NCBI RefSeq assembly: GCF_003228315.1
Contig: NZ_CP029693.1
Coordinates: 3,895,501-3,959,500 of the forward strand
Direction: 5' to 3'
Length of the DNA: 64,000 nucleotides
Origin: Pseudomonas putida
GTDB lineage: Bacteria > Pseudomonadota > Gammaproteobacteria > Pseudomonadales > Pseudomonadaceae
Within the stretch, counting starts at the first letter, position 1; every line of letters begins with the position of its first letter. Position numbers and translations under genes: made by a program. Positions 1 through 64,000 of this stretch are shown here, one piece after another. Below the pieces are notes generated by a model that was not told the DNA's origin, did no database searches, and worked only from the letters and a program-made list of their open reading frames with translations.

Positions 1-21
1 GTAAGACCGCGTCGCCTGCTT

Positions 22-84
22 TCGCGAGCAGGCTCGCTCCCACAGTGGATTTGTAGTGCCCTGTGGGAGCGAGCCTGCTCGCGA
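22..84. repeat. REPIN, short form
   Basis: Two inverted copies of the Pseudomonas REP sequence (TCGCGAGCAGGCTCGCTCCCAC and its reverse complement) enclose a short spacer. It lies just after the stop of the TM2-protein gene. Such pairs are non-autonomous elements moved in trans by a RAYT. Confidence 0.9.
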
Positions 85-87
85 AGC

Positions 88-519
88 TTACTGGTAGGTA
101 ACTTGCCGCTGGGCGTTACGCAGCGATACCTGGCCATTGAGCGTCCAGAAGTCATACAGCACCCCCACGACAAACAACCCGCCCGTCAACAGGTAGATCA
201 AGCCGCTGATCCACTTGCCCTGATACATCCGGTGCACGCCGAACAATCCGAGAAACGTCAGCAGAATCCACGCCACGTTGTAATCGATGGGGCCGGCGGT
301 GAACCGAAGGTCTGCTTCACCGTCCATTGCCGGGATCAGAAAGACGTCGATCAGCCAGCCAATCCCCAGCAAACCGAAGGTGAAGAACCAGAGCGTCCCG
401 GTCACCGGCTTGCCGTAATAGAAGCGGTGAGCCCCGGTAAAACCGAAAATCCACAGCAGGTAGCCGATCACTTTGCTGTGGGTGTCTTGCTGCGCAGCGG
501 ACTGCTGATAGGGGTTCAT
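88..519 (-). CDS. TM2 domain-containing membrane protein (two TM2 modules)
   Basis: A 143-residue inner-membrane protein made of two TM2 modules, about residues 16-64 and 83-128. Each has a pair of hydrophobic helices, a G-x-HR-[FM]-Y turn (HRFYYG, then HRMYQG) and an aspartate near the end of the second helix (IDVF, then YDFW). TM2 proteins are small two-helix membrane proteins without an agreed biochemical role. I chose the ATG at 519 because a TGAGG ribosome site lies at the right distance before it; an in-frame ATG four codons upstream overlaps that site. The gene is monocistronic and divergent from the peptidase gene that follows. Confidence 0.8.
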   Translation of the reverse strand: MNPYQQSAAQQDTHSKVIGYLLWIFGFTGAHRFYYGKPVTGTLWFFTFGLLGIGWLIDVFLIPAMDGEADLRFTAGPIDYNVAWILLTFLGLFGVHRMYQGKWISGLIYLLTGGLFVVGVLYDFWTLNGQVSLRNAQRQVTYQ

Positions 520-731
520 GAATGACCTCAATTCAGGCGATAGATAAATATTCTTTAAATCTTTGTGACTTTTTTACGAGTAGCCGACAGATGGCAAGTG
601 CTACCGTGTCTCCCGTCAAACCCTTGTACCACCTGACTTCTGTCCGACAATTGCGTCTTTTTGCCGCGTTTTGGGCTCCTTTAGACCCAAGTGGAATCGA
701 CCAACGGCCTCGGGAAGCCAAAAAAAGCTGT

Positions 732-737
732 TATAAA
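732..737 (+). promoter_or_regulatory. Possible -10 box for the NlpC/P60 gene
   Basis: TATAAA lies 31 bases before the chosen ATG at 769, in an AT-rich gap between divergent genes. No convincing -35 hexamer is seen 16-18 bases upstream, so this is a weak call. Confidence 0.3.
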
Positions 738-768
738 GTTGCGCGCTAACCCATACGAGCCTTGCCTA

Positions 769-1389
769 ATGCGTCCATTTTTCAAGACATGGCTAACCAT
801 TTGCCTATTATTGCCACTGGCCGCCCACGCCACCAATCGTGAGCAACGTCTTCCGAACGTTAATGGTTACACACCAAAATCCCATGCTTCTGCTCCATCG
901 AGCAAAAGCAAGAAGTCGAGCAAACACGCTCCAGACTTGGTCAGCAACAAAAGCGGTCTGGTTCCGCCGATGGCGACCAAGGAAAGCAGCAACGTGCTGA
1001 GCCGCGCCGTGAACGTCCTCGGTACACCGTACCGTTGGGGCGGCAGCAGCCCGAGCAAGGGCTTCGACTGCAGCGGCCTGGTGAAATACGCGTTCAACGA
1101 CGCCACCTTTGACCTGCCTCGCACCTCCAACGCCATGGCCAGCGGTCACGGCGAGAAAGTCGATCGTGCCGACCTGAAACCAGGCGACCTGATTTTCTTC
1201 AACATCAAGAGCCGTCGGGTCAATCACGTTGCCATCTACCTGGGCAACGACCGCTTCATCCACGCGCCTCGCCGTGGCAAGTCGGTGACCATCGACACCT
1301 TGAAGAAACCGTACTGGGAAAACCACTACGTGGTTGCCAAGCGGGTTCTGCCGAAAGAACCGAACCAGATGCGGGTTGTTCAGCGCTGA
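769..1389 (+). CDS. Secreted NlpC/P60 (C40) peptidoglycan endopeptidase
   Basis: A 206-residue exported hydrolase that probably cleaves stem peptides of peptidoglycan. Residues 1-21 form a signal peptide ending in AHA. A Ser/Lys-rich linker leads into an NlpC/P60 domain from about residue 80. The catalytic triad is visible: Cys101 in FDCSGLV, His153 in NHVAIYLG and His165 in RFIHAPR. The ATG at 769 is chosen because it gives a clean signal peptide; upstream in-frame codons would add a non-signal tail. The gene is convergent with pilT, separated by a REPIN. The substrate bond is not known from sequence alone. Confidence 0.87.
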   Translation: MRPFFKTWLTICLLLPLAAHATNREQRLPNVNGYTPKSHASAPSSKSKKSSKHAPDLVSNKSGLVPPMATKESSNVLSRAVNVLGTPYRWGGSSPSKGFDCSGLVKYAFNDATFDLPRTSNAMASGHGEKVDRADLKPGDLIFFNIKSRRVNHVAIYLGNDRFIHAPRRGKSVTIDTLKKPYWENHYVVAKRVLPKEPNQMRVVQR

Positions 1390-1425
1390 TCGCAACACCC
1401 GTCACCTTCTTCGCACATGATGGCC

Positions 1426-1494
1426 TCATCGCGGGCAAGCCTTGCTCCCACAGGATTTACACGATCCCTGTAGGAGCAAGGCTTGCCCGCGATG
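1426..1494. repeat. REPIN, short form, GGGCAAGCCTTGC tip variant
   Basis: Inverted repeat TCATCGCGGGCAAGCCTTGCTCCC ... GGAGCAAGGCTTGCCCGCGATGG between the convergent peptidase and pilT genes. The stem reads GCAAGGCTTGC rather than GAGCCTGCTC, a tip variant shared with the copies at 4768, 39969 and 44101. Confidence 0.88.
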
Positions 1495-1509
1495 GCGTTT
1501 CTGAATCCT

Positions 1510-2544
1510 TCAAAAATTATCCGGCGAACGCGCCTTCTCCCGCGCCTGCTCGCGACTGACTAATCCCCGGGTCACCAGATCCTTCAGCCCCATATCCAGC
1601 GTCTGCATCCCCAGCGACCCGCCCGACTGAATCGATGAATACATCTGCGCCACCTTGTCCTCGCGGATCAGGTTACGGATGGCCGATGTGCCGAGCATGA
1701 TCTCGTGGGCGGCCACGCGCCCGCCGCCGATTTTCTTCACCAACGTCTGCGACACCACCGCCAGCAGCGATTCGGAGAGCATCGAGCGCACCATGGATTT
1801 TTCGTCCCCCGGGAACACGTCGACGATGCGGTCGATGGTTTTCGCCGCCGAGGTCGTGTGCAGCGTGCCGAATACCAGGTGACCGGTTTCGGCAGCGGTG
1901 AGTGCCAGGCGAATGGTTTCCAGGTCGCGCATCTCGCCCACCAGAATCACATCCGGGTCCTCCCGCAGCGCCGAGCGCAGGGCGGTGGCGAAGCTGCGGG
2001 TATCGCGGTGCACTTCACGCTGATTGATCAGGCATTTGCGCGATTCGTGGACGAACTCGATCGGGTCTTCGATGGTGAGGATATGGTGATGGCGATGGTT
2101 GTTCAGGTAGTCGATCATCGCCGCCAGGGTGGTGGACTTGCCGGATCCGGTCGGCCCGGTCACCAGCACCAGGCCACGGGGCGCGTCGGTCATCTTGCGG
2201 AACACGTCGCCCATGCCCAGCTCTTCCATGCTGAGGATTTTCGACGGGATCGTACGGAACACCGCCCCGGCGCCACGGCTCTGGTTGAACGCGTTGACTC
2301 GAAAACGCGCCACGCCGGGCACATCGAAGGAAAAGTCGGTTTCCAGGTGCTTTTCGAAATCCACCCGCTGGGTGTCATTCATGATGTCGTAGATCAGCGC
2401 CTGCACTTCCTTGTGGTCCAGCGCCGGCAGGTTGATACGCCGCACATCGCCATCGACGCGGATCATCGGCGGCAGGCCGGCAGACAGATGAAGATCGGAT
2501 GCGCCTTGCTTGGCACTGAAAGCGAGCAGTTCGGTGATATCCAT
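1510..2544 (-). CDS. pilT: Type IV pilus retraction ATPase PilT
   Basis: A 344-residue hexameric AAA-like ATPase that powers pilus retraction at the cytoplasmic face of the inner membrane. The PAS-like N-domain (about 1-100) precedes a RecA-like core with Walker A GPTGSGKST (about 130), the Asp box, Walker B (ILVGEMRD) and the His box (GTLHTTSA). The C-terminal AIRNLIRE motif, needed for retraction in PilT, is intact. Start at MDITELL: a GAGG site precedes it and it matches the known PilT length; the in-frame codon four residues upstream is not needed. The paralogue pilU, next to pilT in P. aeruginosa, is not adjacent here; an NlpC/P60 gene follows instead. Confidence 0.97.
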   Translation of the reverse strand: MDITELLAFSAKQGASDLHLSAGLPPMIRVDGDVRRINLPALDHKEVQALIYDIMNDTQRVDFEKHLETDFSFDVPGVARFRVNAFNQSRGAGAVFRTIPSKILSMEELGMGDVFRKMTDAPRGLVLVTGPTGSGKSTTLAAMIDYLNNHRHHHILTIEDPIEFVHESRKCLINQREVHRDTRSFATALRSALREDPDVILVGEMRDLETIRLALTAAETGHLVFGTLHTTSAAKTIDRIVDVFPGDEKSMVRSMLSESLLAVVSQTLVKKIGGGRVAAHEIMLGTSAIRNLIREDKVAQMYSSIQSGGSLGMQTLDMGLKDLVTRGLVSREQAREKARSPDNF

Positions 2545-2600
2545 AGCGTTCCTCAATTCCAGTAGAATGCCGCGAACCTTCTGACCGCTGGCGCCTCTTG

Positions 2601-3290
2601 ATGTCCACCATAGCAGACAACATTCAACTGGTTAGTTCGCGCATCCGGGCTGCCGCCCTCGCCGCTCATCGCGATGAAAACAGCGTCCAGCTGCTGGCCG
2701 TGAGCAAGACCAAACCCTCGCAGGACCTGCGCGAAGCCTATGCCGCGGGCTTGCGCGACTTTGGCGAAAACTATCTGCAGGAGGCCCTGGGCAAGCAACT
2801 CGAATTGGCCGACCTGCCCTTGATCTGGCACTTCATCGGCCCCATTCAGTCGAACAAGACTCGCGCTATCGCCGAGCATTTCGACTGGGTGCATTCCGTG
2901 GATCGCCTGAAAATCGCACAACGCCTGTCCGAGCAACGCCCTGCCGATCTGCCTCCCTTGAACATCTGCATCCAGGTCAACGTCAGTGGTGAAGCCAGCA
3001 AATCCGGCTGTACCCCGGCCGACCTGCCGGCCCTGGCCAGCGCCATCAGCGCCCTGCCGCGCCTGAAGCTGCGCGGGCTGATGGCGATTCCCGAGCCGAC
3101 CGAAGACCGCGCCGCCCAGGATGCCGCATTTGCTGCCGTGCAAAGCCTGCAAGCCAGCCTGAATCTGCCACTCGACACACTTTCCATGGGCATGAGCCAT
3201 GACCTTGAGTCGGCCATTGCCCAGGGCGCTACCTGGGTCCGTATCGGTACGGCCCTGTTTGGCGCCCGCGATTACAGCCAGCATGGCTAA
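2601..3290 (+). CDS. yggS: Pyridoxal-phosphate homeostasis protein (YggS/PLPBP family)
   Basis: A 229-residue TIM-barrel PLP-binding protein related to the N-domain of alanine racemase. It has no known enzyme activity and balances free PLP and amino-acid/keto-acid pools. The Schiff-base lysine is Lys36 in AVSKTKP, the position known in E. coli YggS. SMGMSHDLESA near residues 194-204 is the conserved phosphate-binding stretch. The ATG at 2601 follows an in-frame TTG and is the better start. The gene is divergent from pilT with only 56 bases between them and leads an operon with proC and yggT. Confidence 0.95.
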   Translation: MSTIADNIQLVSSRIRAAALAAHRDENSVQLLAVSKTKPSQDLREAYAAGLRDFGENYLQEALGKQLELADLPLIWHFIGPIQSNKTRAIAEHFDWVHSVDRLKIAQRLSEQRPADLPPLNICIQVNVSGEASKSGCTPADLPALASAISALPRLKLRGLMAIPEPTEDRAAQDAAFAAVQSLQASLNLPLDTLSMGMSHDLESAIAQGATWVRIGTALFGARDYSQHG

Positions 3291-3314
3291 TACCCCTCTT
3301 TATAAGGACCTGAC

Positions 3315-4133
3315 ATGAGCAAGACGCGTATTGCCTTTATCGGTGCCGGCAACATGGCCGCCAGTCTGATCGGCGGCCTGCGGGCCAAGGGTCTGGACGC
3401 CGCGCAGATCCGCGCCAGCGATCCGGGCGACGAAACTCGCGCCCGTGTGAGCGCTGAACACGGTATCGAAGTATTCGCCGACAACGCCCAAGCCATTGAA
3501 GGCGCCGATGTCGTGGTGCTGGCAGTCAAGCCTCAGGCCATGAAAGCCGTCTGCGAAGCCATTCGCCCAAGCTTGAAGCCCGGGCAACTGGTGGTGTCGA
3601 TTGCCGCCGGCATTACTTGCGCCAGCATGAACAACTGGCTCGGCAACCAGCCGATCGTGCGTTGCATGCCCAACACCCCAGCCTTGCTGCGCCAGGGCGT
3701 GAGCGGTCTGTTCGCCACCGCCCAGGTCAGCGCCGAGCAGCGCCAGCAGGCCCAGGAACTGCTGTCGGCCGTCGGCATCGCCCTGTGGCTGGACGAAGAG
3801 CAGCAACTGGATGCGGTCACCGCCGTCTCGGGTTCCGGCCCTGCCTACTTCTTCCTGCTGATCGAAGCCATGACCGCTGCCGGCGTGAAACTCGGCCTGC
3901 CAGCGGACATCGCCGCGCAGCTGACCCTGCAGACCGCACTGGGCGCCGCGCACATGGCCGTGTCCAGCGACGTCGATGCCGCCGAACTGCGCCGTCGCGT
4001 CACCTCGCCTGCCGGCACCACGGAAGCGGCCATCAAGTCGTTCCAGGCCGACGGTTTTGAAGCACTGGTGGAAAAAGCACTGGGCGCCGCCGCGCACCGC
4101 TCGGCCGAGATGGCTGAGCAACTTGGCCGCTAA
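3315..4133 (+). CDS. proC: Pyrroline-5-carboxylate reductase
   Basis: A 272-residue cytosolic enzyme that reduces 1-pyrroline-5-carboxylate to proline with NAD(P)H, the last step of proline synthesis. The N-terminal Rossmann fold starts with IAFIGAGNMA. The C-terminal helical domain carries the family signature around residues 170-180 (VSGSGPAYFF) and the later SPAGTT motif. It lies 24 bases after yggS, with AAGGA before its ATG, so it is cotranscribed. Length and motifs are standard for ProC. Confidence 0.97.
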   Translation: MSKTRIAFIGAGNMAASLIGGLRAKGLDAAQIRASDPGDETRARVSAEHGIEVFADNAQAIEGADVVVLAVKPQAMKAVCEAIRPSLKPGQLVVSIAAGITCASMNNWLGNQPIVRCMPNTPALLRQGVSGLFATAQVSAEQRQQAQELLSAVGIALWLDEEQQLDAVTAVSGSGPAYFFLLIEAMTAAGVKLGLPADIAAQLTLQTALGAAHMAVSSDVDAAELRRRVTSPAGTTEAAIKSFQADGFEALVEKALGAAAHRSAEMAEQLGR

Positions 4134-4157
4134 TCAGCACTTAAAAAGGAATCAATG

Positions 4158-4745
4158 ATGCTCGGACTCAATGACGCTGCCATTTTTGTGATTCAAACCC
4201 TGGGCAGCCTGTACCTGCTGATCGTGCTGTTGCGCTTCATCCTGCAACTGGTGCGGGCGAACTTCTATAACCCGCTCTGCCAGTTCGTCGTGCGCGCCAC
4301 GCAACCCCTGCTCAAACCACTGCGCCGGGTGATCCCGAGCATGTTCGGCCTGGACATGTCGTCGCTGGTGCTGGCCCTGCTGGTGCAAATGGTGCTGTTC
4401 GCGGTGATCCTGCTGCTCAACGGCTACTCGGTCGATGCACTGTTCCTGGTGCCTTGGTCACTGATCGGCATCTTCGCGTTGTTTTTGAAGATCCTGTTCT
4501 GGGCAATGATCATCAGCGTGATCCTGTCCTGGGTCGCTCCGGGCAGCCACAACCCGGGTGCGGAGCTGGTGCAACAGATCACCGAGCCGGTCCTGGCGCC
4601 GTTCCGCCGGATCATCCCGAGCATGGGTGGCCTCGACATCTCGCCGATCTTCGCCTTTATCGCGCTGCAACTGCTGCAGAGCTGGCTGATCCCGCGTCTG
4701 GCTTACTACGCGGTGATGCCGCGTGAGTTGTTTGGCCTGATCTGA
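4158..4745 (+). CDS. YggT family integral membrane protein
   Basis: A 195-residue inner-membrane protein with two YggT repeats, each a pair of hydrophobic helices around an NP...F..P.[RK]..IPS motif (NPLCQF then VIPSMFGLD; NPGAEL then IIPSMGGLD). The family lies downstream of yggS and proC in many proteobacteria and has been linked to osmotic tolerance or membrane assembly, but its activity is unknown. Two ATGs are adjacent (4155 and 4158); the second has better spacing to AAAGGA. It is the last gene of yggS-proC-yggT and a REPIN follows. Confidence 0.9.
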   Translation: MLGLNDAAIFVIQTLGSLYLLIVLLRFILQLVRANFYNPLCQFVVRATQPLLKPLRRVIPSMFGLDMSSLVLALLVQMVLFAVILLLNGYSVDALFLVPWSLIGIFALFLKILFWAMIISVILSWVAPGSHNPGAELVQQITEPVLAPFRRIIPSMGGLDISPIFAFIALQLLQSWLIPRLAYYAVMPRELFGLI

Positions 4746-4767
4746 TCCGTTACACCGCGTCATCGTT

Positions 4768-4836
4768 CATCGCGGGCAAGCCGTGCTCCCACAGGTTTTA
4801 CGCGAACCCTGTGGGAGCAAGGCTTGCCCGCGATGG
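4768..4836. repeat. REPIN, short form, GGGCAAGCC tip variant
   Basis: Inverted REP pair (CATCGCGGGCAAGCCGTGCTCCCACAGG ... CTGTGGGAGCAAGGCTTGCCCGCGATGG) between yggT and metX. One arm has a G in place of T (CCGTGC), a worn base in the palindrome. Confidence 0.88.
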
Positions 4837-4879
4837 GCACGCCTCGGTCTGACTGGATAAAAACAGGCCCGGCCTTTGC

Positions 4880-4908
4880 TTGCCGCTGACCCCAGCGGTC
4901 TTTAGACT
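4880..4908 (+). promoter_or_regulatory. Possible sigma-70 promoter of metX
   Basis: TTGCCG (4880-4885) and TAGACT (4903-4908) are spaced by 17 bases and end 29 bases before the metX ATG. Both hexamers match sigma-70 only in part. Confidence 0.35.
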
Positions 4909-4937
4909 TACGCCTCATTTCAACGAGAGCAGGGTCG

Positions 4938-6077
4938 ATGCCAGCTGCCTTTCCCCCCGATTCTGTTGGTCTGGTGACGCCGCAAGTGGCGCACTTCAGC
5001 GAACCCCTGGCCTTGGCCTGCGGTCGCTCGCTCCCGGCCTATGACCTGATTTACGAAACCTACGGCACGCTGAACGCCACGGCGAGCAACGCCGTGCTGA
5101 TTTGCCATGCCTTGTCCGGTCACCACCACGCCGCCGGCTACCACAGCCCCGACGACCGCAAGCCCGGCTGGTGGGACAGCTGCATCGGCCCCGGCAAGCC
5201 AATCGACACCAACAAGTTCTTCGTGGTCAGCCTGAACAACCTCGGCGGCTGCAACGGTTCCACCGGCCCGAGCAGCATCAACCCGGAGACCGGCAAGCCT
5301 TTCGGCGCTGACTTCCCGGTGCTGACCGTGGAAGACTGGGTGCACAGCCAGGCGCGTCTGGCCGATCGTCTCGGCATCGCCCAATTCGCCGCCGTGATCG
5401 GTGGCAGCCTCGGCGGCATGCAGGCGATGCAATGGAGCATCACTTACCCTGATCGTATCCGTCACTGCCTGGCCATCGCCTCGGCGCCCAAGCTGTCGGC
5501 GCAGAACATCGCCTTCAACGAAGTGGCGCGCCAGGCGATCCTCACCGACCCGGAATTCCACGGCGGCTCGTTCCAGGAACAGGGCGTGATCCCCAAGCGC
5601 GGCCTGATGCTGGCGCGCATGGTTGGGCACATCACCTACCTGTCCGACGACTCCATGGGCGAGAAATTCGGCCGTGGCCTCAAGAGCGAAAAGCTCAACT
5701 ACGACTTCCACAGCGTCGAGTTCCAGGTCGAAAGCTACCTGCGTTATCAGGGCGAGGAGTTCTCCGGGCGTTTCGACGCCAACACCTACCTGCTGATGAC
5801 CAAGGCCCTGGACTACTTCGATCCGGCCGCCAATTTCGACGATGACCTGGCCAAGACCTTCGCCAACGCCACCGCCAAGTTCTGCGTGATGTCGTTCACC
5901 ACCGACTGGCGCTTCTCCCCGGCCCGCTCGCGGGAACTGGTGGACGCGCTGATGGCCGCGCGCAAGGACGTCTGCTACCTGGAGATCGACGCACCGCAAG
6001 GCCACGACGCCTTCCTGATTCCGATCCCGCGCTACTTGCAGGCGTTTGCCCACTACATGAACCGAATTACGTTGTGA
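4938..6077 (+). CDS. metX: Homoserine O-acyltransferase MetX (probably succinyl-specific)
   Basis: A 379-residue alpha/beta-hydrolase-fold enzyme that acylates homoserine at the start of methionine synthesis. The nucleophile is Ser157 in IGGSLGGMQ; the Asp and His of the triad lie in TTDWRFSP and PQGHDAFL. MetX proteins of Pseudomonas are known to use succinyl-CoA despite the acetyltransferase name, so O-succinylhomoserine is the likely product; this is family knowledge, not read from the sequence. metW follows after 7 bases, the usual metXW pair. The oxyanion-side motifs (HALSG, NNLGG) are intact. Confidence 0.95.
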
Positions 6078-6084
6078 GATAGCC

Positions 6085-6705
6085 ATGAGAGCTGATCTGG
6101 AAATCATCCAGGAATGGATCCCCGCCGGCAGCCGTGTGCTCGACCTCGGTTGCGGCAACGGCGAACTGCTGACCTGGCTGCGCGACAACAAGCAGGTCAC
6201 CGGTTATGGCCTGGAAAACGACGCGGACAACATCGCCGAATGCGTGGCCAAGGGCATCAACGTCATCGAGCAGGACCTGGACAAGGGCCTGGGCAACTTC
6301 GCCAGCAACAGCTTCGACATCGTGGTCATGACCCAGGCGCTGCAAGCGGTGCACTACCCGGACAAGATCCTCGATGAAATGCTGCGGGTCGGCCGCCAGT
6401 GCATCATCACGTTCCCGAATTTCGGCCATTGGCGCTGCCGCTGGTACCTGGCGAGCAAGGGCCGGATGCCGGTTTCCGAGTTCCTGCCGTACACCTGGTA
6501 CAACACGCCGAACATCCACTTCTGCACCTTCGCCGACTTTGAGGCCTTGTGCCGCGAACGTGAAGCGAAGGTCATTGATCGGCTTGCCGTGGATCAACAG
6601 CATCGGCACGGGTGGGCCAGTAAGCTATGGCCTAATCTGTTAGGTGAGATCGGCATTTACCGCGTCAGCAGCCCGGGACTTGCGGACCACAAGGTCGCGG
6701 TCTGA
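6085..6705 (+). CDS. metW: Methionine biosynthesis protein MetW
   Basis: A 206-residue protein with a Rossmann-like SAM-methyltransferase fold (motif I VLDLGCGNGELL at about residues 17-28; motif II-like IVVMTQALQAV). MetW works with MetX and is required for homoserine acylation in Pseudomonas; no methyl transfer has been firmly assigned to it. It is cotranscribed with metX. Length is normal for the family. Confidence 0.94.
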   Translation: MRADLEIIQEWIPAGSRVLDLGCGNGELLTWLRDNKQVTGYGLENDADNIAECVAKGINVIEQDLDKGLGNFASNSFDIVVMTQALQAVHYPDKILDEMLRVGRQCIITFPNFGHWRCRWYLASKGRMPVSEFLPYTWYNTPNIHFCTFADFEALCREREAKVIDRLAVDQQHRHGWASKLWPNLLGEIGIYRVSSPGLADHKVAV

Positions 6706-6727
6706 CCACCTTATTTCGAGGAGAACG

Positions 6728-7165
6728 ATGATGGGTCGTCTAGCGCTGTTTCTACTTACCGCCTGCCTGAGCGTCACCGCCATGGCCGCCGATGCGATCA
6801 AGGGTGAACGCAAGGAAGTCTTTGGCGACACGACGGTGCACTACAACACCTTCAACTCCACCTTCCTGACACCGGACATCGCCAAGGCCGCGCAGCTCAC
6901 GCGCAGCAAGAACCAGGGCGTGATCAACATTTCGGTGATCAAGGACGGCAAGCCACAGATGGCCCAGATCAGCGGCACGATCAAGGACCTGACCAGCCAG
7001 AGCGTGAACCTGAACTTCCGCCAGATCACCGAACAGGGCGCGATCTACTACATCGCCCAGTACCCGGTGGAGCAACAGGAAACCCGCACCTTCGACATCA
7101 AGGTGCAGACCGGTGACACCGTCAACAACCTCAATTTCAACCAAGAGCTCTTCCCCGGCGAATGA
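6728..7165 (+). CDS. DUF4426 domain-containing exported protein
   Basis: A 145-residue protein with a signal peptide (about 1-21, cleaved after MAA or AMA) and a beta-rich DUF4426 domain, probably periplasmic. Function unknown. GAGGAG stands before paired ATGs at 6728 and 6731; the first is used. The preceding in-frame stretch overlaps metW and does not look coding. Its stop overlaps the rdgB start (ATGA), so translation is probably coupled within the metX operon. Confidence 0.82.
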
Positions 7166-7758
7166 TCAACTTCACGCAACTCGTACTGGCCAGCCACAAC
7201 GCCGGCAAACTCAAGGAACTCCAGGCCATGCTCGGCCAGTCGGTGCAACTGCGCTCGATCGGCGAGTTCAGCAACATCGAGCCTGAAGAGACCGGCCTGT
7301 CGTTCGTCGAGAACGCCATCCTCAAGGCCCGCAATGCCGCGCGCATTTCCGGTTTGCCGGCACTGGCCGACGATTCGGGGCTGGCGGTGGACTTCCTCGG
7401 AGGCGCGCCGGGCATCTACTCGGCGCGTTATGCCGATGGCAAGGGTGATGCGGCGAACAACGCCAAGCTGCTCGATGCCTTGAAGGACGTACCTGAAGCC
7501 GAGCGCGGCGCGCAGTTCGTCTGCGTGCTGGCGCTGGTGCGCCACGCCGATGATCCGCTGCCGATCCTCTGCGAAGGCCTGTGGCACGGGCGCATCCTGA
7601 CCCAGGCCAGCGGCGAACACGGCTTTGGCTACGACCCGTTGTTCTGGGTGCCTGAGCGCGACTGCTCCAGCGCCGAGCTGAGTCCGGCCGACAAGAACCA
7701 GATCAGTCACCGCGCCCGTGCAATGGATCTGCTGCGCCAGCGTCTGGGCTTGAAATGA
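7162..7758 (+). CDS. rdgB: XTP/dITP pyrophosphatase (RdgB/HAM1)
   Basis: A 198-residue nucleotide-pool cleaning enzyme that hydrolyses dITP, XTP and related triphosphates to monophosphates, keeping deaminated purines out of DNA. Diagnostic motifs are SHNAGKLKE (about residues 11-19), the catalytic ADDSGL around residue 69, GFGYDPLF and the C-terminal ISHRARA. It overlaps both neighbours by 4 bases (ATGA), so it sits inside one operon with the upstream DUF4426 gene and hemW. Confidence 0.97.
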
Positions 7759-8960
7759 CCCGTGAATCATCCGCGTCGCCGCTGATCTTCGGCGGCGACG
7801 CCCAATCGCCTCGGGCGGCCCTGCCAGTGCTGCCGCCCCTGGCGCTGTACATCCACATCCCGTGGTGCGTACGCAAATGCCCTTATTGCGACTTCAACTC
7901 CCACACCGCCAGCCTCGTGCTGCCGGAAGAAGAGTACGTGGATGCGCTGCTGGCTGATCTCGATCAGGATCTGCATGCCGTCTATGGTCGCGAGCTGAGT
8001 TCGATTTTCTTCGGCGGCGGCACGCCGAGCCTGTTCAGCGCTCAAGCCTTGGGCCGTCTGCTCCAGGGCGTCGAACAGCGCATCCCGTTTGCCCACGACA
8101 TCGAAATCACCCTGGAAGCCAATCCGGGGACGTTCGAGCAGGACAAGTTCGTGGCTTACCGGGCGTTGGGCATCAATCGCCTGTCGATCGGCATCCAGAG
8201 CTTCCAGCCGGAAAAACTCAAGGCACTGGGACGGATTCACAATGGCGACGAAGCGGTGCGAGCCGCTGGCATGGCGCGCCAGGCCGGGTTCGACAACTTC
8301 AATCTGGACCTGATGCACGGCTTGCCCGATCAGTCCCTGGATGACGCCCTGAACGACCTGCGCACGGCCATCGCCCTGAAACCGACGCACTTGTCCTGGT
8401 ATCAGCTGACCCTGGAGCCGAACACGGTGTTCTGGAACCAGCCACCGACGCTGCCGGAAGACGACACGCTGTGGGACATTCAGGAGGCCGGGCAGGCGTT
8501 GCTCGCCGAACACGGTTACGTGCAATACGAGGTGTCGGCCTACGCCCAGCCGGGTCGCGCGGCGCGGCATAACCTCAACTACTGGAGCTTTGGCGACTTC
8601 ATCGGCATCGGGGCCGGCGCCCATGGCAAGCTCAGCCATCCGGACGGGCGCATCGTGCGCACCTGGAAGACTCGTTTGCCCAAGGACTACCTAAATCCAG
8701 CCAAGAGCTTCAAGGCCGGTGAAAAGGCGCTGACCAACGATGAAATGCCGTTCGAGTTCCTGATGAACGCCTTGCGCCTGACTGAGGGCGTCGAAGCTCG
8801 GCTGTATCCGGAACGGACCGGAATGCCCCTGGAGAGCCTTGCCGAAAGCCGCCTCGAGGCCGAACAAAGCGGCCTGTTGCAGGTCGAACCGTCACGTCTG
8901 GTGGCCACCGAGCGCGGACAGCTATTCCTCAACGACTTGCTGCAGAATTTTCTGAACTGA
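7755..8960 (+). CDS. hemW: Radical SAM heme chaperone HemW
   Basis: A 401-residue radical SAM protein. The 4Fe-4S cluster ligands are Cys38, Cys42 and Cys45 in [18 protein letters not shown] and the following TIM-barrel motifs match HemW, as does the C-terminal HemN_C region. HemW is known as a heme-binding chaperone that delivers heme to respiratory enzymes; many databases still call it HemN-like coproporphyrinogen oxidase. It lacks the extra N-terminal cysteine arrangement of true HemN (CxxxCxxCxC: here the fourth position is Phe). It overlaps rdgB by 4 bases. Confidence 0.94.
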
Positions 8961-8982
8961 ATTCAGCCCAAAGGGAAAACGA

Positions 8983-9306
8983 ATGGATTTGATACTCGAC
9001 CTGCTCGCCACCGTGTCTCGCTGGAGCCGCAGCAATCTCTCGGAAATCGCCCTGGCGCTGGTGGGTTGCCTGCTGGTGCTGTTCGGCTCGGACTTCAAAG
9101 GCTGGGTCGAGCAGCGCCTGGGCAGCATCGCCGGCGCCTTGCGCGTCCCGCTGATGGCCCTGCTGTGCATGATCGGCAGCGGCGCGGCACTGATCTACGC
9201 CACGCCGTGGGTCGTGCGCGGGTTGAGTCAGTTCAACAACTACAGCCTGGCGCCGGTGTTGTTGGTGGTGCTGGTGCTCATCGGTGTCGTCGCCGACCGC
9301 CGCTGA
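8983..9306 (+). CDS. DUF3392 inner-membrane protein
   Basis: A 107-residue protein with three predicted hydrophobic segments (about residues 18-35, 50-72, 84-104). It matches the DUF3392 family as I remember it from Pseudomonas, in the same place after hemW. Function unknown. It starts 22 bases after hemW with AAAGGGAAAACGA before the ATG and is the last gene of the metX operon; a REPIN follows. Confidence 0.8.
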   Translation: MDLILDLLATVSRWSRSNLSEIALALVGCLLVLFGSDFKGWVEQRLGSIAGALRVPLMALLCMIGSGAALIYATPWVVRGLSQFNNYSLAPVLLVVLVLIGVVADRR

Positions 9307-9325
9307 CTTCAGACATACAAAAAAA

Positions 9326-9421
9326 CCTGTAGGAGCATAGCTTGCTCGCGATTGCGACCTGACAGTCAGCATAAATGTTGAATGTTATGGCCTCATCGCG
9401 AGCAAGCTTTGCTCCCACAGG
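9326..9421. repeat. REPIN, medium interior class
   Basis: Inverted REP pair between the convergent DUF3392 and trmB genes. Its interior (ATGTTGAATGTTATGGCCTCATCGC) is shared almost exactly with the copy at 62327 and, in reverse, partly with the copy at 22505. One arm is worn (GGAGCATAGCTTGCTCGCG). Confidence 0.88.
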
Positions 9422-9436
9422 TTTACAGCGTATGAC

Positions 9437-10162
9437 TCAGGACTGCTTCTCGAACTTCAAATCCCAAACCCCATGCCCAAGCCGTTCGCCACGGCGTTCG
9501 AACTTGGTGATCGGGCGTTCGGCCGGGCGTGGTACGCACTTGCCGTCTTCGGCCAGGTTGCGATAACCCGGCGCGACGTTCATCACTTCCAGCATGTATT
9601 CGGCGTACGGTTCCCAGTCGGTGGCCATGTGCAGAATACCGCCAACCTTCAACTTGCTGCGCACCAGCTCCGCGAAGGAAGCCTGAACGATGCGACGCTT
9701 GTGGTGACGGCTCTTGTGCCACGGATCCGGGAAAAACAGCATCAGGCGATCGAGGCTGTTGTCGGCCACGCAGCGGTTGAGCACTTCGATCGCATCGCAA
9801 TCGTAGACCCGCAGGTTGGTCAGGCCCTGGGTCAGCACGCCATTGAGCAGCGCGCCGACACCCGGACGGTGAACTTCCACGCCGATGAAATCCTGATCCG
9901 GCGCAGCGGCGGCCATTTCCAACAGCGAATGGCCCATGCCGAAACCGATTTCCAGCGAGCGCGGTGCCGAGCGGCCGAACACCTGGTCGTAATCCACCGG
10001 CGCATCGGCCAGGGGCAGCACGTACAGCGGCGCGCCCTGCTCCAGGCCACGTTGCTGGCCTTCGGTCATGCGCCCGGCACGCATCACGAAACTCTTGATG
10101 CGGCGGTGTTGGCGCTCGTCGCCTTCTTCCGTCTGGATAGGCGTGTCGTTCGATTCAGTCAT
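9437..10162 (-). CDS. trmB: tRNA (guanine-N7)-methyltransferase TrmB
   Basis: A 241-residue SAM-dependent enzyme that makes m7G46 in tRNA. The SAM-binding motif is [15 protein letters not shown], followed by [10 protein letters not shown]. The signature [16 protein letters not shown] carries the substrate- and tRNA-binding residues, and [10 protein letters not shown] follows. The ATG at 10162 is chosen over an in-frame TTG directly before it. It lies 9 bases after thiG and is the last gene of thiS-thiG-trmB. Confidence 0.96.
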
Positions 10163-10171
10163 CAATGGCTC

Positions 10172-10966
10172 TTACTTGATCAGACCATCCAGCGGCGAAG
10201 AGGCGCTGGCGTAGAGTTTTTTCGGCATGCGGCCGGCGAGGTACGCCAGGCGACCGGCGACGATGGCGTGCTTCATGGCTTCAGCCATCATGATCGGCTG
10301 CTGGGCGTGGGCGATCGCCGAGTTCATCAGCACGGCGTCGCAGCCCAGCTCCATGGAGATGGTGGCGTCGGACGCGGTGCCGACACCGGCATCTACCAGC
10401 ACCGGGATCTTGGCTTCTTCAAGGATGATCTGCAGGTTGTACGGGTTGCAGATCCCCAGGCCCGAACCGATCAGACCGGCCAGCGGCATGACCGCGATGC
10501 AGCCGATTTCCGCCAGTTGACGTGCGATGATCGGGTCATCGCTGGTGTAGACCATCACGTCGAAGCCTTCCTTGACCAGCACTTCGGCGGCCTTGAGGGT
10601 TTCGATCACGTTGGGGAACAGGGTTTTCTGATCGGCCAGGACTTCCAGCTTCACCAGGTTGTGGCCGTCGAGCAGCTCGCGGGCCAGGCGGCAAGTGCGC
10701 ACGGCTTCGACAGCGTCGTAGCAACCGGCAGTGTTCGGCAGGAAGGTGTAGCGATCCGGCGACAGCACTTCGAGCAGGTTCGGCTCGCCCTCGATCTGAC
10801 CGAGGTTGGTACGGCGCACGGCGAAGGTGACGATCTCGGCACCCGACGCTTCGATGGCCAGGCGAGTTTCTTCCATGTCACGGTATTTGCCGGTACCGAC
10901 CAGCAAACGCGACTGGTAAGTACGACCGGCCAGAACGAAAGGCTTGTCGCTACGAACGATGCTCAT
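10172..10966 (-). CDS. thiG: Thiazole synthase ThiG
   Basis: A 264-residue TIM-barrel enzyme that forms the thiazole ring of thiamine from deoxyxylulose phosphate, dehydroglycine and ThiS thiocarboxylate. The Schiff-base lysine lies in LVKLEVLAD (about residue 105), and the phosphate-binding loop motifs PLAGLIGSG and [11 protein letters not shown] are intact. It follows thiS after 60 bases on the same strand, the usual sulfur-carrier/synthase pair. Confidence 0.97.
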
Positions 10967-11026
10967 GGGGAATCCTCTGTAGGGGTGAGGGTCTTGCAGA
11001 ATTTTCGGCCCGTAAAGGCCTGGCGG

Positions 11027-11227
11027 CTAGCCGCCGCCGATGGCGTGCACCACTTCGACGTTATCGCCGTCGTTCAATGTGGTGTCTGCATGCTGACTGC
11101 GCGGGACGATATCCAGATTGAGTTCGACCGCTACCCGGCGTCCGGTAAGTTCCAGACGGGTCAGCAGGGCCGCAACGGTTTCACCGTCGGGCAGTTCAAA
11201 GGATTCGCCGTTCAACTGAATGCGCAT
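11027..11227 (-). CDS. thiS: Sulfur carrier protein ThiS
   Basis: A 66-residue ubiquitin-like protein. Its C-terminal glycines (AIGGG) are activated to a thiocarboxylate that gives sulfur to the thiazole made by ThiG. The start at MRIQLNGE is preferred over upstream in-frame codons because it matches the usual ThiS start and length. It leads thiS-thiG-trmB. No THI-box riboswitch is seen upstream. Confidence 0.93.
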
Positions 11228-11298
11228 GTGCAATGCCGCCATCATTTTAAAGGGCTGGCATTCTAGCCCGATCGTGACCTAAAGGTCAGCAACAAGCG

Positions 11299-11679
11299 TC
11301 AAGCGGTCAGTGGCAGGCGCCAGGCGGCGAGACCCAGGCACAGCCAGCCCGCGAGGAAGGCCAGGCCACCGAACGGGGTGATGATGCCGAGCTTGCTGAC
11401 ACCGGTCAGCGTCAGCACATACAGGCTGCCGGAGAACAGCAGGATGCCGATGGCAAAGGACGCACCGGCCCAGGTGACCAGGCGACCGGGAATCTGCGTG
11501 GCCAGCAACGCGACGCCCAGCAGCGCCAGGGTATGCACCAGCTGATAGGTGACGCCGGTGTGGAAAATCGCCAGATACTCGGGTGTCAGGCGGTTTTTCA
11601 GGCCGTGGGCGGCAAAGGCGCCAAGGCCGACACCGGTGAAGCCGAAAAAAGCGGCCAGCATCAGAAAGCCACGCAGCAT
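11299..11679 (-). CDS. DUF423 small membrane protein
   Basis: A 126-residue protein with four hydrophobic segments and the family features GAFAAHGLK near residue 20, FHTGVTYQLVHTLAL near 40 and a GG-rich end. DUF423 proteins (E. coli YgdD) sit in the inner membrane; no function is agreed. The start ATG at 11679 is followed at once by a hydrophobic segment. It is divergent from mtgA and the same direction as thiS but 71 bases apart. Confidence 0.85.
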   Translation of the reverse strand: MLRGFLMLAAFFGFTGVGLGAFAAHGLKNRLTPEYLAIFHTGVTYQLVHTLALLGVALLATQIPGRLVTWAGASFAIGILLFSGSLYVLTLTGVSKLGIITPFGGLAFLAGWLCLGLAAWRLPLTA

Positions 11680-11714
11680 GAAGAACTCCAGTCAGACTCG
11701 ATCAACAGGGTCTG

Positions 11715-11720
11715 TATAAT
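11715..11720 (+). promoter_or_regulatory. Consensus -10 box upstream of mtgA
   Basis: A perfect TATAAT, 33 bases before the mtgA start. No good -35 is seen at standard spacing, though the TG two bases before it (TCTGTATAAT) gives a partial extended -10. Confidence 0.42.
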
Positions 11721-11753
11721 GGCCCGCTCAACGGGTTCGGCCAAGCCATCTCT

Positions 11754-12476
11754 ATGCTGCGTATCTATTTCCGTCGTTTCACCAAGGCCGTGCTCTGGTT
11801 CATGGGCGGCAGCGTGTTGCTGGTGCTGATTTTTCGCGTGCTTCCACCACCGGGCACAGCGCTGATGGTCGAGCGCAAGATCGAATCCTGGATCGATGGC
11901 GAACCCATCGACCTGCAACGCACGTGGAAACCCTGGGAAGAAATCTCCGACGACCTGAAGGTCGCGGTGATCGCCGGCGAAGACCAGAAATTCCCGGAGC
12001 ACTGGGGTTTTGATATCGGTGCGATCCGCGCCGCACTGGCACACAACGAGTTGGGGGGGTCGGTTCGCGGCGCCAGTACGTTGAGCCAGCAAGTTTCGAA
12101 GAACCTGTTCCTATGGTCTGGTCGCAGTTGGCTGCGCAAGGGGCTGGAGGCCTGGTTTACCGCTTTGATCGAGGTGCTTTGGCCCAAGCAGCGGATTCTT
12201 GAGGTCTATCTGAACAGCGCCGAGTGGGATGACGGTGTGTTTGGTGCGGAAGCGGCGGCACGGCATCACTTTGGTGTCAGCGCAAAAGGTCTCAGTCGCC
12301 AGCAATCAAGCCTGTTGGCGGCTGTACTGCCGAATCCGCGCGTGTGGAGTGCGAGCCACCCGACTTCTTATGTCGCCCGGCGTGCCGGGTGGATTCGGCG
12401 GCAGATGAGTCAGTTGGGTGGGGATAGTTATCTGGTGGAGCTCAATGATTCGCGTCGGGCACCTTGGTCCCAATAA
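11754..12476 (+). CDS. mtgA: Monofunctional peptidoglycan glycosyltransferase MtgA
   Basis: A 240-residue GT51 enzyme that polymerises lipid II into glycan strands. One N-terminal membrane anchor (about residues 12-30) holds the catalytic domain in the periplasm. Motif 1 is EDQKFPEHWGFD with the catalytic Glu; motif 2 is RGASTLSQQVSKNLFLW; motif 3 includes RKGLEAW and EVYLNSAEWDDGVFGAEAAA. No transpeptidase domain follows, as expected for MtgA. A run of seven G at about 12052 lies in the gene without breaking the frame. Confidence 0.96.
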   Translation: MLRIYFRRFTKAVLWFMGGSVLLVLIFRVLPPPGTALMVERKIESWIDGEPIDLQRTWKPWEEISDDLKVAVIAGEDQKFPEHWGFDIGAIRAALAHNELGGSVRGASTLSQQVSKNLFLWSGRSWLRKGLEAWFTALIEVLWPKQRILEVYLNSAEWDDGVFGAEAAARHHFGVSAKGLSRQQSSLLAAVLPNPRVWSASHPTSYVARRAGWIRRQMSQLGGDSYLVELNDSRRAPWSQ

Positions 12477-12490
12477 AACGGCGCCTTCCC

Positions 12491-12593
12491 CTATAGGAGC
12501 GAGCCTGCTCGCGAAAAACCCAAGGGCACCGCTGAGCATCTGATTTTACGCGTTATCGTTCACGACCATCGCGAGCAGGCTCGCTCCTACAGG
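12491..12593. repeat. REPIN, long interior class, reverse orientation
   Basis: REP pair about 100 bases long. Read on the minus strand, its interior starts CGATGGTCGTGAACGATAACG, the hallmark of the long class also at 32768, 34227, 34888, 37141, 43385 and 59389. It lies between the convergent mtgA and rpoH genes. Confidence 0.88.
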
Positions 12594-12627
12594 GATCAGG
12601 GTATTAGCCAGCAATCGCAGCACAAAC

Positions 12628-12662
12628 AAAAACGCCCCGATCAATGATCGGGGCGTTTTTTA
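12628..12662 (-). terminator. Rho-independent terminator of rpoH
   Basis: AAAAACGCCCCGATCA and TGATCGGGGCGTTTTT form a strong GC-rich hairpin with A and T runs on the two sides. It lies 16 bases after the rpoH stop and can also stop transcripts coming from the mtgA side. Confidence 0.92.
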
Positions 12663-12677
12663 TTGCATCTGTGCAGC

Positions 12678-13532
12678 TTAAGCGGCAATCGACAACTTCA
12701 GCTTGTTCATCGCGCTCTTCTCAAGCTGACGAATACGCTCGGCCGAAACGTTGTACTTCTGCGCCAGGTCGTGCAGCGTCGCCTTTTCCTCTGCCAGCCA
12801 GCGCTGGTAAAGAATGTCACGACTGCGGTCGTCCAGCACTTCCAGCGCTTCGTGCAGGTTGTGGTTGGAGTTGTCGCTCCAGTCCGCGTCTTCCAGTTGA
12901 CGGGCCGGGTCGTACCGGTGGTCTTCCAGATAGTTGGCCGGCGACTGGAAGGCGCTGTCGTCGTCGGCTTCGGCAGCCGGGTCGAAGGCCATGTCATGGC
13001 CGGTCAGGCGACTTTCCATCTCGCGCACTTCCCGCGGCTCAACGCCGAGGCTTTCCGCCACGCGATGCACTTCCTCGTTGTTCAACCAGGCCAGACGCTT
13101 TTTCTGGCTGCGCAGGTTGAAGAACAGCTTGCGCTGGGCCTTGGTGGTCGCGACTTTCACGATGCGCCAGTTGCGCAGGATGAATTCGTGGATTTCAGCC
13201 TTGATCCAGTGCACGGCGAACGAAACCAGACGCACGCCCATTTCCGGGTTGAAACGTTTCACAGCCTTCATCAGACCGACGTTACCTTCCTGGATCAGGT
13301 CAGCCTGAGCCAGACCGTAGCCGGAATAGCTACGGGCGATATGTACGACAAAACGCAGGTGGGCGAGCACCATCTGCCGAGCCGCCTCAAGATCCTGCTC
13401 ATAATAGAGACTCTCGGCCAGTTCACGCTCCTGCTCCGGCGACAGCAATGGAATGCTGTTGACGGTGTGCACATAGGCCTCCAGGTTCGCACCCGGGACC
13501 AGAGCATATGCAGGCTGCAAAGAATTGGTCAT
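12678..13532 (-). CDS. rpoH: Heat-shock sigma factor RpoH (sigma-32)
   Basis: A 284-residue sigma-70 family factor that directs RNA polymerase to heat-shock promoters. Region 2 contains [16 protein letters not shown] and [14 protein letters not shown]; the RpoH box lies at about residues 130-142 ([13 protein letters not shown]). Region 4 ends with a helix-turn-helix ([21 protein letters not shown]). GGAGG stands 9 bases before the ATG. It lies downstream of ftsX on the same strand but has its own promoter region, including an AlgU-like site at 13581-13607. Confidence 0.98.
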
Positions 13533-13580
13533 ACGAAAAAACCTCCGACTTACAAACTCGTGCAGTTAAGCACTGCGAAA

Positions 13581-13607
13581 ATTGACCGGAAACCGAAGAA
13601 CAAGTTC
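13581..13607 (-). promoter_or_regulatory. AlgU/sigma-E type promoter of rpoH
   Basis: On the minus strand GAACTT (13607-13602), a 16-base spacer and TCAAT (13585-13581) match the AlgU/RpoE consensus GAACTT-N16/17-TCtga. It ends 48 bases before the rpoH start. AlgU control of rpoH is established in P. aeruginosa, which supports the match. Confidence 0.72.
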
Positions 13608-13644
13608 CCAAAAAAACTGAAAGGTCAATACGAGCAAAATGATA

Positions 13645-14667
13645 TTACTTTGGTGCGAGCTCCCTCAGGTGGCGAGCGACCGCAATCCACGCACCGATAT
13701 ACCCCAACAGCACCGCGCCAAGCAAGAGAGACAGACCATCGGCAACCGGCACACCGGCCAGCGCAAAATCACTGCCGTACAAACCGGCCAGTCCCACCAC
13801 CGCGTCGTTCAACCAGTCCAGGCCGAACGCCAGCACGCCCCAGGAAAGAATCCCCGCACCAAAGCCATAAAGCGCGCCCATATACAGGAAGGGCCTGCGC
13901 ACATAGCTGTCAGTGCCGCCGACGAGTTTAATCACTTCTATCTCTGTGCGGCGGTTTTCAATATGAAGACGAATGGTATTGCCTATCACCAAAAGTAATG
14001 CAGAAACCAGAAGCACGGTCAGACCGAAGACAAATCGGTCGCCCAGCTTGAGGATGGCCGCCAGGCGCTCGACCCAGACTAGATCAAGCTGCGCCTGCTG
14101 CACCTTGGGCATTTCGGAAAGTTTTTGTCTTAATGCTTCAAGCGTCGGCTTGTCGACTTCCTTCGGCGTCACCAGCACCACGCCAGGCAGCGGGTTTTCC
14201 GGCAACTCCTTGAGCGCCTCACCCAGCCCGGACTGCTGCTGGAACTCTTCCAGCGCCTGATCGCGACCCACATACTCGGCATCGGCCACGCCGGGCATGC
14301 CCTTGATCTGCTCACGCAGCGCTTCGCCTTCCGTCGGGCTGGCTTCGAGTTGCAGGTACAGGGAAATCTGCGCCGCACGCTGCCAGGAACCGCCAAGACG
14401 CTCGACGTTACTCAGCAAAAGTGACAGCCCCATGGGCAAACTCAGGGCCACCGCCATCACCATGCAGGTGAAAAAGCTGCCGATGGGTTGCTTGCCCAGC
14501 CGACGCAGGCTGTCCGCCATGCTCGCACGATGGCTTTCGATCCAGGCGCGGAACAGCGTCGCGAAGTCCGGGCCGTCATCATCGTCATGTTTTTTCTTCG
14601 CTGGCTGCGGATCGGCGGCCTTTGGAGCCACGCGCTCGGAAACCTTTGGACTGCGTGTCGCACTCAT
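13645..14667 (-). CDS. ftsX: Cell division ABC transporter permease FtsX
   Basis: A 340-residue inner-membrane protein that, with FtsE, controls septal peptidoglycan hydrolases through the periplasm. The order is a charged cytoplasmic N-tail (about 1-65), a first membrane helix, a periplasmic loop (about 95-205), and three more helices in the FtsX permease domain (about 215-335). It overlaps ftsE by 4 bases. The three genes ftsY-ftsE-ftsX read in the usual order. Confidence 0.96.
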   Translation of the reverse strand: MSATRSPKVSERVAPKAADPQPAKKKHDDDDGPDFATLFRAWIESHRASMADSLRRLGKQPIGSFFTCMVMAVALSLPMGLSLLLSNVERLGGSWQRAAQISLYLQLEASPTEGEALREQIKGMPGVADAEYVGRDQALEEFQQQSGLGEALKELPENPLPGVVLVTPKEVDKPTLEALRQKLSEMPKVQQAQLDLVWVERLAAILKLGDRFVFGLTVLLVSALLLVIGNTIRLHIENRRTEIEVIKLVGGTDSYVRRPFLYMGALYGFGAGILSWGVLAFGLDWLNDAVVGLAGLYGSDFALAGVPVADGLSLLLGAVLLGYIGAWIAVARHLRELAPK

Positions 14668-15335
14668 ACCCCGGCCTCCCCGTCGCCGATCAATCGACCG
14701 CGCTGCAGCGTCAGCATGCGGTGGCGCATACGCGCAATCAGTGCCAGGTCGTGACTGGCGATCAGCACGCTGGTGCCCAGGCGGTTGATGTCTTCGAAGA
14801 CACCCATGATCTCGGCCGCCAGGCGCGGGTCGAGGTTACCAGTCGGCTCGTCCGCCAGCAGCAAGGCCGGGCGGTGAACAATGGCGCGGGCGATGCCGAC
14901 GCGCTGTTGTTGGCCGGTGGACAGATCGCCCGGATACAGATCGGCCTTGTCCGACAGCGCAACGCGCTCCAGAGCCGAATCCACACGCTTGGCGACCTCG
15001 GCCTTGGACAGACCCAGGATCTGCAACGGCAGCGCGACGTTGTTGAATACAGTGCGATCGAACAGCAACTGGTGGTTCTGGAACACCACGCCGATCTGTC
15101 GGCGCAGGTACGGAATCTGTGCGTTGCTGATGGTGCTCAGGTCCTGCCCAGCGAGCAGCAGCTTGCCACTGGTCGGACGCTCCATGGCCAACAACAGCCG
15201 CAACAGGGTGCTTTTACCGGCGCCGGAATGGCCGGTGACAAACAGAAACTCGCCACGACGGACTCGAAAGCTCAGCTCATGCAAGCCGACGTGACCGTTC
15301 GGATAGCGCTTACCGACCTGTTCGAAACGAATCAT
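14664..15335 (-). CDS. ftsE: Cell division ABC transporter ATPase FtsE
   Basis: A 223-residue ABC ATPase, partner of FtsX. Walker A is GHSGAGKSTLLRLL (about residues 36-49), the signature is LSTGQQQRVGIARA, and Walker B is ALLLADEPTGNLD, with the switch His in IASHDLAL. It overlaps ftsY and ftsX by 4 bases each, so the three are translationally coupled. Confidence 0.97.
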   Translation of the reverse strand: MIRFEQVGKRYPNGHVGLHELSFRVRRGEFLFVTGHSGAGKSTLLRLLLAMERPTSGKLLLAGQDLSTISNAQIPYLRRQIGVVFQNHQLLFDRTVFNNVALPLQILGLSKAEVAKRVDSALERVALSDKADLYPGDLSTGQQQRVGIARAIVHRPALLLADEPTGNLDPRLAAEIMGVFEDINRLGTSVLIASHDLALIARMRHRMLTLQRGRLIGDGEAGV

Positions 15336-16801
15336 GAACGCTCCCGCTCGGCAAACAGTGCCTGGACAAAGGGTTCAGCTTCAAAGGTGCGCAAATCGTC
15401 GATGCCTTCACCCACGCCGATATAGCGGATGGGCAGGCCGAATTGCTTGGCCAGGGCGAAAATCACCCCGCCCTTGGCGGTGCCATCGAGCTTGGTCAGT
15501 GCCAGGCCGGTCAGTTCGACGGTCTGGTTGAATTGCTTGGCCTGGTTGATGGCGTTCTGGCCGGTGCCGGCGTCGAGCACCAACAGCACTTCGTGCGGCG
15601 CATCGGCGTCGAGCTTGCCGATCACCCGGCGAACCTTCTTCAGCTCTTCCATCAGATTGTCTTTGGTGTGCAGTCGACCGGCGGTGTCGGCGATCAATAC
15701 ATCAATGCCACGGGCCTTGGCGGCCTGCACGGCATCGAAGATCACCGAAGCCGAGTCGGCCCCGGTGTGCTGGGCGATGACCGGGATCTTGTTGCGCTCA
15801 CCCCACACCTGCAACTGCTCAACCGCAGCGGCGCGGAAGGTGTCGCCGGCGGCGAGCATGACTTTCTTGCCTTCCAGCTGCAGCTTCTTCGCCAGCTTGC
15901 CGATGGTGGTGGTCTTGCCGGCACCGTTGACGCCGACCACCAGAATCACGAATGGCTTGTTCTGCGAGGCGATTTTCAGCGGTTGCTCGACAGGTTTGAG
16001 CATTGCCGCCAGCTCGCCTTGCAGGGACTTGTAGAGCGCGTCGGAGTCGGCCAGTTCTTTACGGGCGACCTTCTGCGTCAGGCGCTGGATGATCACCGAA
16101 GTGGCTTCAACGCCGACGTCCGCGGTCAGCAGGCGGGTTTCCAGGTCATCGAGCAATTCGTCATCGATGGCCTTTTTGCCGAGGAACAGGCTGGCCATGC
16201 CTTCGCCAATGCTGGCGCTGGTCTTGGACAGGCCTTGCTTGAGGCGGGCAAAGAAGCCGGTCTTGGTTTCTTCGGCGCGCGCAGGCTCGGCCGGTTTTTC
16301 GATGGGGGCTTCGACGGGAACGATCGGGGCTGCAACTGGCGCAGGAGCCTGGACAACCGGAGCAGCAGGAATTACCGGCTCGGGAACAACAGGAACAGGC
16401 TCGGGTTCGACAACCGGAGCGGCAACCGGCGCCTGTACCGGCTCGGGTGCAAACGCGGTCGGCGCGGGAATCGGTGGAGTAACGTGCGGCGCCAGTTCGT
16501 CTTCAACCAGCGCCACCGGCTCTTCCGCCACCGGCAAGGTCAGCCACGGCTGGGCGGCTGGCGTCGAAGGCTGTTCGGCCACGACGACCGGCTCAGCGAT
16601 CACTGGTTGGGGCGCAGGCTCGGTAACTGGCTGCACCACTGGCGCAGGCTCTGCATCTATGACCGGCGCGGGAGCCGGTTCAGGAATGGGTTGTGGCTGT
16701 TCGACGACGGGTTCCTGCGGCTTTTTGCGCAGCCATCCGAACAGGCTTTTTTTCTCGCCAGCCGCAGCTGGGGTCTTCTTGTCGTCGTTGGAACCAAACA
16801 T
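15332..16801 (-). CDS. ftsY: Signal recognition particle receptor FtsY
   Basis: A 489-residue GTPase that docks SRP-ribosome complexes at the inner membrane. Residues about 1-30 are basic with a LFGWLRKKP motif. Residues about 30-175 are a Pro/Ala/Val/Glu-rich A-domain with many EPxPxPV-like units. The NG domain follows: N-domain helices from about 185, G1 [14 protein letters not shown], and TKLDG near the end. The NG core is complete. The linker is low-complexity and variable between species. First gene of ftsYEX. Confidence 0.97.
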
Positions 16802-17145
16802 GGAGGACGGCTATCTCACGGTAGCGACGCGCCAACGGGCGCCCCGGTAAATAAATAATCGATGCAGAACAGACTGCGATTGATCCAGCTTGTTCACGCG
16901 CAACATTTTGTCGAGGAGCGGGTTGGCGCCTCAAGGAATCGATTTCTCAATGGACTAAAGCAGCAAAATCGGCGAAAAAGCAGAAATCAGTTGATAAATA
17001 TCCACCTTTCGTCGCAAACCCATTCAACCTGATCACGCATAAAGGCCTGATAGGCGTGGCCGCCGCTAAAACGGATCAGTATCCTAGCACCCTCTCGCCC
17101 GCAGACGCTAAGACCAAGCGGGCAGCCCAACAGGTTTAAAAACGA
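16802..17145. other. Divergent intergenic region ftsY / M16 protease
   Basis: These 344 bases hold no supported gene. They separate the ftsYEX operon from the protease operon and must carry both promoters. TATCCT at 17080-17085 is a possible -10 for the protease side and an AT-rich patch at 16848-16862 for the ftsY side; neither has a clear -35. No REPIN is present. Confidence 0.5.
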
Positions 17146-18501
17146 ATGAATGCTCTAGCCCGCCGCGCCGCAGGCCTGCTGCTCAGCACAGTTTGTCTGC
17201 CCCTCTCGGCCCTGGCGGCCGATCCGCAACCCACCCACGAATTCACCCTGGATAACGGCTTGAAGGTCGTCGTGCGCGAAGACCATCGCGCGCCGGTGGT
17301 GGTTTCCCAGGTCTGGTACAAGGTCGGCTCCAGCTATGAGACGCCGGGTCAGACCGGTTTGTCCCACGCCCTGGAACACATGATGTTCAAGGGCAGCGAG
17401 AAAGTCGGCCCCGGCGAAGCGTCGCTGATCCTGCGCGACCTCGGCGCCGAAGAGAACGCCTTCACCAGCGATGACTTCACCGCCTACTACCAGGTGCTGG
17501 CCCGCGACCGCCTGGGCGTGGCCTTCGAACTGGAAGCCGACCGCATGGCCAGCCTGCGCCTGCCGCCCGACGAGTTCGCCCGCGAGATTGAGGTCATCAA
17601 GGAAGAGCGCCGCCTGCGCACCGACGACAAGCCGATGTCCAAAGCCTACGAGCGCTTCAAGGCCATGGCCTACCCCGCCAGCGGCTACCACACGCCGACC
17701 ATCGGCTGGATGGCGGACCTGGACCGCATGAAAGTCGAAGAGCTGCGTCACTGGTATGAGTCCTGGTACGTGCCGAACAACGCCACCCTGGTGGTGGTCG
17801 GCGACGTGACCCCGGATGAAGTCAAAACCCTGGCCCAGCGTTACTTTGGCCCGATCGCCCGGCGCGATGTGCCGCCTGCGAAGATTCCGCTGGAACTGGC
17901 CGAACCCGGCGAGCGCCAGATCACCTTGCACGTGAAGACACAACTGCCCAGCCTGATGCTGGCGTTCAACGTACCGAGCATCGCCACCGCCGAAGACAAG
18001 CGTTCGGTGAATGCCTTGCGCCTGATTTCGGCCCTGCTCGATGGCGGCTACAGCGCGCGCATTCCGACGCAGCTGGAACGCGGCGAGGAATTGGTGTCGG
18101 GCGGCTCGTCCAGCTACGACGCCTACACCCGTGGCGACAGCCTGTTCACCCTGTCGGCATCGCCCAACAGCCAGAAGAAGAAAACCATCGCCCAGGCTGA
18201 AGCCGGACTGTGGAAACTGCTCGAACAATTGAAAACCACCGCACCGTCCGCTGAAGAACTGGAACGCGTGCGCGCGCAGGTCATCGCCGGCCTGGTTTAT
18301 GAGCGCGACTCGATCACCAGCCAGGCCACCGCCATCGGCCAACTGGAGACCGTCGGGTTGTCCTGGAAGCTGATGGACACCGAACTTGCCGACCTGGAAA
18401 GCGTGACCCCGGAAGATATCCAGAAAGCCGCCAAGCTGTATTTCACCCGCGAACGTCTCAGCGTCGCCCATGTACTGCCGGAGGAGACGCCTCATGAGTG
18501 A
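17146..18501 (+). CDS. M16 family zinc metalloprotease (active subunit)
   Basis: A 451-residue exported protease. Residues 1-24 form a signal peptide ending in ALAA. The inverted zinc motif HxxEH is His74-Ala-Leu-Glu77-His78, with the third ligand Glu further on in the EVIKEERR region. Two M16 half-domains follow, the normal length for a single-bowl subunit. It overlaps the next M16 gene by 8 bases. Such pairs form an alpha-beta clamp of one catalytic and one supporting subunit in the periplasm; the natural substrate is not known. Confidence 0.9.
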   Translation: MNALARRAAGLLLSTVCLPLSALAADPQPTHEFTLDNGLKVVVREDHRAPVVVSQVWYKVGSSYETPGQTGLSHALEHMMFKGSEKVGPGEASLILRDLGAEENAFTSDDFTAYYQVLARDRLGVAFELEADRMASLRLPPDEFAREIEVIKEERRLRTDDKPMSKAYERFKAMAYPASGYHTPTIGWMADLDRMKVEELRHWYESWYVPNNATLVVVGDVTPDEVKTLAQRYFGPIARRDVPPAKIPLELAEPGERQITLHVKTQLPSLMLAFNVPSIATAEDKRSVNALRLISALLDGGYSARIPTQLERGEELVSGGSSSYDAYTRGDSLFTLSASPNSQKKKTIAQAEAGLWKLLEQLKTTAPSAEELERVRAQVIAGLVYERDSITSQATAIGQLETVGLSWKLMDTELADLESVTPEDIQKAAKLYFTRERLSVAHVLPEETPHE

Positions 18502-19984
18502 ACATAAAAAACCGCGCCTGGCCTTGCTTGGCCTGATCGCCGTGGCCCTGCTCGGCTCGGCAGCCTTCTACTTCTCCAAAACAGGCGACACCGTGGCCAG
18601 TGAAGCACTGGACAAGGCCAAGGCCAGCCAGAAGCTGCAATCGCTGACCGAACTCAACGGCAAGGCGCCGAGCCACCGCAAACTCGACGTGCAGACCTGG
18701 AACACCGCCGAAGGCGCCAAGGTGCTGTTCGTCGAAGCCCGCGAACTACCCATGTTCGACATGCGCCTGATCTTCGCCGCCGGCAGCAGCCAGGACGGCG
18801 ACGCTCCGGGCCTGGCGTTGCTGACCAACGCCATGCTCAACGAAGGCGTGGCCGGCAAGGACGTCAGCGCCATTGCCCAGGGCTTCGAAGGCCTCGGTGC
18901 GGATTTCGGCAACGGTGCTTACAAGGACATGGCCGTTGCCTCCTTGCGCAGCCTCAGTGCCGCGGACAAACGTACACCTGCCTTGAAGCTGTTCGCTGAA
19001 GTCGTCGGCAAGCCGACCTTCCCCGCCGACTCGTTTGCCCGCATCAAGAACCAGATGCTCGCCGGCTTCGAATACCAGAAACAGAACCCCGGCAAACTGG
19101 CCAGCCTTGAGCTGATGAACCGCCTGTATGGCGATCATCCATACGCCCACTCCAGCGATGGTACGGCGAAAAGCGTTCCGCCGATCACCCTGGCGCAACT
19201 GCGGGCGTTCCACCAGAAAGCGTATGCGGCGGGTAATGTGGTGATCGCGCTGGTCGGCGACCTGTCCCGCGCCGAGGCCGAAGCCATTGCCGCACAGGTT
19301 TCCGCCGCCCTGCCCAAAGGGCCGGCCCTGCCGAAAATCGCCCAACCGAGCGAGCCCAAGGCCAGCGTCGGCCATATCGAGTTTCCGTCCAAACAGACCA
19401 ACCTGATGCTCGCGCAACTGGGCATCGACCGTGACGACCCGGATTACGCGGCACTGTCCATGGGCAACCAGATCCTTGGCGGCGGCGGGTTCGGCACCCG
19501 ATTGATGAGCGAAGTGCGCGAGAAGCGTGGCCTGGCGTATGGTGTCTACTCGGGCTTCACCCCGATGCAGGCGCGCGGGCCGTTCATGATCAACCTGCAG
19601 ACCCGCGCCGAAATGAGCGAAGGCACGCTGAAGCTGGTACAGGATGTCCTCGCCGACTACCTCAAGACCGGCCCGACGCAAAAGGAACTCGACGACGCCA
19701 AGCGCGAACTGGCCGGCAGCTTCCCGCTGTCCACCGCCAGCAACGCCGATATCGTCGGCCAGCTCGGCGCGATCGGTTTCTATAATCTGCCGTTGAGCCA
19801 CCTGGAAGACTTCATGCAGCAGTCGCAGAACCTGACGGTCGAGCAAGTCAAGGCGGCACTGAACAAACACTTGAGCACGGACAAAATGGTCATCGTCAGC
19901 GCTGGCCCGACCGTGCCGCAAAAGCCGTTACCGGCCCCTTCTGATAAACCCGCCGAGCAGCCGCTCGGGGTTCCGGAGCATTAA
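18494..19984 (+). CDS. M16 family protein lacking the zinc motif (non-catalytic subunit)
   Basis: A 496-residue partner of the preceding protease. A single hydrophobic segment at residues about 10-28 is a signal peptide or anchor. The usual HxxEH position reads LLTNAMLNEG, so no zinc site remains, whereas the C-terminal RxxxY substrate-binding region (EVREKRGLAYGVYS) is kept. This matches the inactive subunit of bacterial M16 heterodimers. ATG at 18494 chosen: it overlaps the upstream stop, and an upstream in-frame GTG or TTG would lack a signal. Its stop overlaps the rsmD start. Confidence 0.88.
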   Translation: MSEHKKPRLALLGLIAVALLGSAAFYFSKTGDTVASEALDKAKASQKLQSLTELNGKAPSHRKLDVQTWNTAEGAKVLFVEARELPMFDMRLIFAAGSSQDGDAPGLALLTNAMLNEGVAGKDVSAIAQGFEGLGADFGNGAYKDMAVASLRSLSAADKRTPALKLFAEVVGKPTFPADSFARIKNQMLAGFEYQKQNPGKLASLELMNRLYGDHPYAHSSDGTAKSVPPITLAQLRAFHQKAYAAGNVVIALVGDLSRAEAEAIAAQVSAALPKGPALPKIAQPSEPKASVGHIEFPSKQTNLMLAQLGIDRDDPDYAALSMGNQILGGGGFGTRLMSEVREKRGLAYGVYSGFTPMQARGPFMINLQTRAEMSEGTLKLVQDVLADYLKTGPTQKELDDAKRELAGSFPLSTASNADIVGQLGAIGFYNLPLSHLEDFMQQSQNLTVEQVKAALNKHLSTDKMVIVSAGPTVPQKPLPAPSDKPAEQPLGVPEH

Positions 19985-20592
19985 TGGCCACTCAATCGAA
20001 ATCGAAAAAACCCGTGCACAACGGCGTGAACCAGCTGCGCATCATCGGCGGCGAATGGCGCAGCCGAAAACTGAGCTTCCCCGATGCCCCGGGCCTGCGC
20101 CCGACGCCGGACCGGGTGCGTGAAACCCTTTTCAACTGGCTCGCACCCTATGTGCCCGGCGCCAAGGTGCTCGACCCGTTCACCGGCAGCGGCGCGCTGT
20201 TCCTTGAAGCCCTGTCCCGTGGTGCTGCCACCGGTCAGGCGCTGGATGCCAGCAGCCTGGCCGTGTCCAGCCTGAAGGAGCATCTGGGCACACTGCGTTG
20301 CACCACCGGCCATGTGCAGACCGCCGATGCCCTGCGCTATCTGGAAACCCAGACAGCAACGGCTTACGACCTGGTGTTCCTCGATCCGCCGTTCAACCAG
20401 AACCTTCTGCCGGCCGTGTGCAAGCTGCTCGAAGAGCGGCAGTGGCTGGCCGAGGATGCCTGGGTATACACCGAAAGCGAATCCGCGCCGTCGACGCTCG
20501 GGCTGCCAGGCAACTGGCGCCTGCACCGGGAACAAAAATCCGGGCGCGTCTATTATTCGTTGTGGCAACGTATGGCAGAGATCGCCGGTTAA
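19984..20592 (+). CDS. rsmD: 16S rRNA (guanine-966 N2)-methyltransferase RsmD
   Basis: A 202-residue SAM methyltransferase that modifies G966 of 16S rRNA in the assembled small subunit. RIIGGEWRSRKL and PDRVRETLFNWL are typical N-terminal motifs. SAM motif I is VLDPFTGSGALFLEAL; the catalytic motif is Asp134-Pro-Pro-Phe137 in FLDPPF. Its ATG overlaps the upstream TAA by one base, so it is coupled to the M16 pair. Confidence 0.95.
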   Translation: MATQSKSKKPVHNGVNQLRIIGGEWRSRKLSFPDAPGLRPTPDRVRETLFNWLAPYVPGAKVLDPFTGSGALFLEALSRGAATGQALDASSLAVSSLKEHLGTLRCTTGHVQTADALRYLETQTATAYDLVFLDPPFNQNLLPAVCKLLEERQWLAEDAWVYTESESAPSTLGLPGNWRLHREQKSGRVYYSLWQRMAEIAG

Positions 20593-20609
20593 TCGACCGG
20601 CCTGAACAA

Positions 20610-20637
20610 GGCGCACACCTCAATCCAGGTGTGCGCC
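20610..20637. other. Perfect 11-bp hairpin between rsmD and the YheT gene
   Basis: GGCGCACACCT and AGGTGTGCGCC enclose a six-base loop CAATCC, 18 bases after the rsmD stop. No T run follows, so it is not a standard terminator; it may protect the rsmD message 3' end or weaken read-through. Confidence 0.7.
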
Positions 20638-20655
20638 ACTGCTTCGAGAACAATC

Positions 20656-21654
20656 GTGCACCCTCCGTCAGAACGTTTTACCCCCGCCTTCGGCCTCGGC
20701 AACCCGCACTTGCAGACCTTGTGGGGACCGCTGTGGCGCAAAACCACCCATATCGAACGCGAGCGCGAACGCCTGTGGCTCCAGGACGGTGATTTCCTGG
20801 ATCTCGACTGGCATGGCCCGCACAGCGCCGAAGCGCCCCTGGTGCTGGTGTTGCACGGGCTCACCGGCTCTTCGAATTCGCCTTACGTGGCCGGCATGCA
20901 GAAAGCGCTGGGCGACCGCGGCTGGGCCAGCGTCGCGCTGAACTGGCGCGGTTGCTCCGGCGAACCCAACCTGTTGCCGCGCAGCTACCATTCCGGCGCC
21001 AGTGAAGACCTGGCCGAAACCATCAACCACCTGCGGGCCAAGCGGCCGTTGGCGCCGCTGTACGCGGTGGGTTATTCCCTGGGTGGCAATGTCCTGCTCA
21101 AGCATCTGGGCGAGACCGGCAACGACAGTGGCGTGCTCGGCGCGGTGGCGGTATCCGTACCCTTCCGTCTGGACCAGTGCGCAGACCGCATCGGCCAGGG
21201 CTTTTCCAAGGTCTATCAGGCGCATTTCATGCGCGAGATGCTCGCCTACATCAAGAACAAGCAACGCCAGTTCCAGCATGACGGCCGTGAAGATGGCCTG
21301 GCCACGCTGGCCGCCCTGGGCTCACTGGAAAACCTGCGCACCTTCTGGGATTTCGATGGCCGGGTGACGGCGCCACTGAACGGCTTCGCCGATGCCGAGG
21401 ACTACTACCGTAGGGCATCGAGTCGCTACTTCCTGGGGGAAATCCGCACGCCGACCCTGATCATCCAGGCCGCCGACGACCCCTTCGTCTTTTCCCACAG
21501 CCTGCCGCACGCCGAGGAGCTGTCACCGTCCACGCAGTTCGAACTGCAGGCCAAGGGCGGGCACGTGGGATTCGTCGACGGCTCGGTCAGGCAGCCGGGT
21601 TATTACCTGGAACGGCGCATCCCCCAATGGCTAAGCTCTGTGAGGCTCGGATAG
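20656..21654 (+). CDS. YheT family alpha/beta hydrolase
   Basis: A 332-residue hydrolase. FGLGNPHLQTLWG near residue 14 is the family's N-terminal hallmark. The nucleophile elbow is GYSLGGNVLLKH; the Asp lies in AADDPFVF and the His in KGGHVGFVDG. Substrate unknown; the family contains esterases. The start is taken as GTG at 20656 with CGAGAA before it. Another in-frame GTG at 20629 falls inside the perfect hairpin and is unlikely. The AraC gene starts 3 bases after its stop. Confidence 0.85.
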   Translation: MHPPSERFTPAFGLGNPHLQTLWGPLWRKTTHIERERERLWLQDGDFLDLDWHGPHSAEAPLVLVLHGLTGSSNSPYVAGMQKALGDRGWASVALNWRGCSGEPNLLPRSYHSGASEDLAETINHLRAKRPLAPLYAVGYSLGGNVLLKHLGETGNDSGVLGAVAVSVPFRLDQCADRIGQGFSKVYQAHFMREMLAYIKNKQRQFQHDGREDGLATLAALGSLENLRTFWDFDGRVTAPLNGFADAEDYYRRASSRYFLGEIRTPTLIIQAADDPFVFSHSLPHAEELSPSTQFELQAKGGHVGFVDGSVRQPGYYLERRIPQWLSSVRLG

Positions 21655-21657
21655 GCC

Positions 21658-22503
21658 ATGGATGACCGTCAGGAAGAATCGATCCACTTCTGGCAAACGG
21701 CACCGTTGACCGGGGTTGAATTGCTGTCGGCGCGCTACATCGACCACCGTTTCGCGCCCCATGTGCACGAAGGCTACGTGATCGGCATGATCATGGCCGG
21801 CGCCCAGCGCTACCGTTATCGCGGCGCCGAGCACCTGGCGGGCAGCGGCACCCTCGTATTGATCAATCCCGATGAACTGCACACCGGCCACAAAGGCACG
21901 GAGGACGGCTGGCTGTATCGGGCGTTTTATCCGGACAGCCGGCAAATCACCTCACTGCTGGCCGAGCTCGAACTGCCGACCCACCACCTGCCGGCGTTCG
22001 GCGCGACGCTTTATCGCGATCCGGACCTGGTGAGCGGCTTCTGCCAACTGCATCGCCTGCTGGAAAGCCCGGCCACCGCACTGCAACAGCAAACCGCCTG
22101 GCGTGAACTGATGCTGGCGTTGCTGCAGCGTCATGCGGCGGTTGGCGAAGCCGGCAAACCGGGCAAGGAGCATCGGGCGGTGACGCGGGCCAAGGAGCTG
22201 TTGCACGCGCAACTGGCAGCGCCGCCTTCGCTGGAAGAACTGGCCGCGGCGGTGAACCTGTCGCCCTTCCATTTCGCCCGTGTGTTCCGCCGCGCGACCG
22301 GCATGCCGCCACACACCTGGCTGATGCAGCAGCGCATCGCCCGGGCGCGAACCTTGTTGCAAGGGGGATGTTTGCCGCTGGAAGTCGCCATGCAGCTGGG
22401 TTTTGCCGACCAGAGTCATCTGAGTCGGCAGTTCAAGCAGGTGTATGGCGTGGGGCCGGGGGCGTATCGCAGTGCTCGGCAATCACTGACGACACATCTC
22501 TGA
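21658..22503 (+). CDS. AraC family transcriptional regulator
   Basis: A 281-residue regulator. Residues about 10-95 form the AraC-type cupin ligand domain (HVHEGYVIG, LINPDELHTG), and residues about 180-277 carry two helix-turn-helix units (SLEELAAAVNLSPFHFARVF; LEVAMQLGFADQSHLSRQFK). It lies 3 bases after the YheT gene and may be cotranscribed. The ligand and target genes cannot be told. Downstream is a REPIN two bases after the stop. Confidence 0.9.
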   Translation: MDDRQEESIHFWQTAPLTGVELLSARYIDHRFAPHVHEGYVIGMIMAGAQRYRYRGAEHLAGSGTLVLINPDELHTGHKGTEDGWLYRAFYPDSRQITSLLAELELPTHHLPAFGATLYRDPDLVSGFCQLHRLLESPATALQQQTAWRELMLALLQRHAAVGEAGKPGKEHRAVTRAKELLHAQLAAPPSLEELAAAVNLSPFHFARVFRRATGMPPHTWLMQQRIARARTLLQGGCLPLEVAMQLGFADQSHLSRQFKQVYGVGPGAYRSARQSLTTHL

Positions 22504-22504
22504 A

Positions 22505-22597
22505 CTGTAGGAGCGAGCCTGCTCGCGATGGCGATGCGTCAGTCAACATCTCAGTCGATTGACACTCCGCTATCGCGAGCAGGCTCGCTCCTACAGG
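22505..22597. repeat. REPIN, medium interior class, reverse orientation
   Basis: REP pair between the convergent AraC and sulfurtransferase genes. On the minus strand its interior contains GAGATGTTGACTGA, related to the interior at 62327. It begins two bases after the AraC stop. Confidence 0.88.
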
Positions 22598-22605
22598 GGA
22601 AGAAC

Positions 22606-23460
22606 TTATTCGCCGACGGCAACGCCGCGCGCCGGATCATTGATCCACTCACTCCACGACCCCGCATACAACGCCCCCAACGGATAACCCGCCAGGCACA
22701 GGGCGAACAGGTTGTGGCACGCCGTCACGCCAGAGCCGCAGTACGCCACCAGATCGTCGGGTGAGCGACCCGCCAGTTTTTCACTGAACCGCTGCTTGAG
22801 CTGATCGGCCGGCAGGAATCGCCCGTCGCTGCCCAGGTTGTCGGTGAACGCCGCACATTGCGCGCCGGGAATATGCCCCGCCACCGGGTCGATCGGCTCC
22901 ACTTCACCCTTGAAACGCGGCAAGGCGCGAGCGTCGATCAAGGTCAGCTCGGGCTGGTGAAGGCGTTTTTGCAATTGTTCGGCACTGAGCAGCAGCGAAG
23001 TGTCCGCAGTCCCGCTGAAGGTACCCCGCGCCGCCAACGGCGGATCCAGGCTCAAGGGCAAACCCGCTGCATGCCAGGCCTTGAGCCCACCATCGAGAAT
23101 GAACACACCGTCACGCTTGCCCAACCACGCCAGCAACCACCAGGCCCGCGCCGCGTAGGCGCCGGGACCGTCGTCGTACAGAACCACTTCGCTGTCGTTA
23201 TTGATGCCCCAGGCCTGCAGGCGCTCGATCAACTCGGCGGGTTCGGGCAATGGATGACGCCCGGTCACCCCCTTGATCACTTTCCCGCTCAGATCACGCT
23301 CAAGATCGGCAAAACTCGCCCCGGCAATATGGCCCTGGGCATAGCTGCGCTGACCGTAGTCCGGGTCTTCGAGGGCAAATCGACAATCCAGAATCACCAG
23401 CCCCGGCTGCTCCTTTTTCAGGTCCAACGCTTGCGGGCTGATCAATTGCGCAATGGGCAT
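22606..23460 (-). CDS. sseA: 3-mercaptopyruvate/thiosulfate sulfurtransferase
   Basis: A 284-residue protein with two rhodanese domains. The C-terminal active loop is Cys241-GSGVT, the form typical of 3-mercaptopyruvate sulfurtransferase (true rhodaneses have CRxGx[RT]). The inactive N-terminal domain carries the expected ILDCRF and DDGPGAYAARAWWLL motifs. It moves a sulfane sulfur to cyanide or thiol acceptors. GGAG precedes the ATG. It lies 45 bases after laoR on the same strand, without a clear link to it. Confidence 0.9.
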   Translation of the reverse strand: MPIAQLISPQALDLKKEQPGLVILDCRFALEDPDYGQRSYAQGHIAGASFADLERDLSGKVIKGVTGRHPLPEPAELIERLQAWGINNDSEVVLYDDGPGAYAARAWWLLAWLGKRDGVFILDGGLKAWHAAGLPLSLDPPLAARGTFSGTADTSLLLSAEQLQKRLHQPELTLIDARALPRFKGEVEPIDPVAGHIPGAQCAAFTDNLGSDGRFLPADQLKQRFSEKLAGRSPDDLVAYCGSGVTACHNLFALCLAGYPLGALYAGSWSEWINDPARGVAVGE

Positions 23461-23505
23461 AACGGGCTCCTGTGATTAAACCGGGTCTGGATGCTACTTC
23501 ACTTT

Positions 23506-24180
23506 TTATTGCGCGGCTTCTTCAAGCGCCTGTGCCAGCGGAACATAAAACTCTTCGAACAGCGCATTGACCTCATCACGGGCCTGATCGGTGACAAAAC
23601 CGGCCTCAAGCACCAGCACCTGATACACGCCGCGCTTGATCGCTTGCTCGCTGAGGTGGCTGGAGTTCTCCCGCGTGGTGCACAGAAAACGCACCCAGGA
23701 CGTGAGGATGATCCAGGCATTGAGGGTCAGGGACTCGATCTGCACCTTGTCCATGGTCAGGATGCCGGCGGCGACGAACCCTCTGTAGATGGCCGCGCCC
23801 TGAATCAGGCAGCGCTGGGAGAAGCGTCGGTAGCGCGCGGCCAGTTCGCTGTCGCTGTCGAGCAGATGCTCGAGGTCGCGATGCAGAAAGCGGTATCGCC
23901 ACATGGCCGAGAGCAGTTCCTTGAGGTAGAAGCGTTTGTCTTCGACCGTGGCTGCTCGCCCCTGGGGCGGGCGCAGGAAGCTGTCGACGAGGCTTTCGTA
24001 CTCGCTGAACAGCACGGCGATGATCGCCTGCTTGTTGGGGAAGTGGTAGTACAGGTTGCCCGGAGAAATCTCCATGTGGGCAGCGATATGGTTGGTGCTG
24101 ATGCTGCGCTCGCCCTGCTGGTTGAACAGCTCCAGGCTGTTCTGCACGATGCGCTCGCTGGTTTTTATCCTTGGGGCCAT
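23506..24180 (-). CDS. laoR: TetR family repressor, LaoR type
   Basis: A 224-residue TetR regulator. The N-terminal HTH (about residues 9-55) reads RSISTNHIAAHMEISPGNLYYHFPNKQAI; the C-terminal ligand domain has aromatic-rich helices. It is divergent from the aldehyde dehydrogenase gene, and a short palindrome in that promoter fits its operator. In P. aeruginosa the same position is held by LaoR, repressor of the long-chain alcohol genes laoABC; I assign it by synteny and family. Confidence 0.8.
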   Translation of the reverse strand: MAPRIKTSERIVQNSLELFNQQGERSISTNHIAAHMEISPGNLYYHFPNKQAIIAVLFSEYESLVDSFLRPPQGRAATVEDKRFYLKELLSAMWRYRFLHRDLEHLLDSDSELAARYRRFSQRCLIQGAAIYRGFVAAGILTMDKVQIESLTLNAWIILTSWVRFLCTTRENSSHLSEQAIKRGVYQVLVLEAGFVTDQARDEVNALFEEFYVPLAQALEEAAQ

Positions 24181-24266
24181 GGCTTGAGCTTAAATTCAGA
24201 GTGCGTTGACGGGCATCTTACGACCTATCCGGAGATGGATAAAACAAAGCCGTGCCCGTGTGTCAT

Positions 24267-24295
24267 TTGACTTTATAGAGCATAGACTCTAAAAA
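24267..24295 (+). promoter_or_regulatory. Promoter of the lao operon with probable TetR operator
   Basis: TTGACT (24267-24272), 17 bases, TAAAAA (24290-24295) form a sigma-70 promoter 32 bases before laoC. The palindrome TAGAG-N6-CTCTA (24276-24291) fills the spacer and touches the -10, the usual place for a TetR repressor to block polymerase. Confidence 0.5.
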
Positions 24296-24326
24296 GTGCC
24301 TCATTACAATAAAAGCGGAGCCGACC

Positions 24327-25757
24327 ATGACTGCTGAAATTTCCTACCTGCAAGATCTGCAGCAACCGCTGGCGGAGCTCCAGGCACAGTTTGATGCGCA
24401 GCGCGCCGCCTATGCCGCCAACCCGATGCCACCTGCAGCCCAGCGCCTGCAATGGCTCAAGGCACTGCGCGACTTGCTCGACAGCGAACGCCAGGCCCTG
24501 ATCGATGCGATCAGCCAGGATTTCAGCCACCGCAGCGCCGATGAAACCCTACTCGCCGAGCTGATGCCCAGCCTGCACGGCATTCATTACGCCAGCCGAC
24601 ACCTCAAGGGCTGGATGCGCCCCTCGCGACGCAAGGTCGGCCTGGCCTTCCAGCCGGCTTCGGCCAAGGTGATCTATCAGCCACTGGGCGTGGTCGGGGT
24701 GATCGTGCCGTGGAACTACCCGCTCTATCTCGCCATCGGCCCACTGGTCGGCGCACTGTCGGCGGGCAACCGGGTGATGCTCAAGCTCAGCGAATCGACC
24801 CCCGCCACCGGCCTGCTGATGAAGCAGTTGCTGGCCCGAATCTTCCCCGAAGACCTGGTCTGCGTGGTGCTGGGCGAGGCTGATATCGGCGTGGCGTTTT
24901 CCAGGCTGCACTTCGATCACTTGCTGTTTACCGGCGCCACCAGTATTGGCCGGCACGTGATGCGCGCGGCAGCGGAGAACCTGACTCCAGTCACCCTGGA
25001 GCTGGGCGGCAAATCCCCGGCCATCGTGTCCCGTGACGTACCCCTCGAAGACGCCGCCGAGCGCATCGCGTTTGGCAAAACCCTCAACGCCGGCCAGACC
25101 TGCGTGGCCCCGGACTACGTGCTCGTGCCGGACGATCGCATCGGCTCGTTCGTCGAGGCTTATCGCCAGGTGGTCCGCAGCTTTTATCCGACACTGGTCG
25201 ACAACCCGGACTACACCGCCATCATCAATGACCGACAACTGGCGCGGCTCAACGGCTACCTCAGCGACGCGACCAGCAAGGGCGCGCTGTTGATTCCGCT
25301 GTTCGACCAGGGCCAGGGACGTCGCATGGGGCATAGCCTGTTGCTCAACGTCACCGACGACATGACGGTGATGCAGGACGAAATCTTCGGCCCGCTGCTG
25401 CCGATCGTGCCGTACTCGGATCTCGACCAGGCATTTGCCTACATCAACCAGCGCCCTCGCCCACTGGCGCTGTACTACTTCGGCTACGACAAGCGCGAAC
25501 AACAGCGCGTGCTCCACGAAACCCATTCCGGCGGCGTGTGCCTGAACGACACCCTGCTGCATGTCGCCCAAGACGACATGCCCTTCGGCGGCATCGGTGC
25601 CTCGGGCATGGGCCATTACCACGGTCACGAAGGCTTCCTGACCTTCAGCAAGGCCAAGGGTGTGCTGGTCAAACAGCGCTTCAATGCGGCGAAACTGATT
25701 TACCCGCCCTACGGCAAATCCATTCAGAAACTGATCCAGAAGCTGTTCATTCGCTAA
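24327..25757 (+). CDS. laoC: Aldehyde dehydrogenase LaoC (coniferyl-aldehyde-dehydrogenase-like)
   Basis: A 476-residue NAD(P)-dependent aldehyde dehydrogenase. The general base is Glu225 in LELGGKSP and the nucleophile Cys259 in NAGQTCVAPDY. It belongs to the short class-3-like group often labelled coniferyl aldehyde dehydrogenase. Its C-terminus has a basic, amphipathic end (KLIQKLFIR) suited to membrane contact. With laoB and laoA it matches the P. aeruginosa LaoABC set that oxidises long-chain alcohols, in which this enzyme turns the aldehyde into a fatty acid. GGAG precedes the ATG. Confidence 0.88.
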   Translation: MTAEISYLQDLQQPLAELQAQFDAQRAAYAANPMPPAAQRLQWLKALRDLLDSERQALIDAISQDFSHRSADETLLAELMPSLHGIHYASRHLKGWMRPSRRKVGLAFQPASAKVIYQPLGVVGVIVPWNYPLYLAIGPLVGALSAGNRVMLKLSESTPATGLLMKQLLARIFPEDLVCVVLGEADIGVAFSRLHFDHLLFTGATSIGRHVMRAAAENLTPVTLELGGKSPAIVSRDVPLEDAAERIAFGKTLNAGQTCVAPDYVLVPDDRIGSFVEAYRQVVRSFYPTLVDNPDYTAIINDRQLARLNGYLSDATSKGALLIPLFDQGQGRRMGHSLLLNVTDDMTVMQDEIFGPLLPIVPYSDLDQAFAYINQRPRPLALYYFGYDKREQQRVLHETHSGGVCLNDTLLHVAQDDMPFGGIGASGMGHYHGHEGFLTFSKAKGVLVKQRFNAAKLIYPPYGKSIQKLIQKLFIR

Positions 25758-25782
25758 CGCTCAACGCCAACGGATAAAAACA

Positions 25783-26331
25783 ATGATGGATCAGACCCTG
25801 TCCGAAACGCCCGCGCTGTCACGGCGCGGCCTGCTCAAGTTCAGCCTGGGCGCCAGCGCCTTTCTCGCCACCGCCGGATTGGGCGCCAGCCTGAGTGGTT
25901 GTTCATCGAGCATCCCCGAGAGCGGTTTCGCAGCGCTGCGCAGTGGTGACCTGCTGTTTCTGCGTGCGCTGATCCCGGTGCTGCTCGACGGTGCCGTGAC
26001 CGCTGAACAGATGCCCGCTGCCATCGACGGCACCCTGAAAAGCCTCGACTACAACCTCGATCACCTGTCGCCGGAAATGCTCAAGCTGACCCGTCAATTG
26101 TTCGATGTGTTGGGCATGGCCGTGACACGGGGACCACTGACCGGCATCTGGGGCAGCTGGGAAAACGCCAGCGGTGATGAGATCCGGCATTTTCTCGATC
26201 GCTGGGAAAACAGCTCGCTGAGCCTGCTGCGCATGGGCCATAGCTCGTTGGTGCAGCTGGTGATGATGGCCTGGTATGGGCGCAAGGAGTCGTGGGCGCA
26301 TTGCGGGTATCCCGGGCCTCCAACCGTTTGA
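25783..26331 (+). CDS. laoB: Tat-exported lipoprotein LaoB, small subunit of the alcohol dehydrogenase
   Basis: A protein of about 182 residues. The N-terminus has a twin-arginine motif (SRRGLLKFS, about residue 13), a hydrophobic stretch and then a perfect lipobox LSGC with Cys at about residue 40, so it looks like a Tat-exported lipoprotein. The rest resembles the small gamma subunit of gluconate or fructose dehydrogenases. Two adjacent ATGs (25783, 25786) are both possible. It follows laoC by 25 bases. Its likely role is to carry the folded FAD subunit LaoA through Tat and hold it at the membrane; this is inference from related dehydrogenases. Confidence 0.82.
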   Translation: MMDQTLSETPALSRRGLLKFSLGASAFLATAGLGASLSGCSSSIPESGFAALRSGDLLFLRALIPVLLDGAVTAEQMPAAIDGTLKSLDYNLDHLSPEMLKLTRQLFDVLGMAVTRGPLTGIWGSWENASGDEIRHFLDRWENSSLSLLRMGHSSLVQLVMMAWYGRKESWAHCGYPGPPTV

Positions 26332-26346
26332 GACCGAGTTGCCCCA

Positions 26347-26438
26347 ATCGCGAGCAAGCTGTGCTCCCACAGGCTCAGCGTCGTACGCGGGTGCCCGGCA
26401 TGACATCAAATCTGTAGGAGCAAAGCTTGCTCGCGATG
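26347..26438. repeat. REPIN inside the lao operon
   Basis: REP pair (ATCGCGAGCAAGCTGTGCTCCCACAGG ... CTGTAGGAGCAAAGCTTGCTCGCGATGG) between laoB and laoA, an uncommon place because it splits an operon. The stem bases are worn on both arms. Confidence 0.85.
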
Positions 26439-26487
26439 GCATCGGTTGCCTCACCACAAAATCCAAAAACAATAAGAGAACCTGAAG

Positions 26488-28083
26488 ATGCCCGTACCCG
26501 ACCCGTTCCGCGAAGGCATGGCCCGTGGCTGGAAAACCCATGACGGCTCGCAACTGACCCAGGACCTGACCCTCGAAGCGGATGTGGCGATCATCGGCAG
26601 TGGCGCCGGTGGCGGGACCACGGCGGAAATCCTCAGCGCGGCCGGTTACAAAGTGCTGCTGATCGAGGAAGGCCCGCTCAAGACCAGCAGCGATTTCAAA
26701 CTGCTCGAAGACCAGGCCTACAGCAGTCTCTATCAGGAAGGTATCGGCCGTATGAGCAAGGATGGCGCCATCACCATCCTTCAGGGCCGGGCCGTGGGCG
26801 GCACCACGCTGATCAACTGGACGTCCAGTTTCCGCACGCCCGAGCCGACCCTGGAACACTGGGCCAAGGAGCACAACGTCAAGGGCCACAGCCCGGCTGA
26901 GATGGCGCCGTGGTTCGAGAAAATGGAGCAGCGCCTGGGCGTCGCGCCGTGGATGGTGCCGCCCAATGCCAACAATGATGTGATCCGCAAAGGTTGCGAA
27001 CAGCTTGGCTACAGCTGGCACGTGATCCCGCGCAACGTGCGCGGCTGCTGGAACCTCGGCTACTGCGGCATGGGCTGCCCGACCAACGCCAAGCAATCGA
27101 TGATGGTCACCACCATTCCCGCCACCCTCGAAAAGGGCGGCGAACTGCTGTATCTGGCCCGCGCCGAAAAACTACTGATCACTGGCGACAAGGTCACCGG
27201 ACTGCAATGCGTGGCGATGGATGCGCGCTGCGTCGAGCCCACGGGGCGGCGCATCACGGTGAAGGCTCGGCATTACGTGCTGGCCGGTGGCGGGATCAAC
27301 AGCCCGGCGCTGCTGATGCGTTCCGACGCGCCGGACCCACACAAGCGGCTGGGCAAACGGACCTTTCTGCATCTGGTGAACATGTCCGCCGGGCAGTTCG
27401 ACGAGGTGATCAACCCGTTCTATGGCGCCCCGCAATCAATCTACTCCGACCATTTCCAATGGCAGGACGGCACCACCGGCAAAATCGGCTACAAGCTGGA
27501 GGTCCCACCGCTGCACCCGGCGCTGGCCACCACGCTGCTTGGAGGATTTGGCCAGGAAAATGCGCAACACATGGCCAGCCTGCCACACACCCACGCCATG
27601 CTCGCGTTGCTGCGCGACGGTTTTCATCCGGACAGCACCGGCGGCGATGTCGAGCTGCGCGGCGACGGCTCACCGGTACTCGATTACCAGGTTTCATCCT
27701 ATGTCCGGGACGGTTTGCGCCGGGCATTTCACAGCATGGCCGAGATCCAGTTCGCCGGTGGCGCCAAGGCCGTGATGCCGATGCACGCTGATGCGCGCTA
27801 TGTGAAAACCCTGGGCGAAGCGCACGCACTGATCGACGGGCTCAGCCTTGAGCTGTACCGCACACGGCTGGGCAGCGCCCATGTGATGGGGGGTTGTGCG
27901 ATGGGCGAAGACCCGAAAAATGCGGTGACTGACAGCCTCGGCCGGCATCATCAACTGGGCAATCTGTCGATTCATGATGGTTCGCTGTTCCCCACCAGCA
28001 TTGGCGCCAACCCGCAATTGTCGGTCTACGGATTGACGGCGCAACTGGCGACTTCCCTCGCCGAACGCTTGAAAAACCCATGA
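26488..28083 (+). CDS. laoA: GMC-type FAD alcohol dehydrogenase LaoA
   Basis: A 531-residue GMC oxidoreductase. The FAD-binding Rossmann motif is VAIIGSGAGGGTTAE (about residues 33-47), followed by LIEEGP and the GMC signature GRAVGGTTLINWT (about 108). The active-site His lies in HVMGGCAMG near residue 466 with the closing SIGANPQLSVYGL motif. A CxxxxYCGMGCP stretch at about 188-199 is typical of this subgroup. It has no signal peptide, which fits co-export with LaoB. It is separated from laoB by 156 bases holding a REPIN. P. aeruginosa LaoA oxidises long-chain alcohols. Confidence 0.87.
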   Translation: MPVPDPFREGMARGWKTHDGSQLTQDLTLEADVAIIGSGAGGGTTAEILSAAGYKVLLIEEGPLKTSSDFKLLEDQAYSSLYQEGIGRMSKDGAITILQGRAVGGTTLINWTSSFRTPEPTLEHWAKEHNVKGHSPAEMAPWFEKMEQRLGVAPWMVPPNANNDVIRKGCEQLGYSWHVIPRNVRGCWNLGYCGMGCPTNAKQSMMVTTIPATLEKGGELLYLARAEKLLITGDKVTGLQCVAMDARCVEPTGRRITVKARHYVLAGGGINSPALLMRSDAPDPHKRLGKRTFLHLVNMSAGQFDEVINPFYGAPQSIYSDHFQWQDGTTGKIGYKLEVPPLHPALATTLLGGFGQENAQHMASLPHTHAMLALLRDGFHPDSTGGDVELRGDGSPVLDYQVSSYVRDGLRRAFHSMAEIQFAGGAKAVMPMHADARYVKTLGEAHALIDGLSLELYRTRLGSAHVMGGCAMGEDPKNAVTDSLGRHHQLGNLSIHDGSLFPTSIGANPQLSVYGLTAQLATSLAERLKNP

Positions 28084-28111
28084 AAACGACGAACATTCCC
28101 ATCGTCTATAG

Positions 28112-28678
<567 letters not shown>

Positions 28679-28741
28679 TCACCGCTCAATCGGCGCCCGC
28701 GTGCACAGCGGGCGCCAATGCGGCACAATTACGCGCATTGA

Positions 28742-29032
<291 letters not shown>

Positions 29033-29064
29033 GCCTTGAGCCTTGAGTCGCCTGTGCCGACGCC

Positions 29065-29158
29065 TTCGCGAGCAGGCTCGCTCCCACACTTGATCGGTGT
29101 TGTTAATCCATAAGTGAGAACACCCAAGGTCTACTGTGGGAGCGAGCCTGCTCGCGAA
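29065..29158. repeat. REPIN
   Basis: REP pair (TTCGCGAGCAGGCTCGCTCCCACA ... TGTGGGAGCGAGCCTGCTCGCGAA) between the ferredoxin gene and a convergent small gene. Stem is perfect; the interior is not clearly of the other classes. Confidence 0.9.
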
Positions 29159-29191
29159 AGCGTCATCAGCCACACGGAAGATGTAACTGAC

Positions 29192-29512
29192 TCACTGCGT
29201 CTGCTCAAACCCCTCCCCGATACACCCCAAACACCGCACGAACGCCGCCTTCGCCGGGTCCACCACCAAAGCCTGCCCCGCATCACTCACACCACCCCCC
29301 ATGGCGGTAAACGGCAACGACACCACAAACACCCCCGCGCCGATCACTGTCGCCACCACCAGCAACGGTCGGGCGATCAGCAGATCGCCGATCATGGCGT
29401 ATGCCGGCGGATTATGGATGGTGTAAAGCGGATCGCCGCTGCCGTCACTGGCGGCGACTGAAGTACCGACGCTCAACAACAGCGCGGCGGCGAGGGTTTT
29501 GTACAGCTTCAT
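29192..29512 (-). CDS. Small exported protein of unknown function
   Basis: A 106-residue protein with a signal peptide (about 1-21, SVA-A) and one long hydrophobic segment at about residues 45-70. Near the C-terminus are two close cysteines ([10 protein letters not shown]). Pseudomonas homologues are sometimes labelled multidrug transporter, which this size does not support. AAGGA lies 7 bases before the ATG at 29512; upstream in-frame codons are rejected for that reason. It lies 53 bases after mutM on the same strand. Confidence 0.7.
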
Positions 29513-29565
29513 GGCACGGTCCTTCGGCGAGATAGTCAGAACACTGACTATAGACCGTCGACCTT

Positions 29566-30378
29566 TCAGGTCTGGCAACGTGGGCAAAAGACGCTGGCGC
29601 GCTGCCCCAGTTTCACTTCGCGCAACTGCGTGCCGCAGACCTTGCAGGCCTCGGCCCCACGGCCATACACGAACAGCTCTTGCTGGAAATAACCCGGCTG
29701 ACCGTCACCGCCGATAAAGTCCCGCAGTGTGGTGCCACCACGTTCGATGGCGGCGGCCAGAATGCGTTTGATCTCAATGGCCAGCTTCAGATAGCGCGCG
29801 CGGGAAATGCCCTTGGCTTCGCGACGCGGGTCGATCCCGGCGGCAAACAAAGCCTCGGTCGCGTAGATGTTGCCCACGCCCACCACCACTGCGTTGTCCA
29901 TGATGAACGGCTTGACTGCCATCGAACGCCCGCGGGACAGCTGGAACAGGCGTTCACCGTCGAACAGGTCGGTCAGCGGCTCCGGCCCCAGGCGAATCAA
30001 CAGTTCATGGTTGAGCGGATCAAGGCTCCAGAGCATCGCGCCAAAGCGACGCGGGTCGGTGTAGCGCAGGGCCAGGCCCGACTCCAGTTCGATGTCCACA
30101 TGCTCGTGCTTGGCGGCGGGCGTGCCGACCTCCACCAGACGCAAATTCCCCGACATGCCCAGGTGACTGATCAAGGTGCCGACTTCGGCGTTGATCAGCA
30201 GGTACTTGGCACGCCGCTCCACCAGCACGATGCGCTGGCCGGATAGGCGCACATCGAGGTCTTCGGGAATCGGCCAACGCAGGCGACGGTCGCGCACGAT
30301 CACCCGGCTGACGCGCTGGCCTTCCAGGTGCGGGGCAATGCCGCGGCGGGTGGTTTCGACCTCTGGCAGTTCGGGCAT
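29566..30378 (-). CDS. mutM: Formamidopyrimidine-DNA glycosylase MutM (Fpg)
   Basis: A 270-residue base-excision repair enzyme that removes 8-oxoguanine and formamidopyrimidines and nicks the strand. The catalytic N-terminus is [12 protein letters not shown] with Pro2 and Glu3; Lys58 in ERRAKYLL (Lys57 after Met removal) is the second catalytic residue. The C-terminal zinc finger has Cys pairs CKVCG and CPRCQ. The helix-two-turn-helix ([15 protein letters not shown]) is intact. Length is normal. Confidence 0.97.
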
Positions 30379-30437
30379 GGCGATTCTCTACATCAGGCCT
30401 CTGATCGAGGCCTGGAAATACGGGAAGATCCCGCCAC

Positions 30438-31307
30438 TCAGCGGTGAGCGCCCAGTTCGCGGATCGTTTGCTTGAGGTTTTCGAAGTCGTAGTCGGACAG
30501 GCCGACATAATCGAGCACCAACGGCCCGATGGTCTCCCACTCATGGTCTTCGGTCTGGCTGCCCAGCACTCGGTAGGAGGCACAGATGTGTTCGGCCATC
30601 TTCAGAATGCCCAGCAGGTTCTTCAGCGAACTGTGGCGCGAGGACTCATCGCTGAAGATCGCCAGGGCGTTGTGGTGATTGGCGATGGCCGCCGAGACGT
30701 GGTCCGGCAGGCGCCAGGACTTGGCCGTGTAATAACCGACCACGGCATGGTTGGTGTTGAACGCCTTGTTTTCGGTGTCCACCACCCGGCAATCGGGGCC
30801 GGCGTTGGCATACGCCTGTTCCAGCACCGTCATGTAGTCGGGGAATCGCTGGAGCATCAGCGGCACGCCGCAGTCGTGGAACAGACCCAGGGCATAGGCC
30901 TCGTCGCCCGCCTGCACGCCGACGCGCTTGGCCAGGGTCAGGCAGGTCATCGCCACGTCCTGCGCGGTGTCCCAGAAGCGGTTCAGGGTGACGATGGTTT
31001 CGTCATTCATTTCGCCCTTGATCGACTGTGCGTTGATCAGGTTGATGATCGAGCGGCTACCCAACAGATTTACGGCGCGCTGGATCGAGGCGATCTTGTT
31101 GCTCAGACCGTAATAGGGCGAGTTGACGATTTTCAGCAAGGAACCGGAGAGCCCCGGATCCTGGGAAATCAGCTTCGCAATCACATCCAGATCCGGATCG
31201 GGCATGTACTGCTCCATCTGCAGATCCACCATGATCTGCGGTTGGGCAGGCACACTGATGCCTTGCAGGGATTGATGGATCTGTTCGGGAGTCAACTCTT
31301 GGGACAT
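30438..31307 (-). CDS. HDOD domain signalling protein
   Basis: A 289-residue cytosolic protein covering one HDOD domain (about residues 15-215), an HD-like fold that lost its metal-binding residues and usually mediates signal output. Motifs SLLKIVNSPYYGLSNKIASIQRAVNLLG and LGLFHDCGVPLMLQRFPDYM are typical; the latter keeps an isolated HDCG. No receiver or GGDEF domain is attached. It is upstream of mutM on the same strand (59 bases) and divergent from rlmI. The role may be in motility, c-di-GMP or stress control, but nothing here decides. Confidence 0.85.
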   Translation of the reverse strand: MSQELTPEQIHQSLQGISVPAQPQIMVDLQMEQYMPDPDLDVIAKLISQDPGLSGSLLKIVNSPYYGLSNKIASIQRAVNLLGSRSIINLINAQSIKGEMNDETIVTLNRFWDTAQDVAMTCLTLAKRVGVQAGDEAYALGLFHDCGVPLMLQRFPDYMTVLEQAYANAGPDCRVVDTENKAFNTNHAVVGYYTAKSWRLPDHVSAAIANHHNALAIFSDESSRHSSLKNLLGILKMAEHICASYRVLGSQTEDHEWETIGPLVLDYVGLSDYDFENLKQTIRELGAHR

Positions 31308-31407
31308 AAGTACACACTCTGGGCCAGGCGCAGATTCTAGCTTCTAAAAGTTGGATCCGACATCCCAGCGAGCACATCGCGGGAATTTTCACCCATTTGA
31401 AATCGCT

Positions 31408-31473
31408 TTCGCGAGCAGGCTCGCTCCTACAGGGGAGCGCACTGCTCTTTGTGGGAGCGAGCCTGCTCGCGAA
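31408..31473. repeat. REPIN, short form, between divergent genes
   Basis: REP pair (TTCGCGAGCAGGCTCGCTCCTACAGG ... GTGGGAGCGAGCCTGCTCGCGAA) in the upstream region shared by the divergent HDOD and rlmI genes. One arm reads CTCCTAC and the other GTGGGAG, a mix of the two common outer ends. Confidence 0.9.
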
Positions 31474-31557
31474 GAGGCCATCAGCGTTTCATCGCCCATC
31501 AACCCCGCCGCAGATGCCAACACGCTATACTCCCGCTCTTTTTTCCGGAGCGACGTC

Positions 31558-32754
31558 ATGTCCCTGCCTAGCCTGCGCCTCAAAGCCAACGCCGACCGTC
31601 GTCTGCGCAACGGTCATTTGTGGGTCTACAGCAACGAAATCGATGTAGCCGCCACCCCTCTGCACGGTTTCAAGGCCGGCGACCAGGCGATCCTCGAAGC
31701 CGCCGGCGGCAAGCCGCTGGGCATCGTCGCCATGAGCCCGAACAACCTGATCTGCGCCCGCGTGCTGTCGCGCGACATCAAGCTGCCGCTGGACAAGTCG
31801 CTGCTGGTGCATCGCCTGAACGTGGCCCTGTCGATCCGCGACCGCCTGTTCGACAAGCCGTTCTACCGCCTGGTCTACGGCGACTCCGACCTGCTGCCGG
31901 GCCTGGTGGTCGACCGCTTCGGCGACATCCTGGTGGTGCAGATCGCTTCGGCGACCATGGAAGCCCACAAGGACGACGTGATCGCGGCGCTGACCCAAGT
32001 GCTCAAGCCAAGCGGCATCCTGTTCAAGAACGACTCCGCCGCCCGTGACGCCGAAGGCCTCACCCGCTACGTCGAAACCGTGTTCGGCCTGGTGCCGGAG
32101 TGGGTTGCGCTGGAAGAGAACGGCGTGAAATTCGAAGCCCCGGTCATCCAGGGCCAGAAAACCGGCTGGTTCTACGACCACCGCATGAACCGCGCGCGTC
32201 TGGCGCCTTATGCCAAAGGCAAGCGCGTACTGGATCTGTACAGCTACATCGGCGGCTGGGGCGTACAAGCGGCTGCATTCGGCGCCAGCGAAGTGTTCTG
32301 CGTCGACGCATCGGGCTTCGCCCTCGACGGCGTCGAGCGCAACGCCGCACTGAACGGCTTCGCCGACAAAATGACCTGCATCGAAGGCGACGTGTTCGAA
32401 GCCCTCAAAGAGCTGAAAGCCAGCGAAGAACGTTTCGACGTGATCGTGGCCGACCCGCCGGCGTTCATCAAACGCAAAAAGGACATGAAAAACGGCGAAG
32501 GCGCCTACCGCCGCCTGAACGAGCAAGCCATGCGCCTGCTGACCAAGGACGGCATCCTCGTCAGCGCCTCCTGCTCGATGCACCTGCCGGAAGACGACCT
32601 GCAAAACATCCTGCTGACCAGCGCCCGTCACCTGGATCGCAATATCCAGATGCTGGAGCGTGGCGGCCAGGGGCCGGATCATCCGGTGCATCCGGCTATC
32701 CCTGAAACTCGCTACATCAAGAGCATCACCTGCCGGTTGCTGCCAAACAGCTAA
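31558..32754 (+). CDS. rlmI: 23S rRNA (cytosine-1962 C5)-methyltransferase RlmI
   Basis: A 398-residue SAM methyltransferase with an N-terminal PUA domain (LRLKANADRRLRNGHLWVYSNEI), a central EEHEI-like domain and a C-terminal Rossmann domain (VLDLYSYIGGWGVQAA). The substrate motif is VADPPAF, and the catalytic Cys lies in VSASCSMH. It makes m5C1962 in 23S rRNA. ATG at 31558 with CCGGAG before it is chosen; the in-frame extension upstream runs through the REPIN and is not coding. Confidence 0.94.
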   Translation: MSLPSLRLKANADRRLRNGHLWVYSNEIDVAATPLHGFKAGDQAILEAAGGKPLGIVAMSPNNLICARVLSRDIKLPLDKSLLVHRLNVALSIRDRLFDKPFYRLVYGDSDLLPGLVVDRFGDILVVQIASATMEAHKDDVIAALTQVLKPSGILFKNDSAARDAEGLTRYVETVFGLVPEWVALEENGVKFEAPVIQGQKTGWFYDHRMNRARLAPYAKGKRVLDLYSYIGGWGVQAAAFGASEVFCVDASGFALDGVERNAALNGFADKMTCIEGDVFEALKELKASEERFDVIVADPPAFIKRKKDMKNGEGAYRRLNEQAMRLLTKDGILVSASCSMHLPEDDLQNILLTSARHLDRNIQMLERGGQGPDHPVHPAIPETRYIKSITCRLLPNS

Positions 32755-32767
32755 CAACCCGGCTGTT

Positions 32768-32867
32768 CTGTAGGAGCGAGCACGCTCGCGATGGTCGTCA
32801 ACGATAACGCGGGGAACCTACCCCGCGGCGTCCTTGAGTTCATCGCGAGCATGCTCGCTCCTACAGG
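32768..32867. repeat. REPIN, long class, GAGCACGCTCGC/GAGCATGCTCGC tip variant
   Basis: REP pair of about 100 bases with interior GATGGTCGTCAACGATAACG. The arms read GAGCACGCTCGC and GAGCATGCTCGC instead of the common GAGCCTGCTCGC. First of three such copies around the MFS and RAYT genes. Confidence 0.92.
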
Positions 32868-33004
32868 GTTATTTCCTACGGGAGAAACTTTCATCAAAAC
32901 AGGAAATCTCCTACAGGACTTCTGATTGAATTCCCCTTGCTCCAGATTAGTATCGGTTTCTGGTTTCAAGCATGAACGCTTGATCACTCCGGAAAACAAA
33001 AACA

Positions 33005-34201
33005 ATGTCTGAGCCCATCTGCCAATCTCCAAGTACGGATTTGAGACGACATCGAGTCTCGCGATTTATCCTGATTACCAATATCTCGTTAATCAGTTTT
33101 TTTCCTCTGAATGTTCTACTTCCTTCTTTTCCTGCCTTGGCCGCGAAGTTCGACACCCCCACGGCAGAAATCGCTCTGACCATCAGCTTGTTTACACTGG
33201 TCTTTTCAATCTCTCAACTGGTGGTCGGCCCGCTCTCGGATAGATGGGGGCGCAAAGAGGTGCTTCTCGGCTGCCTTACAGTCTCCACACTCGGCTCGAT
33301 AGGCTGCGCACTGGCTTCGGACTACCCGAGCTTCCTGCTATTTCGTGCCATCCAGGCCATAGGGTGTGGATTTTTTGTATTGGGTCACGCATTGGTTGAA
33401 GATCTGTTCGAGGAACAGGATCGGGCCCGGGTGCGAATTTATTACATGACCCTGAGTGGTTCCTTTGTTGCTCTGTCGCCATTATTGGGCTCATGGTTAC
33501 AGACTACGTTCGACTGGCAGGGAAGCTTCTACAGCTTTGCGCTCATGGCATTGGTTATGCTCATCCATGCCCAACTTGCACTTCCTTCAAAAGTATCCAG
33601 CCCTGAAAGAATGCAAGCGCCAGTAATGTCGACGCTGAAATCCATCATCAAAAATCGAGACTTTATCCGTTACTGGTGCATAGCGGCGTTAGTGTTTGCG
33701 TGCTACTTCGCATTAATCAGCGTGACGCCGATGATCTTCATAGATGATCTAAAGCTTTCCGAGTACCAATACGCATGGGTACTAATGGTGTATGGGACGG
33801 CCTATCTTATCGGTGGAGTCGCTGCCACTTTCATGCAAAAACATATGCCCCTTTCTTTGCAAATTTACATCGGGCTTGGATTATTGAGTGCCGCAGGCGT
33901 GCTGTTGGCATTGATCATCAATTATGAAGCGATGACGACGATCAACTTGCTCATACCGATGATAATCAGCGCCCTGGCCGTGACACTGGTTCGACCTGCC
34001 GCCATTTCCGCAGCAATGTTGCTGTTCTCCAGCAGCGCCGGAACTGCTGCATCAGCCGGCAATACCATCATGTTCCTCACCGCAGCCATCAGCAGCGCCG
34101 CTCTTGCACAAGCCGGTAGCCATTTGCTGATAACCATTGCTGTCAGCTTCATCGCCTTCAGCCTTTTGGGTTTGCTGATCAATGTCAGAACCGGTCGGTG
34201 A
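33005..34201 (+). CDS. MFS drug-resistance transporter, Bcr/CflA family; AT-rich
   Basis: A 398-residue 12-helix transporter. Loop 2-3 has the MFS motif A (GPLSDRWGRKEVLLG, about residues 74-88) and helix 4 has FRAIQAIGCGFFVLG as in Bcr/CflA exporters. Substrate unknown. The coding sequence is visibly poorer in GC than its neighbours (line 33061-33120 has 20 G+C in 60) and uses codons such as ATA, TTA and CTT that neighbours avoid. Two near-alike REPINs flank it. Base composition and position suggest it was acquired. The ribosome site is weak (CCGGAAAAC). Confidence 0.85.
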   Translation: MSEPICQSPSTDLRRHRVSRFILITNISLISFFPLNVLLPSFPALAAKFDTPTAEIALTISLFTLVFSISQLVVGPLSDRWGRKEVLLGCLTVSTLGSIGCALASDYPSFLLFRAIQAIGCGFFVLGHALVEDLFEEQDRARVRIYYMTLSGSFVALSPLLGSWLQTTFDWQGSFYSFALMALVMLIHAQLALPSKVSSPERMQAPVMSTLKSIIKNRDFIRYWCIAALVFACYFALISVTPMIFIDDLKLSEYQYAWVLMVYGTAYLIGGVAATFMQKHMPLSLQIYIGLGLLSAAGVLLALIINYEAMTTINLLIPMIISALAVTLVRPAAISAAMLLFSSSAGTAASAGNTIMFLTAAISSAALAQAGSHLLITIAVSFIAFSLLGLLINVRTGR

Positions 34202-34226
34202 CTGCGCGCCGTTCACGTTTTTCAAT

Positions 34227-34330
34227 CCTGTAGGAGCGAGCACGCTCGCGATGGTCGTCAACGATAACGCTGGAAGCCTGACACCCAGCAGCGTCCTTGA
34301 GTCCATCGCGAGCATGCTCGCTCCTACAGG
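34227..34330. repeat. REPIN, long class, GAGCACGCTCGC/GAGCATGCTCGC tip variant
   Basis: Second copy of the variant long REPIN, between the MFS and RAYT genes, same orientation as the copies at 32768 and 34888, and same arm variants as the first. Confidence 0.92.
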
Positions 34331-34420
34331 GTTCTTGACACATCCTGATCCACTGTCGAAACGACAAGCTCCCACCCCGTGCCTACCGTTTCTCTTCCAA
34401 TCCCTGAAGAGGACAACGGA

Positions 34421-34879
34421 ATGTCCAGCAAGCCCAAAGCCCATCGGTTACGTACAGGACGCCACTCGGAAGCCGGTCGTATCTATCTCCTGACCGCAGT
34501 CACCCATGAACGGCAGCCGATCTTCAATGATTTGTACGTTGGACGCTTGGTGGTGAACGAATTCAGAAGAGCTCATGAAGCCGGGTATGTCACTTCGATA
34601 GCCTGGGTCGTCATGCCGGATCATTTTCATTGGCTGGTCGAATTGCATAACGGTGATTTGCCGAAACTGATGCAAGCCACCAAAGCCCGAAGCACACGAC
34701 ACATCAATCAGAAGCGAAACCTGAGTGCGCCTATATGGCAAAAAGGCTACTTCGACCGAGCCCTGCGCCGCGAGGAGGATCTGAAAGCAGCAGCCCGCTA
34801 CATCATCGCCAACCCCCTACGCGCAGGCCTCGTCGACCACATCGGCGACTACCCACTCTGGGACGCCACCTGGCTCTGA
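34421..34879 (+). mobile_element. RAYT: REP-associated tyrosine transposase (TnpA_REP, Y1 HUH family)
   Basis: A 152-residue single-domain HUH nuclease related to IS200/IS605 TnpA. The metal-binding motif is His68-Phe-His70 in MPDHFHWLVEL; the likely catalytic tyrosine is Tyr127 in AARYIIANPLRAGLV. RAYTs nick and join REP sequences and are single-copy domesticated transposases held in the genome with their REPIN population. GAGG lies 8 bases before the ATG at 34421; a GTG 14 codons upstream is less likely. Long REPINs with a special tip variant flank it on both sides, as expected for the cognate substrate. No frameshift or stop is present, so it is probably functional. Confidence 0.92.
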
Positions 34880-35227
34880 CACCGCGCCCTGTAGGAGCGA
34901 GCATGCTCGCGATGGTCGTCAACGATAACGCGGGAAACCTGACACCCCGCGGCGCCCTTGAGTCCATCGCGAGCATGCTCGCTCCTACAGGACCCGGTCC
35001 GTGCGTCTTGTGCACGCGCGCAGGCATTCCCTCCAGCCGCCAGCCGTGTAGAATCGCGAACATTCATCGCCAGTCATCCCCGGCGGGTTTATGAGCTCAA
35101 GCTGAAGCGCGCGGCGATCCCGCAAAGTTATCGGCAACCTTTGGACACACGGCCATTTCCGAGTACTCCAGACGTCACTAGAAGCTCACTTCCCTTTTGA
35201 TACCTGATTAGCCGCCCGGAGTGCTTC
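34880..35227. other. Region between RAYT and ilvD: REPIN plus ilvD leader
   Basis: The first part is the REPIN at 34888-34991. The remaining 236 bases hold no supported gene. TAGAAT at 35049-35054 could be a -10 for ilvD but lacks a clear -35, and the leader from there would be about 170 bases. No leader peptide rich in Ile, Leu or Val was found, so attenuation is not supported. Confidence 0.4.
34888..34991. repeat. REPIN, long class, GAGCATGCTCGC tip on both arms
   Basis: Third copy of the variant long REPIN, 8 bases after the RAYT stop. Both arms have the perfect palindrome GAGCATGCTC. The interior has an inner hairpin (CGCGGG ... CCCGCG). Confidence 0.92.
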
Positions 35228-37069
35228 ATGCCTGATTACCGCTCGAAAACATCCACCCACGGCCGCAACATGGCCGGCGCCCGCGCCCTGTGGCGCGCCA
35301 CGGGGATGAAAGATGACGACTTCAAGAAGCCGATCATCGCCATTGCCAACTCCTTCACCCAGTTCGTACCGGGCCACGTGCACCTCAAAGACCTGGGCCA
35401 ACTGGTCGCCCGCGAGATTGAACGCGCCGGTGGTGTGGCAAAAGAATTCAACACCATCGCGGTCGATGACGGCATCGCCATGGGTCACGACGGCATGCTC
35501 TATTCGCTGCCGAGCCGCGAGATCATCGCCGACTCCGTCGAGTACATGGTCAACGCCCACTGCGCCGATGCCATCGTCTGCATCTCCAACTGCGACAAGA
35601 TCACCCCCGGCATGCTGATGGCCGCCCTGCGCCTGAACATCCCGGTGATCTTCGTGTCCGGCGGCCCGATGGAAGCCGGCAAGACCAAACTGGCCAGCCA
35701 CGGTCTCGACCTGGTCGACGCCATGGTGATCGCCGCCGACTCCAGCGCTTCTGACGAGAAGGTTGCCGAGTACGAGCGCAGCGCCTGCCCGACCTGCGGT
35801 TCGTGCTCCGGCATGTTCACCGCCAACTCGATGAACTGCCTGACCGAAGCCCTGGGCCTGGCCCTGCCGGGCAACGGTTCGACCCTGGCCACCCACAGCG
35901 ACCGCGAGCAGCTGTTCCTGCAGGCCGGCCGCACCATCGTCGAGCTGTGCAAGCGCTACTACGGCGAGAACGACGATTCGGTGTTGCCGCGCAACATCGC
36001 CAACTTCCAGGCGTTCGAAAACGCCATGATGCTCGACATCGCCATGGGCGGTTCGACCAACACCATCCTGCACCTGCTGGCCGCCGCCCAGGAAGCCGAG
36101 ATCGACTTCGACCTGCGCGACATCGATCGCCTGTCGCGCAAAGTGCCGCAACTGTGCAAGGTCGCGCCGAACATCCAGAAGTACCACATGGAAGACGTGC
36201 ACCGCGCCGGCGGGATCTTCAGCATCCTCGGCTCGCTGGCCCGTGGCGGCCTGCTGCACACCCAGCTGCCGACCGTGCACAGCCGCAGCATGGAAGAAGC
36301 CATCGCCAAGTGGGACATCACCCAGACCAACGACGAAGCGGTGCACCACTTCTTCAAGGCCGGTCCCGCGGGCATCCCGACGCAAACCGCGTTCAGCCAG
36401 TCGACCCGCTGGGAAACCCTGGACGACGACCGTGAAAACGGCTGCATCCGCAGTTTCGAACACGCCTACTCCAAAGAAGGCGGCCTGGCTGTGCTGTACG
36501 GCAACATCGCCCTGGACGGCTGCGTGGTGAAAACCGCCGGCGTCGATGAGTCGATTCACGTGTTCGAAGGCAACGCCAAGATCTTCGAAAGCCAGGACAG
36601 CGCGGTACGCGGCATCCTCGCCGACGAAGTGAAGGAAGGCGACATCGTCATCATTCGCTACGAAGGTCCGAAAGGCGGCCCGGGCATGCAGGAAATGCTC
36701 TACCCGACTTCGTACCTGAAATCCAAAGGCCTGGGCAAAGCCTGCGCCCTGCTCACCGACGGCCGTTTCTCCGGCGGCACCTCGGGCCTGTCCATCGGCC
36801 ACGCTTCGCCGGAAGCCGCTGCCGGTGGCGCGATCGGTCTGGTGCAGGACGGCGACAAAGTGCTGATCGACATTCCTAACCGCTCGATCAACCTGTTGAT
36901 CAGCGACGAAGAACTGGCTGCGCGCCGCGTCGAGCAGGACAAGAAAGGCTGGAAACCGGTGGAAGTGCGTCCACGTAAGGTGACCACTGCGCTGAAGGCC
37001 TACGCTCTGCTGGCGACCAGTGCCGACAAGGGCGCTGTGCGTAACAAGGCGATGCTGGACGGGCTGTAA
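35228..37069 (+). CDS. ilvD: Dihydroxy-acid dehydratase IlvD
   Basis: A 613-residue Fe-S enzyme that dehydrates 2,3-dihydroxy-isovalerate and -methylvalerate, the third step of valine and isoleucine synthesis. Signature motifs [10 protein letters not shown] (about residue 121) and [16 protein letters not shown] (about 192) hold the cluster cysteines; [10 protein letters not shown]-like [16 protein letters not shown] lies near the C-terminus. The early Lys/Asp metal-site motif ([11 protein letters not shown]) is present. Single-gene unit with its own terminator. Confidence 0.97.
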
Positions 37070-37085
37070 GCCTTAATCGCTGAAC

Positions 37086-37118
37086 AAAAAAATGCCCCGC
37101 CAAGTGCGGGGCATTTTT
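37086..37118 (+). terminator. Rho-independent terminator of ilvD
   Basis: TGCCCCGC and GCGGGGCA enclose the loop CAAGT, with runs of A before and T after. It starts 17 bases after the ilvD stop. Confidence 0.93.
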
Positions 37119-37140
37119 GTTTCTACCGGTCACCTTTCAC

Positions 37141-37240
37141 CTGTAGGAGCGAGCCTGCTCGCGATGGACGACAGGGCACCGCGGGGTATCAGGCAGCCAG
37201 CGTCATCGTTGACGACCATCGCGAGCAGGCTCGCTCCTAC
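37141..37240. repeat. REPIN, long class, reverse orientation
   Basis: REP pair of 100 bases between convergent ilvD and the phosphatase gene. On the minus strand the interior reads CGATGGTCGTCAACGATGACG, like the copies at 32768 and 34227. Arms have the common GAGCCTGCTCGC tip. Confidence 0.9.
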
Positions 37241-37255
37241 AAGGAAGCAAAATCC

Positions 37256-38311
37256 TTACTGAATCTCCTCAGGCTTCACGATCACCCAGTTCTTGTCGGC
37301 AGTCACGGTGAGCCCTTCCTTGGCCTGGGCCGCCGCATTCTTGGCCATCATGCCCTGGATCTGGGTCATGTACTTGTCCTTGCGGTTGACCCACAGGTGG
37401 ATGCCGCCCTTGGCCACGTCGACGCTGTGGAACAGCATGTAGCCGTCACTGCTCGGGGTGTCGCCGCCGACCAGCACCGGTTTTTTCCATTCATCGATAT
37501 AGGTCAGGATCGCCGCCTGCTTGCCGGCCATCCAGGTCGCCGGGGTCCACAGGTAAGGGGTCAGTTCCAGGCCGAGGTTGGCCTTCTCGTCATACTTGCC
37601 GGCGCTGATCTGTTTGCGTGCGGTGGTCAGCTCGCCGGTCTTCTGGTCCTTGAGCAGCAGCGACACACCGATCACGTTCTGCGGTTTGACGTTGTAGCCG
37701 TACTTCGGATCAGACGCGACCATGCGCACCAGTTCTTCGGAGGCGGCGGTCATCACGTACACCTCGATACCGTTCTCCATCAGCTTGTTGTACAGCTCTT
37801 GCTGACCGGTGAAGAGTTTCGGCGGATTGACGTCGAGGTTCTTGACCACGTCGCCTTCGTAATAAGTGGCCGGCACCGGCTTGCCGGAGGCCATCATTTC
37901 ATCGACGTAGCCCTTGAGCTCCTTGAGCGTAAAACCCGAGAACACCTGGGCGACCCATGGATAGCAAACCATGTCGTCGACTTCGCAGAGACGGTAGTAG
38001 TAGCTGAACAGGCTTTCCTTGTGGTCGGCGGTGTCCTTGAACGGGATGAGTTTCAGGGAGGGGTCGAGTTTGTCGCGGGTGATCAGGCCCTTGTTCTCCA
38101 TGAACGGCAGCAACGACTCTTCGAGGTCGTAGCGGTAACTGGTGTTGTCCATGTCGAACACCGCATAGTTACCCTTGTTGGCGTTGGCGGCGATCATCGC
38201 GTCCAGCGCCTTGGCCTGATCGGCCGGCCAGTGCTTCAGATCCGTGGCGAGTACCTGGCCGGCGAGGCCCAGGCAAAGTGCAGCAGCGAGTAATTTCGGT
38301 GCGAACTTCAT
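37256..38311 (-). CDS. pchP: Phosphorylcholine phosphatase PchP (HAD superfamily, periplasmic)
   Basis: A 351-residue exported HAD phosphatase. A signal peptide (1-22, ending VLA) precedes the mature protein. Motif I is Asp53-Met-Asp-Asn-Thr57, which becomes 31-35 after cleavage, the numbering known for P. aeruginosa PchP. Motif II is TAASEE, and motif IV is GGDTPSSDGYM, close to the GDTPDSD of PchP. It frees choline from phosphorylcholine produced by phospholipase C. ATG at 38311 has GGGAGA 8 bases before it; an in-frame TTG two codons upstream is rejected. It faces away from the cystine transporter gene. Confidence 0.88.
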   Translation of the reverse strand: MKFAPKLLAAALCLGLAGQVLATDLKHWPADQAKALDAMIAANANKGNYAVFDMDNTSYRYDLEESLLPFMENKGLITRDKLDPSLKLIPFKDTADHKESLFSYYYRLCEVDDMVCYPWVAQVFSGFTLKELKGYVDEMMASGKPVPATYYEGDVVKNLDVNPPKLFTGQQELYNKLMENGIEVYVMTAASEELVRMVASDPKYGYNVKPQNVIGVSLLLKDQKTGELTTARKQISAGKYDEKANLGLELTPYLWTPATWMAGKQAAILTYIDEWKKPVLVGGDTPSSDGYMLFHSVDVAKGGIHLWVNRKDKYMTQIQGMMAKNAAAQAKEGLTVTADKNWVIVKPEEIQ

Positions 38312-38508
38312 TGGCAAAATCTCCCTGAATGAAAGAGATCGACGCTAACAAATATGTATGACAGTCCTCGTCTGTCAGCGACCGCCATCATGCCCATCGC
38401 GCCAGTTGCATCCCTGAAGGCGACACCCGCTTATTCCAAAAACGACAGTTACAAGACGTTTTTGATATTAATTCATTAGATTTCAAGCTGTTAGGCTTCC
38501 CGGTTCGC

Positions 38509-38528
38509 AACTGCCCCGGAAGGCAGTT
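38509..38528. other. Short hairpin upstream of the cystine transporter
   Basis: AACTGCC and GGCAGTT enclose the loop CCGGAA, 24 bases before the transporter ATG. It could form in the leader RNA. A function is not shown. Confidence 0.5.
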
Positions 38529-38552
38529 CGCACATGTCTAATGGGAGTCCCA

Positions 38553-39944
38553 ATGAATCTGCCGCTGATTCTCAATCTGCTGGTGTTCCTCGCCCTGCTC
38601 CTGGGCCTGGCACAAACTCGCCACACAACATTCAGCCTGGCGAAGAAAGTCCTGCTCGCCCTGGTGCTGGGCGTGGTGTTCGGTGTTGCGCTGCACACGA
38701 TCTATGGCACCGGCAATCCCGTGCTGAAAGCTTCAATTTCCTGGTTCGATCTGGTGGGCAACGGTTATGTGCAGTTGCTGCAAATGATCGTGATCCCGCT
38801 GGTATTTGCCTCGATCCTCAGCGCCGTGGCCCGTCTGCACAACGCTTCGTCGCTGGGCAAGATCAGCTTCCTCACCATCGGCACGCTGCTGTTTACCACC
38901 GCCATCGCGGCGCTGATCGGCATCGGCCTGACCAACCTGTTCGGCCTGACCGCCGAAGGACTGGTCGCCGGCACCCAGGAACTGGCCCGCCTGCAAGTCA
39001 TCCAGTCCGATTACGCAGGCAAGGTCGCCGACCTGAATGTGCCGCAGCTGTTGCTGTCGTTCATCCCGCAAAATCCGTTCGCCGACCTGGCGCGGGCCAA
39101 GCCGACGTCGATCATCAGCGTCGTGATCTTCGCCGCCTTCCTCGGTGTCGCCGCGCTGCAACTGCTCAAGGATGACGTGGAAAAAGGTCAGAAAGTGATC
39201 AACGCCATCGACACCCTGCAAGCCTGGGTAACGCGCCTGGTGCGTCTGGTGATGAAGCTGACACCATACGGCGTGCTGGCGCTGATGACCAAAGTGGTGG
39301 CCGGCTCCAACCTGCAGGACATCATCAAGCTCGGCAGTTTCGTGGTGGTGTCCTACATCGGCCTGGGGCTGATGTTTGTCGTTCATGGTTTGCTGGTGTC
39401 CGCTGCGGGGATCAATCCGCTGCGTTTCTTCCGCAAGATCTGGCCGGTGCTGACGTTCGCCTTCACCAGCCGTTCGAGCGCCGCGACCATTCCGTTGAGC
39501 ATCGAAGCGCAGACCAGCCGCCTGGGCATTCCACAGTCCGTGGCCAGCTTTGCCGCGTCGTTCGGCGCGACCATTGGCCAGAATGGCTGTGCCGGCCTGT
39601 ACCCGGCGATGCTGGCGGTAATGGTGGCGCCGACCGTTGGCATTAACCCGCTGGACCCGTTGTGGATCGCGACGCTGGTGGCGATTGTGACGTTGAGTTC
39701 GGCCGGAGTGGCCGGGGTGGGTGGCGGTGCGACCTTTGCCGCGCTGATCGTGCTGCCGGCGATGGGCTTGCCGGTGTCACTGGTGGCGTTGCTGATTTCG
39801 GTCGAACCGTTGATCGATATGGGACGTACGGCGTTGAACGTGAGTGGGTCGATCACGGCCGGGGCGATTACCAGTCAGGTGATGCAGCAGACGGATAAAG
39901 AAGTGCTTGAGGCGGATGAGCATTCGGCGTTGGCGCATGCTTAA
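38553..39944 (+). CDS. L-cystine:cation symporter (DAACS family, TcyP/YdjN-like)
   Basis: A 463-residue inner-membrane symporter with about eight helices and two re-entrant loops. Family motifs are [11 protein letters not shown] (hairpin 1, about residue 305), [17 protein letters not shown] (about 335), [11 protein letters not shown] (hairpin 2) and the late [11 protein letters not shown]. The NG-x-G and NVSG forms fit the cystine branch more than glutamate or C4-dicarboxylate carriers. ATG at 38553 has GGGAG before it and starts a hydrophobic helix; an in-frame codon four residues upstream overlaps that site. Confidence 0.86.
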
Positions 39945-39968
39945 ACTCTTCAGTGCTTGATCTGGCCT

Positions 39969-40060
39969 CATCGCGGGCAAGCCTTGCTCCCACAGGTTCT
40001 ATGTTGGTCGCAAATATTGCGTACGACTCAAACCCTGTAGGAGCAAGGCTTGCCCGCGAT
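39969..40060. repeat. REPIN, GGGCAAGCCTTGC tip variant
   Basis: REP pair between the convergent transporter and folA genes. Its interior (GTTGGTCGCAAATATTGCGTACGACTC) resembles that of the copy at 44101, and both share the GCAAGCCTTGC tip. It ends five bases from the folA stop. Confidence 0.9.
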
Positions 40061-40064
40061 GCTT

Positions 40065-40577
40065 TTAGGCTTTCTCCCAAACCTCGAAGTTGTACGCCGG
40101 CTTGTCACCTTCCGCTGGATTCGGAGCATTGGACACCAGTTTCCATTGCCGCTGATCAAACTCCGGAAACCACGCATCCCCTTCCGGGCTCAACGCCACG
40201 CGCGTCAGGTACAACCGATCAGCCTGCGCCAACCCCTGCGCATACAACTGCGCCCCGCCAATCAGCATCAGCTCATCGACGCCCTGCTCTTTCGCCCATG
40301 CTTCGGCGCGAACCACGGCGGCTTCCAGCGACGGGTAAACCTCGGCGCCTTCCAGCACCAGATCCGCCTGGCGGCTGACCACGATGTTCAAGCGGCCCGG
40401 CAACGGACGGCCGAGGGAGTCCCAGGTCTTGCGACCCATGATGATCGGCTTGCCCAGGGTGGTGGCCTTGAAGTATTTGAAATCCCCCGGCAGGTGCCAG
40501 GGCATGCTGTTGTCGACGCCGATCACGCGGTTTTCACCGAGGGCCGCGATCAGGCTTAAGGGGAGTGATTTAGTCAT
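40065..40577 (-). CDS. folA: Dihydrofolate reductase
   Basis: A 170-residue NADPH-dependent enzyme that regenerates tetrahydrofolate, consumed by ThyA. Motifs are LIAALGENRVIGVDNSMPWHLPGD (the catalytic Asp near residue 29), IIMGRKTWDSLGRPLPGR and IGGAQLYAQ. Start at MTKSLPLS; longer in-frame forms add a non-family tail. thyA lies 12 kb away rather than next to folA. Confidence 0.96.
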   Translation of the reverse strand: MTKSLPLSLIAALGENRVIGVDNSMPWHLPGDFKYFKATTLGKPIIMGRKTWDSLGRPLPGRLNIVVSRQADLVLEGAEVYPSLEAAVVRAEAWAKEQGVDELMLIGGAQLYAQGLAQADRLYLTRVALSPEGDAWFPEFDQRQWKLVSNAPNPAEGDKPAYNFEVWEKA

Positions 40578-40662
40578 GCCGGCGAGGATACCAGAGCCTT
40601 GCTTTCGCCGATAAGCGCCACAGCGGTTATGCTCACAGCTCAATTAAGCGACGGGATGCCGC

Positions 40663-42033
40663 GTGACTGAACTGAATAACCTCTGGCTGACAGAAACCAT
40701 CCGCCTGCGCGAAGAGCACGCAGGTCCCCTGGAAGACCTGGAAGCCAATCGCCTCGCCCGCAGCGCCGGCGGCGACTTGCCGACACGCATTCAACGCCGG
40801 GCCCTGTGGCTGGCCGAACGGGATGGTTTGAGCAGCGCGCTCGTGCATTGGCTGCAGGGCGCGCGACTGGCGCTACTCGTGCTGGCGGTGCTGGCCGTGG
40901 TCAGCGGCGCCGGCCTGGCGTTTGCCGCACTGGCTGACGGGCAGACGCCGGTCAATGTGTTCTGGGCCTTGGGCAGCCTGCTCGGGCTCAATCTGATTCT
41001 GCTGTTGAGCTGGGCATTGGGCCTGGTGTTTGCCGGCGAACACGGCGCCAGCCTCGGGCGCCTGTGGTTGTGGCTCAGCGAAAAACTCGCTCGCGACGCC
41101 AAGGCTGCACAACTGGCGCCGGCCCTTCTGTTATTGCTGCAACGACAGAAACTCAATCGCTGGGCCATCGGTGTGCTGGTCAACGGTTTGTGGCTACTGG
41201 CGATGCTCAGTGCATTGGTCATTCTGCTGACGCTGATGGCGACCCGGCGCTACGGTTTCGTTTGGGAAACCACCATCCTCGGTGCCGATACCTTTATCAC
41301 GGTGACTCAGGCCCTCGGCGCCCTGCCGGCCCTGCTCGGCTTCAGCGTGCCGACCGTCGAGATGATCCGCGCCAGTGGCGATGCCGCGCTGAACATCGAA
41401 AGCGCCCGTCAAGCCTGGGCCGCGTGGCTGGTTGGCGTGTTGCTGGTCTACGGCGTGTTGCCGCGCCTGCTGCTGGCGCTGTTTTGCCTGTGGCGATGGA
41501 AAACCGGTCGGGCAGCCTTGCATCTGGATCTGAACCTGCCGGGCTACGCGCAATTGCGCGAACGCCTGATGCCCACCAGCGAACGCCTGGGCATCAGCGA
41601 TGCGGCGCCCGAGCAACTTCATCGGGTCGAAAGCGGGGTCAGCGAAGCGCAGAGTGAAGGTGCCTTGCTGGTGGCCATCGAGCTGGACGACCAGCGCCCA
41701 TGGCCGCCACAACTGCCGAAAAACGTCAGCAACGCCGGCATTCTCGACAGCCGCGAATCACGAAACAAACTGCTCGAACAGTTGAGCCGCTTCCCGCCGG
41801 CCCGCCTGGCCATCGCCTGCGATCCGCGACGCTCGCCAGATCGCGGCAGCCTGGCGTTGATCGCCGAACTGGCTCGCAACGCCAGCGCCACCCGCGTCTG
41901 GTTGTTGCAGGCGCCGCCCGGCGAAGCGCTGGATGGCGATCGCCTCGGTGATTGGCATGCGGCGTTGCAACAGCTGGAGCTTCAATTCGCCGATAGCGCG
42001 CCGTTGAATTGGCTGGAGACCGGTCATGACTAA
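40663..42033 (+). CDS. DUF2868 membrane protein, partner of the DUF3482 GTPase
   Basis: A 456-residue inner-membrane protein. Four hydrophobic segments lie at about residues 67-90, 98-122, 168-190 and 245-270; the rest is cytosolic, with an Asp/Arg-rich C-terminal domain (about 300-455) that has a Rossmann-like look (LVAIELDD, RLAIACDPRRSPDRG, ATRVWLLQAPP). GTG start at 40663; no in-frame ATG is nearby. It overlaps the GTPase gene by 8 bases, and the two families always seem to occur together. Function unknown. Confidence 0.8.
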   Translation: MTELNNLWLTETIRLREEHAGPLEDLEANRLARSAGGDLPTRIQRRALWLAERDGLSSALVHWLQGARLALLVLAVLAVVSGAGLAFAALADGQTPVNVFWALGSLLGLNLILLLSWALGLVFAGEHGASLGRLWLWLSEKLARDAKAAQLAPALLLLLQRQKLNRWAIGVLVNGLWLLAMLSALVILLTLMATRRYGFVWETTILGADTFITVTQALGALPALLGFSVPTVEMIRASGDAALNIESARQAWAAWLVGVLLVYGVLPRLLLALFCLWRWKTGRAALHLDLNLPGYAQLRERLMPTSERLGISDAAPEQLHRVESGVSEAQSEGALLVAIELDDQRPWPPQLPKNVSNAGILDSRESRNKLLEQLSRFPPARLAIACDPRRSPDRGSLALIAELARNASATRVWLLQAPPGEALDGDRLGDWHAALQQLELQFADSAPLNWLETGHD

Positions 42034-43390
42034 GCCACTCAAGCTCGCCGTAGTCGGTCATACCAACGTCGGAAAAACCTCGTTGCTGCGCACCCTGACC
42101 CGTGACGTAGGCTTCGGCGAAGTCTCCCACCGCCCCAGCACCACGCGGCATGTAGAGGGCGCTCGTTTATCCGTGGACGGCGAACCTCTGCTCGACCTGT
42201 TCGATACCCCCGGCCTTGAAGACGCCATCGCCCTGCTCGATTACCTCGAACGCCTGGAGCGACCCGGCGAACGCTTGGACGGCCCGGCACGACTGGCTCG
42301 TTTTCTTGAAGGCAGCGAAGCACGGCAGCGTTTCGAACAGGAAGCCAAGGTGCTTCGGCAACTGCTGACCTGCGATGCCGGCCTTTACGTGATCGATGCC
42401 CGCGAACCGGTGCTGGCCAAGTACCGAGACGAACTGGAAGTGCTGGCCGGCTGCGGCAAACCACTGCTGCCGGTACTGAATTTCGTCAGCAGCGACAATC
42501 ACCGCGAACCGGCGTGGCGTGAGGCGCTCGCGCGTCTGGGCCTGCATGCGCTGGTGCGCTTCGACAGCGTGGCGCCGCCGGAGGATGGGGAGCGCCGACT
42601 CTATGAAAGCCTCGCGCTCTTGCTCGAACATGCCCGCCCGCAACTGGAGCGGTTGATTGCCGATCAGCAGGCGCAACGGCTGGCGCGACAGCAAAGTGCA
42701 GCGCGGCTGATCGCCGAATTATTGATCGACTGCGCCGCCTGCCGCCGCAGTGTGGTCAGCGATGCCGAGCAGGAACAGCAGGCCATCAACGAACTGCGCA
42801 AAGCCGTTCGCCAACGGGAACAGCGCTGCGTCGAAGCCTTGCTCAAGCTCTATGCGTTTCGCCCACAGGATGCGGCGGCCAGTGACTTGCCGCTGCTCGA
42901 CGGTCGCTGGGGCGATGATCTGTTCAACCCGGAAACCCTCAAGCAATTGGGCGTGCGGGTCGGTGGCGGGATCGCGGCGGGCGCGGCTGCCGGGGCCGGG
43001 GTCGACTTGCTGGTGGGTGGCATTACCCTCGGTGCCGCTGCACTGGCCGGGGCTATTGCCGGCGGTGCACTGCAAACCGCACGCACTTATGGCAGTCGTC
43101 TGTTGGGCAAGATCAAGGGACAGCGGGAGCTTACGGTGGATGACAATGTGCTGCGGCTGTTGGCGCTGCGCCAGCGGCAACTGCTGCAGGCGCTGGAAGC
43201 TCGCGGGCATGCGGCGATGGACAGCATTCAGGTGGCGACGCCTCAGGACAAGACCTGGCGCGAGGGGAAACTGCCGGAAGCCTTGAGCAAGGCGCGGGCG
43301 CATCCGCAATGGTCGTCGTTAAATGCCCACGCGAAGCTGAGTCAGTCAGAGCGCCAGGAACAAATCGAAGCGCTGGCACAGCAACTGTAG
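42026..43390 (+). CDS. DUF3482 GTPase, Era/EngA-like with membrane-active C-terminus
   Basis: A 454-residue protein with an N-terminal TRAFAC GTPase domain. The P-loop is GHTNVGKTS (about residues 11-19), Thr/G2 falls in the PSTTRHVEG stretch, and G3 is DLFDTPGLED. The G4 position reads LNFVSS rather than NKxD, so nucleotide specificity is uncertain. About residues 315-350 are glycine/alanine-rich and hydrophobic. It overlaps the DUF2868 gene. Its last sense codon and stop (CTG TAG) are supplied by the first bases of the REPIN at 43385. Confidence 0.82.
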   Translation: MTKPLKLAVVGHTNVGKTSLLRTLTRDVGFGEVSHRPSTTRHVEGARLSVDGEPLLDLFDTPGLEDAIALLDYLERLERPGERLDGPARLARFLEGSEARQRFEQEAKVLRQLLTCDAGLYVIDAREPVLAKYRDELEVLAGCGKPLLPVLNFVSSDNHREPAWREALARLGLHALVRFDSVAPPEDGERRLYESLALLLEHARPQLERLIADQQAQRLARQQSAARLIAELLIDCAACRRSVVSDAEQEQQAINELRKAVRQREQRCVEALLKLYAFRPQDAAASDLPLLDGRWGDDLFNPETLKQLGVRVGGGIAAGAAAGAGVDLLVGGITLGAAALAGAIAGGALQTARTYGSRLLGKIKGQRELTVDDNVLRLLALRQRQLLQALEARGHAAMDSIQVATPQDKTWREGKLPEALSKARAHPQWSSLNAHAKLSQSERQEQIEALAQQL

Positions 43391-43486
43391 GAGCGAGCCT
43401 GCTCGCGATGGACGTCAACGATAACGCTGGCAGCCTGACGCCCAGCGGCGCTCTCTGGTTCATCGCGAGCAGGCTCGCTCCTACAG
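43385..43486. repeat. REPIN, long class, overlapping a gene end
   Basis: REP pair with interior GATGGACGTCAACGATAACG. Its first six bases CTGTAG are also the last codon and stop of the DUF3482 gene. Confidence 0.9.
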
Positions 43487-43495
43487 TTGACCGGG

Positions 43496-44053
43496 TTATG
43501 CAGCCAATAGCCGCAGTGCCTTTTCCTTCAATAGCCCCAAATCCATCACCGGCACATGCATCTCCTTGGCCAGTTCATCCCACTGGCGCATGCGCAGACT
43601 CACTTCGCACAACGGATCCTGCTCGAAGGCATCGGCTTCGGCGTCGGTCATCACCCCGCCCTGATACTCCAGGGTCCGGCGACTGGCTTCACTCAAACGC
43701 TCGTAGTACCCCGGCTCTCGGAGCGTCAGATAACGCTTGGCCTGAACGTGGTACTCCACCAGCCGTGCCATGCGTTCGCTGAAACCCGCACTGCGCAGGT
43801 AATCGGCGCCCAGCCGCTCATGGCTGACCACGCCAAAGCCGCCCATGTTTTCCGCATCTTCAGCGCAGATGTGCCCGATGTCGTGGAAGAACGCCGCGAG
43901 CACCACTTCGTCGTCGAAGCCTTCGGCCATCGCGCACTGCGCGGCCTGGGACATGTGCTCGATCTGCGATACCGGCTCGCCAATGTAATCGGCGGCGCCG
44001 AAGCGCTCGTACAGGGCGAAGACCTTGGCGACTGCTTGTTCGTTGGGGTTCAT
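43496..44053 (-). CDS. PhnZ-like HD-domain phosphonate oxygenase (mixed-valent diiron)
   Basis: A 185-residue HD-fold protein of the phosphonate-operon HDIG family. The iron ligands of PhnZ line up one for one: His33, His57, Asp58, His78, His102 and Asp159 (PhnZ H34, H58, D59, H80, H104, D161). Tyr23 and Glu26 in DYIGE match the Tyr24/Glu27 pair that marks the oxygenase branch, and Lys106 and Arg156 match phosphonate-contact positions. PhnZ cleaves the C-P bond of 2-amino-1-hydroxyethylphosphonate to glycine and phosphate. The partner hydroxylase PhnY (or TmpA) is not in the window, so the substrate is open. It follows the transporter genes, 163 bases away, with a REPIN between. Confidence 0.83.
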   Translation of the reverse strand: MNPNEQAVAKVFALYERFGAADYIGEPVSQIEHMSQAAQCAMAEGFDDEVVLAAFFHDIGHICAEDAENMGGFGVVSHERLGADYLRSAGFSERMARLVEYHVQAKRYLTLREPGYYERLSEASRRTLEYQGGVMTDAEADAFEQDPLCEVSLRMRQWDELAKEMHVPVMDLGLLKEKALRLLAA

Positions 44054-44100
44054 CAGAAGTCTCTCGATGAAGTGAAATGTGTGCTGAATGGTAGACCGTC

Positions 44101-44192
44101 ATCGCGGGCAAGCCTTGCTCCCACAGATTCAGTGTCGATCACAAAAATTGTGTACGACCCAGACTCTGTGGGAGCAAGGCTTGCCCGCGATG
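44101..44192. repeat. REPIN, GGGCAAGCCTTGC tip variant, inside the phosphonate locus
   Basis: REP pair between the binding-protein gene and the PhnZ-like gene. Interior (GTGTCGATCACAAAAATTGTGTACGACCC) resembles that at 39969. Confidence 0.9.
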
Positions 44193-44216
44193 GGGCCCTA
44201 ACAGGCTGCGAAGATC

Positions 44217-45242
44217 TTACTTGGCCGCCACTTTCTCGGACTTGCCGTCATAGCGCTTGCGCCATTCGGTCAGGATCTCGTCGCGATTCTTCGAGGCCCA
44301 GGCAAAGTCGTTCTTGATCAAACGCTGCTCATAGTCGGCTGGCAATTCGGTCTGTGGCTTGGCGATGCCCGGTTGTGCGAGTACGGCGAAGTTCTCTTTG
44401 TACAGCTCCATCGCTTGCGGGCTGGCCGAGAAGTCGGCGAGTTTCTTCGCTGCGTCTTCATGCGGGGTGCCTTTGATCACGGCGGTGGCTTCGATCTCCC
44501 AACCCAGGCCTTCCTTCGGCAGGATGATGTCCAGCGGCGCGCCCTGGCGCTTGAGTTGAACGGCCGGGTATTCGAAGGAAATACCGATCGGGAATTCACC
44601 CGCCGCCGCCAGCTTGCACGGCTTGGAACCGGAGTGGACGTACTGGCCGATGTTCTGGTGCAGGTCGTCCATGTACTGCCAGCCCTGCTTCTCGCCGAAG
44701 GTCTGCAGCCAGGCGCTGACGTCGAGGAAACCGGTGCCGGACGAGGCCGGGTTCGGCATCACGATCTTGCCTTTGTATTCAGGCTTGGTCAGGTCCTGCC
44801 AGCTCACCGGCTTGGTCAGGCCCTGCTTTTCGGCTTCGACGGTGTTGAAGCAGATGGTCGCGGCCCAGACGTCCATGCCGACCCAGGCTGGCGGGTTGGC
44901 GGCGTCGCGGTAGTTGCCGCCGATTTTGCCCAGGTCCTTCGGCGCGTAGCTTTGCAGCATGCCTTGCTGGTCGAGGATCGCCAGGCTCGAAGCCGCCAGG
45001 CCCCAGACGGCATCAGCCTGCGGACGCTCTTTTTCCGCCAACAGTTTGGCGGTGATGATGCCGGTGGAATCACGCACCCACTTGATCTCGACGTCCGGGT
45101 TGGCCTTTTCGAAGGCTTCTTTATAGGACTTCAGCTGTTCGGCTTCGAGAGCGGTGTACACCGTCAACTCGGTTTTTGCCGCGAAGGCATTCAGGCTGAA
45201 AGCGGTGAGGACAGCAGCGGCCAGGGCCATAGGCTTGAACAT
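44217..45242 (-). CDS. 2-aminoethylphosphonate-type ABC transporter, periplasmic binding protein (PhnS-like)
   Basis: A 341-residue substrate-binding protein of the iron(III)/spermidine-type fold. Signal peptide about 1-21 (FAA). The mature start KTELTVYTALEAEQLKSYKEAFEK and the motifs RDSTGIITAKLLAEK, ADAVWGLAASS and MPNPASSGTGFLD match the 2-aminoethylphosphonate-binding family. Ligand assignment rests on family and on the neighbouring PhnZ-like gene; related aminophosphonates are possible. It follows the permease gene by 52 bases. Confidence 0.84.
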   Translation of the reverse strand: MFKPMALAAAVLTAFSLNAFAAKTELTVYTALEAEQLKSYKEAFEKANPDVEIKWVRDSTGIITAKLLAEKERPQADAVWGLAASSLAILDQQGMLQSYAPKDLGKIGGNYRDAANPPAWVGMDVWAATICFNTVEAEKQGLTKPVSWQDLTKPEYKGKIVMPNPASSGTGFLDVSAWLQTFGEKQGWQYMDDLHQNIGQYVHSGSKPCKLAAAGEFPIGISFEYPAVQLKRQGAPLDIILPKEGLGWEIEATAVIKGTPHEDAAKKLADFSASPQAMELYKENFAVLAQPGIAKPQTELPADYEQRLIKNDFAWASKNRDEILTEWRKRYDGKSEKVAAK

Positions 45243-45294
45243 GATCTTTTCCTGTTTTTTGAGTTGAGGGCTTGGGTTTTCTAAGAACAGCGAA

Positions 45295-47019
45295 TCAATG
45301 ACCGGGCGCGGTCTGCCGCCAGGCCTGGGAGCGACGCAGCAAGCCGCGCGAAGCCCAGGCCAGCAGCAGGGACACGCCCGCCGAGGTGAACAGAATCAAG
45401 GTCGACATCGCTGCCGCGCCGCCGACGTTGCCGGCGTCGTCCATGTTCAGCACGGCCACCGCCGCAAGGATGGTGTCGGGGCTGTAGAGGAAGATCGCCG
45501 CCGAGACGGTGGTCATGGCCGAGACGAACAGGTAGCGCACGATGTCCAGTAGCGCCGGCAGGCAGATCGGCACGGTGACCCGCAGGTAGTGCCGGTACAG
45601 CGGCGCCTTGAGCGACAGCGCGGCGGCTTCGAACTCGGCGTCGAGCTGGCGCAGTGCCGTGGTGGCGGTCATCTGGGCGGTGGTCAAATAGTGAGCAATG
45701 GTGCAGACCACCAGCAGCGTCATGCTCCCGTAGAACACATGAAGCGGGTTGCCGGTGAGGTTGAAAAAGAAGACGTAACCCAGGCCAAGCACCAGACCCG
45801 GCACAGCCATCGGTACGAAACTGAGCATGCGCAGGGTCAGATTCAGGCCGCGCTGGCCCCTGGTTTTTTCCATCAGGTAGGCACCGGTGAAGATCAGCGC
45901 ACTGCCGATCAGCGCCGTGTACAACGCCATCTTCACGCTGTTGCCGTAGGCCAGCCAGCCACCGCCGGCGGTGTCATTAAATTGGTAGTGGTTGAGCGAC
46001 AGCGACAGGTTGTACGGCCAGAACTTCACCAGCGAGGAGAACACCGCCATGCCGAACACCAGCATCAGCGCGGCGCAGATCAGCAGCACGATGGCCAGGT
46101 AGCAACCGTCGCGCAGCTTCGACGGCGCCGGTTTGAAGACCTGCGCCCGGCCGCTCATGGAGTCGCCATGGCGTCGACGCAGCCAGGCATCGACGCCGAA
46201 GCTGAACAGCGCCGGCAGCAGCAACACCATGCCGATCAGAGCGCCACGACCGAACTGTTGCTGGCCGACCACGGCCTTGTAGGCTTCCAGCGCCAGTACC
46301 TGGTAGTCACCGCCCACCACCACGGGCACGCCGAAGTCGGTGATGGTCAAAGTGAAGACGAGACAGAACGCGGCGAACACCGCCTGACGAGTGGCCGGCC
46401 AGGTGATGCTGCGGAAAGCTTTTGCCGGACTGGCGCCCATGCTCGAAGCAGCATCGAACAGGCGCGCATCCGCCAGGGACAGGGCCGACAGCAGAATCAT
46501 CAAGGCATGTGGGAAGGTGTAGATGACCTCACCCAGAACGATGCCCCAGAAGCCGTAGATATTGTCCGAGAGCAAACCGCGCAGCATGCCCTGGTTGCCG
46601 AACAGATAGACCAGCGCGATCCCGGGCAGCATCGACGGTGCCATCAGCGGCAATAGCGAGATGCCGCGCCAGATGCCTTTACCCGGAATCAAGGTGCGTT
46701 GCAGGGCGTAGGCAAACAGGTAGGCCAGCGGTACGACGATGGCCGCGACGCTGAGGGAAACCTTCAGGCTGTTGCCCAGCAGCCAGTGGAAATTCTCACT
46801 GGTCACCAATTCCTTCGCTGCAACCCAACCGCCTCCCTGTCCGGCTTCGGAACTGAAGCCACGCCAGAAGATCGCGAGCAGCGGCATCAGCACGGCGACG
46901 CCGAGCAGCACCAGCAACAGGACCTTGCCGCCGACCACGAAAATCCGGTCGCCGATTTCGGCACGAGAGACCTGCCGCATCTGCTTGCGTGGCAGCGGCA
47001 GCGCGATATTCGCGCTCAT
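45295..47019 (-). CDS. 2-aminoethylphosphonate-type ABC transporter, fused permease
   Basis: A 574-residue inner-membrane permease with two binding-protein-dependent transport domains in one chain, about residues 30-290 and 325-565, each with around six helices and an EAA-like loop (DAASSMGASPAKAFRSITWP; EAAALSLKAPLYRHYLRVTVP). The fusion replaces two separate permeases and is typical of this family. It overlaps the ATPase gene by one base. Confidence 0.88.
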   Translation of the reverse strand: MSANIALPLPRKQMRQVSRAEIGDRIFVVGGKVLLLVLLGVAVLMPLLAIFWRGFSSEAGQGGGWVAAKELVTSENFHWLLGNSLKVSLSVAAIVVPLAYLFAYALQRTLIPGKGIWRGISLLPLMAPSMLPGIALVYLFGNQGMLRGLLSDNIYGFWGIVLGEVIYTFPHALMILLSALSLADARLFDAASSMGASPAKAFRSITWPATRQAVFAAFCLVFTLTITDFGVPVVVGGDYQVLALEAYKAVVGQQQFGRGALIGMVLLLPALFSFGVDAWLRRRHGDSMSGRAQVFKPAPSKLRDGCYLAIVLLICAALMLVFGMAVFSSLVKFWPYNLSLSLNHYQFNDTAGGGWLAYGNSVKMALYTALIGSALIFTGAYLMEKTRGQRGLNLTLRMLSFVPMAVPGLVLGLGYVFFFNLTGNPLHVFYGSMTLLVVCTIAHYLTTAQMTATTALRQLDAEFEAAALSLKAPLYRHYLRVTVPICLPALLDIVRYLFVSAMTTVSAAIFLYSPDTILAAVAVLNMDDAGNVGGAAAMSTLILFTSAGVSLLLAWASRGLLRRSQAWRQTAPGH

Positions 47020-48095
47020 CAGGCGAACACCTGCAGGCTGCGCGGTGGCAAGGCGACCATGATCTGTTGCGCGCCAAGACGCGGCATGGCTTCCGGCGCC
47101 AGTTCGGCCAGCAAGGCGTGGCCTGGCAGATGATCAAGTTCGAAGCTCATGCGGCAGCGGTTGCCGAGGAAGGTGATTTCGCGAACCTTGGCCGGGAACA
47201 GGTTTTCTTCGTGCACCAGCGGATTGACGTTGATCGCTTCCGGACGGCAGAACAGACGGCCCGAAGTGGTCTTGGCGCTGCCATCGACCAGGCGCATGTT
47301 CATCCCGCCGACCCGTGCGTGGCTGTCGCTACTGCTGTCGAACGGCAACCAGTTGCCCTGGCCGACGAACTCCGCCACGAATAGCGTGGCCGGGCGGTTG
47401 TAGATCTCCTGGGGCGTGGCGTATTGCTCGACCTTGCCGTTGTTCATCACGGCGATACGGTCGGCCATCAGCATGGCCTCGTCCTGATTGTGGGTGACCA
47501 TCAGGGTGGTGATGCCCAGTTCCCGTTGCAGTTGGCGCAACTCGGTGCACAGATGCTCGCGCACGCGGGCATCGAGGGCGGACATCGGTTCGTCCAGCAA
47601 CAGCAACGACGGCGACGGCGCCAAGGCCCGAGCCAGTGCGACCCGTTGCTGCTGACCGCCGGACAATTGGCCGGGGTACTTTTTCTCGCTGCCACTCAGG
47701 CCGACCAGTTCGAGCATCTGCGCCACACGCTGACGCACTTCGTCGCGGCTGGCGTTGGCCAGGCCGTAGGCGATGTTGGCTTCGACGGTGAGATTGGGAA
47801 ACAGGGCGTAGGACTGAAACAGAATGCCGTAGTCCCGGGCTTGAGGCGCCAGGTGGGAAACGTCGCGATTGCCCAGGTACAACTCACCGCTGTCCTGCTT
47901 TTCCAGACCGGCGATGCAGCGCAGCAAGGTGGTCTTGCCGCAGCCCGATGGGCCGAGCAGGCATACCAGCTCACCGGCCGCCACGTCGAGGGACACGTTA
48001 TCCAGCGCGGTGAAGGCACCGAAACGCTTGTGCACGCCGCGCACTTTCATGGGCGCGCCGGGATTGGTCAGGGCAGGAGCGATCGAGTTGTTCAT
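47019..48095 (-). CDS. 2-aminoethylphosphonate-type ABC transporter, ATPase (PhnT-like)
   Basis: A 358-residue ABC ATPase. Walker A is GPSGCGKTTLLRCIAG, the Q-loop is FQSYALFPN, the signature is LSGGQQQRVALARAL, Walker B is LLLDEPMSALD, and the switch is VTHNQDEAM. A TOBE regulatory domain occupies about residues 280-355. It leads the transporter genes; GAGG precedes the ATG. Confidence 0.9.
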   Translation of the reverse strand: MNNSIAPALTNPGAPMKVRGVHKRFGAFTALDNVSLDVAAGELVCLLGPSGCGKTTLLRCIAGLEKQDSGELYLGNRDVSHLAPQARDYGILFQSYALFPNLTVEANIAYGLANASRDEVRQRVAQMLELVGLSGSEKKYPGQLSGGQQQRVALARALAPSPSLLLLDEPMSALDARVREHLCTELRQLQRELGITTLMVTHNQDEAMLMADRIAVMNNGKVEQYATPQEIYNRPATLFVAEFVGQGNWLPFDSSSDSHARVGGMNMRLVDGSAKTTSGRLFCRPEAINVNPLVHEENLFPAKVREITFLGNRCRMSFELDHLPGHALLAELAPEAMPRLGAQQIMVALPPRSLQVFA

Positions 48096-48104
48096 GGACG
48101 GACC

Positions 48105-48158
48105 TCATATAACAGATGCAGGCCATCCTAGAGTTGTAATGCGTCCGTCATATGGCAG
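48105..48158. promoter_or_regulatory. Paired TCATAT-N2-CAG repeats upstream of the phosphonate transporter
   Basis: TCATATAACAG (48105-48115) and TCATATGGCAG (48148-48158) are direct repeats 43 bases apart, about four helical turns, just before the ATPase gene. They could bind the LysR regulator, but the match to the LysR T-N11-A rule was not tested. Confidence 0.25.
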
Positions 48159-48227
48159 TGAGGCAAAAATGGCCGATAGTGGTATTCGCGTTTTTTGGTT
48201 CAGATTTTGTATTGCCTGAACTGCCGC

Positions 48228-48295
48228 CATCGCGAGCAGGCTCGCTCCTACAGTTGACCGCGCTCCCCCTGTAGGAGCGAGCCTGCTCGCGATGG
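48228..48295. repeat. REPIN, short form
   Basis: REP pair (CATCGCGAGCAGGCTCGCTCCTACAG ... CTGTAGGAGCGAGCCTGCTCGCGATG) between the LysR gene and the transporter ATPase gene. Confidence 0.9.
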
Positions 48296-48318
48296 GGTCA
48301 GTGAAGGCAATAGAGATC

Positions 48319-49188
48319 TCAGGCCGGCGACATTTCCTGCGCCACCCCGAGAAAAGCCGCCGGCAACCGCGCGTTTTTGCGTTCCTTGAGGCAGTACAGG
48401 TACTCCGGCAACAACGGTGCATTCTCGATGGTCAGCACTCGCAACTGCGGATCATGGGGCACTTCCTGGCGGGCGATGAGGCTGATGCCGATGTTGCGCA
48501 GCACCGCCTCGCGGATCGACTCACGACTGCCGATCTCCAGCAACGGCCCCAGATTCACCCCGGCGCCGGCGAGCAACTCTTCGGTCATGCGCCGGGTGGT
48601 CGAGCCCGGCTCGCGCATCAACAAGGTATGCCCGGCCAGCGCGCTGAGTTGCACATGGTCGTGAGCGGCCAGCGGGTGATTGCGATGCACCGCCAACACC
48701 AGCGGGTCGCTGCCGAGCACCCGCCGAATCAGTCGCGCATCCTCCAGCAACTGCGAGGACGCCGCGACATCGACCCGGTATTCCTCCAGCGCTTCGAGCA
48801 CCTGCTGGGAGTTGCCGATCTCCACCGACACTTCCACCTGGGGCAGGCGCTCGCGAAAGGTTTTCACCAGGTCGAGGATGTAATAAGGCGCCGTGGCGGC
48901 GATGCGCAATGTGCCGTGGACCTGTCCGCTGTTGCGCAGGAAGAACTCGATGTCGGCTTCCTGTTGCATCAGCGCCTTGACCATCGGCAGCAGCCGCGCG
49001 CCCTCTTCGCTGACACTCAGGCGGCGACCGCCACGGTAGAACAGCTCCACTGAGTAATGGCTTTCCAGATTGCGAATCTGAGTCGTCACCGTGGGCTGGC
49101 TCAGGCCGAGCTTCTTCGCTGCCAGGGTAATGCTGCCCAGGCGGGCAACCATGTAAAACGCCTTCAGCTCGGCACTCAGCACAACCAT
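48319..49188 (-). CDS. LysR family regulator of the phosphonate locus (probable)
   Basis: A 289-residue LysR regulator. The winged HTH is at about residues 1-62 (ITLAAKKLGLSQPTVTTQIRNLE), and the co-inducer domain covers about 90-285. It reads in the same direction as the transporter genes that follow. Its start is only 10 bases after the cadA stop, so it may also be read from the cadA promoter. Assignment to phosphonate control is by position; the family is often found with these transporter genes. Confidence 0.83.
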   Translation of the reverse strand: MVVLSAELKAFYMVARLGSITLAAKKLGLSQPTVTTQIRNLESHYSVELFYRGGRRLSVSEEGARLLPMVKALMQQEADIEFFLRNSGQVHGTLRIAATAPYYILDLVKTFRERLPQVEVSVEIGNSQQVLEALEEYRVDVAASSQLLEDARLIRRVLGSDPLVLAVHRNHPLAAHDHVQLSALAGHTLLMREPGSTTRRMTEELLAGAGVNLGPLLEIGSRESIREAVLRNIGISLIARQEVPHDPQLRVLTIENAPLLPEYLYCLKERKNARLPAAFLGVAQEMSPA

Positions 49189-49198
49189 CCCTCTTCGT

Positions 49199-51454
49199 CT
49201 ATTTGCGCAACAGGCGCAAACCGTTGAACACCACCAACAGGCTCACGCCCATGTCGGCAAACACTGCCATCCACATGGTAGCGAGCCCGGCGAAGGTTAC
49301 CCCAAGAAAGATCGCTTTGATGACCAGCGCCAGCGCGATGTTCTGCTTGAGGATGCTCGAGGTATCCCGCGACAGGCGAATGAACATCGGGATCTTGCGC
49401 AGATCGTCGTCCATCAGGGCGACATCGGCGGTCTCGATGGCGGTATCGGTACCGGCGGCGGCCATGGCGAAACCGATCTCGGACCGGGCCAGCGCCGGCG
49501 CATCATTGATGCCATCACCGACCATGCCGACGCGGTGGCCCTGCGCGTACAGATCCTCGATGGCTTGCAGTTTGTCGGTCGGCAGCAAATCACCCCGGGC
49601 CTGATCGATACCGACCTGCGCCGCAATCGCCTGGGCGGTATGGACGTTGTCGCCGGTCAGCATCAGGGTTTTCACCCCCAGTTCGTGCAATTGGCCGATG
49701 GCTTCGCGGCTGGATTGCTTGACCGTGTCCGCCACGGCGAACAGCGCCAAGGGGCCTGATTGGTCGAGCAGCAGCACCACGGACTTGCCCTGCTTCTCCA
49801 GAGCGAACAGCTTCTCTTCCAGAGCCGGCGAGCACAGCCCCAGCTCTTCGACCAGACGATGGTTGCCCAAGTGATAGGTCTGGCCGTTGATATCGCCGCG
49901 TACGCCACGACCGCCCAGGGCTTCGAAGTTATCCACAGCCAGCGGGGTGAGCTGCTTATCCACAGCGGCATTGGCGATGGCCAGCGAGACCGGGTGGTCG
50001 GAACGCCCCGCCAGCGCCGCCGCCAAGGCCGGAGCCGTGGCGTCGGCAGTCGGGTCGAGGGACAGGTAGTCGGTCTGCACCGGTTTGCCGTGGGTGATGG
50101 TCCCGGTCTTGTCCAGCGCCAGATAGTCGAGCTTGAAACCGCCCTCCAGATACACGCCGCCCTTGACCAGAATGCCCTTGCGCGCCGCCGCCGCGAGGCC
50201 GCTGACGATGGTCACCGGGGTCGAAATTACCAGTGCGCACGGGCAGGCCACCACCAGCAGCACCAGTGCGCGGTAGATCCAGTCGAACCAGGCCGCGCCC
50301 ATGAACAGCGGCGGAATGAGCGCCACGGCCAAGGCCAGCACGAAGACCGCCGGGGTGTAGATTGTCGAGAATTGATCGACGAAACGCTGGGTCGGTGCCC
50401 GCGCGCCCTGGGCCTGCTCCACGGCATGGATGATCCGCGCCAGCGTCGACTGGTTGGCCGCGGCGGTGACCCGGTATTCCAGCGAACCGGCCTGATTGAT
50501 GGTGCCGGCGAACACCTTGTCGCCGACGGTTTTCTCCACCGGCAGGCTTTCCCCGGTAATCGGCGCCTGATCGATGGTGGAACTGCCGCTGAATACTTCG
50601 CCGTCCAGTGCAATGCGCTCACCGGGCCGCACCCGCACTCGGGCGCCCAGATCGACGCTTTTCACTTCCTGTTCGACCCAATTGCCATCAGCCTGCAACA
50701 CCGTGGCCTGTTCCGGAGTCATCTGCATCAGGCCGCTGATCGCGTTGCGCGCGCGGTCCAGCGAGCGCACCTCGATCAACTCGGCCACGGTGAACAGGAA
50801 CATCACCATGGCCGCTTCCGGCCACTGGCCAATCAGGATCGCGCCCGTCACCGCGATGCTCATCAGTGCGTTGATGTTCAGATTGAAGTTCTTCAGGGCG
50901 ATCCAGCCCTTTTTGTAGGTACCCAGGCCGCCGCTGAGGATCGAGACCAGGGCGATGACCGCCACCACCCAGTTCGGCGCGGCACCGGTGAAGTGGATCA
51001 CTTCGGCCAGCAGCGCACCGACGCCGGAGAGCGCGAGTGGCCACCAGTGTTTCTTTTCAGGGGCCGGCACCGTTGGTTCGACACCCTCTTCCAGCGGCTC
51101 GGCCTGCATGCCGAGGGACTGGATGGCGTCCGTGATGGGCTTGGTACTGGACAGGTTATGGGTCACGCCCAGCACCCGGTTGATCAAATTGAACTCCAGC
51201 TGCTGTACGCCGGTCAGTTTTCCTAGCTTGTTCGAAATCAGCGTTTGTTCGGTCGGGCAGTCCATGGCTTCGATGCGGAATTGGCTGCGCCGCGCATCGG
51301 CACTTGGCGTTTCGCTCAACCGGACCAGCGCAGGGGATGCAGCCTTCGAGGAACAGCAGGAATCACCGCCGTGGGAATGTTTGTGCACAGGCTTGAGCTT
51401 GTGAATGTGGTCGTGTCCGTCGCCGGGTTTGTGAGTGTGCAGGGAATCGCTCAT
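49199..51454 (-). CDS. cadA: Cd2+/Zn2+/Pb2+-exporting P1B-type ATPase CadA
   Basis: A 751-residue metal pump. The N-tail is His/Cys-rich (HTHKPGDGHDHIH, SCCSS). One HMA domain follows (about 55-120) with the metal site MDCPTE, which has one Cys and Glu instead of CxxC, usual for Cd/Zn pumps in Pseudomonas. Eight helices hold the membrane-site CPC (VVACPCALV, about residue 405). The phosphorylated Asp is Asp448 in DKTGTITHG; the hinge GDGINDAPAL is intact. It is divergent from its regulator cadR around a MerR-type operator. Confidence 0.95.
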   Translation of the reverse strand: MSDSLHTHKPGDGHDHIHKLKPVHKHSHGGDSCCSSKAASPALVRLSETPSADARRSQFRIEAMDCPTEQTLISNKLGKLTGVQQLEFNLINRVLGVTHNLSSTKPITDAIQSLGMQAEPLEEGVEPTVPAPEKKHWWPLALSGVGALLAEVIHFTGAAPNWVVAVIALVSILSGGLGTYKKGWIALKNFNLNINALMSIAVTGAILIGQWPEAAMVMFLFTVAELIEVRSLDRARNAISGLMQMTPEQATVLQADGNWVEQEVKSVDLGARVRVRPGERIALDGEVFSGSSTIDQAPITGESLPVEKTVGDKVFAGTINQAGSLEYRVTAAANQSTLARIIHAVEQAQGARAPTQRFVDQFSTIYTPAVFVLALAVALIPPLFMGAAWFDWIYRALVLLVVACPCALVISTPVTIVSGLAAAARKGILVKGGVYLEGGFKLDYLALDKTGTITHGKPVQTDYLSLDPTADATAPALAAALAGRSDHPVSLAIANAAVDKQLTPLAVDNFEALGGRGVRGDINGQTYHLGNHRLVEELGLCSPALEEKLFALEKQGKSVVLLLDQSGPLALFAVADTVKQSSREAIGQLHELGVKTLMLTGDNVHTAQAIAAQVGIDQARGDLLPTDKLQAIEDLYAQGHRVGMVGDGINDAPALARSEIGFAMAAAGTDTAIETADVALMDDDLRKIPMFIRLSRDTSSILKQNIALALVIKAIFLGVTFAGLATMWMAVFADMGVSLLVVFNGLRLLRK

Positions 51455-51484
51455 TGGTTGCGTCCATAAGAGTACCTGTTGCCA

Positions 51485-51515
51485 AGTAAAGACCCTGTAG
51501 CGACTATAGGGTCAA
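51485..51515 (-). promoter_or_regulatory. MerR-type cadA promoter with CadR operator
   Basis: On the minus strand TTGACC (51515-51510) and TTTACT (51490-51485) are separated by a 19-base spacer, the overlong spacing MerR activators correct. The spacer is filled by a near-perfect palindrome with arms GACCCTGTAG and CTATAGGGTC (51491-51513), like the known CadR operator of P. putida. Confidence 0.82.
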
Positions 51516-51539
51516 GCACCCTTTTTGGAGATCAGCGAC

Positions 51540-51989
51540 ATGAAGATCGGAGAATTGGCGAAATTGACGGATTGCGCAGTCGAAACGATCCGCTACTACG
51601 AACGCGAAAGCCTGCTGCCGGAGCCGGCACGCAGCGATGGCAACTATCGCGTCTACACCCAGGCCCACGCCGAACGCCTGACCTTCATCCGCAACTGCCG
51701 CACCCTGGACATGACTCTGGAAGAGATCCGCAGCCTGCTGGCCTTCCGTGACAGCCCGCAGGACCAGTGCGAAAGCGTCAACGCGCTGATCGACGAGCAC
51801 ATTCATCACGTGAAAGCGCGGATCGACGGGTTGCTGGCGCTACAGACGCAACTGCACGACCTGCGCCAACGTTGCAGCGAAGGGCCGGACATCGATCAAT
51901 GCGGGATTTTGCAGCGCTTGGAAGTGAGTGGCGGGGTGGTGGCGACGGAGGTGGAGCATTCGCATGTGGGTCGAAGCCACGGCCATTGA
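51540..51989 (+). CDS. cadR: CadR, MerR family Cd(II)/Pb(II)-responsive activator
   Basis: A 149-residue regulator. The HTH is at residues 1-40 (MKIGELAKLTDCAVETIRYYE). The Cd site cysteines are Cys77, Cys112 and Cys121; as I remember P. putida CadR, its third Cys is at 119, so this loop looks two residues longer. The C-terminus is His-rich (EHSHVGRSHGH), the second metal site of CadR. GGAG precedes the ATG at 51540; five in-frame codons upstream are rejected for that reason. Divergent from cadA. Confidence 0.93.
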   Translation: MKIGELAKLTDCAVETIRYYERESLLPEPARSDGNYRVYTQAHAERLTFIRNCRTLDMTLEEIRSLLAFRDSPQDQCESVNALIDEHIHHVKARIDGLLALQTQLHDLRQRCSEGPDIDQCGILQRLEVSGGVVATEVEHSHVGRSHGH

Positions 51990-52006
51990 GCCCCCAAGAA
52001 CCAACA

Positions 52007-52092
52007 TGTAGGAGCTGCCGAAGGCTGCGATCTTTTGATCTTGATCTTAAAAATCAAAGTCAAAAGATCGCAGCCTGCGGCAGCTCCTACAG
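52007..52092. repeat. Second REP family: inverted repeat GAGCTGCCG...GATCTTTTGA
   Basis: GTAGGAGCTGCCGAAGGCTGC GATCTTTTGA and its near-perfect inverse (TCAAAAGATC GCAGCCTGCGGCAGCTCCTAC) enclose a short AT-rich centre. This differs from the 20 REPINs (GAGCTGCCG core) but shares the outer GTAGGAGC. It lies between convergent cadR and thyA. Only copy in the window. Confidence 0.88.
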
Positions 52093-52110
52093 GGGGATTG
52101 GTGTTTGGCT

Positions 52111-53082
52111 TCAGACCGCCATCGGCGCGGTCATTGGCGCGTGGTGTTCGTAACCTTCCAGTGAGAAGTCGCTCGGTTCCACCAGCTCCAGCCACTCCGG
52201 CTGATACACACCGGTCTTGGCAAACTCCGGCACACGATCACTGATGACCAGTTTCGGTGCCGCCAACGGCTCGCGCTTGAGCTGCTCGTTGAGCATGTCC
52301 AGGTGGTTTTCGTAGACGTGTGCATCGCCGATGAAATAGGTGAACCAGCGCGGCGTATAGCCGGTCAGGCGCCCGATCAGGCTCAACAGCGCGGCGCCTT
52401 CGGTCAGGTTGAACGGTGTACCCAGGCCCAGGTCGTTGGAACGGATGTAGAGGGTCAGGGAGATTTCCTTGGTCTCGACGTTCGGGTGGAACTGGTACAG
52501 CAGGTGGCACGGTGGCAGGGCCATTTCATCGAGCTGGGCGCAGTTCCAGCCGTGGAACAGGATGCGGCGGCTGCCCGGGTCCTTGATGATGGTGTCGACG
52601 CACTGGCGCACTTGATCGATGGCCTTGTACAGCACCACGTAGGCCTGGCCGTCTTCCTCGCCTTCGGCGATCTGCCGGTAGCCTTGTTTCAGAGTCTGCT
52701 CGATGGCGGCCGGATTGCTGACCGGGATCTGCTTGTACGCCGGCCATTTGCGCCATTGCACGCCGTAGATTTCGCCGAGGTCGTCGTCGCCCTGACGGAA
52801 CGGGTTGGCCAGCCATTGGGCGTTTTCGTTGGCGTTCTGGTCCCAGACCTTGCAGCCCAGCGCGCGGAATTCGGCCGCGTTGTTCACGCCACGCAGAAAG
52901 CCGCACATCTCGCCGATGGCCGATTTGAAGGCCAGCTTGCGGGTGGTGATCGCCGGGAAACCTTCCTGCAGGTCAAAACGCAGCATCGCGCCGGGAAAGC
53001 TGATGGTGTTCACGCCAGTACGGTTGGCCTGTTTGGTGCCGTTCTTGATGACGTGGTCGACCAGTTCGAGATATTGCTTCAT
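52111..53082 (-). CDS. thyA: Thymidylate synthase ThyA
   Basis: A 323-residue enzyme that methylates dUMP to dTMP with methylenetetrahydrofolate. The nucleophile is Cys192 in [27 protein letters not shown] and the C-terminal [13 protein letters not shown] complete the fold. It is longer than the 264-residue E. coli enzyme, with an extra stretch at about residues 100-160, as in the long ThyA form of some other bacteria. It lies 48 bases after lgt on the same strand, with a hairpin between. Confidence 0.96.
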
Positions 53083-53099
53083 GAGTTACCTGTGTCCTT

Positions 53100-53126
53100 G
53101 AACCCGCAGCAACCGCTGCGGGGTTC
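53100..53126. other. Hairpin between lgt and thyA
   Basis: GAACCCGCAGC and GCTGCGGGGTTC pair around a short loop with one bulged G. No T run follows on the minus strand, so it may act as a processing or pausing site rather than a full terminator. Confidence 0.5.
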
Positions 53127-53130
53127 GAAT

Positions 53131-53940
53131 TTATGCTGCCGCGGGCGCTGCCGGTGCACGGTGATAAGCCAGCCAGATCAGCAACAGACCGCCGACGATC
53201 ATCGGCACGCACAACACCTGACCCATGGTCAGCCAGTTCCAGGCCAGATAGCCCAGCTGCGCGTCCGGTACGCGGACGAATTCAACGATGAATCGGAAGA
53301 TGCCATAGAACAGCGCGAACATGCCGGACACGGCCATGGTCGGCCGTGGCTTGCGCGAGAACAGCCACAGGATCAGGAACAGTGCCACGCCTTCGAGCGC
53401 GAACTGATACAGCTGCGACGGGTGGCGCGGCAACTGCGCCGGGTCGCTGAATGGCGGGAAGATCATCGCCCATGGCACGTCGGTCGGCTTGCCCCACAGC
53501 TCGGCGTTGATGAAGTTGCCGATACGCCCGGCGCCCAGGCCGATCGGCACCATCGGTGCGACGAAGTCCATCAACTGGAAGAACGACTTGTTGTTCTTCT
53601 TGCCGAACCACAGCGCCGCCAGCATCACGCCGATGAAGCCACCGTGGAACGACATGCCACCTTTCCAGACCTCGAAGATCAGGGTCGGGTTGGCCAGGTA
53701 GGCGTGCAGATCGTAGAACAGCACATAGCCCAGACGTCCGCCGACGATCACCCCCATCGACATCCAGAACACCATGTCGGAGAGTTTTTCCTTGGTCCAG
53801 GTCGGATCGAAGCGGTTCAGGCGACGGGAGGCCAGCAGCCAGGCGCCGCCGATGCCGATCAGGTACATCAACCCGTACCAGTGGATTTTCAGCGGACCGA
53901 TGGCCAGGGCCACCGGATCGATCTGCGGGTAAGGCAGCAT
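53131..53940 (-). CDS. lgt: Prolipoprotein diacylglyceryl transferase
   Basis: A 269-residue seven-helix inner-membrane enzyme that moves diacylglyceryl from phosphatidylglycerol to the lipobox Cys of prolipoproteins. The Lgt signature [15 protein letters not shown] (about residues 136-150) with its essential Arg and Asn is intact, as are the early GLMYLIG and the HGG of [10 protein letters not shown] (about 102). Upstream of thyA and downstream of the TauE gene on the same strand. Confidence 0.96.
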
Positions 53941-54023
53941 TGCGACTCCTTGTAAGCGTTTAATTCTTCAAAATGCCCGGGCGACGCTGCCACCGCAGGA
54001 TTAAGCCAGGATTGTGCCCTGCG

Positions 54024-54806
54024 TCAGAACAGGAAACTCAGACCGACGCAGAACAGCAAAGCGGCAAACAGCTTTTTCAGCAACTTTGGCGACAGCTTGT
54101 GCGCCAGTCGCGCGCCGATGCGGGCAAACACCATGCTGGTCAGGGCGATGCCCAGCAGCGCCGGCAAATAAACAAAACCGAGACTATGGGCCGGCAGCAG
54201 GGGATCGTGCCAGCCCAGAATCATGAAACTTAATGCACTTGCCAAAGCGATCGGCAGGCCACAGGCCGACGAGGTCGCGACGGCCTGCTGCATCGGCACG
54301 CTGCGCCAGGTCAGGAACGGCACGGTCAGCGAGCCGCCGCCAATGCCGAAAATCGCCGAAGCCCAACCGATCACACTGCCGGCCACGGTCAGACCGAGCT
54401 TGCCCGGCACAGTTCGACTGGCCTTGGGTTTGACGTCCAGCGCCAACTGCGCGGCGATCACCAAGGCGAACACACCGATAATTTTCTGCAGGTTGGGTCC
54501 CGATATCGCTTCGGCAGTCAGCGCTCCGAATCCGGCGCCGATCAGAATGCCGACCGTCATCCACACAAAGATCGACCAGCGCACGGCGCCGCGACGGTGG
54601 TGCTCACGCACGGCGTTCACCGAGGTGAAGATGATGGTTGCCAGCGAAGTACCAACGGCGAGGTGGGTCAGGATCGACTGATCGAAACCCTGCAGGGTGA
54701 AGCTGTACACCAGCACGGGGACGATGATGATCCCGCCGCCCACGCCAAACAGCCCGGCCAGCACTCCGGCACAGGCGCCAAGCGCCAGATAGAGCAGAAA
54801 TTCCAT
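54024..54806 (-). CDS. Sulfite exporter TauE/SafE family protein
   Basis: A 260-residue membrane protein with seven or eight helices and two internal repeats that carry the family motifs GLFGVGGGIIIVPVL (about residues 18-32) and AIFGIGGGSLTVPFL (about 155-169). The substrate of this member is not known; the family includes sulfite, sulfonate and organosulfur exporters. ATG at 54806 is chosen; an open frame upstream runs far into non-family sequence. Confidence 0.87.
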   Translation of the reverse strand: MEFLLYLALGACAGVLAGLFGVGGGIIIVPVLVYSFTLQGFDQSILTHLAVGTSLATIIFTSVNAVREHHRRGAVRWSIFVWMTVGILIGAGFGALTAEAISGPNLQKIIGVFALVIAAQLALDVKPKASRTVPGKLGLTVAGSVIGWASAIFGIGGGSLTVPFLTWRSVPMQQAVATSSACGLPIALASALSFMILGWHDPLLPAHSLGFVYLPALLGIALTSMVFARIGARLAHKLSPKLLKKLFAALLFCVGLSFLF

Positions 54807-54938
54807 GCTGTTTCCCCACCCAACCCCAAAACCGGAGCGGCATGGTAACGGATGCATGGCCTCAGGCTCCACTGGATGGCGATGGATACCCGCACGATGT
54901 CTGCGTAGAGTGGGCAAAAAACACACAAGGACCACCTT

Positions 54939-55685
54939 ATGTGCCTGATTGTTTTCGCCTGGCGACCTGGGCATGCCCAGCCGCTGATCGTGGCGGCCAA
55001 CCGCGACGAGTTCTACGCACGCCCTACCCTGCCTTTGGCGCAATGGCCTGAATCGCCGCAGGTGTACGCCGGACGTGATCTGGAGGCTGGCGGTACGTGG
55101 CTCGGGATTGGCAGCAACGGACGGTTCGCCGCGCTGACCAACATCCGAGATCCCCAACGTCCGCCGGGGCGCAAGTCCCGGGGCGAACTGGTCGCGCGCT
55201 TTCTCACCGGTGAAGTGCCGATTGACGACTATTTGAGCGAAGTTGTTGCACGTTCGCCGGAATATGGTGGCTTTAACCTGCTGGTAGGCAATCACCGTGA
55301 GCTCTGGCATTTCAATGCCCGGGAATCGGAAGCGGTGATGCTGCCCCCGGGGGTCTATGGCCTTTCAAACGCGGGGCTGGATACGCCGTGGCCGAAACTG
55401 CTCAAGGCTAGAGCGGCGTTGAGTGAAGTGCTGGACGACCCGCAACCCCAGGCGTTGCTGGCCCTGCTCGCCGATGCGCAGCAGGCACCGATTGCCGATC
55501 TGCCAGACACTGGAGTGGGTGTAGCGACGGAAACGCTGCTGTCGAGCGTGTTTATTGCCAGCCAGAGCTATGGGACCCGGGCGAGTACGGCGTTGATCGT
55601 GCAGGCGGATGGCTCGCGGCATCTGGTCGAAAGGAGCTTCGGGCCGTATGGCGGGCATCTTGGGGAAGTGGAGATCAGGATTTAA
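54939..55685 (+). CDS. NRDE family protein (TANGO2-like)
   Basis: A 248-residue cytosolic protein. The name-giving motif is Asn21-Arg-Asp-Glu24, with Cys2 after the start (MCLIVFAW), as in Ntn-hydrolase-like TANGO2 proteins. GGTWLGI and TNIRDP follow, also typical. Bacterial and human members have been linked to heme handling, but the activity is not settled. It is inserted on the plus strand between genes that lie together on the minus strand. AAGGA precedes the ATG. Confidence 0.88.
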   Translation: MCLIVFAWRPGHAQPLIVAANRDEFYARPTLPLAQWPESPQVYAGRDLEAGGTWLGIGSNGRFAALTNIRDPQRPPGRKSRGELVARFLTGEVPIDDYLSEVVARSPEYGGFNLLVGNHRELWHFNARESEAVMLPPGVYGLSNAGLDTPWPKLLKARAALSEVLDDPQPQALLALLADAQQAPIADLPDTGVGVATETLLSSVFIASQSYGTRASTALIVQADGSRHLVERSFGPYGGHLGEVEIRI

Positions 55686-55708
55686 ATTTGAGCTGTTTGG
55701 GCTGGCCC

Positions 55709-55785
55709 CATCGCGAGCAGGCTCGCTCCTACAGGGTTTTGTGGTGTTCACAAATCCACTGTGGGAGCGAGCCTGCTCGCGATGG
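55709..55785. repeat. REPIN, short form
   Basis: REP pair (CATCGCGAGCAGGCTCGCTCCTACAGG ... GTGGGAGCGAGCCTGCTCGCGATGG) between the convergent NRDE and ptsP genes. Confidence 0.9.
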
Positions 55786-55798
55786 GGTCGTCAGCGTT

Positions 55799-58078
55799 TT
55801 AGAGGGCTTTGACCGCAGCCGGATTGACCATCCGCGCCAACCCAAGGTTCTTCAGCGCCAGTTGCAGCGAGCTGTGGATCACCTGCGGGTTGTCGATGGT
55901 CATCAGTTCGGCCAGCAACTCCCTGGCCATGCCCAGATTGATCTGACGCAGCATCCACTTCACTTTCGGCAAGTTGGTGGCGTTCATCGACAGGCTGTCG
56001 AAACCCATCGCCATCAACAGCACCGCCGCTGCCGGATCACCTGCCATCTCGCCGCAGATGCTCACCGGCTTGCCTTCGGCATGGGCGTCGCGCACGACGG
56101 TTTGCAGGGCTTGCAGCACCGCCGGGTGCAGGTAGTCGTAGAGGTCGGCCACCCGCGGGTTGTTGCGGTCCACGGCCAGCAGGTACTGGGTCAGGTCGTT
56201 GGAGCCGACCGACAGGAAGTCCACCTGCCGCGCCAGTTCCTTGGTCTGGTAGACCGCCGCCGGAATCTCGATCATCACACCCACGGGCGGCATCGGCACG
56301 TCACAGCCTTCGTCACGCACCTCGCCCCAGGCACGGTGGATCAAGTGCAGGGCTTCTTCCAGTTCATGGGTGCCGGAGATCATCGGCAACAGGATGCGCA
56401 GGTTGTTCAGGCCTTCGCTGGCCTTGAGCATGGCGCGGGTCTGCACCAGGAAGATTTCCGGGTGGTCGAGGGTGACGCGAATGCCGCGCCAGCCGAGGAA
56501 CGGGTTGTCTTCCTTGATCGGGAAGTACGACAGCGCCTTGTCGCCACCGATATCCAGCGTACGCATGGTGACCGGTTGCGGGTGGAACGCGGCGAGTTGC
56601 TCGCGGTAGATCGCCAGCTGTTCCTTTTCGCTCGGGAAGCGCTGGTTGATCATGAACGGCACTTCGGTACGGTACAGGCCGACACCTTCGGCGCCGCGCT
56701 TCTGGGCACGCGCCACATCCGCCAGCAGGCCGGTGTTGACCCACAATGGCATGCGGTGGCCATCGGTGGTCACGCAGGGCAGGTCGCGCAGGGAATCCAG
56801 GCCCAGGGCCAGTTGCTTCTCTTCTTCCACCACTTCGGCGAATTGCTTGCGCAGTACTTCGCCGGGGTTGGTGTACACCTCGCCACGGTTGCCGTCGACG
56901 ATCAGTTCGATGCCGTCGACCTTGGCGTAGGGCAGGTCGACCAGGCCCATGACCGTCGGAATGCCCATGGCTCGCGCCAGGATCGCCACGTGGGAGTTAC
57001 CCGAACCGAGTACCGACACCAAGCCGACCAGCGTGCCTTCCGGCACCTCGCCGAGCATGGCCGGCGTCAGCTCTTCGCTGACCAGAATGGTTTTTTCCGG
57101 GTAGACCAGGTTCTGCTGACGCTCTTCCTGCAGGTAGGCGAGCAGCCGGCGGCCCAGGTCCTTGACGTCCGACGCCCGCTCACGCAGGTATTCATCGTCC
57201 ATCAGTTCGAAACGGTTGACGTGATCGGTCACCACCTGACGCAAGGCACCCTGGGCCCATTGCCCGGTCTTGATCACGGTGGTGACTTCGCTACCCAGTG
57301 CCGCATCGTCGAGCATCATCAGGTAGACGTCGAACAGGGCGCGCTCTTCCGGGCGCAACTGGGTGGCGAGCTTGGCGGACAAGGCACGCATGTCGGCGCG
57401 CACGCCTTCGATGGCGGTCTTGAACAGCCCGAGCTCTGCGTCGATGTCGGTGATGGTCTTGTCAGGCACCACGTCCAGATCGGCCGGCGGCAGCATGACC
57501 ACGGCCGTACCCACGGCCGCACCCGGCGAGCCCGGTACGCCGACGAACTTGGCTTCCTGAATACCCTTGCCCTGACGGCCCAGACCACGGATGGAACCGG
57601 TGGCCTCGGCGTGGGCGATAACGCCGGCGAGCTGCGCGCTCATGGTCACGAGGAAGGCTTCTTCACCTTCATCGAACTGGCGGCGTTCTTTCTGCTGGAT
57701 GACCAACACGCCGACGACGCGGCGATGGTGAATGATCGGCGCCCCGAGGAACGAGGCGTAGCGCTCTTCACCGGTCTCGGCGAAGTAGCGGTAGCGCGGG
57801 TGATCCGCGGCGTTTTCGAGGTTCAGGGGTTCTTCACGCGTGCCGACCAGGCCGACCAGACCTTCATTGGGGGCCATGCTGACCTTGCCGATCGAGCGCT
57901 TGTTCAAGCCCTCGGTGGCCATCAGCACGAAACGGTTGGTCTCGGGGTCAAGCAGGTAGACCGAGCAGACCTGGCTGCCCATGGCCTCTTTGACGCGCAA
58001 CACAATAATCCCCAACGCCGCCTTGAGATCCTTGGCGGAGTTAACTTCCTGGACGATCTTGCGCAGCGTATTGAGCAT
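55799..58078 (-). CDS. ptsP: Phosphoenolpyruvate-protein phosphotransferase PtsP (EI-Ntr)
   Basis: A 759-residue first enzyme of the nitrogen PTS. A GAF domain (about residues 5-155) senses glutamine in related proteins. The PEP-utiliser N-domain and swivelling His domain follow; the phosphorylated residue is His363 in GSGNSHVAILARA. The C-terminal PEP-binding barrel has RTEVPFM, IGGDK and LSVGSNDLTQYLLAVDR. It passes phosphate to NPr and EIIA-Ntr, which tune potassium, carbon and stress responses. It lies 22 bases after rppH on the same strand. Confidence 0.96.
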   Translation of the reverse strand: MLNTLRKIVQEVNSAKDLKAALGIIVLRVKEAMGSQVCSVYLLDPETNRFVLMATEGLNKRSIGKVSMAPNEGLVGLVGTREEPLNLENAADHPRYRYFAETGEERYASFLGAPIIHHRRVVGVLVIQQKERRQFDEGEEAFLVTMSAQLAGVIAHAEATGSIRGLGRQGKGIQEAKFVGVPGSPGAAVGTAVVMLPPADLDVVPDKTITDIDAELGLFKTAIEGVRADMRALSAKLATQLRPEERALFDVYLMMLDDAALGSEVTTVIKTGQWAQGALRQVVTDHVNRFELMDDEYLRERASDVKDLGRRLLAYLQEERQQNLVYPEKTILVSEELTPAMLGEVPEGTLVGLVSVLGSGNSHVAILARAMGIPTVMGLVDLPYAKVDGIELIVDGNRGEVYTNPGEVLRKQFAEVVEEEKQLALGLDSLRDLPCVTTDGHRMPLWVNTGLLADVARAQKRGAEGVGLYRTEVPFMINQRFPSEKEQLAIYREQLAAFHPQPVTMRTLDIGGDKALSYFPIKEDNPFLGWRGIRVTLDHPEIFLVQTRAMLKASEGLNNLRILLPMISGTHELEEALHLIHRAWGEVRDEGCDVPMPPVGVMIEIPAAVYQTKELARQVDFLSVGSNDLTQYLLAVDRNNPRVADLYDYLHPAVLQALQTVVRDAHAEGKPVSICGEMAGDPAAAVLLMAMGFDSLSMNATNLPKVKWMLRQINLGMARELLAELMTIDNPQVIHSSLQLALKNLGLARMVNPAAVKAL

Positions 58079-58100
58079 GGCTCGGGGTCGAACTCCGTCG

Positions 58101-58580
58101 TCAGTCGCGCGCTAAAAGGCGCGGGGCAAGCTCTTTGAGAGCGCGTCGATACACCTCGCGCTTGAATGTCACCACCTGGCCCAGCGGATACCAATAGCTG
58201 ACCCAGCGCCAGCCATCGAATTCCGGTTTACCGGTCAAATCCATCCGCACCCGCTGCTCGTTGGAGATCAGGCGCAGGAGAAACCACTTCTGTTTCTGGC
58301 CGATGCACAGCGGTTGGCTGTGGGTCCGGACCAGACGTTGCGGCAAACGATAGCGCAACCAGCCCCGGGTGCAGGCGAGTATTTCAACATCTTCGCGCTC
58401 CAGGCCCACTTCTTCGTTCAACTCGCGGTACAAGGCGTCTTCCGGCGTCTCCTGGGGGTTGATCCCGCCCTGAGGAAACTGCCAGGCATCTTGATTGATT
58501 CGGCGAGCCCATAGCACCTGGCCGGCATCATTCGTAAGAATGATCCCGACATTAGGACGAAAACCATCGGGGTCGATCAC
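58101..58580 (-). CDS. rppH: RNA 5'-pyrophosphohydrolase RppH
   Basis: A 159-residue Nudix enzyme that removes pyrophosphate from mRNA 5' ends and so starts decay. The Nudix box is [23 protein letters not shown] (about residues 38-60). The start is GTG at 58580, giving the family N-terminus (M)[18 protein letters not shown] stands 8 bases before it. Longer in-frame starts add a cysteine-bearing tail absent from the family. First gene of rppH-ptsP. Confidence 0.94.
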
Positions 58581-58723
58581 GGCAACAACCTCGCAAACGC
58601 ATGTCGCCGCATTGTTCCACAAAGGTCGTGAGGGCAGCAACGCGCCGTCTTACCTTATGTGCACTCTTGTGAAAAGTCCGTATTCTGGACGCCTTTCGAC
58701 AGACTTTTCAGCGAGTAACTGCA

Positions 58724-59380
58724 ATGCGGCTGGCTTTATTCGACTTGGACAACACACTGCTTGGCGGCGACAGCGATCACGCTTGGGGCGATTACCTGTG
58801 TGAACGCGGCTTCCTCGACCCTGTGGCCTACAAGGCGCGCAACGACGAGTTCTATCAGGACTACCTGGCGGGCAAGCTGGACAACGCCGCCTACCTGAAC
58901 TTCTGCCTGGAAGTCCTTGGCCGTACCGAAATGGCCATCCTGGACCAGTGGCACAATGAATTCATGCGCGATTGCATTGATCAATTGCTGCTGCCCAAGG
59001 CTTTCGAACTGCTGGCCAAGCACCGCGACGCTGGCGACAAGCTGGTGATCATCACCGCCACCAACCGTTTCGTCACCGCCCCCATCGCCGAGCGCCTGGG
59101 CGTCGAAACCCTGATCGCCACCGAATGCGAGATGCAGGATGGCCGTTACACCGGGCGCAGCACCGATGTGCCGTGCTTCCGCGAGGGCAAGGTGACAAGG
59201 CTCAATCGTTGGCTGGAGGAGACCGGGTACAACCTGGAGGACAGTTACTTCTACAGCGACTCGATGAATGACTTGCCGCTGCTGGAGCAGGTGGTGAATC
59301 CGGTGGCGGTTGATCCGGATCCCAAGTTGCGGGCCGAGGCCGAGAAGCGTGGCTGGCCGGTGATCAGTCTGCGCGACTGA
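58724..59380 (+). CDS. HAD-IB phosphatase, phosphoserine-phosphatase-like
   Basis: A 218-residue cytosolic phosphatase. Motif I is Asp7-Leu-Asp9-Asn-Thr, motif II TAT in IITATNR, motif III a Lys in REGKVTRL and motif [14 protein letters not shown] helical cap (about 15-85) fits subfamily IB, which includes SerB and histidinol-phosphatase-like enzymes. Substrate not evident. It is divergent from rppH and followed by a REPIN. Confidence 0.9.
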
Positions 59381-59388
59381 TCACCGAA

Positions 59389-59490
59389 CTGTAGGAGCGA
59401 GCATGCTCGCGATGGTCGTTAACGATAACGCGGGGCGCCTGGTTCCCCTTGGCGCTCTCAGGTTTTTCGCGAGCATGCTCGCTCCTACAG
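59389..59490. repeat. REPIN, long class, GAGCATGCTCGC tip variant
   Basis: REP pair between the convergent HAD and DUF2269 genes. Interior GATGGTCGTTAACGATAACG and GAGCATGCTCGC on both arms: the only copy outside the RAYT region with this tip. Confidence 0.91.
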
Positions 59491-59508
59491 CGAATTGCGT
59501 TTAAACGG

Positions 59509-59934
59509 TTAAACGGGCTTGGCACCCATCAGCCCGGCAATGGCGATAAAGCAGACAAAACTGAACAACGCCAGGGCAAAGGTAAACTTGCCCACCCCAC
59601 CCGGCGTCTTGCGCACCTTGTTCAAGCGCACCAGCAGCCAGAACCACGCCAGCGCCGCGACGGTGTAAAGCACGCTGGAAGCCAACAACCAGGTCTGCCC
59701 CAGCGGCCAGCCCACCAGATGCACCATCCACCACCCGGTGAATGGCATGCTCAGCAGTGCCAGCCCCATCAACAACCAGATGAACACACGCGGACTTTGC
59801 AGGGTACGGCTTGCCGCCGTCGCGTCGCCATTGCGCCTGGTGCGCCAGACCCAGATCCCCAGGCCCAACGCGCAAAGCAACACGACCACTGTCGCCGCCA
59901 TGTGCGCGGTCTTGAGGGCAGTTAAGGTTTCCAT
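59509..59934 (-). CDS. DUF2269 family membrane protein
   Basis: A 141-residue inner-membrane protein with four hydrophobic segments (about 10-30, 49-70, 78-102, 115-136), an early His in ALKTAHM and GWWMVHLVG in the second loop. It fits DUF2269; function unknown. It lies 38 bases after ilvA on the same strand. Confidence 0.75.
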   Translation of the reverse strand: METLTALKTAHMAATVVVLLCALGLGIWVWRTRRNGDATAASRTLQSPRVFIWLLMGLALLSMPFTGWWMVHLVGWPLGQTWLLASSVLYTVAALAWFWLLVRLNKVRKTPGGVGKFTFALALFSFVCFIAIAGLMGAKPV

Positions 59935-59972
59935 GGTTCGATCTCCTTATGCATTGCCCTCAGCGTAGCCGG

Positions 59973-61487
59973 TCAGCCAAGAAACAGCTGATAGGCCGGG
60001 TTGTCGCTTTCATCCCAGTACGGGTAACCGATTTCTTCCAGCGCCGCCGGCACCAGATGACGCTCGTCATGAGGCACTTGCAGCCCTGCGACCACACGAC
60101 CATCCGCCGCGCCATGGTTACGGTAGTGGAACATCGAGATGTTCCAGCGCCCGCCGAGCTTGTTGAGGAAGTTGAACAACGCCCCCGGACGCTCCGGGAA
60201 TTCGAAGCGCAGGATCACTTCATCCACCACGTGCGCCGCACGGCCGCCGACCATGTGGCGAATGTGCAACTTGGCCAGTTCGTTGTCGGTCAGGTCGACC
60301 ACCGGGAAACCCTGCTCGCCGAGGCTGGCGATCAGCGCGCTGCGCGGGTCGGTGTCCGGGTGCGTCTGCACGCCGACGAAAATGTGCGCTTCGCTGCCGG
60401 TGTTGTAGCGGTAGTTGAATTCGGTGATCTGGCGCTTGCCGATGGCTTCGCAGAAGGCCTTGAAGCTGCCCGGCTTCTCGGGAATGGTCACGGCGATGAT
60501 AGCTTCGCGGCCCTCGCCCAGCTCCGCGCGCTCGGCCACATGGCGCAGGCGGTCGAAATTGACGTTGGCGCCAGAATCGATGGCGACGAAGGTGTGCCCG
60601 CTGATACCGCGCTGCTCGACGTACTTCTTGATCCCGGCGACGCCCAGGGCGCCGGCAGGTTCGGTGATCGAGCGGGTATCGTCGTAGATATCCTTGATGG
60701 CTGCGCAGATCTCGTCGGTACTGACGGTGATCACTTCATCGACGTGATCCTTGCAGATATCGAAAGTGTGCTGGCCGATCTGCGCTACTGCCACGCCGTC
60801 GGCGAAGATGCCCACGGTCGGCAGTACCACGCGCTCGCCCGCGGCCATGGCGGCTTGCAGGCAGTTGGAGTCGTCCGGCTCGACGCCGATGATCTTGATC
60901 TCCGGGCGCAGGTATTTGACGTACGCCGCGATGCCGGCGATCAGGCCGCCACCGCCCACCGGGACGAAAATCGCATCCAGACGGCCCGGGTGCTGGCGCA
61001 GAATCTCCATCGCCACCGTGCCCTGCCCGGCAATGGTGTGGGGATCGTCGTAGGGGTGGATGTAGACGTAGCCTTTTTCGTCGACCAGTTTCAGCGAGTA
61101 GGCCAGGGCTTCGGGGAACGAATCGCCATGCAGCACCACCTTGCCACCGCGCGAACGCACGCCTTCGACCTTGATCTCGGGGGTGGTCTTGGGCATGACG
61201 ATGGTCGCCTTCACGCCCAATACTTTCGCGGCCAGCGCCAAGCCCTGGGCATGGTTGCCCGCCGATGCGGTGACCACGCCACGGGCGCGCTCTTCATCGC
61301 TCAGTTGCGTGAGTTTGTTGTAGGCGCCGCGAATCTTGAACGAGAACACCGGCTGCAAGTCTTCACGCTTGAGCCAAATCTCGTTGCCCAGCCGCTCGGA
61401 GAGCTGGCGGGCAGTCTGCAACGGGGTTTCTACGGCAACGTCATAAACGCGCGAGGTGAGGATCTTTTTGACGTACTGTTCTAGCAT
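59973..61487 (-). CDS. ilvA: Threonine deaminase IlvA (biosynthetic)
   Basis: A 504-residue PLP enzyme that turns threonine into 2-oxobutanoate at the start of isoleucine synthesis. The PLP lysine is Lys51 in FSFKIRGAYNKL; the phosphate loop is VGGGGLIAG. The C-terminal part (about 325-504) holds two ACT-like domains for isoleucine and valine feedback, with the expected PEKPGSFKAF and PERPGALFNF motifs. The full two-domain C-terminus marks it as the regulated biosynthetic form. Confidence 0.97.
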   Translation of the reverse strand: MLEQYVKKILTSRVYDVAVETPLQTARQLSERLGNEIWLKREDLQPVFSFKIRGAYNKLTQLSDEERARGVVTASAGNHAQGLALAAKVLGVKATIVMPKTTPEIKVEGVRSRGGKVVLHGDSFPEALAYSLKLVDEKGYVYIHPYDDPHTIAGQGTVAMEILRQHPGRLDAIFVPVGGGGLIAGIAAYVKYLRPEIKIIGVEPDDSNCLQAAMAAGERVVLPTVGIFADGVAVAQIGQHTFDICKDHVDEVITVSTDEICAAIKDIYDDTRSITEPAGALGVAGIKKYVEQRGISGHTFVAIDSGANVNFDRLRHVAERAELGEGREAIIAVTIPEKPGSFKAFCEAIGKRQITEFNYRYNTGSEAHIFVGVQTHPDTDPRSALIASLGEQGFPVVDLTDNELAKLHIRHMVGGRAAHVVDEVILRFEFPERPGALFNFLNKLGGRWNISMFHYRNHGAADGRVVAGLQVPHDERHLVPAALEEIGYPYWDESDNPAYQLFLG

Positions 61488-61587
61488 CGGAAAGCATCAC
61501 TGAGCGGGTTGGGCAGGACCAAGGAGTCTAACCCGGCTTTTGGGCGCACGACCACACGAATACAGAGGTTTTAGCCCGGCATGGCGC

Positions 61588-61593
61588 TATAAT
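61588..61593 (+). promoter_or_regulatory. Consensus -10 box upstream of rpiA
   Basis: TATAAT ends 40 bases before the rpiA start. No good -35 stands at 16-18 bases upstream. Confidence 0.42.
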
Positions 61594-61633
61594 GCCGGCC
61601 TTTCCGTTCACCTTGCCCGCTTCCGGAGCCCGC

Positions 61634-62308
61634 ATGACCCAGGATCAACTCAAACAGGCAGTGGCCCAGGCCGCCGTCGATTTCATCCTTCCGAAACTCG
61701 ACGACAAGAGCATCGTCGGGGTCGGCACCGGCTCCACCGCCAACTGCTTCATCGATGCCCTGGCCAAGCACAAGGGCGCGTTCGATGGCGCAGTCGCCAG
61801 TTCCGAAGCCACTGCCGCCCGCCTGAAAGGCCACGGCATTCCGGTGTACGAACTGAACACCGTCAGCGACCTGGAGTTCTACGTCGACGGCGCCGATGAA
61901 AGCGACGAGCACCTGAATCTGATCAAGGGCGGCGGCGCAGCCCTGACCCGCGAGAAGATCGTCGCGGCCGTGGCCAAGACCTTCATCTGCATCGCCGACG
62001 CCAGCAAGCTGGTACCGGTGCTCGGCGCGTTCCCGCTGCCGGTGGAAGTGATCCCGATGGCCCGCAGCCACGTGGCCCGCCAGCTGGTCACGCTGGGCGG
62101 CGACCCGGTCTACCGCGAAGGCGTGGTGACCGACAACGGCAACATCATCCTTGATGTGTTCAACATGCAGATCACCAACCCGGTGGAGCTGGAAACGCAG
62201 ATCAATGCGATCGTCGGCGTGGTCACCAACGGCCTGTTCGCGGCGCGGCCGGCGGATTTGCTGTTGCTGGGGACCAGTGAAGGCGTGAAGACCCTGCGCG
62301 CCGAATAA
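61634..62308 (+). CDS. rpiA: Ribose-5-phosphate isomerase A
   Basis: A 224-residue enzyme interconverting ribose 5-phosphate and ribulose 5-phosphate in the pentose phosphate pathway. Motifs are [14 protein letters not shown] (about residues 27-40), [24 protein letters not shown] (the catalytic Asp and Glu) and the Lys in ADASKLV. CCGGAG precedes the ATG at 61634; an in-frame upstream start is not needed. Divergent from ilvA with 146 bases between. Confidence 0.97.
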
Positions 62309-62326
62309 GCCAGACATTCGCATAAA

Positions 62327-62420
62327 CCTGTAGGAGCGAGCCTGCTCGCGATAGCGGTGTAACAGCCAACAGAGATGTTGAATGTTATGGCCTCATCGCC
62401 AGCAGGCTCGCTCCTACAGT
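62327..62420. repeat. REPIN, medium interior class
   Basis: REP pair between the convergent rpiA and SdiA-regulated genes. It shares ATGTTGAATGTTATGGCCTCATCGC with the copy at 9326. One arm reads TCGCCAGCAGGC, a single-base change (G to C) in the stem. Confidence 0.88.
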
Positions 62421-62436
62421 GTTTTAGTGATGCCGG

Positions 62437-63354
62437 TCAGGGCTGTGTTGGTTTCTTGAAGACATAAAACAGATTCGGTTCGCTCACCAGGTACATCGCA
62501 CCGTCGTCATCCATGGCGATCCCTTCCGCTTGCGGCACGGTCTTTTGCAACCCCTGGCTCCCCTTGCGCAAGGCCATGGTACTCAGCGGCCGCCCATCCA
62601 CATCCAGTTCCAGAATCAGCCGCGACTCGTCGGACAGCGCCAGCAAGTGACCGCTGCGCTCGTCGTATTGCAGGCTCGACAGATCACGCACGAACATCCC
62701 GGCATCTCGCTTGGGGTTATTGATGACGTGCACCGCATAGGATTTTTCCGGATTGAAGTGTGGAAACCCGTGCACTTCGTAGATCAGCATCGGGTCGCGC
62801 TCCTTGGCCACGAACAGACGCTTGCCCACCGAGTCGTAAGCCAAACCTTCGAAACCCTTGTTGCCATTCAAATGCACGCCCAGCGTCATCTGCTCGGCAT
62901 CCGCCGCATCGATGAAGGTAGTGTCATGCTCTACATGGACCTTGATCAGGCGATGCTGATATTCATCAGTGATCACGTAGGTGTCGGCACTGATGAACTC
63001 AACGGCTTCCGGATCGCCAAACCCGACCAGCGCAATGCGGCGCAGGATCTTGCCGTCGAGAGAGAGTTCGATGAGTTCCGAGTTCTGGTTGGTGACGGTG
63101 AACAGGCTTTTTCGTACGGGATCGAAGGTCAAGGCTGACACATCATCGTCCAACCCCTCGATGACCTGCCCTTCCACCACTACCTGATACTGGTCCAGGC
63201 CGATGGATTGCTCATTCACAGGCTGCCAAAGCGAATGCAGGTTGAACCAGGCGCGCTCGAACAGGCGCAGGTACTGACCGATCGCGATCAACAGGATCAA
63301 CGCAATCATCAACACCATGAGAACGAGCGGTTTGGGACGGGCAAATCGGCGCAT
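62437..63354 (-). CDS. SdiA-regulated (YjiK-like) six-bladed beta-propeller protein
   Basis: A 305-residue protein with one N-terminal membrane helix (about 12-30) and a periplasmic propeller made of repeated blades (DDVSALTFDPVRKSLFTV, LIELSLDGKILRRI, FEGLAYDSVGKRLFVA, DLSSLQYDERSGHLLAL, AEGIAMDDDGAMYLV). The family is named after E. coli yjiK; no activity is known. Start ATG at 63354; a GTG two codons upstream (63360) has a slightly better-placed GAG. A paralogue lies directly upstream on the same strand. Confidence 0.84.
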   Translation of the reverse strand: MRRFARPKPLVLMVLMIALILLIAIGQYLRLFERAWFNLHSLWQPVNEQSIGLDQYQVVVEGQVIEGLDDDVSALTFDPVRKSLFTVTNQNSELIELSLDGKILRRIALVGFGDPEAVEFISADTYVITDEYQHRLIKVHVEHDTTFIDAADAEQMTLGVHLNGNKGFEGLAYDSVGKRLFVAKERDPMLIYEVHGFPHFNPEKSYAVHVINNPKRDAGMFVRDLSSLQYDERSGHLLALSDESRLILELDVDGRPLSTMALRKGSQGLQKTVPQAEGIAMDDDGAMYLVSEPNLFYVFKKPTQP

Positions 63355-63455
63355 GGACACAAGCTCGGGATCAAAACAGGCGGATGAAATATCACGCCTG
63401 TCTGAATTAAAGCTTAATGGTCACAAACCGAAATAAACGCGGCGGCTACAGCGGG

Positions 63456-64000
63456 TTACTTCTGTTTTTCGAAGCGATAGAACAGGTTCGGCTCGCTCAC
63501 GATGTAAATCGTGCCTGCCTCATCCATGGTCACACCCTCGGCGCGGGGGATGGTTTTGCCCAGGCCGTTGAAGCCATGCAGCAGGGTCATGAAGCTGACC
63601 TGCTCACCTTTCTTGTCCAGCTCCAGCAACAGGTGCGAATCGGCTGACAGCACCAGCATGTGCCCGGTGCGTGGATCGATGGCGAGGGCCGACAGGTTGC
63701 GAACGTCCAGGGCGTGACTGGCCAGCTTGATCTTGTCGCCGCTCAGGGCCTTGCCGTCACTTTTCCAGGTAAACAGTGCCGGTGGGCGCTCTTCGCCCAG
63801 CAGCAGTTGCTGATTGCTCGAATCCCACGTGATGGCTTCGAATGCCTTGTTCTGGTCTTTCGAAGGGCCCAGGTCATATTTGGGGAAATTGGCGATATTC
63901 AGTTCGCGGGTATCGGCATCGACCTTGACGATGGTGATCAGGTGATCGCGCTCATCGACAATCGCCAGCAGCCCATTGCCCAGCACGGTGACCCCTTCGG
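63456..64000 (-). CDS. Second SdiA-regulated (YjiK-like) protein, cut by the window end
   Basis: At least 181 residues of a propeller like its downstream neighbour; the frame stays open through position 64000 (EGVTVLGNGLLAIVDE), so the N-terminus lies outside. Shared motifs are FEAITWDSSNQQLLLGEE, NLSALAIDPRTGHMLVLS, AEGVTMDEAGTIYIVSEPNLFYRF. The ending (SEPNLFYxF) is the same in both. The two form a tandem pair separated by 101 bases. Confidence 0.86.
   Translation of the reverse strand, partial: EGVTVLGNGLLAIVDERDHLITIVKVDADTRELNIANFPKYDLGPSKDQNKAFEAITWDSSNQQLLLGEERPPALFTWKSDGKALSGDKIKLASHALDVRNLSALAIDPRTGHMLVLSADSHLLLELDKKGEQVSFMTLLHGFNGLGKTIPRAEGVTMDEAGTIYIVSEPNLFYRFEKQK

Follow-up and report, generated by a model that had tools for sequence, protein, structure and literature searches.

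The LaoB protein of Pseudomonas putida is probably a Tat-targeted small subunit that exports the folded alcohol dehydrogenase LaoA, the electrons leaving LaoA through an Fe-S cluster towards a general acceptor; we put the probability of this mechanism as a whole at roughly 0.7. In the cytoplasm LaoA would acquire FAD and, in all probability, its 3Fe-4S cluster, fold and dock on LaoB, and the folded pair would cross the inner membrane by virtue of the twin-arginine signal of LaoB, i.e. by hitchhiker export. Afterwards LaoB would remain tied to the membrane. In this strain a lipid on Cys40 is the most likely anchor; relatives that lack a lipobox probably rely on a signal helix that is not cleaved off. 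Once in the envelope, LaoA would oxidise long-chain primary alcohols at its FAD and pass the electrons through a cluster at Cys187, Cys193 and Cys197 to quinone or a soluble c-type cytochrome, with no dedicated multihaem subunit involved, and LaoC would then oxidise the aldehyde. If right, LaoAB is a small, cytochrome-free hitchhiker dehydrogenase.

The lao locus and the signal region of LaoB

We analysed 64,000 nt of P. putida DNA (assembly GCF_003228315.1, contig NZ_CP029693.1, positions 3,895,501-3,959,500, forward strand), referred to as the window in its full length. According to passages in PMC13291428, PMC7318663 and PMC6107682, P. aeruginosa uses LaoABCR to oxidise long-chain alcohols that arise when detergents and alkanes are broken down. 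LaoAB is the first oxidation step for these alcohols. A paper of 2021 dealing with the homologues in P. aeruginosa names, in its title, a LaoA-LaoB complex and its Tat dependence, so that, going by this title, the escort idea is already published in outline. The window has the LaoABCR order, with a divergent TetR gene, an aldehyde dehydrogenase, a small Tat protein and a GMC dehydrogenase:

23506-24180, minus strand: laoR, divergent TetR-type regulator (TetR_N and PF13972 domain matches)
24327-25757, plus strand: laoC, aldehyde dehydrogenase for the next step of the pathway (Aldedh, 291 bits)
25783-26331, plus strand: laoB, putative Tat small subunit or escort, 182 aa, ATG start (open reading frame; alignment of 29 sequences)
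26347-26437, no strand assigned: inverted pair with REP-like arms in the laoB-laoA gap (26 nt each, 92% complementary)
26488-28083, plus strand: laoA, GMC flavoprotein alcohol dehydrogenase, 531 aa, ATG start (GMC_oxred_N/C)

The same gene set and order is described for LaoABCR of P. aeruginosa PAO1 (PA0364-PA0367) in a passage of PMC7318663, and no difference of kind between the two loci was found, the window being likened to PAO1 by description and not by sequence. An excerpt of PMC13291428 gives 70% identity for LaoA and 55% for LaoB between P. putida KT2440 and PAO1 and reports that deletion of the homologous pair in KT2440 leaves growth on C16 or C20 alcohols unimpaired. The homologous laoABCR of P. 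laurylsulfativorans AP3_22 (our locus L031) showed no differential expression in the SDS conditions used, as stated in a passage of PMC6107682. Among 80 Pseudomonas loci, 73 have a REP-like motif, by a loose pattern, between laoB and laoA, and in the window a ferredoxin-like frame lies at 28781-29032, 0.7 kb downstream of laoA. TatC and Lgt are both encoded in the genome, the main lgt copy lying inside the window at about 53173-53916 on the minus strand.

The N-terminus of LaoB reads MMDQTLSETPALSRRGLLKFSLGASAFLATAGLGASLSGCSSS (from the ORF at 25783-26331) and contains the two elements that a sequence-only reading of this DNA had picked out, both of which were confirmed:

25819-25845, plus strand: Tat motif SRRGLLKFS, LaoB residues 13-21 (RR in 52 of 52 relatives)
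25891-25902, plus strand: lipobox LSGC at residues 37-40 of LaoB, with Ser-Ser-Ser next (35 of 52 relatives have a lipobox)

LaoB follows the Tat-type pattern, i.e. RR and then a hydrophobic stretch, kept in relatives, and its LSGC matches the bacterial lipoprotein pattern [LVI][ASTVIG][GAS]C after a hydrophobic stretch. The window LaoB scores 11.2 bits with the Pfam Tat model and 9.4 bits with the NCBIfam Tat model, under the cut-offs of 22.7 and 16.7, respectively, and PF10518 is matched weakly by 15 of 29 LaoB relatives (best E 0.0031). LaoA has no signal, as had also been read from the sequence: its FAD-binding GxGxxG begins at about residue 37, with some 30 residues ahead of the Rossmann fold. 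A hydropathy score of the LaoA leaders did not discriminate; an RR pair occurs in one leader out of 35.

Tat motif and lipobox in LaoB relatives

Of 194 genomes from the order to which the window belongs, 44 gave a LaoB match, two of them (G101 and G171) with only proteins of the bridge kind described in the last section. A phylum-wide search with the LaoB profile matched 35 of 398 genomes, with two matches outside the class that span just the first 68 of the 188 profile positions. From 59 collected loci, 56 of which pair a LaoB-like frame with a GMC one, we obtained 61 LaoB-profile frames and kept 52 as LaoB proper, each with laoA directly downstream; 50 of these were found beside LaoA by script, while L168 and L183, whose open frames overlap that of LaoA, were added by hand. 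The frames of L196-L198 were dropped, having matched via the signal region with no LaoA present, as were six frames of the bridge or Gluconate_2-dh3 kind (L176, L177, L178 twice, L179, L195). A comparison sample of Gluconate_2-dh3 small subunits started from 75 places, of which 30 loci were fetched and 27 used, three without a clear RR frame being excluded.

Both arginines of the Tat motif are invariant, in the 29 aligned LaoB sequences as well as in all 52 LaoB encoded beside LaoA, and this conservation, together with the 2021 title, lends good support to the earlier proposal that LaoB is exported by the Tat route with LaoA as its passenger. A lipobox is present in 35 of the 52, strict in 30 and relaxed in five (LQGC three times, LHGC and MSGC), with the cysteine about 26 residues past the first arginine at nearly constant spacing. 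Two further proteins (L172 and L173) carry the non-canonical QTGC, and 15 have no cysteine at this position. The cysteine, where present (37 proteins), is followed by Ser in 31 cases, by Ala in 5 and by Gly in 1, and never by Asp. With RR in 52 of 52 proteins as against a lipobox in 35, the predicted Tat targeting of LaoB is fixed across relatives whereas the predicted lipid site is variable, which separates export from anchoring.

The distribution of the lipobox was mapped onto a 55-row tree of LaoA, from which the LaoA of L159, a fragment, was excluded. The LaoAB lineages branching first from the outgroup lack a lipobox (support of the first split 84/75), and an order-level group mostly carries one, as does L176, a row of the outgroup. 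The no-lipobox label requires five changes on this tree, at least four of them forced by well supported branches. This is evidence for a new point, namely that the putative lipid anchor of LaoB, unlike the Tat signal, comes and goes in evolution, and we regard the anchor as likely but optional. The anchor had previously been described as an unusual addition, a view that does not fit the lipobox counts of 35 in 52 LaoB and 6 in 27 sampled Gluconate_2-dh3 small subunits, the latter also indicating that LaoB is not alone as a Tat escort with a lipid tag. Among the 15 LaoB without the cysteine, 13 have no [AVS]xA site of the signal-peptidase I type, compared to 5 of 21 Gluconate_2-dh3 proteins without a lipobox. 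Crude as this count is, it suggests that either a lipid or a signal helix left uncleaved keeps LaoB on the membrane.

Predicted electron exit, acceptor and location of LaoAB

LaoA contains a cluster of three cysteines:

27046-27078, plus strand: Cys187-x5-Cys193-x3-Cys197 (CWNLGYCGMGC), predicted 3Fe-4S ligands (invariant in 35 of 35 sequences)

All three cysteines are conserved throughout the 35 LaoA and LaoA-like sequences. A PDB search with the LaoA profile gave 91 GMC-type sequences below 1e-10, the best being FAD glucose dehydrogenase (3e-28) and fructose dehydrogenase (7.5e-28), and aligned Cys187, Cys193 and Cys197 onto Cys212, Cys218 and Cys222 of FAD glucose dehydrogenase, the stretch alone scoring moderately (i-E-value 9e-5). 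These residues hold a 3Fe-4S cluster in the glucose dehydrogenase, as described in a passage of PMC6719666. As a control we scored nine of the ten PF00732 matches in this genome, the tenth being weak and unmatched by the LaoA profile, and found C-x5-C-x3-C in LaoA alone. The AlphaFold2 model of LaoA (mean pLDDT 91.7) has the large subunit of fructose dehydrogenase as fold matches 1-7 (TM about 0.73) and FAD glucose dehydrogenase as matches 8-9, with cholesterol and choline oxidases, GMC enzymes as well, close behind. Because the LaoA cysteines align with 3Fe-4S ligands, electron transfer from FAD to an Fe-S cluster is the likely first step. The sequence-only reading had called the electron acceptor open; with the Fe-S prediction the route has at least a likely beginning. 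If the cluster is put together in the cytoplasm, this would also account for the need to export LaoA in a folded state. The predicted 3Fe-4S site as electron exit of LaoA is a new and testable point, turning the acceptor question into a direct test. Literature passages naming lao genes mention neither an Fe-S site in LaoA nor a family of LaoB nor a lipid; the original 2018 and 2021 LaoAB papers, outside that scope, may differ.

The closest known systems are the FAD glucose dehydrogenase of Burkholderia cepacia (gamma-alpha-beta) and the fructose dehydrogenase of Gluconobacter, which have a GMC catalytic subunit like LaoA and share its Cys-x5-Cys-x3-Cys. The glucose dehydrogenase also has a separate small Tat hitchhiker subunit like LaoB (passage in PMC6719666). 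The second, neighbouring Cys of the glucose dehydrogenase, which is described there as forming a gamma-alpha disulfide, is replaced by Trp188 in LaoA, and His105, the covalent FAD link, corresponds to Ile109 in a weak local alignment. Both complexes are completed by a three-haem subunit, whereas the lao cluster is without a multihaem cytochrome. No frame of at least 90 aa with the haem motif CxxCH is present between positions 15000 and 40000 of the window, and the earlier statement that the locus has no cytochrome subunit was right.

The same holds for most related loci, as CxxCH frames of at least 90 aa occur in 9 of the 56 loci that combine a LaoB-like frame with a GMC frame. Four of these have a two-motif frame near the locus end (L145, L159, L160, L163), three have a single motif (L153, L167, L177), and only two, from one genus, have three or more (L172, L173); in comparison, three-motif frames were found in 4 of 20 Gluconate_2-dh3 loci. 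The laoB genes of L172 and L173 have a four-haem cytochrome gene about 2 kb upstream on the opposite strand, and the L172 cytochrome matches the beta subunit of glucose dehydrogenase (1.2e-51) and the cytochrome subunit of aldehyde dehydrogenase (2.2e-55). On the other side of the L172 locus lies a wax ester synthase gene. The genome of the window encodes one multihaem cytochrome of such type (G000:C1:6292681-6293664). Across genomes, with 194 searched for LaoB and the cytochrome and 188 for Gluconate_2-dh3, the multihaem cytochrome is present in 13 of the 44 genomes that have a LaoB match, as against 30 of the other 150 (Fisher p 0.22, kinship ignored), or in 13 of 42 and 30 of 152 if G101 and G171, of the bridge kind, are moved (p 0.14, kinship likewise ignored). 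Genomes with Gluconate_2-dh3, by contrast, do track the cytochrome (22 of 50, p 1.2e-4, again ignoring kinship). The idea of a cytochrome c gene elsewhere in the genome that co-varies with LaoB is thus not borne out as a significant association. On these sequence comparisons a dedicated cytochrome partner for LaoAB is unlikely, which leaves a general acceptor, i.e. quinone or a soluble cytochrome.

These data also bear on how and where LaoB is held. LSGC might remain unprocessed, its cysteine being incidental, with a Tat helix left uncleaved holding LaoB on the inner membrane in all species. The 15 relatives without the cysteine, the missing [AVS]xA site in 13 of them and the non-canonical QTGC of L172 and L173 are in line with this explanation, but the nearly constant distance between RR and lipobox in 35 of 52 proteins and the presence of Lgt argue against it, rendering it unlikely. 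If, on the other hand, LaoB is lipidated, it could be Lol-sorted to the outer membrane, where LaoA on the inner leaflet would need a soluble electron carrier. In E. coli Asp at position +2 retains lipoproteins in the inner membrane, and the absence of Asp after the LaoB cysteine would agree with such sorting, as would a near-surface cluster, which should suit a soluble acceptor. However, the sorting rules of Pseudomonas differ, relatives without a lipobox would need an inner-membrane site and the enzyme would have no access to the quinone pool, so we regard an outer-membrane location of LaoB as distinctly doubtful.

A three-subunit complex of the fructose/glucose dehydrogenase type, with its multihaem cytochrome encoded elsewhere in the genome, would be compatible with the four-haem cytochrome near laoBA in L172 and L173, with the one such cytochrome in this genome and with its slightly higher frequency among LaoB genomes. 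Given that this linkage is confined to two loci and that the genome-wide association is not significant, while Gluconate_2-dh3 genomes do follow the cytochrome, we consider such a complex highly improbable. Hardly any weight can be given to LaoB being an inner-membrane anchor only, with LaoA remaining on the cytoplasmic face. The lack of a signal in LaoA and the ferredoxin-like frame downstream of laoA would suit this arrangement, and LaoB is termed an inner membrane (transport) protein in passages of PMC7318663 and PMC10045523; the invariant RR and the Tat dependence stated in the 2021 title, however, speak for export. Our preferred reading, in which LaoB exports folded LaoA and the electrons pass via Fe-S to a general acceptor, may be extended to the evolution of the pair, and here we are tentative and would not go as far as calling the extension probable: LaoAB might represent a two-subunit branch of hitchhiker dehydrogenases whose cytochrome was lost or never gained, a lipid-held Fe-S flavoenzyme, possibly at the inner face of the outer membrane, that feeds a general envelope acceptor with the electrons of fatty alcohols and whose anchoring was swapped several times while Tat targeting stayed fixed.

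Family and predicted structure of LaoB

No Pfam or NCBIfam family is matched above cut-off by the window LaoB. Gluconate 2-dehydrogenase subunit 3 (PF13618) is, like LaoB, a small protein with an RR signal, but its Pfam model matches none of the 29 LaoB, and PF13618 was not found in the genome of the window. The LaoB profile, however, picks up five proteins of L176-L179 that adjoin a LaoA-like GMC enzyme, and of these bridge proteins two score above the Pfam Gluconate_2-dh3 cut-off, two below, and one is unmatched. In hhalign comparisons with the signals removed, LaoB and the bridge proteins align with a probability of 98.4% (E 6e-15; 99.0% with signals kept), the bridge proteins and the 27 Gluconate_2-dh3 proteins with 96.0% (E 5e-9), and LaoB directly with the 27 Gluconate_2-dh3 proteins with 51.7% (E 1.5e-4). 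These profile alignments lead us to regard LaoB as a distant offshoot of the Gluconate_2-dh3 escorts, linked to them through the bridge proteins.

Comparison of LaoB with the PDB by sequence and by fold gave no convincing match and no solved escort subunit, the solved small subunits of glucose and fructose dehydrogenase included, and no solved small subunit was among the PDB matches of profiles built from the bridge proteins and 14 Gluconate_2-dh3 proteins. These PDB results neither show kinship of LaoB with the small subunits proper of fructose and glucose dehydrogenase nor carry weight against it. The AlphaFold2 model of LaoB is all-helical (mean pLDDT 84); its best fold match, to a 75-residue stretch of an ATP synthase chain, has a VIA Z of 5.1, a value common among helical proteins. 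Near its C-terminus LaoB carries YPGPP, which is absent from the consensus of the sampled Gluconate_2-dh3 family. A LaoB-like N-terminal part may also be present in eukaryotic fatty alcohol oxidases.

REP-type elements in the laoB-laoA gap

The gap between laoB and laoA contains a REP-type inverted pair, which may set the LaoB:LaoA ratio. REP-like motifs of differing sequence were found with a loose pattern in this gap in 73 of 80 Pseudomonas loci, 46 having an exact inverted repeat of at least 12 bp. Within the window 24 REP-like matches were counted with up to three mismatches allowed, as compared to a mean of 0.10 expected, and several of these copies form close inverted pairs.

26347-26437, REP-type inverted pair between laoB and laoA
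22515-22586, REP-like copy (one of four places listed from the 24)
34899-34980, REP-like copy
37151-37232, REP-like copy
55707-55786, REP-like copy

Unusual arrangements and related pairs

At one related locus (L167, 4013-9119) a single laoC is followed by the laoB-laoA pair twice in tandem. In genome G060 (L159, 3704-3943; also L104) LaoA was seen only as a fragment adjoining an intact LaoB, the fragment being either a pseudogene or an assembly fault. Loci L176-L179 carry a second kind of GMC/Tat-small-subunit pair with the same Cys triad as LaoA, and these pairs are intermediate between LaoAB and the Gluconate_2-dh3 pairs; L178 contains two such pairs in succession.

Haem-protein and ferredoxin-like genes near laoBA, and lgt

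In loci L172 and L173 a four-haem cytochrome lies ~2 kb from laoBA and a Tll0287-like haem protein is the immediate 3' neighbour of laoA, the family assignments having been checked on L172 only.

L172 367-2085 (-), four-haem cytochrome
L172 6237-6890 (+), Tll0287-like haem protein
L173 379-2097 (-), four-haem cytochrome
L173 6256-6903 (+), Tll0287-like haem protein

The window itself holds a small ferredoxin-like frame 0.7 kb 3' of laoA, with a 159-aa frame in between, and lgt is encoded in the same 64,000 nt as laoBA.

28781-29032 (+), small ferredoxin-like frame, cysteines in two clusters
53173-53916 (-), lgt, lipoprotein diacylglyceryl transferase gene
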